Source of the DNA: a virus
Virus record (IMG/VR): IMGVR_UViG_3300044673_000120
Location: 1 to 37,590 of that record
DNA length: 37,590 nt
Direction: 5' to 3' (one strand)
The notes under the pieces: model-generated
Database searches by the model: none
What the model was told of the DNA's origin: nothing
What the model saw: the letters and a program-made list of their open reading frames with translations, nothing else
Shown here: positions 1-37,590 of the stretch, piece by piece
How the letters are laid out: every line of letters begins with the position of its first letter
How positions within the stretch are numbered: the first letter of the stretch is position 1
Position numbers and translations under genes: made by a program

Positions 1-112
1 CTAAAGAGCAGAAAATCCATTCACATCTTATAAAATTGAAGGAAAATTTCGCATTTTAAATCGAAAAAAAGGTCTATAATTGGTAATAAAATTTATTAAA
101 AATATAACCGCG
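1..112. other. Left flank, AT-rich, no gene seen
   Basis: This AT-rich stretch has no open frame with coding character on either strand. It lies outside the first copy of the putative transposase-binding repeat, so most of it is probably host DNA. The exact host/prophage boundary is not resolved. I looked for a TG dinucleotide with a matching 5-bp duplication at the right end and found no convincing pair. Confidence 0.4.
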
Positions 113-151
113 AAAACGATTTGTGTAAATTAATAAAACGATTTGTGTAAA
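113..151 (+). repeat. Late-end direct repeats, putative transposase sites
   Basis: AAAACGATTTGTGTAAA occurs twice, at 113-129 and 135-151, with a 22-bp period. Related copies in the opposite orientation lie at 36938-36953 and 37006-37022, with shared core ACGAnnnGTGyAAA when read inward. In Mu the late end also carries closely packed MuA sites at about this period while the early end has wider spacing. I infer that these are MuA-type binding sites of the attR-equivalent end. Confidence 0.65.
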
Positions 152-190
152 AAAAACGCACACTAACAATTATAACCACCTTACAGTAAA

Positions 191-219
191 GGGGCTGAGC
201 AATGCCCAGCCCCTTTTTT
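191..219. terminator. Terminator hairpin at end of late operon
   Basis: GGGGCTG and CAGCCCC form a 7-bp stem around a 9-base loop. T-rich sequence follows on the + side and a shorter T stretch on the - side. It touches the stop codon of the formyltransferase gene (218-220). It would end the last late transcript of the phage and may also block host transcription entering from the left. Confidence 0.7.
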
Positions 220-703
220 ATATCTTCGCCTCATAAGTTGAGTACATTTCAATCTGTTCAACCTCTCGTTTAAGCCCAATTGAAAGACCATTTAAACAGC
301 GTTTCAAGGTCCTCAGCATGGCCGGAATAATATGCTTCTCATAGAATTCTCTCGGCCTTAGATCGTGGTCAATAGTGATAACCTCTTGTTCACATATTGG
401 CCCCGTATCGATACCAGCGTCAGCCCAGAACCAACTGGCCGCTGTGATCTTATCTCCGCGCTTGTATGCCCACTTGATCGCCGAGGCTCCCCTGCCAAAC
501 GGCAAGGGGCTCGGGTGAAAGATCAGCGTTCCATACTTTGGGAGCTTCAACCTTGCAACGGGCACTATCTCAGTCAGGAGCGGGGCAATGGCTACATCAG
601 CCGCCGCAGGATCGGTAACAATATCGTGACCAAGCCCTAACACCATTTGGCGCGCTGACGCATAAGCAGCGGTCATGTTATCTCCCAAAATTGTTATTCG
701 CAT
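218..703 (-). CDS. Formyltransferase-fold protein, putative DNA-modification partner
   Basis: A 161-aa protein with the formyl transferase core seen in methionyl-tRNA formyltransferase and PurN. FHPSPLPFGRGAS (about residues 56-68) matches the HxSLLPxxRG loop, and DAGIDTGPI (about 95-103) matches the DxGxDTGxI motif with its catalytic Asp. The usual catalytic Asn two residues before the His is Ile here, so the chemistry may differ from folate-dependent formyl transfer. It lacks the C-terminal tRNA-binding domain, so a translation role is unlikely. Its ATG overlaps the stop of the upstream ABC/acetyltransferase gene by 10 nt, so the two are co-translated. Being the last gene before the late end, next to a Mom-like enzyme, it may help build a modified base. 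Substrate unknown. Confidence 0.72.
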   Translation of the reverse strand: MRITILGDNMTAAYASARQMVLGLGHDIVTDPAAADVAIAPLLTEIVPVARLKLPKYGTLIFHPSPLPFGRGASAIKWAYKRGDKITAASWFWADAGIDTGPICEQEVITIDHDLRPREFYEKHIIPAMLRTLKRCLNGLSIGLKREVEQIEMYSTYEAKI

Positions 704-1851
704 AATTGTGCCCCTTCATACTTAAACGCCTGTACAGCCCTGAAATGACCACCGTAACCGGTAGCGCATCCGATTGATCCATCATCAAAAACCTTTCCGG
801 AGGTTTCCCTTGATTTCCTGATCGATGCGGCTGACTTGCTCTTGTTTGATCCGTAAAGACTTCCCCCTGTTTGTCTCCATTTCTTTGAGTACCTGAGCGC
901 ACCGCACAATTGCGGGTGCGACGTGTGAAAGAACACCGGGAACTTTTTACCACACCGTCCCTTGCCCTGTAGATGGTACTCGCAAATAGCGTCCAGAAAC
1001 TTTGTTCCTACACCGATCCCCTGCCATTCGGGCATAACTACCAACCGGGTTGATCGGTACGCATTCGCCGTAAAAAGGGGCGAAACGGCCAAATGGCAAA
1101 CCGGCTCACCGTTTACAGCTCCAACAAAATACTGTGCGGCCACCGGCAACGGGAGGTCTAAATAGTAATGCGGTTTAAAATGCTTGAATACACTTCCTGA
1201 GACTTGATAAATTTCAAGTTCGAGCTTTGGGCGTTGCCAAAGGCAGTCGCGTCCCAACCGGAACTGCGCCTCTTGTGTATCGTAAACCCAATCCGGTTGC
1301 AACCACTCTAAAATGTCGTAGTGGCATGATAATAGAACAATTTGCCCCGATCCGCGTCTCCATGTTTTAGCAAAAGCAGCCGCGCCTACTTTGGCAATCT
1401 GCCGATCAATAACGCTGGTAAACTCGTCAACGACTACCTTTTCAGGCCGCTCGCAAATTAACCTGGCTAAACCGGCTCTGAACTTTTCGCCGTTGCTCAA
1501 TACGTTGAAAGGCCTGAGCCATGCCGGAACATCACCAAGCCCAACGGCAGACAACGCGCCAGTAACCTGGTTAAAGTCTCCACCCGGCGCAATGGAGTCA
1601 ACAATTGGCTTTTCATTGTCCCATCTGGCATAAAGGTCATGGATTGGAGTATTAAAAATACTCCTGCCAATACTCGTTTTACCCGATCCGGAAGGGCCAA
1701 CAATCAGCCCGATTTTCCACTCAAAATCCTCGATAGGCAAGTTTGCAACATGGTTCCAGTTGCACCCGCTTTCGGCATTAAACAAACTCTTGACCCTCGC
1801 AGCCCGATAGCTGTGAAAATCGCTGCATCTGTGGTTTACTTCTACTATCAT
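694..1851 (-). CDS. ABC-type ATPase fused to Mom-like GNAT domain
   Basis: About 385 aa from the ATG at 1851. The N-terminal half is a soluble ABC ATPase with all motifs: Walker A GPSGSGKT (52-59), signature LSNGE (118-122), Walker B VVVDEF (about 139-144) and an H-loop LLSCHYD. No membrane segments exist, so it is not a transporter. The C-terminal half is a GNAT acyltransferase with RLVVMPEWQGIGVG (269-282) as the acyl-CoA loop and a late GYGGHF motif, resembling the Mu Mom family that modifies adenine in phage DNA. A TTG at 1857 would add two residues. I prefer the ATG because it overlaps the TGA of the small upstream gene as ATGA. Located at the late end like mom. DNA modification is inference from fold and position. 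Confidence 0.75.
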   Translation of the reverse strand: MIVEVNHRCSDFHSYRAARVKSLFNAESGCNWNHVANLPIEDFEWKIGLIVGPSGSGKTSIGRSIFNTPIHDLYARWDNEKPIVDSIAPGGDFNQVTGALSAVGLGDVPAWLRPFNVLSNGEKFRAGLARLICERPEKVVVDEFTSVIDRQIAKVGAAAFAKTWRRGSGQIVLLSCHYDILEWLQPDWVYDTQEAQFRLGRDCLWQRPKLELEIYQVSGSVFKHFKPHYYLDLPLPVAAQYFVGAVNGEPVCHLAVSPLFTANAYRSTRLVVMPEWQGIGVGTKFLDAICEYHLQGKGRCGKKFPVFFHTSHPQLCGALRYSKKWRQTGGSLYGSNKSKSAASIRKSRETSGKVFDDGSIGCATGYGGHFRAVQAFKYEGAQLCE

Positions 1852-1973
1852 ACGCAAACCACTTTTAAGGTTAAACCCAACTTTTTGAGCGTTTCATAAA
1901 TTTCGGCCTGCTCGCTCTCGCATTTACAGATGACGACTACGCCATACTGCGGCCTGTAAGTGTAATTTCCCAT
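1848..1973 (-). CDS. Conserved-looking 41-aa protein ahead of Mom-like gene
   Basis: A 41-aa frame begins at the ATG at 1971-1973 (MGNYTYRPQYG...) and ends at a TGA that overlaps the next gene's ATG as ATGA, the arrangement expected for translational coupling. The sequence looks like a small alpha/beta protein, with a hydrophobic strand VVVICK, an acidic helix and a final LKVVCV strand. It has two cysteines in CKC but no full zinc motif. Function is unknown. Its tight coupling suggests it works with, or regulates translation of, the ABC/Mom-like fusion. Confidence 0.65.
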   Translation of the reverse strand: MGNYTYRPQYGVVVICKCESEQAEIYETLKKLGLTLKVVCV

Positions 1974-2000
1974 ATTCAAAAATTAATCTATATTTGTTCC

Positions 2001-2098
2001 TCTCAGGTCAAAAAAATAAGGTGCGATAACACCGCAAAAGGCATTTGCCTCTGGCGTGGTGTTATCGCACCTTTACTTTTCAACCGATTGACCTGAGA
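2001..2098 (-). terminator. Nested inverted repeat, tail-operon terminator
   Basis: Inner arms 2018-2033 and 2058-2073 are a perfect 16-bp inverted repeat (AAGGTGCGATAACACC). On the - strand a run of T follows at once, so it is a strong intrinsic terminator for the tail genes. Outer arms TCTCAGGTCAA (2001-2011) and TTGACCTGAGA (2088-2098) form a further perfect 11-bp repeat, and the loop holds a small AGGCA/TGCCT hairpin. The outer repeat is more than a terminator needs. Confidence 0.8.
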
Positions 2099-2127
2099 AT
2101 CTGCGGTTGATTGGAGCCGGGGGCTCT

Positions 2128-2607
2128 TTATTCCATTTTAATCATTTCGCTGATCAATTCCATCTGCTCAACCGTGATACTATCAGGCAACAGGCTTTCA
2201 TCAAATTGAAAGAACTCAAACTCGAATGGCTCTTTAAGAAACCGTTCAAACTCTTCATCCTTTTCCTTCTGGTCAGCAAGTTGTGTGGCATACTTTTTTT
2301 CAAGGTCATTTATTTTAGTCTTGAAACTCGTATAATTTGAAATTGCAACCTGACCATTACCGACCGGGATAAAGTTCCCGGAATCATCTTTTTTCGCCTC
2401 TGAATCGATTATTACCTGATACTCTTCCTGATACTTTTCAAGGTCTTTATTTCTCGGTGTCGATTCTTTGATGAGCTCATGCTCGCGCTTCAAGGCTGTT
2501 ATATTTTTACCAATTGCATAGGCCATCTTAACGCCGGACAGCTGCTTTAATACTTCGTAACCTAGTACGATTTCAATAACTCTTAAGCGTGTAATTGTCT
2601 GTTTCAT
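2128..2607 (-). CDS. Small tail-region protein, possibly DUF1617-like
   Basis: 159 aa, charged and helical, with a coiled-coil-like central part and an acidic, Phe-rich segment near residues 125-140. The N-terminal stretch (LKQLSGVKMAYAIGKNI) resembles small phage proteins of the DUF1617 type, which sit next to tail and baseplate genes; that match is from memory and tentative. It is the last gene of the tail operon, 28 nt after the tail-fibre gene and just before the terminator. No signal peptide or membrane segment is visible. Role unknown. Confidence 0.65.
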   Translation of the reverse strand: MKQTITRLRVIEIVLGYEVLKQLSGVKMAYAIGKNITALKREHELIKESTPRNKDLEKYQEEYQVIIDSEAKKDDSGNFIPVGNGQVAISNYTSFKTKINDLEKKYATQLADQKEKDEEFERFLKEPFEFEFFQFDESLLPDSITVEQMELISEMIKME

Positions 2608-2635
2608 ATGTTGATTTTTTTTGATTAATTAAAAG

Positions 2636-4207
2636 TTACCATGTTGCGATCGCTACACGTTTCCATGTATTTGTTGCTGTGCAGACATAAATATAAGTTG
2701 CGGTGATGCGTATTTCCCCGAGCGTTCCGGTTGCCGTAGCAGTTGCCGGGGCGGAATTCATGCTGCTTACTTGAAATTGAGATGCCTTAATTGTTCCACC
2801 AAAAGCTGCAAGAGATGTAGTGAATGTTGCGTTTAATGACCCATTCACATATAACTCCACTTGTGTTGATGCGGACAATGCGCCCATCCTTACAATTGCA
2901 CCGCTTGCCCAAACGCCACCATATGCAGTACCATTTGCCAATAAAAACTGAGTACCACTCACATTGCCATTGGCAGTTAATGCCGCTGTTGCAAAGGCCT
3001 GAGAGGATGATCCGGCCAGCGCAGCCTTACCGTTTAATGCAGTATTTAGGTCTGTTTGAGACGAAAGTGTTCCTGTTATTCCACCCCATGCAGCAGACCC
3101 ACTAATAGTCACATCACCCGAACCAAGCAACGAGTTTCCATTTACAGTTTTTATATTTGTTCCGGAAACTAAAGTGGACTGTAAGCCCAATGTAGATTTA
3201 CTACCAATCCCCCAAGCTGTACCTGTCCAATAAAACATCTGCCCGCTATAACCGGCGTCAAGTGTTACCGGAATATAGACATCAGAATGACTTTGTATAT
3301 TATGTGCAGATGGTGCAACTATTAAATTGCCTGAACCCAAAATAGAACTTCCATTAATTGTTTTAATATTTACGCCTGAGACCAAGGTTGCCTGTTTTGC
3401 TCCCAACTCGTAAAATACACCATCTGAAGTTATGGGGTATGTATTTCCTTCCGCTGCAAAGTCTACTTTATTTATAGTCAGATCGGTTGCGTTCTGGCCA
3501 AAATCGCCTGAATTAACCCCCACATAATTACTCCCTAACAATACAGTGCCCATACGGGTATAAGCCGAATTCCAATTAGATGAGTTATCGGTAACAGCTG
3601 AATAACCGCCAGACCCATTCACTTTCACTAACCCGTTTATAGCATCTTCAATTGTTTTGTGTGCCAGCGGTGCCGCTCCAACTTCAGCATAAGTGTAGCT
3701 TGGCTTTACAGAAGCTTTTGCCCAAGGATATACATCGCTTGCTGGCCTCGAATCGCTTAACCTTAAATCGCCGGTAAGGCAAAAGGCAGCAGCGTGATAA
3801 CCATCAAGCAAATCGGCATTTAAATTAGCAACGAGTGTTGTTGACGCCACGATCAATGGCGCAGTACCTGTAGCTACAACAGATTGCAATTGATTCGCAA
3901 TGATCTTCCAAGTGCCTAAGTTGACGTCTTTATTTGCGCCCAAATATGGCACGCCAGGCGTTTTTACATTTCCCCACAGTAAGCTTACCTCTCTGGCACC
4001 GCCTGCAACCGGATGGGCGTAACCCATTTTATAAATTACAAAACCATCGTCCCGGAGCGGGTCAACGTGATATTCTGAAACGATAACCTCAGACGTTGTT
4101 ATGCCCTCTTCCACCGGGACCTTCAGATAAATATAATGGCCGTTATTGTTCGGGATAGTAATATTTGTCAGGGCAATTGCCCAGCTGCGAGTTGGGTCGT
4201 AGGTCAT
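2636..4207 (-). CDS. Tail fibre protein
   Basis: 523 aa, Gly/Ser/Thr/Asn-rich with low charge. Two near-identical modules, about residues 275-297 and 346-368, share LVSGxNIKTxNGxSxLGSG, a repeat typical of phage tail fibre shafts. A conserved N-terminal part (about 1-140) probably joins the baseplate, followed by a LNADLLDGYHA motif common in fibre proteins. The C-terminal end (GTLGEIRITATYIYVCTATNTWKRV) resembles terminal fibre domains. The gene overlaps the preceding hub gene by 4 nt (ATGA). It is the best candidate for the host receptor-binding protein, and it does not carry the DGR variable region. Confidence 0.78.
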   Translation of the reverse strand: MTYDPTRSWAIALTNITIPNNNGHYIYLKVPVEEGITTSEVIVSEYHVDPLRDDGFVIYKMGYAHPVAGGAREVSLLWGNVKTPGVPYLGANKDVNLGTWKIIANQLQSVVATGTAPLIVASTTLVANLNADLLDGYHAAAFCLTGDLRLSDSRPASDVYPWAKASVKPSYTYAEVGAAPLAHKTIEDAINGLVKVNGSGGYSAVTDNSSNWNSAYTRMGTVLLGSNYVGVNSGDFGQNATDLTINKVDFAAEGNTYPITSDGVFYELGAKQATLVSGVNIKTINGSSILGSGNLIVAPSAHNIQSHSDVYIPVTLDAGYSGQMFYWTGTAWGIGSKSTLGLQSTLVSGTNIKTVNGNSLLGSGDVTISGSAAWGGITGTLSSQTDLNTALNGKAALAGSSSQAFATAALTANGNVSGTQFLLANGTAYGGVWASGAIVRMGALSASTQVELYVNGSLNATFTTSLAAFGGTIKASQFQVSSMNSAPATATATGTLGEIRITATYIYVCTATNTWKRVAIATW

Positions 4208-6405
4208 AGCTCTTTAATGATTTTGATTGTTTTCCGGTCGACGGCATAAAAGCTGTGATTTAACAAAGCTCCGGCACTGATCCTGATTTTGTTCGGGTCT
4301 CCGTCAACATTGGTTTCTACAAGCGCATCTTTAATTGAAAATTGAGGAGTTCCGGCATCGTCCGATAGCATGACCGGATCGATAGATCTTCTCCTAACCC
4401 GCTCATCAACCCGCAACTTTTCGTCAATCGGATCAACAATCCCGTCTTTTACTTCGCGAGTTGTCTGCTCAGCCCCGCGAGTCTGGTTCACATCGTCCAG
4501 CTTTGCAGCCTGTATTGATCTCTCAATACTGGCAACCGCCGACTCAAGCGCAGCGCGTTTTGATTTAACCAAGTTGGGCGATAGTGTGATCGTACTCCCG
4601 TTACTGTAAAGGTTACTATTAATATCGACTACCCTTAAATGAGCATCAATGTCAAAGTCAGTGTCAATAACCCTGAGTCGGCATCCCGGAAGTATCGAAC
4701 TGAAATCTTCAGCGGGGTTGGTTTCTACCCTATAATCGGCATTTGGCGGGTTGAAGTCTATTCCGTCGTACATCGAAGAATAAGCCGCATCATACAGTCT
4801 GGAAACAGCCGCATCGATATACGGCTGAGGAAGGTTTATGTCGGTTATATTATACTCATCTGATAATCTTGGGTAAAGGTCGTCAGATGGCAGACTAACC
4901 CCGCCCTCTGTAATTGGTTGGATCTTAAAGGTCCACGTTGCATGATTATAGCTTAGTATCTCGAATTCAAGACCAGCCAGGTCACCAGAATTAAAATGAA
5001 TTTTTGCCTTTGTTCCGGCGATCAGGTATTTAGTCGAGACTCCGTCGTCCTTTAACTCATTAAGGTCAAAGGGCATGGTCGTATCGGTCAGCTCCCAGGA
5101 ATTCTCATCCGGATAAAATGTGTAAATCTTTACCGGATGAGCCGAAAGCTCCGTTCCCGGAGCATAAACCCACGTTGGTTGCTTCTCACGCTTGATATAC
5201 CCGGTCACTGTTCCGGTTCGTTCCGGGAAAATGTCCTCATAAACCTTAGTACGCTCGATCTGCATGTCATAAAACCATCGCTCTATTGGAGCTGATAATT
5301 TTAGGCGTGTAGATCCGTAACCAGTTGGGAGATTCTTTGTAGATCCAAAGGCGAAAAGCTTGGTGCAAAGTTTTTCTCTCGGAGTTGGAATCCTCGATAT
5401 TTTATACGCTCGGTTGCCTTTTCCGTAGGTAAATTCCAACGCCAGGGTTGTGCCGATTTGCTTTTTTACGCTGATATGAATCGGGTCGCTAGGGTTTACC
5501 CTGCTGTATTCATATTCAAATTCATACTCCGAGGCGATGCGTGACAGCACCTCAAAGCAGCTTTCATTATTGAACTGATGATTCCTATACTCTGTGGCTT
5601 CAACAGTTCCCTTGATAAATAAACCAGGATAGGCGCGGTTTGCGTTAGCGATAATCAGATCAACCACCTCCTCAGCCGTAGCATACCATGCCGTTTCCGG
5701 CTGGTCGATTACCATAAACTGAATGTCTTTTAAGCAAAAGAATTCGTTGGTATAGGTAAGCCGGTACACACATTTATTTGTACTTATTTTATCAATCTGG
5801 GGATACTCGAAGGCGATGTATTTTTCGTTGTTGAAAAGGATATAGTCGCCACGGCCAAGAGTTTGAATCTCGTTAAACTCCGCCTGAAATGAAATTGAGC
5901 TATCTCCCTGAAGCTGACGGTTCAATTTTGCATCATTGCCGTATTTCACAACCTGGCGGATAACATCATCTTGCCTGTAAACGGTCATCAATTTAGTTAC
6001 GGAATCACCTGCCACGGTCAGGCGAAGGGTAAACATGCCAATCTGAAGAGATGAAACATACTGTGTTTTACGAACCATCTGGACAGACTGCTGAACAGTC
6101 ACGTGCGAAATGTCATGCCAATACGGCGTCGTTAAAGTCCGCTCTCCCGGTGCAACCAGGGCGGCATAAAAAGCGGCCACTTTTGTTTTAAAATCTTCGT
6201 ATCCGGTTGCCCTGATCCAACAGCTCAGCGCAATTTCGCGAGCCTGATATTTTACTTCACCGGCATCCTGCCAATAGTCACGTCCATTATGGTCGAGCCA
6301 ATCAGTTGATGAGTCAATGATCCGAGGCATATTGAGTACTCCAGACGATTTGGCAACGCCAACACCGTAAACAGAAAAATCGATATAATCAAGTTTCCAA
6401 CTCAT
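4204..6405 (-). CDS. Baseplate/tail hub protein
   Basis: 733 aa. The first 130 residues resemble a distal-tail module (MSWKLDYIDFSVYGVGVAKSS, then WIRATGYEDFKTKVAAFYAAL). The middle (about 150-420) looks like the gp27-like hub/prophage-tail domain, with a VVDLIIANANRAYPG segment. The remainder looks beta-rich with a short helical piece near residues 610-640. It overlaps both neighbours by 4 nt (ATGA at each side), so it belongs to one tail operon with the tape measure and fibre. It probably forms the tail tip that links tube to fibres. No peptidase motif was recognised. Confidence 0.75.
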   Translation of the reverse strand: MSWKLDYIDFSVYGVGVAKSSGVLNMPRIIDSSTDWLDHNGRDYWQDAGEVKYQAREIALSCWIRATGYEDFKTKVAAFYAALVAPGERTLTTPYWHDISHVTVQQSVQMVRKTQYVSSLQIGMFTLRLTVAGDSVTKLMTVYRQDDVIRQVVKYGNDAKLNRQLQGDSSISFQAEFNEIQTLGRGDYILFNNEKYIAFEYPQIDKISTNKCVYRLTYTNEFFCLKDIQFMVIDQPETAWYATAEEVVDLIIANANRAYPGLFIKGTVEATEYRNHQFNNESCFEVLSRIASEYEFEYEYSRVNPSDPIHISVKKQIGTTLALEFTYGKGNRAYKISRIPTPREKLCTKLFAFGSTKNLPTGYGSTRLKLSAPIERWFYDMQIERTKVYEDIFPERTGTVTGYIKREKQPTWVYAPGTELSAHPVKIYTFYPDENSWELTDTTMPFDLNELKDDGVSTKYLIAGTKAKIHFNSGDLAGLEFEILSYNHATWTFKIQPITEGGVSLPSDDLYPRLSDEYNITDINLPQPYIDAAVSRLYDAAYSSMYDGIDFNPPNADYRVETNPAEDFSSILPGCRLRVIDTDFDIDAHLRVVDINSNLYSNGSTITLSPNLVKSKRAALESAVASIERSIQAAKLDDVNQTRGAEQTTREVKDGIVDPIDEKLRVDERVRRRSIDPVMLSDDAGTPQFSIKDALVETNVDGDPNKIRISAGALLNHSFYAVDRKTIKIIKEL

Positions 6406-6761
6406 TCGGTAATGGTTATAGATGCTATAACTTTGGCGATCTTGCCGCCGTTGAATGAAACAACTTCAAAACCTTTATCGAATATTCCGGTAAAAGTCAG
6501 ATTGTGTCCAATCAATGTGATATCGTGTTTTAAGATTGTTTTCAATAAGGTTTCAAAAGCGTTTATATTACTGACCAGTGAACCAACGCTGGAGTACCTG
6601 CCTAGTAGTGTTACTATTGCCTCTTTACTTAAAAAAACGATATCCTTCGACTCGTTACCGGGCTCGCTTAAAATCTTTTTTCGTGCCGGAAGATCATAGA
6701 GGCCCTCGGCGTTCAGGAGCTTTAATCCGAAAGTAGATATGTTTGTTCCATCGATGGTCAT
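6402..6761 (-). CDS. Small tail-tip protein (distal-tail-like)
   Basis: 119 aa between tape measure and hub, overlapping both by 4 nt. It starts MTIDGTNISTFGLKLLNAEG, a beta-strand-rich opening typical of distal tail proteins, and ends in ITITE. No catalytic motif or signal is visible. Position after the tape measure suggests a tail-tip adaptor that closes the tube. The family is not identified with certainty. Confidence 0.65.
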   Translation of the reverse strand: MTIDGTNISTFGLKLLNAEGLYDLPARKKILSEPGNESKDIVFLSKEAIVTLLGRYSSVGSLVSNINAFETLLKTILKHDITLIGHNLTFTGIFDKGFEVVSFNGGKIAKVIASITITE

Positions 6762-9700
6762 AACCTGTCTTTAAGCGTTTTATTCATTTCAGAAATTCCC
6801 TCCTCAATCTTTATCAGCTTCACATTGTGTGAAGTATTCTCGCTAATTTGCTTCAGGTATCCCAGATTTTTAGCTACATCATCCTGACCCGCAGCCATAT
6901 TAACCAGGATACTTTTAATATCAACACGGACCGCCATTAACTGACCGACCATTGCACCCATCGTTTCTTCAGTTGCTCCTTTTACCGAGCCCATAACGCC
7001 GCTGGTTGAGCCTGTCGAAGTCGAAGCATCAAAGTTAAAACCGGCAGCTTGCAGAGCCCTTTGGGTGGCTTCGAACATAGGAGCCGACGAAGCGTATAAG
7101 TCGTCCATGGTCTTTTTAAACTTCAAAGCCTCGTCGGTAGTTAGTCCATTACCGGAATCGTTCACCAGGGTATTTACCGCCTCATTAATTGGCTTAGTCA
7201 ATAACTGCGCAGTGAGCTGGCGTGTAATAATATTTTTAATGATATCGTCAACCTTTTCGCCCCACGCGGCGGCGGCATCTTCACCGGCAAGGAAAGCATC
7301 GGCCAGTCCCCGGCTTAGATCGCTAACTGTTGTGCCTGTGATATCCTGAATTGTTGAGTCAATCTGCGAAAGCAAACTATTATAGCTATCAAGAACCGCC
7401 TCAATTGCCTTACGCTGTTCATCGCTAATGTCACCCTGTAGTAATCGGTTCGCTAATTTTTCTATTTCAAGGTTCAAATCAGCGGCTTGTTTAACCATGT
7501 CGAGACCGAGTCCGGCAACGCCTCCACTTATATTTCTTCTCGGACCCGATGACGATTTAGCCAATTCGGTATTTAACGTTGCAGCCTCGTCAGCGAGTGT
7601 CAATAGTTCGGCCTTTACTATTTTAATCGAGGTGAGTGAGCTATCTTGCCCCAAGCTTGAAAGGGATTCTGTCGCTATATCGAGCGATGAAATTAATTTG
7701 CTGATTTGTGCGTTTACCTGTTCGAAATGAACAGAAAGCTTTTCGGGAGCCTGAATGATAAAACTGGCCATCCCTGAAATTATACTTATAGCTCCACCAA
7801 CAATATTTCCCGAAGCAATCTGGGCAATTCCTTTCATCATGTTCATGCCATTCTCAAGTGCTTTTGCCTGCTCTTTAGACAATCCAAGCTGCTCGGCATA
7901 TTGTGCAGTCATCTGGTCAAGCAAGTCAACCGAGCCCTGAATATACGATATGTTCTTTTCGTAGTTCTCTGAGGCAACAGCGTCTAACGATGCCTGCTTA
8001 CCTTTGGCCTCCAGCTGTTTTTTCTGCTCTTCGGTCAGTTGCTTCATCGGTTGCAGTTGCTTAACAATGGCACTTTCTCCCGATATCTGACCGTTTACAG
8101 AAAGTGGTTTCATGCCCGTTGTTTCACCACGCTGAGCTTTTATCAACTCTTCCCATGCTATTTTTTGTTTAACGAGGGCGTTAAGCTTCTCCTGAAGTGC
8201 GGGCCGCTCTTTTTCAGTCGCATTCACGACCGCGTCTGATGCTTTTTTTATTTTTTCTTCAAGTTTATCGTACTCGCCTTTTAGCTCTTTACTTTTTTCT
8301 TTAACCCCTGTAATAGCAATTTTTTCAGCTTCAAGGCGGTCAATTGTAACCTGCGCGGCGTTGTAATCCTTTCTATTTGTAGCGCCAAGCTGCGCCTTTT
8401 TGGCATCGTCAATTTCCTGATTAATCAGTTCAATGGTTCGTATCTTTTCTTCATTGGCACTTTTCTCTTCCTTTTTACTGGCCATTAATGCGGCCATTTT
8501 GGCTTTAATGGCATCCTCTTCGTCTTTAAGCCCCGATATTACACTCGACAGATAAACCTCGTTTCGTCTTTTTAATTCTTCAGGGTTGGTAGTGGCCGAC
8601 GAATTAAGCTGTTTCAGCGATTCCCAAAATGTAAGCTTTCCGCTTCCAATCCGATCTTGTTCGTCCAGGTTCTTTTTTAGCGCAGCGGTCAATTGTTCCA
8701 TTTCGGCGCGTTTGCGGATTGATTCAATATAGTCGTCAATCGCTTTTTTCCCTTTTTCGGTCGAAAGTGCCTGCGCATCCAGAAAACCAATCTGATCAGG
8801 AAGAATATCATTCAACTCCTTTAGAGCTTTTGCCCGGTCGGCATTGGCTGCGTTTTCGTTTTTTATAGTCGACACCAAGGTTTCGACATTCGCCTTCTGG
8901 GTATTTACTGTTTTGTTAATTTCGTCCTGTGCCTTTGACGCCTCGTCGGTTGTATCGCTGAAAACGACCATAGCAGTTACCAGTGCCGCAATGGCAGTGG
9001 CCGCCAAAACATACGGATTTATTGCCATCACGGCATTAAGAACGCCCTGAGCCTGGGCACTTGCATATTGTGCAAATGTTAATTGAGTTGTACGGCCAAT
9101 GAGCATATAAGTACTGGCTGCATTTGCCGTTTTTGCAGCTGCTGCATAACCGTCGGCAACAGCTACGGCAATACTGGCAGTTTTATAAATTCCATAGGTA
9201 ACAACCATTACCTTTAGGATATCTAATACCGCTTCGTAATTTGTAATTAACGAGCTTAAACCCGAAATACTTCCATAAATCATTCCTTCGTTAGCCTCTC
9301 CAATGGAGTTAAGCATAACCTGCCATTTGTCGGTAAGGTTCGATATTTGCCCGGTCACTGATGCGTTTTGCTTCTCCATCAGGTTATAGAACTTGCCACC
9401 TACGCCGCTCATGGTTTGAAATGCTTTTTCAACTTCAGGAAAACCAATCTGACCGGCGGAAACCATACCCTGTATTTCTTCTTTCGATTTTCCCAGGTTC
9501 TTAGCGAGCTCGTCAACCAATGGGATACCAGCCATTGCAAAATCTCTAATTTCGCGTTGCTGCAATGTTCCTAATACTGCCACCTGACCGTAATTGATAG
9601 CAACCCTTGATATTGGTACCGAAACACCCGCCGCGACATCGCCCAGAGCTTTCATAGTGCCCATAACCTTTTCGCTTGCAATACCCATAGCCATCAGCTG

Positions 9701-10066
9701 TTTAATATTGGTGGCCACGTCGGTAAGAGTAAAAGGTGTTTTTTGTGAGAAAGCCACAGCCTCCTGCATCAGCTTGTCAGCTTTTTCCTTGCTTCCAAGC
9801 ATCGTTTCAAAGGCAATATTAAGCTGCTGGAATTCGCCTCGGACATTTACTATCTCCATTGCGAATTGCTTTACAAATGTGGCAGAGAAATAAACGCCAA
9901 TGCCGGCAACCATTTGCCTGAATACGTCGTTGGTCTTTTGCGCTTCCTGTTGGGCAGTGGTAGTAATCCCGCGAATGCCCTGCTTCATTTTTTCGGCCTC
10001 TGCCTGAAAGTTAAGGTTCTTTAGCGCAAACTCAATATCGACTGGTCCGATGGTGGTGCCGCTCAT
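6758..10066 (-). CDS. Tail tape measure protein
   Basis: 1102 aa, the largest phage protein here. The N-terminal tape-measure domain (about 60-230) includes NIAFETMLGSKEKADKL and FSQKTPFTLTDVATNI. A hydrophobic segment follows near 350-370 (YVLAATAIAALVTAMVVF), then long coiled coils (about 380-650), a second hydrophobic stretch near 770-800 and a helical C-terminus. The protein would run inside the tail tube, set its length and act in DNA delivery. Its length implies a long flexible tail. It follows the beta-helix gene by 15 nt and overlaps the next gene by 4 nt. Confidence 0.92.
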   Translation of the reverse strand: MSGTTIGPVDIEFALKNLNFQAEAEKMKQGIRGITTTAQQEAQKTNDVFRQMVAGIGVYFSATFVKQFAMEIVNVRGEFQQLNIAFETMLGSKEKADKLMQEAVAFSQKTPFTLTDVATNIKQLMAMGIASEKVMGTMKALGDVAAGVSVPISRVAINYGQVAVLGTLQQREIRDFAMAGIPLVDELAKNLGKSKEEIQGMVSAGQIGFPEVEKAFQTMSGVGGKFYNLMEKQNASVTGQISNLTDKWQVMLNSIGEANEGMIYGSISGLSSLITNYEAVLDILKVMVVTYGIYKTASIAVAVADGYAAAAKTANAASTYMLIGRTTQLTFAQYASAQAQGVLNAVMAINPYVLAATAIAALVTAMVVFSDTTDEASKAQDEINKTVNTQKANVETLVSTIKNENAANADRAKALKELNDILPDQIGFLDAQALSTEKGKKAIDDYIESIRKRAEMEQLTAALKKNLDEQDRIGSGKLTFWESLKQLNSSATTNPEELKRRNEVYLSSVISGLKDEEDAIKAKMAALMASKKEEKSANEEKIRTIELINQEIDDAKKAQLGATNRKDYNAAQVTIDRLEAEKIAITGVKEKSKELKGEYDKLEEKIKKASDAVVNATEKERPALQEKLNALVKQKIAWEELIKAQRGETTGMKPLSVNGQISGESAIVKQLQPMKQLTEEQKKQLEAKGKQASLDAVASENYEKNISYIQGSVDLLDQMTAQYAEQLGLSKEQAKALENGMNMMKGIAQIASGNIVGGAISIISGMASFIIQAPEKLSVHFEQVNAQISKLISSLDIATESLSSLGQDSSLTSIKIVKAELLTLADEAATLNTELAKSSSGPRRNISGGVAGLGLDMVKQAADLNLEIEKLANRLLQGDISDEQRKAIEAVLDSYNSLLSQIDSTIQDITGTTVSDLSRGLADAFLAGEDAAAAWGEKVDDIIKNIITRQLTAQLLTKPINEAVNTLVNDSGNGLTTDEALKFKKTMDDLYASSAPMFEATQRALQAAGFNFDASTSTGSTSGVMGSVKGATEETMGAMVGQLMAVRVDIKSILVNMAAGQDDVAKNLGYLKQISENTSHNVKLIKIEEGISEMNKTLKDRL

Positions 10067-10081
10067 ATGGGATCGTTGGTT

Positions 10082-11986
10082 TTAATGTACATAGGCTTTC
10101 CCCGTAAGTGGGTTTAAATAATAATTTCCGTTGCTGGCAATGAATGCTTTTTTCAAGCCTGAACCATTCTGTCCTCCTGCGGGGCTTGGGTCTGGTATCA
10201 GAATAGCTGAACTCCAAGCGGATAAAAGTATCGACGAGGCGTATTTTATTCCGGCCATATCGATTGAGGCAACGGGAACCGCTTTCAATACGTCGGCGGA
10301 TGAGTAATTGTATTCAAACTGGATCTGCGCATCGGACGTGATTCCGGCGGGTGACTGGGCACTGGTAGAGTCGGTATTAACTATTGTTTTCCACTGCGCG
10401 AATGTCTTTAATGCTCCTCCAACGACTGGGAGATTCGTATCAAAAGATTGTCCATCGTCAATCGGACGACAATAATAATTTCCGCTGCCGGTACCCCATT
10501 CATTATCTCCCGTATACCGGTTGGTTAAATTAGCCACTATCTGACCCGATTTAGCAACAAAGGTGTTTCTAGAAAGAATATTTTCATACAAATTTTTAAC
10601 ATTATCCCAGTTGGTAAACTTTATTCCTACCGCGTTATTAAAAACGTTATTATCGGTCACTGTATTCTGGTGAGCCTTATGTAACATGATGCCATTTCCT
10701 GCCGAGTGTGCAATCGTATTACTTGTGCACGTAACCCCGGTGCAATATTCATCAAGATAAATGCCATTACCTCCCGAATAAAGTACAATGTTGTGATCGA
10801 CTACAGTGCCAGGGTGATCGTGTCCCATATAAATGCCTCCAGCATCGTTAACGAGCTGGCAAGGGTAGTCGATTTTATTATATCTGATATCGCTAATGGT
10901 TGCGGTTGATTCGGCATAAATACCCATATATCCAATCCGGTCGAGTTGGTTGTTATGTATCACCGAGTTGCTACCTACCACATCAATCCCTATTGCTGTT
11001 AGAATCTGATAGTTTTGACCTACCAGACAACCAATCCTTGAAATAGTATTATTCTGGTTGATTGTTGCATTGGTACCACCGACTTGAATTCCACCCCCGC
11101 AGTCGGCGACAGAATTCCCCTGTATTGTGGCATAATCCTTTGATATATATATTCCCTTGCCACCTGCAAAACGCGCAGTACAGTTAAGCAGCGATATATG
11201 ATCATTCTGGTAAGCAAAATTTATCGCGTTCCCAATACTTCCCTCAGCTAAAATGCCATCGATGGTTACGTAATCCTCGCCTGTCGAATCTGCAATAACG
11301 TTGTTTAGTAGCGAAACTTTCACTGTTTTAGTAGCCGGATCGACGGCGCCAAAATAAACGCACAACTTATTTTCTGACGATTTCCAGCACCAATCGCCAT
11401 ATTGAGTCAATGCGTTGATGTGGTTCTGTATAAAGTATTGTGTGCCCGTTGAAACGTTTCGGGTCGTGCCTAAATTGGTATAGGCAAGAGTTCCATTATT
11501 CTGGCTGTCGATCCGGCAGCGATCAATGGTATAAGTGTTCTTAAAAATGACGACTTCACCTCCGTCCCAGCTAGGGCTGTCCGGCAAGTCATCGTCAGTG
11601 ATTGATTGGTTTGTAACGAAAGAATTGAAAGCCAGCCATCCGGTTTTGGGGTATCTGCCCAATGTTCTTTGGACATCATCGATTAGTAAAACATTAGGAG
11701 CAGCATCCGGATATAATATTTTAGAATAAATTCCTCCGCCCTCGCTGAACCAACCCGTTACCGTTTGAAAACCCGATAAAACGGGAGGATTTCCGGCACC
11801 ATAGGCTCCGTAAACAATTGGGTTGCCCGGTGCTCCTGAACCTTTGATATCCAAGGTCCCTGCGAAAGTTTCACCTTTGTTAAACAAAATTTGATCTCCC
11901 GCAGAAAAATTGCCGTGTGCGTTTACTTCCACTATGGTAGTAAAGATCGCTGCGGGATCGCTTGCAGATACTTTATAAACTGTCAT
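10082..11986 (-). CDS. Right-handed beta-helix protein, putative tailspike or depolymerase
   Basis: 634 aa. Residues about 30-480 show the regular N-, G- and I-rich coils of a right-handed parallel beta-helix (pectate-lyase/NosD type), for instance NTIAHSAGNGIMLHKAHQNT and NRYTGDNEWGTGSGNYYCRP. No signal peptide is present, as expected for a virion protein. It lies between the tape measure and another structural gene, an uncommon place for a spike. It may bind or cut a surface polysaccharide. No catalytic residues can be assigned from sequence alone, so enzyme activity is a guess. Confidence 0.75.
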   Translation of the reverse strand: MTVYKVSASDPAAIFTTIVEVNAHGNFSAGDQILFNKGETFAGTLDIKGSGAPGNPIVYGAYGAGNPPVLSGFQTVTGWFSEGGGIYSKILYPDAAPNVLLIDDVQRTLGRYPKTGWLAFNSFVTNQSITDDDLPDSPSWDGGEVVIFKNTYTIDRCRIDSQNNGTLAYTNLGTTRNVSTGTQYFIQNHINALTQYGDWCWKSSENKLCVYFGAVDPATKTVKVSLLNNVIADSTGEDYVTIDGILAEGSIGNAINFAYQNDHISLLNCTARFAGGKGIYISKDYATIQGNSVADCGGGIQVGGTNATINQNNTISRIGCLVGQNYQILTAIGIDVVGSNSVIHNNQLDRIGYMGIYAESTATISDIRYNKIDYPCQLVNDAGGIYMGHDHPGTVVDHNIVLYSGGNGIYLDEYCTGVTCTSNTIAHSAGNGIMLHKAHQNTVTDNNVFNNAVGIKFTNWDNVKNLYENILSRNTFVAKSGQIVANLTNRYTGDNEWGTGSGNYYCRPIDDGQSFDTNLPVVGGALKTFAQWKTIVNTDSTSAQSPAGITSDAQIQFEYNYSSADVLKAVPVASIDMAGIKYASSILLSAWSSAILIPDPSPAGGQNGSGLKKAFIASNGNYYLNPLTGKAYVH

Positions 11987-11998
11987 TTTCTTTCAGTT

Positions 11999-12895
11999 TT
12001 AATACAGCCAAAAACCTGTAACATTCGACAGGGCCAAACCTGCGCTGATATTTTCAGTCGCTCCAAAGGAATTTTTCGGATCGATGTAAAAGCTAATGTC
12101 AAGCACTCCGCCCGAAGTCTTTTTGTACTGCGTTCCGATAGCTACGTGAGCGTAAACGACAGGAGCCTGAGTTGTTGCTGAGGCGTTCCAAACAGCCATT
12201 AATGCGTAAACGCCTGGCTGCAATGTGACCGGTGCAGGAAATGCCTTGCTGACTTTTGCAAGTGCAGCCGCTTTCCAAATATTGCCGTCGTCGGCGGTTT
12301 CAGTAACTTTTGTTGCTACACCAGTGGTTTTATTTACCGAGAGTAATGCAAACCCATTATAGTTATCTGCTGTATAATTGCCTTGGGTTTGTTGAACAAA
12401 AGCGGCTCCTGTAATGGTAACTGCCTTGTCGATGACAAACAGCTGACCTATTGATCGGCCATCGACCAGCGTGTAAGTACTCCCTAAAAGCTGGAATACA
12501 CCAATTGGCAACGCCTTTATTTCGGAGCCTAACATTTGAAGTGCGTGAAGGAGGTCCGCTTTTACAAGGTCTCCTATATCAAGCGGCTCACCTTCAGAAA
12601 CCTGTAGGTAGCGCAAATCAGCGGCAGCTTCTGTTAACCCACTTACCCTAAAAAAAAAATCAGTCGATAATTTAGTTATCAGGTCATTGCGGTCGGTAAA
12701 GCTTGGAGCGGTCACACTGGAGACAAGTATAGTAATGCCATCGTATTCGTTCTGTGGGTTTGCCTTTTCAGAAATTACAATCGCACCCGGTTTGGTTGGG
12801 TGAGGGCGAACAAAGGCACTACCTGGTGCGCTCATTACGTCAACACCGTCGTTAATTAATACGTTTGCTCCGTTTTTAACAAATGATATTCCCAT
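11999..12895 (-). CDS. Virion structural protein of unknown role
   Basis: 298 aa starting MGISFVKNGANVLINDGVDV. The N-terminal third looks like a phage attachment module; TEAAADLRYLQVSEGEPLDI is typical of a fibre joint. The C-terminal half is beta-rich and similar in style to carbohydrate-binding or fibre-head domains. It is 12 nt from the beta-helix gene and may anchor it to the particle. No enzyme motif is seen. Confidence 0.6.
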   Translation of the reverse strand: MGISFVKNGANVLINDGVDVMSAPGSAFVRPHPTKPGAIVISEKANPQNEYDGITILVSSVTAPSFTDRNDLITKLSTDFFFRVSGLTEAAADLRYLQVSEGEPLDIGDLVKADLLHALQMLGSEIKALPIGVFQLLGSTYTLVDGRSIGQLFVIDKAVTITGAAFVQQTQGNYTADNYNGFALLSVNKTTGVATKVTETADDGNIWKAAALAKVSKAFPAPVTLQPGVYALMAVWNASATTQAPVVYAHVAIGTQYKKTSGGVLDISFYIDPKNSFGATENISAGLALSNVTGFWLY

Positions 12896-12907
12896 TGTGT
12901 ATGTTTT

Positions 12908-13614
12908 TTAAATGTTGTTTTCTCCCCAAAATTCTTCCAGCTCTTCAGCCGTGGTAATTTCTTTTTTCTGATTTGTTTTTACGCTTATGTATCGCGGAGC
13001 ATCGGCCAGCATCATCCGGATGTTTATCCAGGCTATTCCCCACAGAATGTAATTGACTGTCCATCCTGTTGTTTCGGCAATGCTCCAAATTGTTCCCCAG
13101 GGGCTATGAAGGCCTACTGTTCGTCCTTTTTGCTCCCCTGATCCTGCGGACTCAGATTCCTCGGCATCGTCACTGTCATGCTCCGGATTAATCTGATAGA
13201 GTTCGTAAAATCCTGCACCCCGCTCAGGGTGACTGTCATCAGAACCATATCGAACAATCTTCGCGGTGTTACCTTCCAAAGCATCCACCGGCTTAGTAAG
13301 CGGGAAAATAAACGGACTTTCAGCTTCGAGCCCAAGATAATTACAGCCACGATCCGGATGCACGTTTTGGTATGCTTACTAATTAATGCGTGTGCAGCGT
13401 CCAGGTTACCAGAGTCAATGCCATCGAATGAAAAACCCTCTTTTAGCGACAGTTCACTAACCATCAGGAGCGTTCCCATGTTGGGCTGTTTGATTGTGAC
13501 TCCAATCTCCTTTTTACCGAGTAAGCGCAAAAAACGCGGGGCGGGTAGTGCAACCCTTACCCCGCGTTCGAGAATAGTTTCAGCTGCACGCCGTTCGGTT
13601 TCGCTCAGTTCCAT
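12908..13614 (-). CDS. Tail assembly chaperone, -1 frameshift product
   Basis: The -1 frame is open past the end of the shorter chaperone frame and continues to 12908. A slip at CAAAAAG (13126-13132) would join residues 1-163 of the short protein to 72 more (beginning GRTVGLHSPWGTIW), giving about 235 aa. This repeats the lambda G/GT and Mu gp41/gp42 arrangement, where the longer form recruits tape measure and tube subunits. The joined part contains TGWTVNYILWGIAWINIRMM and an acidic end, and it looks coding, whereas the same frame upstream of the slip looks like a shadow. A gene caller would report 12908-13363 as a separate gene. The frameshift is predicted, not shown. Confidence 0.7.
13114..13614 (-). 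CDS. Tail assembly chaperone, short form
   Basis: 166 aa located between the tail tube protein and downstream tail genes, the standard site of the G-type chaperone. It begins MELSETERRAAETILERGVR and has a basic amphipathic centre (about residues 85-150). The stop TAG lies five codons after the AAA AAG slip site. The gene starts 3 nt after the tail tube stop. It would act in the cytoplasm, coating the tape measure before tube assembly, and is absent from mature particles. Confidence 0.75.
   Translation of the reverse strand: MELSETERRAAETILERGVRVALPAPRFLRLLGKKEIGVTIKQPNMGTLLMVSELSLKEGFSFDGIDSGNLDAAHALISKHTKTCIRIVAVIILGSKLKVRLFSRLLSRWMLWKVTPRRLFDMVLMTVTLSGVQDFTNSIRLIRSMTVTMPRNLSPQDQGSKKDEQ
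13126..13132 (-). promoter_or_regulatory. Putative -1 ribosomal slip site CAAAAAG
   Basis: On the - strand the zero frame reads AGC AAA AAG GAC GAA CAG TAG. Slipping back one base on AAA AAG gives GGA CGA ACA, which stays open for 72 codons. The first base is C rather than A, so it is not the ideal A-AAA-AAG, but the A-site AAA/AAG pair is the standard slippery part. Confidence 0.6.
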
Positions 13615-13617
13615 CCG

Positions 13618-14124
13618 TTAAACCGATGGATAAATCTTCAGCGATGCTACACCAGCCTTAGTTGGCTTCAATACTTTTGCAGTGATATCGATCAGCGCAA
13701 CTCCCTTTTTAGAGAACTTCCAGTTAATTTTAGCCATGATTTTGGCGCGCGGAATGTCGATAGTCTGGTTCGTTTTGGTTTTAACCCTAACTGATTTTTC
13801 GATCTGTGACCGAGTGTCAGGAGCCTCCCACGTTTTATTTGGTGCGGTTCCGGTTGCGGTTCCTCCAAGGATTAACACCAGGTTGTCAGGATCAATATTC
13901 ATCACCGACCACTTCAGGGTTTTTCCACCCATTACTTCAATTACTTCTTCAGCGTCGTCATTCTCTTCCGAGAAGATTTCAGTGATATTATTGTCAGCCT
14001 GCATCAATTCTGCCGAGTCCTGGTAAGTTACACCAAGAGATGCAAAAGTTGTTGCTATTCCACCGTCACCGGCAATTGCGCCAAGTTCGATCGACAATAA
14101 TCCGATTGCTCTTTTTTCTGCCAT
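13618..14124 (-). CDS. Major tail tube protein
   Basis: 168 aa, beginning MAEKRAIGLLSIELGAIAGD. It has an acidic N-terminal half and a beta-rich C-terminal half ending in a Lys/Val-rich strand pattern, like non-contractile phage tail tube subunits. It lies directly before the frameshifted chaperone, where the major tail protein is found in siphoviruses. Absence of any sheath gene nearby supports a non-contractile tail. Identification is by length, composition and position. Confidence 0.72.
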   Translation of the reverse strand: MAEKRAIGLLSIELGAIAGDGGIATTFASLGVTYQDSAELMQADNNITEIFSEENDDAEEVIEVMGGKTLKWSVMNIDPDNLVLILGGTATGTAPNKTWEAPDTRSQIEKSVRVKTKTNQTIDIPRAKIMAKINWKFSKKGVALIDITAKVLKPTKAGVASLKIYPSV

Positions 14125-14126
14125 GA

Positions 14127-14642
14127 TTATGATTTTTTAAATAAATTTTTCACTATTGAAATGGGATTGAAACCCAATTTAAAAGCCGTGTAAATTGCGG
14201 CAATAAGTACAAGCGTGATCAGGATAGTGCGCAATGATTTTTGAAACCTCTGAAGGAAATTCTCTTTATCCTGGACAACCGTGATATCGCTTTTTGATTT
14301 TGTTATAGTTTTTTCCAGAACGGTTACTTTTTCTTCCAGATCCTTGCTAACAGCCGTCGCTTTAATTTCACCCGTTTTAGTAAGCTCAATGGTGACCTTT
14401 GTCCGCTTGGTTTCGATGTTTTGTACCTGAGGAACAAACGTAGGAGCTCCGCTGTCTGAGTTTGTCGAAGCCTGCATGGTAACCGAAACCGAATCACCTG
14501 GTATGTGCACAATTTTTTCCACTTCGCGGTAAGAGATAGTGGTACTATCGATGCGATCATGCTGTACAACCTGCCGGTGGCTCCGGCAGGATGACAACAT
14601 AATTACAAACAAACCTATTCCTATGAAAAAATATTTATGCAT
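14127..14642 (-). CDS. Probable unimolecular spanin lipoprotein
   Basis: 171 aa from the ATG at 14642, whose start overlaps the previous stop by 8 nt. An in-frame ATG 15 codons upstream is less likely because it would place charged residues before the signal. The N-terminus is a lipoprotein signal (MHKYFFIGIGLFVIMLSSC, lipobox LSSC). The middle is a charged, partly coiled-coil periplasmic region. The C-terminus is a transmembrane segment (TILITLVLIAAIYTAF, about 138-153) with a basic tail. A lipid anchor at one end and an inner-membrane anchor at the other is the u-spanin plan, which fuses inner and outer membranes at lysis. It follows the endolysin and a small membrane protein. Confidence 0.65.
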   Translation of the reverse strand: MHKYFFIGIGLFVIMLSSCRSHRQVVQHDRIDSTTISYREVEKIVHIPGDSVSVTMQASTNSDSGAPTFVPQVQNIETKRTKVTIELTKTGEIKATAVSKDLEEKVTVLEKTITKSKSDITVVQDKENFLQRFQKSLRTILITLVLIAAIYTAFKLGFNPISIVKNLFKKS

Positions 14643-15033
14643 CTGATTTTTCAATTTCGTCTTTAATTTCCTTAACCATTCGTTCAAGATTCTCGTGCGA
14701 TATCTGATCCAATAGCTTCAGTATTTTTTGATTGGTACAATTCAGTTTTTTAACGTCTCTCCTGAGGGCTTCAACCTGTTTCGAGACTTCGCTAAAGCTT
14801 GCAATGGCTTCATCCCTTTGCGTTTTCAGGTTTTCGGCCATCTCCCGCCAGATCTTAATTGCTTTCTCTACATTGTCCAGTTCAGTACTTTCGGCTGTTG
14901 CCTCGGCTCCTTTAGCCTCGGCACCCGCCTTTTTTCGTTGTGCCCGGAGCGTTAGTAAAGTGATGATAAAACCACCGCCAAAAATCAAATTAAGTGCTAT
15001 CGAAACCACGTCTATCCAGCTGTAAGCCATCAT
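14635..15033 (-). CDS. Small membrane protein of lysis cassette, holin or spanin subunit
   Basis: 132 aa. One N-terminal membrane segment (about 8-27, VVSIALNLIFGGGFIITLL) is followed by a long charged coiled coil to the C-terminus. It starts 6 nt after the endolysin stop and overlaps the lipoprotein gene. The single-TM plus coiled-coil design resembles inner-membrane spanins, but many Bacteroidota phages place a protein of this kind where a holin would be expected. I cannot decide between the two. Confidence 0.6.
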   Translation of the reverse strand: MMAYSWIDVVSIALNLIFGGGFIITLLTLRAQRKKAGAEAKGAEATAESTELDNVEKAIKIWREMAENLKTQRDEAIASFSEVSKQVEALRRDVKKLNCTNQKILKLLDQISHENLERMVKEIKDEIEKSDA

Positions 15034-15039
15034 TTCCTT

Positions 15040-15471
15040 TTAGGTTAACGATTGATAAAGCCTTATTTCAGCTTCGCGACGGTTAATCAAGCCCTGGCTT
15101 GTATTTCCTGAAACAAACTTCCATTTCCGGAACTCTGTCGGAATATTAGGAGAATCAGGATTAACCCTGATCATGACCAATAAGCCAGAACGGAGAAAAG
15201 CTCCAAGACCAACGTTATAAATGAAATCAACCAGTGCATCATATTGCGGCTGACGAATTTTCAGATTCAATCCATACAACTCGTGTTCGATATCAGCAAT
15301 CCGCTTCATTAAAAGCCCGCTGGCCTCAGCTTCTGTTACTACCATTCCGGGAGTAACCCCGGCTGTAGTGCCGTAGCCAATCGTCAGCACTCCGGCGGGG
15401 CACTTGTAAGCCTCTGCGCGGAAACCTTCCGACTTTTTAATTAATTCGATGCCTTTTGCTGACGTTTTCAT
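15040..15471 (-). CDS. Endolysin, T4-type lysozyme (GH24)
   Basis: 143 aa. The catalytic pattern E-x8-C-x5-T is present: E15, C24 and T30 within SEGFRAEAYKCPAGVLTIGYG. Later motifs QYDALVDFIYNVGLGAF and GLINRREAEIRLY are typical of the phage lysozyme family. It cleaves the glycan chains of peptidoglycan to release progeny. There is no signal peptide, so it needs a holin or pinholin to cross the inner membrane. Length is normal for the family. Confidence 0.93.
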   Translation of the reverse strand: MKTSAKGIELIKKSEGFRAEAYKCPAGVLTIGYGTTAGVTPGMVVTEAEASGLLMKRIADIEHELYGLNLKIRQPQYDALVDFIYNVGLGAFLRSGLLVMIRVNPDSPNIPTEFRKWKFVSGNTSQGLINRREAEIRLYQSLT

Positions 15472-15491
15472 TTAGCTTGGATTGATTTATT

Positions 15492-15532
15492 GAAGGACTG
15501 AAGGATTGATTAAATCAGCCCTTCAGCCCTTC
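15492..15532. other. Long hairpin between capsid and lysis genes
   Basis: GAAGGACTGAAGG (15492-15504) pairs with CCTTCAGCCCTTC (15520-15532) with one mismatch. It lies just after the major capsid stop. No T run follows on the - strand, so it is more likely an mRNA stabiliser, processing site or partial attenuator that favours capsid over lysis genes than a true terminator. Confidence 0.55.
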
Positions 15533-15538
15533 AGTTAA

Positions 15539-16591
15539 CTAGGCGGCGGTATCCTGAACGATTGCGGTTAAGCCTTCAACACCGTTACGGCGTGGGCGGC
15601 CTCCGGCACGTACCAGGAAGTCATAAATATCTCCGTAGTACAGCGGGTTATTTAAGCTTTCGTACACTTCGGTAGTTCCTAAAGCACGAACAACTGCATC
15701 CTGGTGCCAGCATAAAGCAGCGGCCAAATCACCGGCGGCACCGGCAGTAGTCCACGCCTTTGCTGCTACAGCCGAGGTATATAAACCCGACTTGCTTCGC
15801 ATCATGACGTTGAAAGTGTATAGTTTTCCGAGAATTCCGTTAGGTAAATCAACCAGGGCATGAAATGCCATAGCCTCCTGAGTGGTGAGGTCGGCAATCA
15901 ACTGGCCGTACATTACAGCATCGACCAATAAGTAGCGGCCTTCCTGTGGAATATCCTGACCGTTGAACTTATTCATGGCAGCCAAAACGTCAGCCTTAGC
16001 CAGTGCCTTACGGTTACCGGTTGCTGAAGGAGTATGGCTTACAGCAGCCGCTCCAGTTGTGCGAATTACATAGCCTGAAGCTGGGGACCATTTAAAAATA
16101 AAGTCATTGCTTACGGTTTCAATCAACTTCGCTTTATCCTGTTTCAATACAGACTCGCGTTTGTTGTAGCTCAATTCAACAGATTCGGCGTTGCTGATCT
16201 TGATTGGGTCGGTAGTGTACTCATCGAGGTCGAAAGTTAAATCAACATCGATACGGCTGGAAACTGAAGCTGGAAACGAGCTCCTGTTTTTAGTTACTCC
16301 TGAAGGCACACCCGCGTTCGGAATATGACAGGTTTTGTTTGTCACAAACTCATCAGCATTGAAAGCCTTAGAAAGGAATGTGTTGTTGGCAAACAAGCCT
16401 TCAACAATACTGTTCATCCAGATTTCTTTCTGGATAGCCATTTGTAAACCGCCGCCATTCATTAGCAAACTGCCAACAAAGCCAACACCAACAATGGTCA
16501 TAACACCAAAACCCGAGGCCAGCGAGATAAACACGGCCACAATCAGGTTGTAAAGCATAGAGGATAAACCCCTTGAGAATTTCTGTTTCAT
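15539..16591 (-). CDS. Major capsid protein
   Basis: 350 aa from the ATG at 16591, which leaves a 25-nt gap after the protease gene. An upstream in-frame ATG at 16651 would overlap that gene by 35 nt. The body, from AIQKEIWMNSIVEGLFANN onward, has the pattern of Bacteroidota phage major capsid proteins, including FDLDEYTTDPIKISNAE and a conserved GGRPRRNGVEGL end. The place after the Mu I-type protease/scaffold gene fits the Mu T position. The first 50 residues are unusual: a basic start and a long hydrophobic, Gly-rich run (MLYNLIVAVFISLASGFGV) that could cross a membrane. It may be removed by the protease. Confidence 0.75.
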   Translation of the reverse strand: MKQKFSRGLSSMLYNLIVAVFISLASGFGVMTIVGVGFVGSLLMNGGGLQMAIQKEIWMNSIVEGLFANNTFLSKAFNADEFVTNKTCHIPNAGVPSGVTKNRSSFPASVSSRIDVDLTFDLDEYTTDPIKISNAESVELSYNKRESVLKQDKAKLIETVSNDFIFKWSPASGYVIRTTGAAAVSHTPSATGNRKALAKADVLAAMNKFNGQDIPQEGRYLLVDAVMYGQLIADLTTQEAMAFHALVDLPNGILGKLYTFNVMMRSKSGLYTSAVAAKAWTTAGAAGDLAAALCWHQDAVVRALGTTEVYESLNNPLYYGDIYDFLVRAGGRPRRNGVEGLTAIVQDTAA

Positions 16592-16616
16592 CGTTCTTAT
16601 TCTGTTTAAATGTGAT

Positions 16617-17609
16617 TTAAATGCTTGGTTTAGTTCCGAAGCGGGCTTCAAACTTTTGGGAATACAGGTCTGGAAAATTGTCTTTCAACGACAGGAGCTT
16701 ACCTGCTTTGTCCAAATCGTCCCAGGTCTGTTTTTGCAAATCAGCCAATTCAACGGCGGTAGTTTCCTTACCGGCTGCAATGCGTTCGGTTACGGTTAAG
16801 CGGGTTGGAATAGCTTCCAATGTTGCTTTTGCACTGTCGAAATCCAGATCAAACAGTTTTACGAAAGTGTCCTTGCCTTTTGCATCCAGGCGACCGTCTT
16901 TCACTGCGGTGTCGATCAGGTTAATAGCTTCAGCCGATTTCTTATTTTTATCGGCAATGTTCAATTCGTCAATACGATCAGCCAATGTCACGTTATCGCT
17001 TTTTAAGCGGTCACGGTCGGCAATGATCGATTGAATTGCGGCTTCACGTTCGGCATCTGTAGCCGTGTCAGCCAGATTTAAAATCTTATTCAATCCGTCC
17101 ATTTTCTTTTTATTTGGTGTAACATTCGTTTTTGTATCCATTAATTTTATCAACTCCTGAAGGTCTGCAACGTCAACAGGCTTACCCGATTCACGATCAT
17201 AGAAATACATGGCATTGTGATTTGATCCGATAGGCACAATTGAAGCTTCGCGAACAGTCCATTTAGTAACCACGGCTATAGTTTCACCCGGTCTTTCCGG
17301 ATCTGGTTCGTATTCAATTGCCTCAGGAGCCCACGAACCGACGGAAGCCATCCGAACAAAATCACGGTCAACCTTACCTTTAATTTTGGCGGCCTTTTCG
17401 TCTAATTCATCAAATACCGGATCGGCTAAAATCTGAGTCCCTTCAACTCTGATATTTTCCCAGCGGCCAATAGGCATATCCCAATCATTGTGCATAAGCA
17501 ACATGACCGGGTTCTTTTTGAACTCGTCGAGGTTTGCCCCGGAGGTGAGCATCTTAAACCCCTTCGTGTTTTTCGACTCGTCGTGTAGTACAAATGATTT
17601 CTTGGACAT
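16617..17609 (-). CDS. Prohead protease and scaffold (Mu I-like)
   Basis: 330 aa from the ATG at 17609 (MSKKSFVLHDESKNTKGF). A second ATG ten codons upstream is possible. The N-terminal half is a serine protease of the prohead family: catalytic His in LLMHNDW (about residue 40) and Ser in REASIVPIGSN (about 123-130). The C-terminal half (about 175-330) is charged and helical, as a scaffold should be, and ends like other phage scaffolds (FEARFGTKPSI). It would guide capsid assembly, then cut itself and the capsid protein. It is the first gene of the leftward late block, next to a divergent promoter region. Confidence 0.85.
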   Translation of the reverse strand: MSKKSFVLHDESKNTKGFKMLTSGANLDEFKKNPVMLLMHNDWDMPIGRWENIRVEGTQILADPVFDELDEKAAKIKGKVDRDFVRMASVGSWAPEAIEYEPDPERPGETIAVVTKWTVREASIVPIGSNHNAMYFYDRESGKPVDVADLQELIKLMDTKTNVTPNKKKMDGLNKILNLADTATDAEREAAIQSIIADRDRLKSDNVTLADRIDELNIADKNKKSAEAINLIDTAVKDGRLDAKGKDTFVKLFDLDFDSAKATLEAIPTRLTVTERIAAGKETTAVELADLQKQTWDDLDKAGKLLSLKDNFPDLYSQKFEARFGTKPSI

Positions 17610-17753
17610 TTCGCTGGTTATTTTGAACCGAAATAACATTAAACTTTTACTTCAACCTAAATACATATTAAGCCTTAGAATTAATCTTTTAACGGTTAAT
17701 ATGCTAGTCACTTTTCGCGCGGTTTAATTGTAGATTTCGGGCAAAATACAGTT
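17610..17753. promoter_or_regulatory. Divergent intergenic region of late genes
   Basis: This AT-rich gap separates the leftward protease/capsid block from the rightward terminase block and must hold promoters for both. TTAACGGTTAA at 17689-17699 is a palindrome that could bind an activator. I saw no clear -33/-7 pair, as expected if late promoters need an activator. No Mor/C homologue was recognised. Confidence 0.45.
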
Positions 17754-18197
17754 ATGACAAAAAAGGAAGCTGAACAAAAGCGCGATCTGGCAAGAATGCT
17801 TTTCCTGCACGAATGCCTTACGCAAAAAGAAGTTGCACAGCGGGTAGGAGTTTCAGAGGTAACCATCAGTAAGTGGGCGGGAGCCGACGGCTGGGATAGC
17901 TTGAAGGTTTCTATCACCATTACCAAAGAGGAGCAATTAAAAAACCTATACAGGCAATTGTCTGCTATCAATGAAGAAATAGCCTCGCGTCCGGAACGGA
18001 GGTTTGCAACATCAGCCGAGGCTGACCTGATTTGTAAATTGGCAAATGCCATTGATAAGATGGAAACCGATGTTGGCGTGAGCGATATCGTATCAGTCGG
18101 CAAAAAGTTTATCGATTGGATTCGGAAATTCGACCTAAAGAAAGCCCAGGAGTTTACACCGCTTTTCGATGCTTTTATTAAAGACAATCTGAGGTAA
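17754..18197 (+). CDS. Terminase small subunit
   Basis: 147 aa. A helix-turn-helix lies at about residues 22-44 (LTQKEVAQRVGVSEVTISKW), followed by a helical oligomerisation part. This is the usual plan of small terminase subunits, which bind the packaging site and load the large subunit. It is the first gene of the + strand block and shares a TAATG stop/start with the large terminase. For Mu-like phages, packaging starts at the host/phage junction near the early end. Confidence 0.82.
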   Translation: MTKKEAEQKRDLARMLFLHECLTQKEVAQRVGVSEVTISKWAGADGWDSLKVSITITKEEQLKNLYRQLSAINEEIASRPERRFATSAEADLICKLANAIDKMETDVGVSDIVSVGKKFIDWIRKFDLKKAQEFTPLFDAFIKDNLR

Positions 18198-19732
18198 TGG
18201 TAAAAAGACTGAAACCCGATGAACGGTTTGCCCTGACCGATTGGGATGCTTTTAAAAAGGGCATCATGGAGGCGACTATTGTTGACACCAACGAGTCGCA
18301 TGCTGACAAACTTTTGCGCATTGCCAAATTAGAAGCTGATGACGAAGCGTGGTTTGCTTATTATTTCCCGACATACTACAAAAGCTCACCGGCACCCTTT
18401 CATAAAAGGGCTACAAAACGATTGTTTAAAAATAAACGCTGGTATGAAGTAAGGGCGTGGAGCCGCGAGCTCGCCAAATCGGCACGGGCTATGATGGAAG
18501 TTACCAAGCTGGCACTAACCGGACAGATCAAAAATGTTTTGCTGATATCTAACAGCGGTGATAATGCCGAAAGGTTGTTAATGCCTTTTATGGTTAATTT
18601 CGAGTGCAATCAGCGTATCCTTAACGACTACGGCCCACAAGAAAAACCGGGCAGCTGGGAAATAGGCGAGTTCACATTAATGTCGGGCTGTGCTTTCCGA
18701 TCATTGGGAGCGGGCCAGAGTCCACGCGGAACCCGCAACGAAAGTTACCGTCCGGACTTCATCCTGATAGACGATATCGATACCGACGAAGAAACCCGAA
18801 ACCCGGAGCGGATTGAGAAGAAGTGGAACTGGATTGAGCAGGCTTTGATCCCAACAGTTTCGGTCTCAGGAAATTATCGGATACTTTTCAACGGAAACAT
18901 CATTGCGCGCGATTGTTGCATCACTAGGGCAATCCAAAAGGCCGATCATGTAGATGTGATCAATATCCGGGATAAAAACGGTAAATCAAGCTGGCCGGAG
19001 AAGAATTCAGAGGCTGATATTGACAAGATCCTCTCGATGATCTCAACAGCCAGTGCCGAAAAAGAGTATTTCAATAACCCAATCAGTAACGGCGATATAT
19101 TTAAGGAAATGCGCTGGGGCAAGGTGCCACCTATTTCAAAATTCAAGTTCCTGGTAGCATATGGCGACCCGGCTCCATCTAACTCAACCAATGGTAAGGG
19201 CAGTTATAAATCAATCTTCCTGATTGGATTTTTTGAAGGTATTTTTTATGTGCTGACCGGGTTCCTCGACCATGTAGTCAACTCCGAGTTTATCAACTGG
19301 TATTACAACCTGAAGGATTATGCCAGTGATAAAACTCAGGTGTATAATTTCATCGAGAACAATAAGCTTCAAGATCCATTCTTTGAGCAGGTGTTTATCC
19401 CGCTATTTACCGAAAAGGCCAAGGAGAAAGGGGTGATCGGTATTGTTCCGGATACCAGGGCAAAGCCTGACAAGTTCAGCCGTATTGAGGGAAACCTTGA
19501 ACCATTGAACCGCTTGGGTAAACTTATCCTTAACGAAGCTGAGCGAAGCAACCCTCACATGAAACGCCTCGAAGAGCAATTCCTTTTGGTTAATCCAAGG
19601 CTTTCGGCACCGGCTGACGGACCCGATGGTATTGAGGGAGGTGTATGGATCATCAACCAGAAGCTTGCCGCATTGCTGCCCGACAGCTTTAAGATAGGTA
19701 GAAACAAACCAAATTATAAAAAACGATTCTAG
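18197..19732 (+). CDS. Terminase large subunit (Mu gp28-like)
   Basis: 511 aa. The ATPase half shows a variant Walker A near RAWSRELAKSARAM (about 88-101) and Walker B FILIDDID (about 188-195), followed by a TDEETRNPERIEKKW segment. The nuclease half begins near FKFLVAYGDPAPS (about 315-327), the first metal-binding Asp of the RNase H-like fold, with a later GIVPDTRAKPDKFSRI. It packages DNA into heads and cuts the host-joined end. Length is normal. Confidence 0.9.
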   Translation: MVKRLKPDERFALTDWDAFKKGIMEATIVDTNESHADKLLRIAKLEADDEAWFAYYFPTYYKSSPAPFHKRATKRLFKNKRWYEVRAWSRELAKSARAMMEVTKLALTGQIKNVLLISNSGDNAERLLMPFMVNFECNQRILNDYGPQEKPGSWEIGEFTLMSGCAFRSLGAGQSPRGTRNESYRPDFILIDDIDTDEETRNPERIEKKWNWIEQALIPTVSVSGNYRILFNGNIIARDCCITRAIQKADHVDVINIRDKNGKSSWPEKNSEADIDKILSMISTASAEKEYFNNPISNGDIFKEMRWGKVPPISKFKFLVAYGDPAPSNSTNGKGSYKSIFLIGFFEGIFYVLTGFLDHVVNSEFINWYYNLKDYASDKTQVYNFIENNKLQDPFFEQVFIPLFTEKAKEKGVIGIVPDTRAKPDKFSRIEGNLEPLNRLGKLILNEAERSNPHMKRLEEQFLLVNPRLSAPADGPDGIEGGVWIINQKLAALLPDSFKIGRNKPNYKKRF

Positions 19733-19733
19733 T

Positions 19734-20024
19734 ATGAGAGAAAAATTTAAAGGGTATTTCATTGGTCTTTACATCCGGTTTAAAGGTCGCGATGCAGCAA
19801 AGAACAAGGCTATTAAAAAGGCAAAGGCGTTGCACATTAAAACTGGGAAGCATTACCGGGTGTATTTCCTGAAAAATGAATACCAGGCATTAACCCGCCA
19901 GGATCTTCAGTTAAGAAAGCACACCGGGGAGTTTGGGTGGCAGGTGAATAGTACCTCTATGAAACCTTTTTGTTTTTACGACACGGCAACCGACATCGTT
20001 TATAAACATTTAAAAACAGCATAA
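19734..20024 (+). CDS. Small basic protein of the head operon
   Basis: 96 aa, Lys/Arg-rich, with KGYFIGLYIRFKGRDAAKNK near the start and a Tyr/Lys-rich rest. It begins 1 nt after the terminase stop and ends 1 nt before the gp36-like gene, so it is part of the packaging/head operon. No family is recognised. The basic charge suggests nucleic acid contact. Confidence 0.7.
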   Translation: MREKFKGYFIGLYIRFKGRDAAKNKAIKKAKALHIKTGKHYRVYFLKNEYQALTRQDLQLRKHTGEFGWQVNSTSMKPFCFYDTATDIVYKHLKTA

Positions 20025-20025
20025 T

Positions 20026-20439
20026 ATGAGTTTTTTAACACAAGAGGAACTAAAGACACACCTGTATGCTGAAAATATAGATGTGATCACCAGGGAAGAC
20101 GATACGCTCGTCGTTGCTGCCATCGATGCAGCTACCCAGGAGGCTAAGGGTTATCTGGGCGCATTCGATAAGACTGCCATTTTTGCAGCAGTAGCCGATG
20201 CGCGCAATGCGCTGCTTTTAACTTTCGTGAAAGATATTGCGGCCTGGCACCTGATCAACCTATGCAATGCCGGCTCAGACATGAAACTGAGACAGGATCG
20301 GTATGAACGTGCAATCGCCTGGCTAAAGGATGTTCAAAAAGGAAATATCACTCCTGATCTTCCGGTGGTAACCGTCGAGGGCGAAACAGCCGCAGTTATT
20401 CAGTTTGGAGGTAACGAAAAACGCAATCAACATTTTTAA
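20026..20439 (+). CDS. gp36-like head-tail connector (DUF1320 type)
   Basis: 137 aa. It begins MSFLTQEELKTHLYAENIDV, the standard opening of the Mu gp36/DUF1320 family, and has a helical middle (ARNALLLTFVKDIAAWHLI) and a RYERAIAWLKDVQKG motif. Members are thought to be adaptors between portal and tail. Tightly placed ahead of the portal gene. Confidence 0.8.
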   Translation: MSFLTQEELKTHLYAENIDVITREDDTLVVAAIDAATQEAKGYLGAFDKTAIFAAVADARNALLLTFVKDIAAWHLINLCNAGSDMKLRQDRYERAIAWLKDVQKGNITPDLPVVTVEGETAAVIQFGGNEKRNQHF

Positions 20440-20446
20440 ATAAATC

Positions 20447-23050
20447 ATGAAACAAGAAGTTAAAAAGCGGCCTATGCAGCCGATTATTTCGCAGCTGGTA
20501 ATCAAACCGCCACAGCGCAAAACGTCTGACGTTGGCCAGTGGCGCACGGCCATGCAGAGTGCCGACATGGGTCGCATGAAATTGCTTTTCGATCTGTACG
20601 AAGATTTACTGATCGACGGCGTTCTGGCCGATGCTGTTGATAAACGGATCAGTGCAGTGACCAACTCGCCAATCACGTTTCAGGATGCCAACGGCAAGGA
20701 TGTTCCGGAGATCACTGATCTGATCGACACCCCGGCTTTCGAAGAGTTACTTACTACAATTATGCAATCCCGTTTCTGGGGAAGGGCTGCCGGTGAATTT
20801 ACCTTTGCTGAGGAGTTCGGGTTTACACCACTGCCATTTAAACACATTAACCTGGATAATAAAAGCATTCTGATTAACGAGTACGATGAAAAAGGCATCG
20901 ACTATTCAGCTGATGATATGATTCTGGTCTTAGGTCGCCCGGCGCAGTTTGGTTTATTCCTGAAGACGGCACCTTATGCTATCTGGAAACGTGGCGGGTT
21001 TGGAGACTATGCCCAATGGCTCGAGCTGTTTGGTATGCCGCAGCGGGTGGGTAAGTACTCGAGTTATGATCCGGAAAGCCGCCAGACCTTGGTTGCGGCC
21101 ATGGAACAAGCCGGATCAGCTCCTTGGATCGTGATCCCGAAAGAAACTGAGGTTGAAACGGTGAACAATACCGGTACCGGAAGTTCATCCGGAGCGCACA
21201 ACGATTTCCGCAAAGCCTGTAACGAGGAGTTACTGATTACCATTTTAGGGCAAACAATGACTACCCTTGACGGATCTAGCAAGAGCCAGAGCGAAACCCA
21301 CAAAGAGGTAGAAGAGGGAAAGAATAAAAGCGATATGCGCTATGTACGCCGCATTCTCAACCGCATGGTTGTGCCATTGCTCGAAAAACGCGGCTACCCG
21401 GTAAAAGGTGGAAAATTTGTATTTCCTGAATCGGCCATAGAGTTAACCGTTGACGATATCGTTTCGCTATCTGAATTGATTGAAATACCGGCCAGTTACC
21501 TTCACGATAAATATTCAATTCCGGTACCCGAAAACGGTGAGGAAATTGCACGGGCTTCGACGGCTTCGTCAGGCTCAGCCACCGAGCCGCCGAAAGGAGG
21601 GGATAAAACCCCACCCGCAACAAAACCAAAAGGGAAAGTTACTGATCCAGCCAAACCTGTAAAGCTTGCAGATGATCCAATAATTGATCATGGCGCAATG
21701 GAAGTGCGCGATCAAAAATATTTTTGGGAAAGGTTCTTTGATTTTTTCGTAGCGGCCCCAGGGAGAGGGGCTATGAATGGAAATCGCCGCACATCGGTTG
21801 AATTATCCGATACTGGCGAATTTAGCGATACAGATTTTTTAAAACGGGTTTACGACAGTAAGCCTTATTTTGATATCCAACTGTTTAATCACATCAGCAG
21901 CAACCTGATCGAAAAATTCCGTGAAGGTTGGAAGAACGACGCGGTTAAGCTTGCCGACATTGGGTTTAGTTATGGCTATACTTCAGAGGTTGCGCAAACA
22001 GCCATGGAGCTAAACCTATTCCATTTCAGCGCGGCAAAAACGTTGGCCGAGTGCCAGGAGTTGAATTCAATATTCCGGGAATCAAAAAGCTTTGATGAGT
22101 TTGTAAAGGCGGCATCGGTTAAACACGATCTGTTTAATAAGACCTGGGCTGAAACGGAATACAATACAGCTTATTTGACTGCCGAAAGCTCAGCTACCTA
22201 TTACCGGCTAAAGGATCAGTCGGACATATTTCCGGCATGGGAGTATAAAACTCAGGATGATAATCATGTCAGGGTTTCACACGCGGCACTAAACGGGTTA
22301 ACTCTTCCGTACAATGATCCGTTGTGGAATAGGATCATGCCGCCAAACGACTGGAATTGCAGATGCTATATAGTTGGCCGAACTAAAAGTGAATCCAAAA
22401 ACATAAGTTATGCCGATGAGCGGCAAAAGGCAAACGAATATATCAGTACTCCGGAGTTTGAAAAAGCTAAAGCGCAGGGATGGGGTGTAAACAGGGCCGA
22501 ACAAAAACAGGTTTTTACAGCCGATCAGATGTATATCAAACGGTTTCCTGGTGCGAGCTCGAAAGGAATAATCACAGATGAGGTAAAACATATTACCAAA
22601 CTCGACTATACCGACTACGGTTTAAGCGGCATTTCAACCGAAATGAAAACAGCGGCAAACCCGGCCAACAAATACGTTGGCGAAGCCGAGGCATGGTTTA
22701 ATAGCCAGAGCAAAAATTCCGGTGACTTGATTCTGAAAGATTATAACAACCGGCACGTCGCTTTAACTGAAGAAAACTTTAAGTATCACACCACAGGTAA
22801 CAAGTCAGATAGGGTGCTTTTACTCGATGCCATGAAAGAGGTATTAGTTAAGCCTAATGAGGTGTGGTTAAATGGGGTAGGATTAAACGACCTGTATTTG
22901 CTGAAGTTCTACAACGACAAAACGGTAGTTGTTTGGTGTAAGGTTGAGAATGGGAATATTTCAACGGTTCATTCGTGGTTTGAGCTGGCCTTGAAAAAGA
23001 AAGTAATCCGGAAGTACCGTGGGGGTTTACTCATAAAAAAAGCCGAATAA
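20447..23050 (+). CDS. Portal - Mu F head morphogenesis - nuclease-like fusion
   Basis: 867 aa in three parts. Residues 1 to about 400 are a DUF935 (Mu gp29-like) portal, with IISQLVIKPPQRKTSDVGQW and MEQAGSAPWIVIPKETEVE. A Pro/Lys-rich linker (about 385-405) leads to a Mu F/SPP1 gp7-like morphogenesis domain (about 450-660) with WEYKTQDDNHVRVSHAAL and the PPNDWNCRCYI end motif. The last 140 residues resemble phage Barnase/EndoU/colicin/RelE-like (PBECR) nuclease domains attached to structural polyproteins, with DRVLLLDAMKEVLVKPNEVW and KYRGGLLIKK. In Mu, gp29 and gp30 are separate. The nuclease-like domain could enter the cell with the DNA or help in assembly; activity is inference. The stop codon lies in the loop of a terminator. 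Confidence 0.85.
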   Translation: MKQEVKKRPMQPIISQLVIKPPQRKTSDVGQWRTAMQSADMGRMKLLFDLYEDLLIDGVLADAVDKRISAVTNSPITFQDANGKDVPEITDLIDTPAFEELLTTIMQSRFWGRAAGEFTFAEEFGFTPLPFKHINLDNKSILINEYDEKGIDYSADDMILVLGRPAQFGLFLKTAPYAIWKRGGFGDYAQWLELFGMPQRVGKYSSYDPESRQTLVAAMEQAGSAPWIVIPKETEVETVNNTGTGSSSGAHNDFRKACNEELLITILGQTMTTLDGSSKSQSETHKEVEEGKNKSDMRYVRRILNRMVVPLLEKRGYPVKGGKFVFPESAIELTVDDIVSLSELIEIPASYLHDKYSIPVPENGEEIARASTASSGSATEPPKGGDKTPPATKPKGKVTDPAKPVKLADDPIIDHGAMEVRDQKYFWERFFDFFVAAPGRGAMNGNRRTSVELSDTGEFSDTDFLKRVYDSKPYFDIQLFNHISSNLIEKFREGWKNDAVKLADIGFSYGYTSEVAQTAMELNLFHFSAAKTLAECQELNSIFRESKSFDEFVKAASVKHDLFNKTWAETEYNTAYLTAESSATYYRLKDQSDIFPAWEYKTQDDNHVRVSHAALNGLTLPYNDPLWNRIMPPNDWNCRCYIVGRTKSESKNISYADERQKANEYISTPEFEKAKAQGWGVNRAEQKQVFTADQMYIKRFPGASSKGIITDEVKHITKLDYTDYGLSGISTEMKTAANPANKYVGEAEAWFNSQSKNSGDLILKDYNNRHVALTEENFKYHTTGNKSDRVLLLDAMKEVLVKPNEVWLNGVGLNDLYLLKFYNDKTVVVWCKVENGNISTVHSWFELALKKKVIRKYRGGLLIKKAE

Positions 23051-23061
23051 ATCGGCTTTTT
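23037..23061 (+). terminator. Terminator overlapping portal-gene stop codon
   Basis: AAAAAGCCG and CGGCTTTTT form a perfect 9-bp stem with the loop AATAAAT, which contains the stop codon. The T tract follows directly. It probably lowers, rather than stops, expression of the two downstream genes. Confidence 0.75.
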
Positions 23062-23151
23062 GCGGGTTAATCAGTTGGGAACGCTGTCCGAAGCAGCCGC
23101 CTTTGCCCCCATCGCCCACTAGGTGTTGGCCTTAGCTTTAACCGCTCCCGC
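23062..23151. other. GC-rich, possibly structured intergenic segment
   Basis: About 90 nt, clearly richer in G+C than its surroundings. GCGGG at the start can pair with CCCGC at the end, and GCTG/CAGC (23083-23097) forms an inner hairpin. No convincing frame is present. It could be a small RNA, a leader for the gpG-like gene, or the remnant of an insertion. I do not recognise a known RNA family. Confidence 0.3.
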
Positions 23152-23185
23152 TTGACTTCAATACAAATGTACGAAAATATATCGA

Positions 23186-23758
23186 ATGAGATACGCTGAT
23201 TTAAATTCATTTATCGCTTCGCTCGAATTAAAAATACGAACGAAAGTTCCAAATATTGTCGCTGAAACAGCTACCGAATACTTTAAAGATCGGTTCCGGA
23301 CAAAGGAGTGGGATGGATCGGCATGGCCACAAACGAAGCGGATAGTGAGAAAAGGAACGCTGCTGGTCAGATCCTCGAAGCTGGTGAATTTGATTCGGCC
23401 AAGTGTGGTGGCGTTTAACCGGGTGGTGATTAGTGCCGGTAATGATAAAGTACCGTATGCTAAGATTCATAATGAGGGCGGGGAGCTACACCCTAAAGTT
23501 ACTCCCGCCATGCGAAAGTGGGCGTGGGCTAACTATTATGCAGCCGGAGGATCTAGTCTGAAATCGGCAACGGAAAAAGGTATAAAAAAGTCAAGTTTTA
23601 ACGCGGGCAAAGGCAGTACAATTAATTTTTACAAAAGCCTGGCATTAACAAAGAAAACTCAGCTTGACATTACTATCCCCAAGCGGCAGTTTATGGGGCA
23701 TAGCCAAAAGCTTAACGTGAAAATTCTGGAACGAATAAAGGGTTTATTAAACGAATAA
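23186..23758 (+). CDS. Virion morphogenesis protein (Mu gpG-like)
   Basis: 190 aa. Motifs TEYFKDRFRTKEWDGSAWP, SSKLVNLIRPS and KIHNEGG are those of the phage virion morphogenesis/tail completion family (Mu gpG). KRQFMGHSQKL near the end is the typical RxFxG motif. It acts in joining heads to tails. It follows the structured gap and precedes the gp37-like gene by 8 nt. Confidence 0.85.
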   Translation: MRYADLNSFIASLELKIRTKVPNIVAETATEYFKDRFRTKEWDGSAWPQTKRIVRKGTLLVRSSKLVNLIRPSVVAFNRVVISAGNDKVPYAKIHNEGGELHPKVTPAMRKWAWANYYAAGGSSLKSATEKGIKKSSFNAGKGSTINFYKSLALTKKTQLDITIPKRQFMGHSQKLNVKILERIKGLLNE

Positions 23759-23766
23759 TTATAACC

Positions 23767-24198
23767 ATGAAAGACATTTATTTAAAAACTGTGGCGCGGT
23801 TGAAAACCGTAACCGCGTTGAAATGGATTGATGCTGAAGCTGGCCAGTTGGAATTTTTTGAGACACGGCCACCGGTGGCATTTCCCTGCGCACTAATCGA
23901 CGTTGAGTATCCGCAATGCGAAGATCTTGGCGACACTTTACAGCAATGCACCGCACGGGTTACCGTTCGCCTGGCATTTGAACCAGCCGGTATAACCAGC
24001 GGCGCAGCTCCTACCTTGGTACGGGATAAAGCCCTGGCGATGTTCGATGTGGTTTCGGCCTGTTACTCGGCCTTTCAGGGTTGGAGCGATACCGAAGTTG
24101 GATCGTTTAGCCGCATGTCGCAAATCACCGAAAAACGGGAGGATAACCTAAAGGTAATTATTCAGGTGTGGGAAACTACGTTTGAGGAGGAGGCGTAG
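23767..24198 (+). CDS. gp37-like tail terminator/joining protein
   Basis: 143 aa. The order helix, beta sheet, helix (KDIYLKTVARLKT, then ARVTVRLAFE, then DKALAMFDVVSACYSAFQGW) is that of small tail terminator and joining proteins. It is the last gene of the + block and ends 7 nt from the stop of a convergent gene, with no visible terminator between them. Identification is by position and fold pattern. Confidence 0.65.
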   Translation: MKDIYLKTVARLKTVTALKWIDAEAGQLEFFETRPPVAFPCALIDVEYPQCEDLGDTLQQCTARVTVRLAFEPAGITSGAAPTLVRDKALAMFDVVSACYSAFQGWSDTEVGSFSRMSQITEKREDNLKVIIQVWETTFEEEA

Positions 24199-24205
24199 TG
24201 CCAAT

Positions 24206-24457
24206 TTATTTAATCCAAACTGATTCTTTTGGATGCCTATTGATCTTCCGCTCTTGCTTAATTCGCCACAAAAAACGGCGGAGCGACTTGAAATCTTTCA
24301 ATACTTGCAGCCGTTGTTCACCTGTGCTTCCGTCGCAATGTGGAGAACTGACATAAGCTTCGTAAAACGTGCTTAATGTCTCATAATAGCCTTCGGGTGA
24401 GTCCTCCTGAAGCAGCTCTTCAACCGCCGTTCTTTCAACTTTACTCGCTTGATTCAT
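24206..24457 (-). CDS. Small protein of unknown function
   Basis: 83 aa from the ATG at 24455-24457 (MNQASKVERTAVEELLQ). A start 17 codons upstream is possible. Acidic helical first half, basic second half (KSLRRFLWRIKQERKINR). An EGYYETLSTFYEAYVSS segment looks like real coding sequence. It converges on the gp37-like gene. Family not recognised. Confidence 0.55.
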   Translation of the reverse strand: MNQASKVERTAVEELLQEDSPEGYYETLSTFYEAYVSSPHCDGSTGEQRLQVLKDFKSLRRFLWRIKQERKINRHPKESVWIK

Positions 24458-24491
24458 TTGGGATGAGGTTATGGTTTTTAAACAAAGACCG

Positions 24492-24680
24492 ATGGAGTTG
24501 ACTGTCACTTTTTGGGAATACCCACCAAGTCGCCATCCTTACGGGTGTGGCACTCCACCGGCTATGTTTTTGCCAGAAGAGGTGAGTATTCAAGTAAAAA
24601 GTAACAGTCGATACGAAATAAATGAATTGAACGGTGATATCAAAAGCAAACAGAGTATTTTGTTTTCAACAGGGCGATAA
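24492..24680 (+). CDS. Small protein, uncertain
   Basis: 62 aa from the ATG at 24492 (MELTVTFWEYPPSRHPYGC), or 69 aa from 24471. It is divergent from the preceding small gene and ends 27 nt before a terminator hairpin. Residue use is plausible for a compact beta protein, but no homologue is recognised and it may not be translated. Confidence 0.4.
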   Translation: MELTVTFWEYPPSRHPYGCGTPPAMFLPEEVSIQVKSNSRYEINELNGDIKSKQSILFSTGR

Positions 24681-24707
24681 TAAATCTTAAGGATAGCTGG
24701 TAATAAA

Positions 24708-24734
24708 AAAAGGCGGGCAATGCGACCGCCTTTT
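24708..24734 (-). terminator. Terminator of lipoprotein gene (bidirectional)
   Basis: AAAAGGCGG and CCGCCTTTT form a 9-bp stem around a 9-base loop. On the - strand a run of seven T follows, making a strong intrinsic terminator for the lipoprotein gene. On the + strand four T follow, so it can also end the small + gene. Confidence 0.85.
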
Positions 24735-24751
24735 ACTTGTATTTTTGTAGT

Positions 24752-25177
24752 CTATTTTATTTTAACTGCCAATCCGGTTGCCGAATGATAAACTATTGAT
24801 CCGTATGAATAATCCTGAAACTTAACATCGATCAGCCCACTGGCTTTCAATTCAACAGCCTGAATATAGAGCGCGTCAATCAAATCGGCTTTGTTGCAGT
24901 CGCCATATTGCCCCGTATGCTTCACGGGCGAAGCACCGTATATATCGTCGCTCTTATCAGCCTTAACCGGCTTCTCTGCCTTGGCAATTAACCCAGGCTG
25001 GCAGTCGGCACTTACAATTCCGAGCGATTGATACGCTGTACCAATAGAGCTGGTGGTAATCAGGAACCCGTTGCGGCTGTAATCTTCGAAACTTACCGTA
25101 GTAGTTTTCATTTGGTAGGTAGTAGCACTGCAAGCCGTTAATAGCGCAACTGAAAGAATAAAAATTAGCTTTTTCAT
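24752..25177 (-). CDS. Lipoprotein, likely cargo (moron) gene
   Basis: 141 aa with a clean lipoprotein signal: MKKLIFILSVALLTACS, lipobox LTAC, Cys at residue 16. The mature part contains ADCQPGLIAKAEKPVK and GLIDVKFQDYSYGS, which looks like a small globular envelope protein. It has its own -7 box upstream and a strong terminator downstream and is unlike the genes around it. Such isolated units in prophages are often expressed in the lysogen and change the host surface, for example excluding other phages. That role is inference. Confidence 0.75.
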   Translation of the reverse strand: MKKLIFILSVALLTACSATTYQMKTTTVSFEDYSRNGFLITTSSIGTAYQSLGIVSADCQPGLIAKAEKPVKADKSDDIYGASPVKHTGQYGDCNKADLIDALYIQAVELKASGLIDVKFQDYSYGSIVYHSATGLAVKIK

Positions 25178-25199
25178 GTTGGTTTGTTTTTTTTATTGT

Positions 25200-25207
25200 C
25201 AAATATA
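25200..25207 (-). promoter_or_regulatory. Bacteroidota -7 box for the lipoprotein gene
   Basis: TATATTTG on the - strand fits the TAnnTTTG consensus, 22 nt before the lipoprotein ATG. No good TTTG -33 box is seen at the usual distance, but the upstream region is AT-rich. Confidence 0.5.
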
Positions 25208-25218
25208 TAAAATTAAAA

Positions 25219-25458
25219 CTATCTGCGAATCTTTTTAAACGATGCCAGCGAACGTTTTCCGAGTTCCATTGCAGCGGCGTGTTCTGCCAGGCGAATGATG
25301 TTTATTCCTAAATCGTTGGATTGGTTTCGCGTGCCGTTTAACACCCCGGATACGTGACCCCTTGAACATTTAACGATCCGTGCGATGCGGGTCTGCTCTC
25401 CGTCTTTCATCGAGTTAATCAGATCTAAACGGCGGTAGCGTGGAGTCTGGTCTTTCAT
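25219..25458 (-). CDS. Small helix-turn-helix protein
   Basis: 79 aa from the ATG at 25456-25458 (MKDQTPRYRRLDLINSMKDG). The start is fixed by its ATGA overlap with the zinc-ribbon gene. QTRIARIVKCSRGHVSGVLN (about residues 22-41) reads as a Cro-type helix-turn-helix, and the protein is strongly basic. Probably a phage regulator or DNA-binding accessory protein. Targets unknown. Confidence 0.65.
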   Translation of the reverse strand: MKDQTPRYRRLDLINSMKDGEQTRIARIVKCSRGHVSGVLNGTRNQSNDLGINIIRLAEHAAAMELGKRSLASFKKIRR

Positions 25459-25610
25459 GGCATTGCGTTTACGTTGGTTCCACAATCAGGGCAGTTGTCG
25501 CCATGTAGTCGGCGGTCGAACCATCGGCCACATTTGATACATTGGTGCCATAGTTCGTGATTGCCTTCGACAAGGCTCAGGCACCTAAAAGCGTTTAATA
25601 TCTTTTTCAT
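25455..25610 (-). CDS. 51-aa zinc-ribbon protein
   Basis: A 51-codon frame starts at the ATG at 25608-25610 and ends in a TGA overlapping the next ATG (ATGA). CIKCGRWF and CPDCG give the CxxC-n-CxxC pattern of a treble-clef or ribbon zinc protein. Small zinc ribbons of this kind are common in Bacteroidota phages. It is likely nucleic acid or protein binding. Confidence 0.7.
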   Translation of the reverse strand: MKKILNAFRCLSLVEGNHELWHQCIKCGRWFDRRLHGDNCPDCGTNVNAMP

Positions 25611-25615
25611 ATCTA

Positions 25616-25948
25616 CTAGTTAAAGTATGCTTCCCATGTGGGTAGCAATGATTTATCGTCGATGTAGAAATCTGCGTATACCTTCCGGCTTTTGCCCAGG
25701 TGTTTAAAAGGGTTGTCGGGAGTGCTTTCGTTCACTGCGTCAAATTCAAGGCCGTGAGACCTGCAAAACTCGACCGCTTCAGTGAGATACTTCCGATTCG
25801 GTAAGTCTTCACGGCACGTCCATAATATAATCTGGTTGCCGTTTTCTTTTAGCTTAAGGATCGCCTCAATTGCTCCAAACAATGGCTCACCAATTTCAGG
25901 GTAACAATCGGCAGCTATCGTACCGTCAAAGTCAATTGCTATAATCAT
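25616..25948 (-). CDS. HAD-family hydrolase, small
   Basis: 110 aa from the ATG at 25946-25948 (MIIAIDFDGTIAADCYPEIG). Motif I is DFDGT, with the nucleophile and acid Asp; motif II is the T of ILWTCRE; the last motif is DFYIDDK. There is almost no cap domain. Short HAD proteins like this in phages may act as phosphatases on nucleotides or nucleic acid ends. Substrate is unknown. It overlaps a small membrane-protein gene by 17 nt, which places it in the same transcript. Confidence 0.85.
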   Translation of the reverse strand: MIIAIDFDGTIAADCYPEIGEPLFGAIEAILKLKENGNQIILWTCREDLPNRKYLTEAVEFCRSHGLEFDAVNESTPDNPFKHLGKSRKVYADFYIDDKSLLPTWEAYFN

Positions 25949-26042
25949 TCTGTTCGTTTTTTTTACGGTGCGCACCATAGTTAAACATGAATACAATGGC
26001 ACAAAATGCCAGCCATGCAATAAATAGAAGGATTGCTTTCAT
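25932..26042 (-). CDS. 36-aa single-span membrane peptide
   Basis: A 36-codon frame begins at the ATG at 26040-26042, overlapping the previous stop as ATGA, and runs into the HAD gene. MKAILLFIAWLAFCAIVFMF is a hydrophobic helix, followed by a polar basic tail (HRKKNEQNDY). It could be a small membrane peptide. The junction geometry is the main support. Confidence 0.55.
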   Translation of the reverse strand: MKAILLFIAWLAFCAIVFMFNYGAHRKKNEQNDYSN

Positions 26043-26329
26043 GGCCAAAATATTTCTTCAGGTTCAAAAACCACTTCAACTAATAACCGGTCCTGGTCTC
26101 CTTCAGAGTTCTTATGCCAAACCTCAATTGTGGTATCGTTTGGTTTAACCAGTCGGTAACAGTTACCGGCAATCTGGGTATTGAGTCTTGGGAACTTATC
26201 GATACGAAGCTTGAAGACCCGTTCAAAATTTTCAAGATCGTCCCACAACTTACATATCTGGTGAGCCAAACCACGAACTTTCATATCGTTGGTTCCTCTG
26301 CTTCTTTGTTTGTCAGTCGCTTTTAGCAT
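26039..26329 (-). CDS. Hypothetical early protein
   Basis: 96 aa from the ATG at 26329, 10 nt after the previous stop. Other in-frame ATGs lie at 26371 and 26284. The centre is helical (LAHQICKLWDDLENFERVFK) and the end beta-rich and acidic (LLVEVVFEPEEIFWP). No motif recognised. It sits in the DGR downstream operon. Confidence 0.6.
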   Translation of the reverse strand: MLKATDKQRSRGTNDMKVRGLAHQICKLWDDLENFERVFKLRIDKFPRLNTQIAGNCYRLVKPNDTTIEVWHKNSEGDQDRLLVEVVFEPEEIFWP

Positions 26330-26339
26330 GGTGTTTGTT

Positions 26340-26645
26340 TTAAGTAAATTTAAATCGGTCGTTTTCTTCAATAATTGTAGTTAAGAAAGGGAAGCAGTCA
26401 GCCGGGACCTGTTTAATCGATTCGATCAGACCGGTTGATCCGGTAAAAAGAACGTGCCTTTTTTCTTCAATTGAAACCTCAAGGTGCAGGCACTTTTCAT
26501 CACCGCTTTTTTTGAAAACCTTTGAGTCTTCGAGCTTGAAGCGGTGAATCGTAATCTCCCGGTTTAGAACCTTCGAAATCTTTATTTTCTCGCCCTCAAA
26601 ACCGCGCTCCAGAGCTTTTATATTTAATTCGCTAAACCGCTTCAT
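26340..26645 (-). CDS. Small protein overlapping the DGR reverse transcriptase
   Basis: 101 aa, starting inside the last codons of the reverse transcriptase gene (14-nt overlap). It is lysine-rich with a beta-rich core and a conserved-looking end with HVLFTGSTGLIESIKQVP, FPFLTTI and a final FKFT. It does not look like the helical Avd accessory protein or an HRDC domain found in other DGRs. Similar proteins are, from memory, seen in Bacteroidota mobile elements without DGRs. Its translational coupling makes it a candidate accessory factor, perhaps nucleic acid binding, but this is inference. Confidence 0.6.
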   Translation of the reverse strand: MKRFSELNIKALERGFEGEKIKISKVLNREITIHRFKLEDSKVFKKSGDEKCLHLEVSIEEKRHVLFTGSTGLIESIKQVPADCFPFLTTIIEENDRFKFT

Positions 26646-27591
26646 GCAGTAATTTTTTCATTAGGTTTTTACTATTGCAATGTTTGGCCCAGCCGTTATA
26701 GCTGGCTATCGACTTTGCATTTCTATTTTTCTTCAGCATTCGTGCAAAATTCTTTTTGATTGTTTTTCGTAGAAGTGTGTGAGTGTGATAAAATACATAT
26801 CCAACAAAATCGACTCCCCGCATTTCGACCGGAAATACCTGATAATTTCCCTTAACTGTCAGCTTCAGGTTATCCTGAAGGTATGTAGTGATTTCAGCGC
26901 GTAATTGGTGTAAATAGGGCTTATTGTCGGAAAATATCACCAAATCGTCAGCATAGCGGAAATAGTAACGCACCTGCTTTTCTTCCTTGATCCAGTGATC
27001 GAAATAAGTGAGATAGAAATTTGCGAAATATTGGCTGAGATAGTTGCCAATCGGAAGCCCCGACGTGCTGTCTATGATCTCATCCAACAGCCACAACAGG
27101 TCATTGTCCTTAATTTTCCGGCGCAATAACCGCTTTAAGGTGGCATGATCGACCGATGGATAGAACTTCTTAACATCCAGCTTCAAACAATAGCTGGTGT
27201 TTTCAATATCATTTAAAGCCCGTTTAACTGCCTTTGCAGCGGCATGAATACCTTTTTTTTTGATACAGCTATATGTGTCAGCTGTAAAAGTTGAGACAAA
27301 CAGCGGTTCCAGCACATTCATTACAGCATGATGCAAGATCCGGTCGGGAAAATAAGGCAACCGGAAGATGATCCGCTCTTTCGGTTCGAGGATTGTGAAG
27401 GTTGTATATTCTGACGTGCGGTAGGTTCTACCCACCAACATTTCGTGCAGCTGCTGAATATTTGCCTCACGGTTCTGGTCGTGAGCAATTACTCCTGGTT
27501 GCTTCGACTTCCCTTTCCGGGCAATTGAGTCTGCCAGTTCAAGGTTCTCAATGCTATAGATGCGCTCATACAGGTTGTTGAATCTTTTCAT
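26632..27591 (-). CDS. DGR reverse transcriptase
   Basis: 319 aa. Catalytic motifs: LKLDVKKFYPSVDH (136-149) with the first Asp, LPIGNYLSQYFANFYL (179-194), and YADD (213-216) with the paired Asp. The IGxxxSQ motif is the DGR signature that replaces QGxxxSP of group II intron enzymes. No maturase or nuclease domain follows, and the length is normal for DGR enzymes. It copies the template RNA with errors at adenines, and the cDNA replaces the variable regions of the target genes. The template repeat lies 109 nt upstream on the same strand. Confidence 0.95.
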   Translation of the reverse strand: MKRFNNLYERIYSIENLELADSIARKGKSKQPGVIAHDQNREANIQQLHEMLVGRTYRTSEYTTFTILEPKERIIFRLPYFPDRILHHAVMNVLEPLFVSTFTADTYSCIKKKGIHAAAKAVKRALNDIENTSYCLKLDVKKFYPSVDHATLKRLLRRKIKDNDLLWLLDEIIDSTSGLPIGNYLSQYFANFYLTYFDHWIKEEKQVRYYFRYADDLVIFSDNKPYLHQLRAEITTYLQDNLKLTVKGNYQVFPVEMRGVDFVGYVFYHTHTLLRKTIKKNFARMLKKNRNAKSIASYNGWAKHCNSKNLMKKLLHEAV

Positions 27592-27700
27592 TTTGCCTTT
27601 GCTTTTTAAAGATCGTTTTCCCTACCAATTGGCGGGTACCAACGCCCTTGAAAGTGATTTGTTTTTTGCCGTGCGGGCAAGGTTTATGCTGCGAAAAAAA

Positions 27701-27780
27701 CATAGGTGCGAACTGACATTCGTATTCTCGTAGTTGTAATTCGAATTCGAGTTCGAAAAACTGGAACCTGAAGACAAAAC
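27701..27780 (-). repeat. DGR template repeat (TR)
   Basis: Aligned by hand to the two variable regions over 78 positions (27701-27778): 15 differences to VR1 and 18 to VR2, each at one of the 21 T positions on the + strand, i.e. A in the coding sense; the other 57 positions are identical in all three. Read in the VR frame it has AAC, AAT and TAC codons at most variable sites. The 109 nt between TR and the reverse transcriptase can form small hairpins (TTGCC/GGCAA near 27666-27680; GGCG/CGCC near 27631-27647) and corresponds to the spacer part of the template RNA in the BPP-1 system. Confidence 0.95.
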
Positions 27781-27812
27781 TGACAGCACATGCAGCATAC
27801 AACCGTATTTAT

Positions 27813-28229
27813 TTATTCTGAATACAAAAAGTAATCGACGTACTCTGCCTCAAATTGCTCGGCGATGTATCTGGCCTTTTCCGATGAATCGGTGCAAAGG
27901 CGCGAACCGACAGTCGTAATCTCGCAGTGGTAACCCGAACCCGAGCGCGAAAAACCGGAACCCGAAGACAAAACCCCAAACCAGGGGAACCATTTCTTTT
28001 GATCATCATTGCTCCAATCGGGCACCCAGCCATTATTGATTGCTTTATAGATGACCATTAATTTATAGGCTGAAATGAGCGGTTTATGCAAATCGGCGTC
28101 CATTAATAATGATACGTCCGGAAGTGTGGTTGTAATACGAATTGCCTTACAGGCGTCTTCGAAAGTTTTGATTGTTCTGAAATCAAACTTTACAGCTTCA
28201 TCCTTTTCATTTTTGTTTTTTGTTGTCAT
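27813..28229 (-). CDS. DGR-diversified target protein 1
   Basis: 138 aa, no signal peptide or membrane segment. The N-terminal part is helical (IKTFEDACKAIRI about 20-32; AYKLMVIYKAINNGWVPDW about 54-72), then a Trp-rich strand (KKWFPWF), the variable region (about 86-112, SSGSGF...VGSRLC) and a final helix (ARYIAEQFEAEYVDYF). It is a homologue of the neighbouring target gene and starts 4 nt after it. The Gly/Ser-framed variable loop before GSRLC looks like a compact ligand-binding fold, as in C-type-lectin DGR targets, but the fold is not proven. It ends 33 nt before the template repeat. Confidence 0.88.
   Translation of the reverse strand: MTTKNKNEKDEAVKFDFRTIKTFEDACKAIRITTTLPDVSLLMDADLHKPLISAYKLMVIYKAINNGWVPDWSNDDQKKWFPWFGVLSSGSGFSRSGSGYHCEITTVGSRLCTDSSEKARYIAEQFEAEYVDYFLYSE
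27895..27974 (-). repeat. DGR variable region 1 (VR1)
   Basis: Matches the template repeat without gaps; all 15 differences lie at template adenines (coding sense). The last coding stretch, GTC GGT TCG CGC CTT TG, is the same in both VRs and differs from the template at three adenines, the pattern expected for the IMH (VR) against IMH* (TR) homing signal. Confidence 0.93.
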
Positions 28230-28233
28230 TTTT

Positions 28234-28698
28234 TTACTCTTGAATGGTTAAAAATTGTTTGTATAAATCACTGAATTGCTTTGCAGCATAGTTGCTCTTT
28301 GCCTCAGACTCGAAGCAAAGGCGCGAACCGACAAACGTACCCACGTAGCGGTAACCCGAAAGCGAGAACGAAAAACCGGAACCCGAAGACAAATTAAACC
28401 ACGGCCAGTACTTTGGCTGGCTGCTATTGGTCCAATCTGGAACCCAGCCCTGGTTAATTGCTTTGATTACAATCTTTAGCTTTTTATAAGCGACTTCATC
28501 CGGGGTGTCATTTTGATTGTACACAGTTGCCGGATGAACGCCCAATTCATCACAAGCATCTTCGAAAGTTTTAATATCCTCAAAGCTTCGTTTCTTGAAT
28601 AAGTCTTTACCGAAGTTTTCCTCCAGTAGCTCTCTAAACCAATCCGGTGAATCCGGATAGATCTTTTTTGCTGTTGATTTTTGAAGTGTTAAACTCAT
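28234..28698 (-). CDS. DGR-diversified target protein 2
   Basis: 154 aa, homologous to target 1 with about 20 more residues at the N-terminus (MSLTLQKSTAKKIYPDSPDW). Shared landmarks are DIKTFEDACDELGV (about 41-54), IVIKAINQGWVPDW (76-89), YWPWF (97-101), the variable region (about 103-128) and a final helix NYAAKQFSDLYKQFL. No signal peptide. The pair probably arose by duplication, and the second VR shows more divergence from the template than the first. Role unknown; it is not a tail fibre by sequence or place. Confidence 0.88.
   Translation of the reverse strand: MSLTLQKSTAKKIYPDSPDWFRELLEENFGKDLFKKRSFEDIKTFEDACDELGVHPATVYNQNDTPDEVAYKKLKIVIKAINQGWVPDWTNSSQPKYWPWFNLSSGSGFSFSLSGYRYVGTFVGSRLCFESEAKSNYAAKQFSDLYKQFLTIQE
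28316..28393 (-). repeat. DGR variable region 2 (VR2)
   Basis: Aligns without gaps to the template over 78 positions with 18 differences, all at template adenines (coding sense). At eight of these positions VR1 carries the same change; several of those lie near the two borders, the rest of the changes differ between the VRs. Confidence 0.93.
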
Positions 28699-28716
28699 AA
28701 TTTTGATTTAATGATA

Positions 28717-28902
28717 TTAGAATAATGTTGGCTGTTTTGCATCTGCAACGACCGGTTTAACCGGCTGCTGATTGTTTGAGAGAATATCGTCGATTTCGCT
28801 TTCAGCTTTCTTGCACTCCATGAGAATGTATTTGTCGCGGCCACGGAAGTATTCTTTCTGAAGCCTTCGCATTTCGGCAACTTTGGCGGTGAAATCTTCC
28901 AT
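28717..28902 (-). CDS. Small charged phage protein
   Basis: 61 aa from the ATG at 28902 (MEDFTAKVAEMRRLQKEYFR); a start 12 codons upstream would overlap the previous gene. Helical and charged, with an RRLQKEYFRGRDK motif that I associate with small Bacteroidota phage proteins. It ends with KQPTLF, possibly a sliding-clamp-binding-like tail, though this is weak. It starts next to the preceding gene's stop and leads into the DGR targets. Confidence 0.65.
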   Translation of the reverse strand: MEDFTAKVAEMRRLQKEYFRGRDKYILMECKKAESEIDDILSNNQQPVKPVVADAKQPTLF

Positions 28903-28903
28903 A

Positions 28904-29095
28904 TTATTCGCGTTTATACATTTGTGGGCCTTGCTCAATTAAGAAGTCAATTTTCTGATCGGCTTCTGATTGGGTAGCGTAAATAGCCCCCGACCCGAAT
29001 GACTTCCATCCACCGGCTCCGGAGTTGGTTTTCTTAGCGATTCGCCATTTCGACTTTTTACCGTCGTACTGTGAACGCAATACTTCCTTTTCCAT
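28904..29095 (-). CDS. Small hypothetical protein
   Basis: 63 aa from the ATG at 29093-29095 (MEKEVLRSQYDGKKSKWRIA), just after the DUF4494 stop. It has a Gly/Ser-rich middle (SGAGGWKSFGSG) and an acidic helical end. No family recognised. Part of the early operon by spacing. Confidence 0.65.
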   Translation of the reverse strand: MEKEVLRSQYDGKKSKWRIAKKTNSGAGGWKSFGSGAIYATQSEADQKIDFLIEQGPQMYKRE

Positions 29096-29096
29096 C

Positions 29097-29540
29097 TTAT
29101 TCGCCTTTATCTGATTCGAAGTATGGGAACACGTCAACGATGTTGCTGACTGAGAGAGAGGTAATTTCGAACGGCACCAGGATATAACTCAATCCGGTTT
29201 CAAAGGCTTTTAAAGCGTGTTTAAAGTCCTGAGCCTCGATCAGGAACGATTCGTTGATCTTCTTTTCTTTTCCGGCTTTTTCGTCAATCGCAACAATGCT
29301 GATTTTGCCCGTGTAGAAACATCCGCCAACTTCATTCGGGAAGATCTCGACGATGTTTGTTTGAGTAATTTGTTTAACGACAAACTCACCGCGAACCATT
29401 GTTGCCACTTGTGAAATAATGCGAGCTTCAGCATCGGCATAAGTTACCGCATCAATCAGGTAGGCTTCGCTAACTTTGCGTTCCCTCCCGTCATCGTCAA
29501 TCTTAAGGTAATTGACTACACATTTAAACCATTTTTGCAT
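29097..29540 (-). CDS. DUF4494-type protein
   Basis: 147 aa from the ATG at 29538-29540 (MQKWFKCVVNYLKIDDDGRE). Two repeats of the same half-domain are visible: FKCVVNYLK...SEAYLIDAVTYADAEARI and YTGKISIVA...NESFLIEAQDFKHALKAF, each followed by a VxIFP/VDVFPYF ending. This is the DUF4494 plan, found across Bacteroidota chromosomes and phages. Biochemical function unknown. Confidence 0.85.
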   Translation of the reverse strand: MQKWFKCVVNYLKIDDDGRERKVSEAYLIDAVTYADAEARIISQVATMVRGEFVVKQITQTNIVEIFPNEVGGCFYTGKISIVAIDEKAGKEKKINESFLIEAQDFKHALKAFETGLSYILVPFEITSLSVSNIVDVFPYFESDKGE

Positions 29541-29578
29541 AATAGGAATTGTTTGTTGTTTCTGGCTTATGCCATTGG

Positions 29579-29608
29579 GGAGCATGAGGCGTTAAAACCT
29601 CATACTCC
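29579..29608. other. Hairpin between DUF3164 and DUF4494 genes
   Basis: GGAGCATGAGG (29579-29589) pairs with CCTCATACTCC (29598-29608) over 11 positions with one wobble or mismatch. No T run follows. A related CATGAGG word recurs at about 29633. It may control translation or mRNA decay between the two genes. Confidence 0.45.
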
Positions 29609-29640
29609 TTTGCCCTAATTACTTCGTTCAGGCATGAGGC

Positions 29641-29769
29641 TTATCTTGCAGCCACCCGTGTTCCCTTTTCTTCAGAGACCAATATTGCCCGTTTAACGTC
29701 TGGGCACACCGACCGCACCTCAAAGCCGGTTAAAGCTTGGTTCCAGTTTAGTCCAAACTCCAAGGGCAT
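29641..29769 (-). CDS. Possible 42-aa protein
   Basis: A frame from the ATG at 29767-29769 begins inside the end of the DUF3164 gene and continues past it (MPLEFGLNWNQALTGFEVRS). The part beyond the DUF3164 stop looks coding (VCPDVKRAILVSEEKG). Support is limited to composition and the filled gap. Confidence 0.3.
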   Translation of the reverse strand: MPLEFGLNWNQALTGFEVRSVCPDVKRAILVSEEKGTRVAAR

Positions 29770-30391
29770 TCTTTTGCCAGAAGTAAAAGTTTGTCGCGGT
29801 AGTTTCAACCAGGTGCGATTCGCGGAAGAGTGCCATGATTGCCGAATAGTCCGGATCGTTGAAGTTCTCTTCCAGATCGTATAATTTTGAGATCGACTTA
29901 TAATCCAGGTCACCGTATTTGTTGCGCTCAATCAAGGTCATTGCCAGCTGGTACATTGGGTCCTCAGTTCCTTTTTCTTTTGATCCGATCCATGCGCGTA
30001 GGAATTCGATCAGGCGCGAGGCGGCCACATCAGCGCGTTCGTCAAACTTCTTAACCTTATTGGTTTTTACTTCAATCTTGAAGTTTTCTTCCTGAAGGGT
30101 ATAACTCATTTGTCCCTCGATCCGGAGCATTCCGTATTCCTTCATTACCTCATAAAAGGCTTCTGTTTCTTCGCTCACAAAGGCGAACAGCCCCATTACG
30201 TCAGAGGTTACCTGTCTAACCTTTTGCTCAATGTGCAGAACTACGTCGGCGCGTATTCCTTCATAAGCGGCACGCCTGTTCATCTTATTCGTGTGCTCTT
30301 CCGCCCGCTTTTGTTCCAATAGGGCTTCCAGTTCGGCAGCCGATACCTGTGATAAATCGATTGTTTGTTTTGTTGCTGATGCAGTTTCCAT
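29720..30391 (-). CDS. DUF3164 Mu-like phage protein
   Basis: 223 aa. After an N-terminal helical stretch it has the features of DUF3164: MSYTLQEENFKIEVKTNKVK (about 95-114, the substrate-like strand pair), RLIEFLRAWIGS and the end FYFWQKNALGVWTKLE. The family is found in early regions of Mu-like phages; function unknown, possibly DNA related. Position between a small helical protein and DUF4494 fits this. Confidence 0.85.
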   Translation of the reverse strand: METASATKQTIDLSQVSAAELEALLEQKRAEEHTNKMNRRAAYEGIRADVVLHIEQKVRQVTSDVMGLFAFVSEETEAFYEVMKEYGMLRIEGQMSYTLQEENFKIEVKTNKVKKFDERADVAASRLIEFLRAWIGSKEKGTEDPMYQLAMTLIERNKYGDLDYKSISKLYDLEENFNDPDYSAIMALFRESHLVETTATNFYFWQKNALGVWTKLEPSFNRL

Positions 30392-30401
30392 TTTTAATTA
30401 T

Positions 30402-30626
30402 TTATTGATTAATTACTGTTAATGATTCTTTTTCGTCTAGTTTGGCAAGTTCCCGTTTGGCATTGATGCACATGTAGTTGTTAAAAGTTGATGCACACAT
30501 GTGATATTGCTTTTCGATCAGGTTTTCAAAAATCCACTTTTGAGATTTGCCGTGCTTTTTTTCTTCCTTCACGATTTTTTGTATTTCTAGGACCCTTTCA
30601 AGAAAATGCCGCCGGTTGTATGCCAT
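30402..30626 (-). CDS. Small phage protein
   Basis: 74 aa, basic and helical: MAYNRRHFLERVLEIQKIVK, then KWIFENLIEKQYHMCASTFN, which could be a winged- or helix-turn-helix segment. Proteins of this look recur in Bacteroidota Mu-like prophages. It lies 10 nt upstream of DUF3164. Role unknown. Confidence 0.7.
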   Translation of the reverse strand: MAYNRRHFLERVLEIQKIVKEEKKHGKSQKWIFENLIEKQYHMCASTFNNYMCINAKRELAKLDEKESLTVINQ

Positions 30627-30640
30627 AGGTTATTTGTTAG

Positions 30641-30660
30641 AGACACGATTAATCGCGTCT
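30641..30660. repeat. Palindrome AGACACGATTAATCGCGTCT
   Basis: A 20-bp near-perfect palindrome with core CGATTAATCG, in a 39-nt gap between the GemA-like gene and the next. It resembles extragenic palindromes of the form GAGACGCGATTAATCGCGTCTC that recur in Bacteroidota chromosomes (from memory), so it may be a host-type repeat within the phage. Confidence 0.5.
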
Positions 30661-30665
30661 GTACA

Positions 30666-31112
30666 TTAGTTTAGAAATGATAGTATTTCAAGTTCTTCAG
30701 CGGCCAACTCGTTGACAGCCTTAAAATCCTTTTGCTTATTTAAAAAGGTGTGATAGATATTCCGTAGGCGCTCGGCAGGGATATCGTTAAACCTCCGGTG
30801 GCCGGTTGCACGACATGCAATTGCTTTGATGCGCTGCGCGTCAGACTCCTGACTGATTGTTGCCAGCCAACCGCCGATTGAGGCCATAACTTGCTTTCTT
30901 AATTTATCCAGGACAGGAGCTTTCGGGGTATTGTCCTTTTCAAGGGCCGCACACAGTTCGGTAAGCTCGTCGACCGAAAGATCTAGTGAACTTCTAACGC
31001 CGTAGGATTCCATAATAGCGGCTTTGTCCTCTTTTCCAAGACCTAGCTTGGTGGCCAGCGTATGATATCGCTTAACCAGGAGAGCGTGTTGTAAGTCGGT
31101 TGTTGTTTTCAT
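30666..31112 (-). CDS. GemA/gp16-like regulatory protein
   Basis: 148 aa from the ATG at 31110-31112 (MKTTTDLQHALLVKRYHTLA). LVKRYHTLATKLGLGKEDKA and the late block IKAIACRATGHRRFNDIPAE, ending in IYHTFLNKQKDF, match the organisation of the GemA/gp16 family of Mu-like phages. GemA in Mu affects host gene expression and DNA topology. Start chosen by spacing to the ATPase stop. Confidence 0.75.
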   Translation of the reverse strand: MKTTTDLQHALLVKRYHTLATKLGLGKEDKAAIMESYGVRSSLDLSVDELTELCAALEKDNTPKAPVLDKLRKQVMASIGGWLATISQESDAQRIKAIACRATGHRRFNDIPAERLRNIYHTFLNKQKDFKAVNELAAEELEILSFLN

Positions 31113-31125
31113 ATTTTTCAATTTT

Positions 31126-31749
31126 TTAATTATCACCCCAGTACATTTCACTCATTTCGTCGTTGATCTCAATCGAACCGCCCTCGGAGAAACGGCTAAC
31201 AACAAAAGCTTTTAAGCCCTTAACCGTGATAATTACCTTAGCCAGCTTGGAGGCCATTCGGGCACATGCCGGATAGGGTAATTTTCGCTCTTCGTGCGCG
31301 ACGAAAATGATCAGTTTTTTAGGGAACGAGTTGATAAAATCACGGACGGCCATTGCTTTGAATTCATCAGGGTATATGGTCATGTTGTCGATGATTATAA
31401 TGTTTGCCGATTTTGGCTTTGAGAACTTTTCGATAATTTCTTCGAGGCTTAAATACTCGTCAAAAAGTATCTTATCAGATGCGTTTATTCCGGCTCTTTC
31501 ACATGCTTTCCGGAAGCTTAGATCCGTTCCTTCCTCTGCGCTGATGTAGGCAACCTTATCGTAATATGCCATTGCCTTTGCCAGTTGGAGCGTGAACCAT
31601 GTTTTTCCGTTTTTCTCAGAGCCAAAAATCAGCCAGCATCCTTTCATTTCAGCCTCTCCAATCGCTTTGGTTAGTAGCTCGCTATCTAAGCGGACTGTTT
31701 TGCCTATGCGCTTTTCGAAAAGGTTGCGGGCGGTAAGAGATCGCGTCAT
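31126..31749 (-). CDS. RecA-like P-loop ATPase
   Basis: 207 aa. Walker A GSEKNGKT (about 43-50), an acidic follow-up VAYISAEEG and Walker B NIIIIDNM place it in the RecA/RadA/DnaB-like AAA_25 group. IFVAHEERKLP near 148-158 could be the sensor strand. No DNA-binding N-terminal domain. It probably works in phage replication or recombination alongside MuA/MuB. A second ATPase in the early operon of a Mu-like phage. Confidence 0.78.
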   Translation of the reverse strand: MTRSLTARNLFEKRIGKTVRLDSELLTKAIGEAEMKGCWLIFGSEKNGKTWFTLQLAKAMAYYDKVAYISAEEGTDLSFRKACERAGINASDKILFDEYLSLEEIIEKFSKPKSANIIIIDNMTIYPDEFKAMAVRDFINSFPKKLIIFVAHEERKLPYPACARMASKLAKVIITVKGLKAFVVSRFSEGGSIEINDEMSEMYWGDN

Positions 31750-31752
31750 GCG

Positions 31753-31953
31753 CTAGATGTTTTCAGTCAGTTCACAAATAGAATCGTTTAGTTGGTTGAG
31801 CATTTCGCTGAGCCGTTCGGTTTCTTCGAGGTATTTTACTTTCTCCGATGCCTGCCACGATTTTGCACGTGCTGCATAAAATTTCTCGCGGCTCTCAACT
31901 TCCTTTTCAATATCTGCGATTAGCTCTTTTGCTTTTTGGATTATTCGTTTCAT
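31753..31953 (-). CDS. Small coiled-coil protein
   Basis: 66 aa, mostly one charged helix (IQKAKELIADIEKEVESREK, then VKYLEETERLSEMLNQLND). Its ATG overlaps the previous gene's stop by 4 nt (ATGA). No family recognised. Confidence 0.65.
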   Translation of the reverse strand: MKRIIQKAKELIADIEKEVESREKFYAARAKSWQASEKVKYLEETERLSEMLNQLNDSICELTENI

Positions 31954-32183
31954 GCTGCCTCCTTTAATTGTTCAATTTTTTCAATTGCGTAATTCAATGT
32001 CATTGGTTCATCTGATTGGGTTAAGAATCTTGGTTTTTCCCCTATCATTATTGAACTGTCGACAACCCAACATCCAACCCATACAGACGACTGAAATGGA
32101 CCGCAATCAACCACGTTGTTTTCTTCATCAATAGTCCACCAAAGGAAATCCTGTCCACGATCTTCAAAATGTATCTTTTTCAT
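31950..32183 (-). CDS. Small hypothetical early protein
   Basis: 77 aa, rich in Trp and Asp, beta-like: FEDRGQDFLWWTIDEENNVV and VWVGCWVVDSSIMIG. It overlaps both neighbours by 4 nt, so it is translated with MuB. It could be a small single-domain fold. Function unknown. Confidence 0.7.
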   Translation of the reverse strand: MKKIHFEDRGQDFLWWTIDEENNVVDCGPFQSSVWVGCWVVDSSIMIGEKPRFLTQSDEPMTLNYAIEKIEQLKEAA

Positions 32184-33130
32184 GCTTCAACCTCCTTGCT
32201 TAAAATCAATAGACTTTCAGCGCGGCGAAGTCCGCCAATCTGATCCTCGATCCCTGGCCTTGATTTTCTATTAAAATCTTTATTGCTTGCTACATTAACC
32301 ATGCACTTAAGCACTATTTGATTAATCTTGTCTGGCTCACATCCATTTGCTTCCAGAACATCAGCAATAAGTTTTTTGTAAAATCTGATTTTATCTTCTC
32401 GACCAATTGGAACGACCTTCGAGAATTTGTCGGAGTACCGCGAGAAGATCTCTGCAAAACCAACCTTTTTATTGGCAATTCCACGCTCTATTTTGGCGCG
32501 TAAACCATCGGCTCCCATCATATACCATCCGCAATAATTCTCGGTGGCGTTCCAGAGCTCCTTAAGTTCCAAAAAGGCTTCGTATTCGAGGTCACCGGCT
32601 TCGTCGATAATTACAACCGGGTGATTAATGCTCTTCAGGTAAAATTTGAGGGTTTCTTTTACTGTGAAGTATTGGCCTTTGCTTTCGCCACCAACTGTTT
32701 TTGCTAAAAGCCTGATAAATGCCTGGCGTGTTTTGGCCTGAGAAGCATCCACATAAAAGCAGTTTTTCATTGTCCGGCTTAGGTATTTAGCCGTGAAGGT
32801 TTTGCCGATACCGCAGTCATCGACACATATTTTTGCTTTTGCATAAGCCTTACAAAACTGGACATCCTCCTCAATCATGTTGAACACGTCGGTACGGGCG
32901 ACATTCCATTTGCGGTCTTCAATGGTAATCCCTAAGAATTGAGCCATCATGATCCACTGGGTCGTTTTCAGTAGTCCCATGTGTTCGCCTTTGTGGAGGC
33001 GCGAGTAAACAGCCGCCGAAATTCCGAGCGATTTGGCAAACGCGCCATCGGTACCATCGTACAATTCGCGGCGTTCGATCATTGCGTCGATGATCTTTAA
33101 TTTGAAATCCTGTGTAAGTGTAATAGCCAT
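32180..33130 (-). CDS. MuB-like AAA+ ATPase, transposition target factor
   Basis: 316 aa. An N-terminal helix-turn-helix (about 28-48, AFAKSLGISAAVYSRLHKG) precedes a P-loop core: Walker A DDCGIGKT (104-111), Walker B VVIIDEAGD (about 172-180) and a sensor region near MMGADGLRAK. This is the MuB/IstB-related plan. MuB coats target DNA, delivers it to the transposase and gives target immunity. It follows the transposase by 17 nt. Confidence 0.88.
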   Translation of the reverse strand: MAITLTQDFKLKIIDAMIERRELYDGTDGAFAKSLGISAAVYSRLHKGEHMGLLKTTQWIMMAQFLGITIEDRKWNVARTDVFNMIEEDVQFCKAYAKAKICVDDCGIGKTFTAKYLSRTMKNCFYVDASQAKTRQAFIRLLAKTVGGESKGQYFTVKETLKFYLKSINHPVVIIDEAGDLEYEAFLELKELWNATENYCGWYMMGADGLRAKIERGIANKKVGFAEIFSRYSDKFSKVVPIGREDKIRFYKKLIADVLEANGCEPDKINQIVLKCMVNVASNKDFNRKSRPGIEDQIGGLRRAESLLILSKEVEA

Positions 33131-33147
33131 TTGGTTTGTTTTTGGTG

Positions 33148-35196
33148 TTAAAATCGGTCGTATAAACCTTTATTAAAAGGCGTTGAAATGAAATTTAAAT
33201 CGTCATCATTCAAATCCGGATTGTCGAGCACTTCAACCGGAACGATTCGCTCGGTAACGGTGCGGCGCAATCCGGATATTTTGAATTTGTTGTTTAGCGT
33301 TGTTGGAATGTTGTCGATCACTGTGACCGGATCAATCGATTTGCTTTTAGAGTTGATAAACCCGTTTACTGAAGCCACATATTTGCTCATTTGCTCGCGA
33401 GCTTCCAGATCGGTTTCAGTTTGTTCAAGTTTGGCTCGGTGATAAACCGGTTTCGAAATAGCTTCGCACACGCAGCGGTCGGTTCCGCGTAAGTAGACCA
33501 ATGCTTTTAATACCTTGCCGTCATTTCCGTCGAGCCAATATATGTCCAGATCTTTCCCTTCAACCTGAGCCATGAGGCTAATCAGCCGGTCGCTAAATGC
33601 GATCTCACCGTTTTCGCCAATCAGACATTCAGTATTGTTCAGCTTAATAATCCCGGTATTGCATGAGGTTTGTGTTTTGAATCCCAACGATGGAAGGAAA
33701 GCCCGCCAATTGGTTGGAGTCATGTTTGGGTGTTGCATCTCGGTCAATACCTCCCAGCAGGTTTTATCTTTAATTACCGGGTGCGGAGCATTGTTCCAGT
33801 TTTCAATATCAATCAGGCAATCGTCTATAATATTATCGTAAGGTATGATCTGATGTTTTTCAGGTCCTGCCTGGTTTGATTCTGACAATGCTTTCGGACG
33901 TGCGATCCATCCTTCACGTTTCTTTTCAGTACCATACCTGAGGGGTTTCCAGTAAGGTTCAATTCGCTTTGCGCGGGCAACGTTGGCGGCAATGTGTGTT
34001 TTCTGAAACATATTACCATCAGCCAAAAACGAATTCAGGAATTGGCTGTTTCCGCTCATTTCTCCTTCAAGCTCGTAAGGAAGGCTTAAACCCCACTCGG
34101 TATAGTTGCGAACCATCTGGCGGTAAAATTCAAGGATCAGGCTATCTTTTGTTTTACCGAAAACCCATGTTGTAATAGCTCCGCTTCCGAGATCAATACC
34201 GCCGTACATCCAAACACGTTTTCCTTTTTCGTACCAGAAAGGAGGCTGCCTGTCATCCACTGATATAATCGAACCGGCAAATTCAGGGCGTTTCATGCTA
34301 TGGTAAGGCTTGAATTTAGACATCCAGAGTTGACTGTCGCCGCTGCGTAGCGTATGGGTACCCGCTTTATTGGTCCATTTAGCCAGGTAATTAGTGATTG
34401 TTGCCTGAGAAAGCTTTGGAAATTCCTTAGAGTCGTATATTTCGCCGGTTTTGTTATTGATTACGTCAACATATCCGCTTAAAAAACCTTCATATTGTCT
34501 TGAAATTTCTGTTGCAGTTGGCTTATATGATTGGTGGGCAAACATGCTGTTGAGTAAATCCATCACCGTTTCATCAACTTTTAGAGCCGATTTATTACAG
34601 AAATTGCCATGAATCAGTGCGGAGTACCCTTCTTTTTTGTAGTCTTTCAACTTTCTCCGGAGACTGGCGGCATTGGCTGGCAGTGTATGCGATTGAATAT
34701 CCCGAAACCGGTTGCATTCGTTGGTAACAATGGTCCAAATATCGGCTACACCACCGCGAAGACTTTTGCGGAGCTCGTAGCGTTTTGTATAGATCCGCTC
34801 AACGGTGTTCAGAACTGAAGCGTTCAAAGTGTATTCGTCAATCACATCGTCGGGCAGCAATTTCCCATCAGTAAGCTGATAGTTGGCGTAAAATTCAATC
34901 GCTCGGGAGTCGCGGGAGTAATGACGTTCAAAAAGTGATTGCCTCACCTGGCGTTGTGGCTCGCCAAAAGTTTCGATGAGTAGTTTTTGCCAGTCGCGTG
35001 GTAAGGTGTCCCATTTTACCAAGGTAGGAGTATTTGGACCCTGAGCGCGGAGGCGTTTAATGTAATTATTTTCAATCCTATGTCGCAAACCGCGATCACT
35101 TATAAGTTTCAGGCTTGAGTCGAAGGCGTCTCTGCCTTCAACGAGTACACGCGCCTGCACTCCTAATTGCTCGTTGTGATATTCGTAAGGGATCAT
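33148..35196 (-). CDS. MuA-like DDE transposase
   Basis: 682 aa from the ATG at 35194-35196 (MIPYEYHNEQLGVQARVLVE); an ATG 21 codons upstream lacks sequence character. The core has SIISVDDRQPPFWYEKGK with the first Asp, a second acidic site in the YELEGEMSGNSQF block (Glu, where MuA has Asp) and NVARAKRIEPYWKPLR with the catalytic Glu about 34-36 residues later. REGWIARPKALSESNQAGP is the conserved block after the catalytic Glu. The C-terminal beta domain and a charged end follow, as in MuA. It cuts both phage ends and joins them to target DNA in integration and replicative transposition. Confidence 0.92.
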   Translation of the reverse strand: MIPYEYHNEQLGVQARVLVEGRDAFDSSLKLISDRGLRHRIENNYIKRLRAQGPNTPTLVKWDTLPRDWQKLLIETFGEPQRQVRQSLFERHYSRDSRAIEFYANYQLTDGKLLPDDVIDEYTLNASVLNTVERIYTKRYELRKSLRGGVADIWTIVTNECNRFRDIQSHTLPANAASLRRKLKDYKKEGYSALIHGNFCNKSALKVDETVMDLLNSMFAHQSYKPTATEISRQYEGFLSGYVDVINNKTGEIYDSKEFPKLSQATITNYLAKWTNKAGTHTLRSGDSQLWMSKFKPYHSMKRPEFAGSIISVDDRQPPFWYEKGKRVWMYGGIDLGSGAITTWVFGKTKDSLILEFYRQMVRNYTEWGLSLPYELEGEMSGNSQFLNSFLADGNMFQKTHIAANVARAKRIEPYWKPLRYGTEKKREGWIARPKALSESNQAGPEKHQIIPYDNIIDDCLIDIENWNNAPHPVIKDKTCWEVLTEMQHPNMTPTNWRAFLPSLGFKTQTSCNTGIIKLNNTECLIGENGEIAFSDRLISLMAQVEGKDLDIYWLDGNDGKVLKALVYLRGTDRCVCEAISKPVYHRAKLEQTETDLEAREQMSKYVASVNGFINSKSKSIDPVTVIDNIPTTLNNKFKISGLRRTVTERIVPVEVLDNPDLNDDDLNFISTPFNKGLYDRF

Positions 35197-35269
35197 TGGT
35201 TGAGTTTTTTTTTGAGAAACCGGGGCCGACAGCAAACAGGCGGATGACCCCGGAATCATTTACATGAAT

Positions 35270-35452
35270 CTATTTTCCTGATAAACCTGGTGTCTCGGTA
35301 TCTCCTGAGTCGGCAGCAAATAAGATGCTGAGAAAAAGGCACGCAATTGTCGTTGCAATATGCCAGGGCGCATTCTGAAAAATAGCACCGTAAAAGGCAC
35401 AAGCGGCAATAATTGCAAAAAGGATGGCGAAAACTTTATTCATTCGTCTCAT
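35270..35452 (-). CDS. Small two-span membrane protein
   Basis: 60 aa with two hydrophobic segments, about 8-25 (VFAILFAIIAACAFYGAI) and 31-47 (HIATTIACLFLSILFAA), and a short acidic tail. A second ATG at 35443 is also possible. It overlaps the regulator gene stop. As an early membrane protein it might act in superinfection control, but nothing proves this. Confidence 0.6.
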   Translation of the reverse strand: MRRMNKVFAILFAIIAACAFYGAIFQNAPWHIATTIACLFLSILFAADSGDTETPGLSGK

Positions 35453-35666
35453 TGGATTCTGGATTTATTGGGTTTATAATTTCAATCAATCGTTTAGCTT
35501 CCTGTAAAACTGCGGGGCTCATTGTGCGGTGCTGATTCATCATTGCTTTGATGGTATTGGGCTTGTAAGCCCCGTTTAGCATGCCGGAAATGATTTTATA
35601 AGTCCCTGCGAGTGGCAGCTGTTTTTTTATTTTTTCAATCTCTTCGCTTTTTATTAGGTTTTTCAT
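35436..35666 (-). CDS. Ner-like early regulator
   Basis: 76 aa from the ATG at 35664-35666 (MKNLIKSEEIEKIKKQLPLA); an open stretch upstream lacks coding character. GTYKIISGMLNGAYKPNTIK (about residues 21-40) fits a helix-turn-helix. It is first in the leftward early operon and divergent from the repressor, where Ner/Cro proteins sit. It likely dampens early and repressor transcription. Confidence 0.72.
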   Translation of the reverse strand: MKNLIKSEEIEKIKKQLPLAGTYKIISGMLNGAYKPNTIKAMMNQHRTMSPAVLQEAKRLIEIINPINPESNETNE

Positions 35667-35678
35667 TTTGTTTTGTCG

Positions 35679-35686
35679 TAATTTTG
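35679..35686 (+). promoter_or_regulatory. Candidate -7 box of the repressor promoter
   Basis: TAATTTTG fits TAnnTTTG, 41 nt before the repressor start. No clear -33 TTTG at the usual spacing. It would overlap the opposite early promoter, so only one may be real or they may exclude each other. Confidence 0.4.
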
Positions 35687-35702
35687 TAAACGCTATTGAA
35701 TA

Positions 35703-35710
35703 CAAAACTA
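35703..35710 (-). promoter_or_regulatory. Candidate -7 box of the early promoter
   Basis: TAGTTTTG on the - strand fits TAnnTTTG and lies 37 nt before the Ner-like start. Operator copy 1 (35710-35725) abuts it on the upstream side, so a bound repressor would cover the promoter. Confidence 0.5.
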
Positions 35711-35756
35711 CAAAACATTTCGCCACTTGCAAGAAAAAAAACAAAATATTTCGCCA
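35710..35756. promoter_or_regulatory. Operator-like direct repeats
   Basis: ACAAAACATTTCGCCA (35710-35725) and ACAAAATATTTCGCCA (35741-35756) differ at one base and lie 31 bp apart, about three helix turns. A third copy, ACAAAATTTTTCGCCA, is inside the repressor gene at 35880-35895. The arrangement between the repressor and the early operon suggests repressor or Ner binding sites. Confidence 0.65.
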
Positions 35757-36467
35757 ATTAAGCAAAGGATTTTGCAATTCGTTGAAAATCTTGGTATAAG
35801 CAAGCGCGATTTTTGCGAAAAAACCGGCATTTCACGCGGTACACTTGAAAGTCATACCGGAATAACTGAAGAAACAATAACAAAATTTTTCGCCACCTAT
35901 CCTGATATCAATCCGGCATGGTTATTTACAGGATCTGGAGCTAAGGAGATCTCAAAAGATAAAAATAAGCTTTCTCATTGCAAAGTAAGCCCGATAGAAA
36001 ATTGCACTATTGAAGACTTCCGTTTGCAAACTGATGGCATTAGGGATGAGCAGCAGATACCGCTTTTTGATTTGGAGGCAGTTGCCGGTCTTATCCCGTT
36101 ATTCAACGATGCCACAAAGCATATACCAGTTGACTATATTAAGATCCCGAACCTTCCAAAGTGCGACGGCGCGATCTATATTACAGGTGACAGCATGTAC
36201 CCACTGCTGAAATCGGGCGACATTGTATTATATAAGCAGGTACACGATATTTCAAACGGAATATTCTGGGGAGAGATGTACCTTTTATCGGTTGACCTCG
36301 GAGGAGAGGAGTATGTGACTGTCAAATACATTCAAAAAAGCGATATCCCTGACTGTGTTCGCCTGGTAAGTTATAACCAGCACCACGGAGATAAGGATGT
36401 TTTACTATCCAGCATTCGTGCCCTGGCATTCGTGAAAGCCAGTGTTAGAGTTAACTCCATGAAGTAA
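35727..36467 (+). CDS. Phage repressor with S24 (LexA-like) peptidase domain
   Basis: 246 aa from a TTG start at 35727; no ATG is available before the helix-turn-helix. The N-terminal part (about 10-65) reads as the DNA-binding domain (IKQRILQFVENLGISKRDFC, then INPAWLFTGSG). The C-terminal domain (about 110-240) has the catalytic Ser in GDSMYPLLKSGD (about 151-162) and a Lys in TVKYIQK. It should hold lysogeny by binding the nearby repeats and lose activity by self-cleavage under RecA/DNA damage, so induction could be SOS-linked. Operator copy 2 lies within its first codons. Confidence 0.88.
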   Translation: MQEKKQNISPIKQRILQFVENLGISKRDFCEKTGISRGTLESHTGITEETITKFFATYPDINPAWLFTGSGAKEISKDKNKLSHCKVSPIENCTIEDFRLQTDGIRDEQQIPLFDLEAVAGLIPLFNDATKHIPVDYIKIPNLPKCDGAIYITGDSMYPLLKSGDIVLYKQVHDISNGIFWGEMYLLSVDLGGEEYVTVKYIQKSDIPDCVRLVSYNQHHGDKDVLLSSIRALAFVKASVRVNSMK

Positions 36468-36937
36468 AAATACCCGCACACACACGTTTTTTCAATTCAA
36501 AGCCGCACAAAAGCGTGTTTAAATATCTGATTATCATCAACAAACAGTTATTATGCACTGATTATGTTATAGGATTATAGGTATAATTATCCGAGTTTTT
36601 TGGCGTGTTCAGTATGTTTTTTTTATCATCAAAGGTATAGTTATACACTATTCTTTTTACTCTTTTTAGACCCCTGTTAGTCCCCTGTTCACTCCCGTGT
36701 AGCTTTTTTCTTTGTTTAAATTGTCTTTAAGAACCATATTGGCGGAGCATAAAAAAAGCCCCATTTTAAGGAGCTTTGTGGCTACATCTACCATCGGCCT
36801 GTATTGGCTAAAATGGCTTATTTTACGGGTGTTTTAGGCTAATTTAATAGTGTTATCAATGCCAGTTAAACCTTGATTAATTTTTGCCCCGTTTTTTCCT
36901 TCTTGAATTAAAGCATTGTTAAAGCAAACCTAAACTC
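36468..36937. other. Early-end noncoding region
   Basis: About 470 nt AT-rich sequence with no credible gene on either strand. An imperfect hairpin AAAGCCCC/GGAGCTTT (36755-36777) may end the repressor transcript. T-rich runs dominate. In Mu the early end similarly carries transposase sites, an enhancer and regulatory DNA before the phage edge. Confidence 0.5.
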
Positions 36938-37022
36938 TTTGCACAATTCGTTTCTCTCTTCTTTTTTCTATCATATTGATTTTCATTAGACTTGTGTGTT
37001 GTGTGTTTGCACTGTTCGTTTT
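36938..37022 (-). repeat. Early-end transposase-site-like repeats
   Basis: TTTGCACAATTCGTTT (36938-36953) and TTTGCACTGTTCGTTTT (37006-37022) are related to the late-end repeats in reverse orientation: the reverse complement of the late-end copy is TTTACACAAATCGTTTT, a 14 of 16 match to the first. Spacing is 68 bp, wider than at the late end, as at the two ends of Mu. Confidence 0.6.
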
Positions 37023-37177
37023 ATCCCCCTTAAAAAGTTGGAAAAATGGATCTCATTTATCGAAAATGATTCCCTTGATCTCACTTTTTCAGGAAGAAAT
37101 TTATCTCCTAAATAAAAAAAAAATAAGCCTCACCCCGATTGGAGTATGCCTCCTGAGTAAAAATAAAAGCAAAAAAA

Positions 37178-37203
37178 AAGCTGTCAATTTAAATTGACAG
37201 CTT
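37178..37203 (-). terminator. Terminator of flanking host gene
   Basis: AAGCTGTCAATTT and AAATTGACAGCTT are a perfect 13-bp inverted repeat with no spacer. On the - strand a long T run follows (complement of the A run at 37170-37179). It ends the host gene that reads leftwards, 26 nt after its stop codon. Confidence 0.8.
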
Positions 37204-37228
37204 CAAATTTTCTTTATAAATGGGTATT

Positions 37229-37590
37229 TTAAAATCTTGCAGTAATTCTTATTTCAAGAGGTGAAGGAACTAATACATATCCTTTGGGAGAATACAGGAA
37301 GAATAGATTGCCATTGCTAAAAAACACCTCTCCGTTCAAATAAACTCGTCTACATTCATAAGGCAAATGTCTGAAATATATTTGCCTCGGTAGTTCAGTA
37401 ACGCAATATCCAATACCGTCATGATACCTGTAAAAATTGTTTCCTGAATAGTAATAATTACCACAATTGGTTTCAAATACTATTGGGTTATGCTCAAACC
37501 GGTGATAAACTCTTCCGTATTTGGGATGTACGAAATAATCGGGTTTTGAATAATGATGATGATTGGAATAGTATTTCGGGTGATATTCAT
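37229..37590 (-). CDS. Host gene, partial: secreted-type Tyr/His-rich protein
   Basis: An open frame enters at the window edge and stops with TAA at 37229-37231, giving the last 120 residues. It is rich in Tyr, His and Asn (EYHPKYYSNHHHYSKPDYF near the edge) with NPIVFETNCGNYYYSGNNFY and ends YSPKGYVLVPSPLEIRITA. This is the style of small secreted Bacteroidota proteins with a YYxxG...GYxVVxPP pattern (DUF6515-like, from memory). The start is outside the window. It marks host DNA to the right of the prophage. Confidence 0.72.
   Translation of the reverse strand, partial: EYHPKYYSNHHHYSKPDYFVHPKYGRVYHRFEHNPIVFETNCGNYYYSGNNFYRYHDGIGYCVTELPRQIYFRHLPYECRRVYLNGEVFFSNGNLFFLYSPKGYVLVPSPLEIRITARF

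Follow-up and report, generated by a model that had tools for sequence, protein, structure and literature searches.

The window analysed here, a 37,590-base IMG/VR virus record taken over its whole length, carries a compact DGR cassette on its minus strand. In the direction of transcription, it begins with target gene 2 (28234-28698; 154 aa, pI 5.9; phrog_11581, E 8.6e-29), followed by its paralogue, target gene 1 (27813-28229; 138 aa; phrog_11581, E 7.3e-24), an intergenic template repeat (TR; 27701-27778), the gene of the DGR reverse transcriptase (RT; 26632-27591; 319 aa with a YADD motif; PF00078; phrog_1423, E 1.9e-128) and orf101 (26340-26645; phrog_19665), which overlaps the RT end and encodes a basic protein (pI 8.6), a candidate DGR accessory protein. 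The RT matches RVT_1 with an E of 4e-17, and its best solved relative, well above group II and retron RTs, is 8ub7 (328 aa, E 1.2e-41), which we take to be the RT of the BPP-1 DGR. Judged by its sequence, the RT is a member of the DGR lineage. The presence of a DGR, already recognized in the first-pass annotation, is borne out by the RT profile, the best solved relative and the TR/VR anatomy. None of the three small ORFs near the RT matched Avd or another named accessory family in Pfam.

The TR is 78 nt long and contains 21 adenines. It aligns without gaps with one variable repeat (VR) in each target gene, namely VR1 at 27895-27972 in target gene 1 (the match runs to 27974) and VR2 at 28316-28393 in target gene 2, both on the minus strand. 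All differences fall on TR adenines, 15 of the 21 being changed in VR1 and 18 in VR2, and all 57 other positions are unchanged in both repeats. This recount is identical to the one given in the first-pass annotation, and the probability that adenine-only changes arise by chance is 1e-11 for VR1 and 6e-15 for VR2. Comparison with the whole window revealed neither a third VR nor a tail target; the next-best site matches 30 of the 57 non-A positions, which rules out chance repeats. The earlier description of two tandem, small and homologous targets served by one TR is therefore upheld, and this arrangement is conserved across many phages.

Eight changes are identical in VR1 and VR2, and the shared changes at TR positions 10, 17, 65, 72 and 76 recur in nearly all relatives. 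The five lie in two codons that are conserved as glycine or serine and at the repeat's 3' end, and they look like fixed differences between template and target rather than diversified sites. Therefore, only about 16 adenines would be truly diversified. The 3' end of the repeat is IMH/IMH*-like (GTCAGTTCGCACCTATG vs GTCGGTTCGCGCCTTTG); its three fixed A differences, present in both VRs and in most relatives, probably correspond to an IMH/IMH* pair. Following the BPP-1 model, the probable IMH* end of the TR would occupy 27701-27717, and the cognate IMH would lie at 27895-27911 in VR1 and at 28316-28332 in VR2, all on the minus strand. BPP-1 and many phage DGRs have a GC-rich hairpin of 7-10 bp with a 4-nt GRNA loop downstream of the VR (PMC3240598). 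A wobble-paired hairpin was located 3' of VR2 in the window, and no enrichment of the canonical post-VR hairpin was found in 173 relatives, in which 32 nt were scanned for Watson-Crick pairs. The TR is rich in AAY, and an A-to-N change at any TR codon never yields a stop in the target frame.

Both target proteins are acidic (pI 5.4-5.9), and sequence analysis detected in them neither a membrane segment nor a signal peptide, the latter as noted previously. Pfam, PHROGs and NCBIfam assign no function to them. Structure prediction had been proposed for both targets; the model reached a pLDDT of 85 overall and about 57 in the VR, and it matched no solved structure in the PDB. The structure search with this model returned uncharacterised viral proteins only. 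The VR of the target is followed by a helix. Homology links the VR module to the C-terminal part of tail-protein DGR targets; only 26 VR columns align with such a target, which is presumed to be of the C-lectin type. With a VR modelled at such low confidence and no PDB match, a C-type lectin fold of the target VR is unproven.

Genome setting and spread of the cassette

The window carries Mu-like markers (phrog_310, E 7e-39; phrog_296, E 1.6e-30; Portal_Mu, E 6e-66), and the matches to MuA, MuB and Portal_Mu agree with the earlier assignment to Mu-like phages. The genes of the MuB-like ATPase and the MuA-like transposase (32180-35259, minus strand; phrog_310 and phrog_296) stand at the start of the early operon of the cassette; MuA, MuB, an ATPase, a GemA-like protein and a DUF3164 protein are followed by the cassette on the same strand. 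Terminase and portal are encoded on the opposite strand, and the tail genes are distant. The same setting is found in related phages: MuA/MuB-type genes lie upstream on the same strand in 23 of 23 Mu-like loci with early genes, and head genes are on the strand opposite to the cassette in 19 of the 20 loci having them. Judged by synteny, the early-region placement proposed before holds in the window and is conserved in its Mu-like relatives. In phages of the integrase type, the cassette is found between the integrase/repressor region on one side and DNA primase on the other. Two other features of the window are worth recording. The portal is fused to a Mu-F-like head protein that has a C-terminal PBECR2 (Barnase/EndoU/ColicinE5/RelE-like) nuclease domain (20447-23050), and at the tail-side genome end (218-1857) a formyltransferase-like gene stands beside a gene that combines ABC-ATPase and GNAT domains; the two might form a Mom-like DNA modification pair.

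Scans of viral and genome collections identified about 120 loci with target homologues. Their named hosts are Bacteroidota, with the single exception of a MAG labelled Clostridia. The order target, target, TR, RT, orf101 recurs in about 80 other Bacteroidota phage or prophage loci, and this identical layout in so many other contigs rules out an assembly artefact. The homologue search suggested by the first-pass annotation recovered both the cassette and its adenine-biased variation, and the generality of the cassette, which had been under-called, is greater than supposed. When the RTs were grouped at 95% identity, two adjacent targets were found in 63 of the 71 clusters, three in 4, one in 3 and none in 1. 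In 89 related loci, A sites differ in 2742 of 3949 cases and other sites in 57 of 10666, which is a strong indication but not a rate: redundant loci are included, overlapping ORFs enter twice in some cases, and the alignment method is biased against non-A mismatches.

Comparison of closely related contigs points in the same direction. Over about 2.9 kb, only nine changes separate loci L005 and L006, and all nine fall in VR2. The three-target loci L084, L090 and L091 show 9-20 differences in the VRs and 0-1 outside them over the 4-6 kb compared, and in the LoVEphage group, where the surroundings of the early VR diverge by 0.8-2.1%, the VR itself differs at 12-20 of 113 nt. Near-identical contigs thus vary almost solely inside the VRs, and therefore the system is active in nature; at the level of sequence, these comparisons demonstrate recent VR-only change in relatives of the window. 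The first-pass annotation had considered that relatives might show no variation biased to adenine sites; near-identical relatives vary specifically in the VRs.

Remote members and the virion question

Most well-studied phage DGRs target virion adhesins, and this established role (PMC8144416) makes it reasonable to ask whether the small targets are virion parts, i.e. tail-tip or fibre decorations with a minimal lectin-like VR which would switch receptors as in BPP-1. The homology of the VR module to the C-terminus of tail proteins favours such an interpretation, as does the annotation of one homologue, that of phage Versailles, as a tail protein. However, the cassettes of Mu-like loci never adjoin tail genes and lie on the early strand in every case. 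Moreover, gut phages already own a DGR-diversified target on the tail side, and their small family member lies in a replication or recombination module. Because of this early-strand placement and of the remote early-module members that coexist with tail-side targets, a virion adhesin is an unlikely identity for the small proteins.

The remote members are found in gut Bacteroidales prophages as single, longer proteins of about 190 aa with no RT nearby. The possibility that these homologues are not DGR proteins is mostly rejected, since five of them are remote targets by TR/VR match. In L040, L044, L050 and L053 the VR matches a TR of the same genome over 114-121 nt with zero non-A changes, and in L047 over 76 nt with one non-A change; no good TR match was found for L039, L041 and L035. 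On their contigs, the remote gut targets and the RT are 34-64 kb apart. In two prophages, one TR serves both a tail-side VR by the RT (non-A identity 86/86 and 85/85) and, at a distance of about 35-38 kb, a small early protein. In genome G013, the RT neighbour is a tail protein of phrog_5302 that matches the small target family with its C-terminus, and the small member of this family has a RecE-like exonuclease on one side and a conserved early gene on the other. Other remote members neighbour ParB/helicase genes, and in LoVEphage-group records the small protein lies near methyltransferases and a tRNA ligase. LoVEphage protein CAJ1878432.1 belongs to the same family as the targets of the window; its VR differs from the RT-side TR over 113 nt at 19 of 26 adenines and at no other position.

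The Versailles member (WAK79127.1; L169 5989-6570) is located in the early region, between NinB and replisome genes (DnaC), and its 'tail protein' label is probably due to VR similarity with tail-protein targets. The relatives of the targets in Crassvirales and Dulem virus have no VR motif, so the target family also has non-diversified members. Among these distant relatives, that of crAss phage cr109_1 (L134 7980-8387) lies among small ORFs and that of Dulem virus 41 (L135 5761-6453) near DNA polymerase/primase genes. In phage BT-TP2 (L132), the gene of the family member is split by the ends of the linear record (44967-45155 and 1-306), which suggests a circularly permuted genome, and a separate RT gene follows a large ORF.

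The conserved pair and its putative function

For a tree of the targets, the VR columns were removed, as was the N-terminal extension carried by the first gene. In this tree, 125 of 126 sequences fall on the side expected from their position as first or second target gene, with low support (0.40) of the separating branch. The nearly perfect split shows two lineages, an ancient pair with one member of each kind per phage. The two target domains are fused into proteins of 273-286 aa in L037 (5500-6360), L042 (5995-6816) and L048 (5539-6360), and both targets are kept without an RT in L062, L074, L105, L110, L120 and L020. In L062 (7036-7256) both targets, the TR and orf101 remain and the RT is gone, so that the DGR is frozen by RT loss. 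The conserved pairing, the fusions and the retention of targets in RT-less loci point to a joint or complementary function, and the two targets may form a physical complex. The conserved pairing also offers a concrete hypothesis for the mode of action: the paralogous, independently hypermutated and cytoplasmic proteins could, as a tentative model, constitute a heteromer or a complementary early recognition unit directed against host defence or rivals, diversified by a DGR whose accessory protein would be OB-like and not of the Avd type.

The following sequence of events is proposed. Reverse transcription of the TR RNA would introduce errors at adenines, and the resulting cDNA would overwrite the VRs in both adjacent, anciently duplicated target genes. 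Both targets would be made from the early operon as small soluble proteins that most likely do not leave the infected cell; there, each would use its hypervariable VR loop to bind partner proteins in phage-host or phage-phage conflict, the most plausible form of which is the countering of host defence. Early expression, cytoplasmic location and protein binding are what we infer for these proteins, and their intracellular function is deduced from position. The role in counter-defence is suggested by the neighbourhood and by analogy. Taken as a whole, the reading of the targets as early, intracellular, hypervariable binders in conflict is the one we consider probable.

A related explanation has the targets act against competing phages or plasmids within the lysogen or the infected cell, as superinfection exclusion or inter-phage conflict, instead of against host defence. 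The early, moron-like placement is compatible with it, and diversification would suit temperate phages that meet varied competitors. However, the cassette of Mu-like phages belongs to the lytic early operon and does not lie beside the repressor. The present data cannot separate exclusion of rivals from host counter-defence, and we regard the former as improbable, marginally more so than a place in the virion. The targets might also bind nucleic acids or phage regulators, for example as diversifying anti-repressors, if their N-terminal part were a degenerate helix-turn-helix. A weak HTH_17 match in target 2 (residues 44-61, E 0.06) and the location among DNA-metabolism genes are in line with this idea, but the match falls well short of the Pfam cut-off, the acidic character of the proteins does not favour it and no fold match was obtained; it is very improbable. 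Through this target family, the role of DGRs within the cell becomes a testable question, for which induced LoVEphage-type prophages can be used.

Relation to known DGRs and the orf101 protein

Phage DGRs are nearly always interpreted as a means of changing host range, and the first-pass annotation likewise presented them as diversifying tail fibres. This is true of BPP-1 and Hankyphage, but a non-structural second target has already been published. Benler et al. (2021) described such a target in a defence-related island of Quimbyvirus (PMC8008677), and a Nature study from 2025 reported a distal VR close to counter-defence genes in four prophage species (PMC12629997). LoVEphage CAJ1878432.1, matched by its neighbourhood, is likely the published Quimbyvirus-type target gene. 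LoVEphage shares with the window the target family, and its non-structural neighbourhood of methyltransferases and a tRNA ligase is as described for Quimbyvirus. However, Quimbyvirus and LoVEphage have one remote target beside a tail target, whereas in the window two adjacent paralogues are the sole targets, with the RT and TR adjoining, and this type occurs in Mu-like and other environmental Bacteroidota phages.

The BPP-1 DGR (mtd, avd, brt) resembles that of the window in RT family, adenine-specific TR-to-VR change and the IMH-like 3' end. Its target, in contrast, is the tail adhesin Mtd with a C-terminal VR, and its accessory protein is Avd; in the window, it is orf101 that has the accessory position, and the target has a helix after its VR. 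Hankyphage (p00, PMC6199706) is likewise a Mu-like Bacteroidota phage with a DGR, but its single VR-bearing target is a large C-type-lectin ORF that ends with the VR (residues 2188-2225). Two-target DGRs account for about 13% of cassettes (PMC10743442). The tentaclin DGRs (PMC10743442) and the Bacuni phages (PMC8143477) also combine one TR with two VRs, but their targets are large, adhesin-like C-lectin proteins in a different topology, or fimbrial-tip-like proteins. No description of the target family, of its use as sole targets, of the paralogous pair or of orf101 as a general DGR companion was found in the searchable literature; the family could correspond to one of the unnamed target clusters of PMC8144416. 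What appears to be new here is the use of small early proteins, kept as a pair, as sole DGR targets, in a DGR that itself seems of a known kind. In many phages the small targets are the only ones seen near the RT, and in the window they are the only ones in the record. The cassette thus represents a large Bacteroidota-phage family of small early-region targets, in which isolated reports of non-structural second targets become one defined family, and it suggests that targeted hypermutation serves phages within infected cells and not in host recognition alone.

The orf101 protein, which gave no match in Pfam, regularly accompanies the RT. It is encoded just behind the RT in 83 of 89 related RT loci, and more distant RTs carry it as a C-terminal fusion. 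Two archaeal viruses, ANMV-1 and vir525, have a homologue immediately after the RT; the ANMV-1 DGR (PMC4372165) differs from that of the window in its single 446-aa target, AdtA, beside tail-fibre genes. A sequence match to the orf101 family is also present at the Hankyphage RT, and in LoVEphage a match lies about 0.4 kb past the annotated RT. This linkage and the fusion make orf101 a candidate DGR accessory protein in the place usually taken by Avd, and so widespread a candidate could account for the lack of Avd in many DGRs. The predicted structure of orf101 (pLDDT 86) is beta-rich, and its weak matches to OB-type proteins (SSB and the RuvBL OB-domain, with Z of 5-6 only) lead to a predicted OB-like fold.
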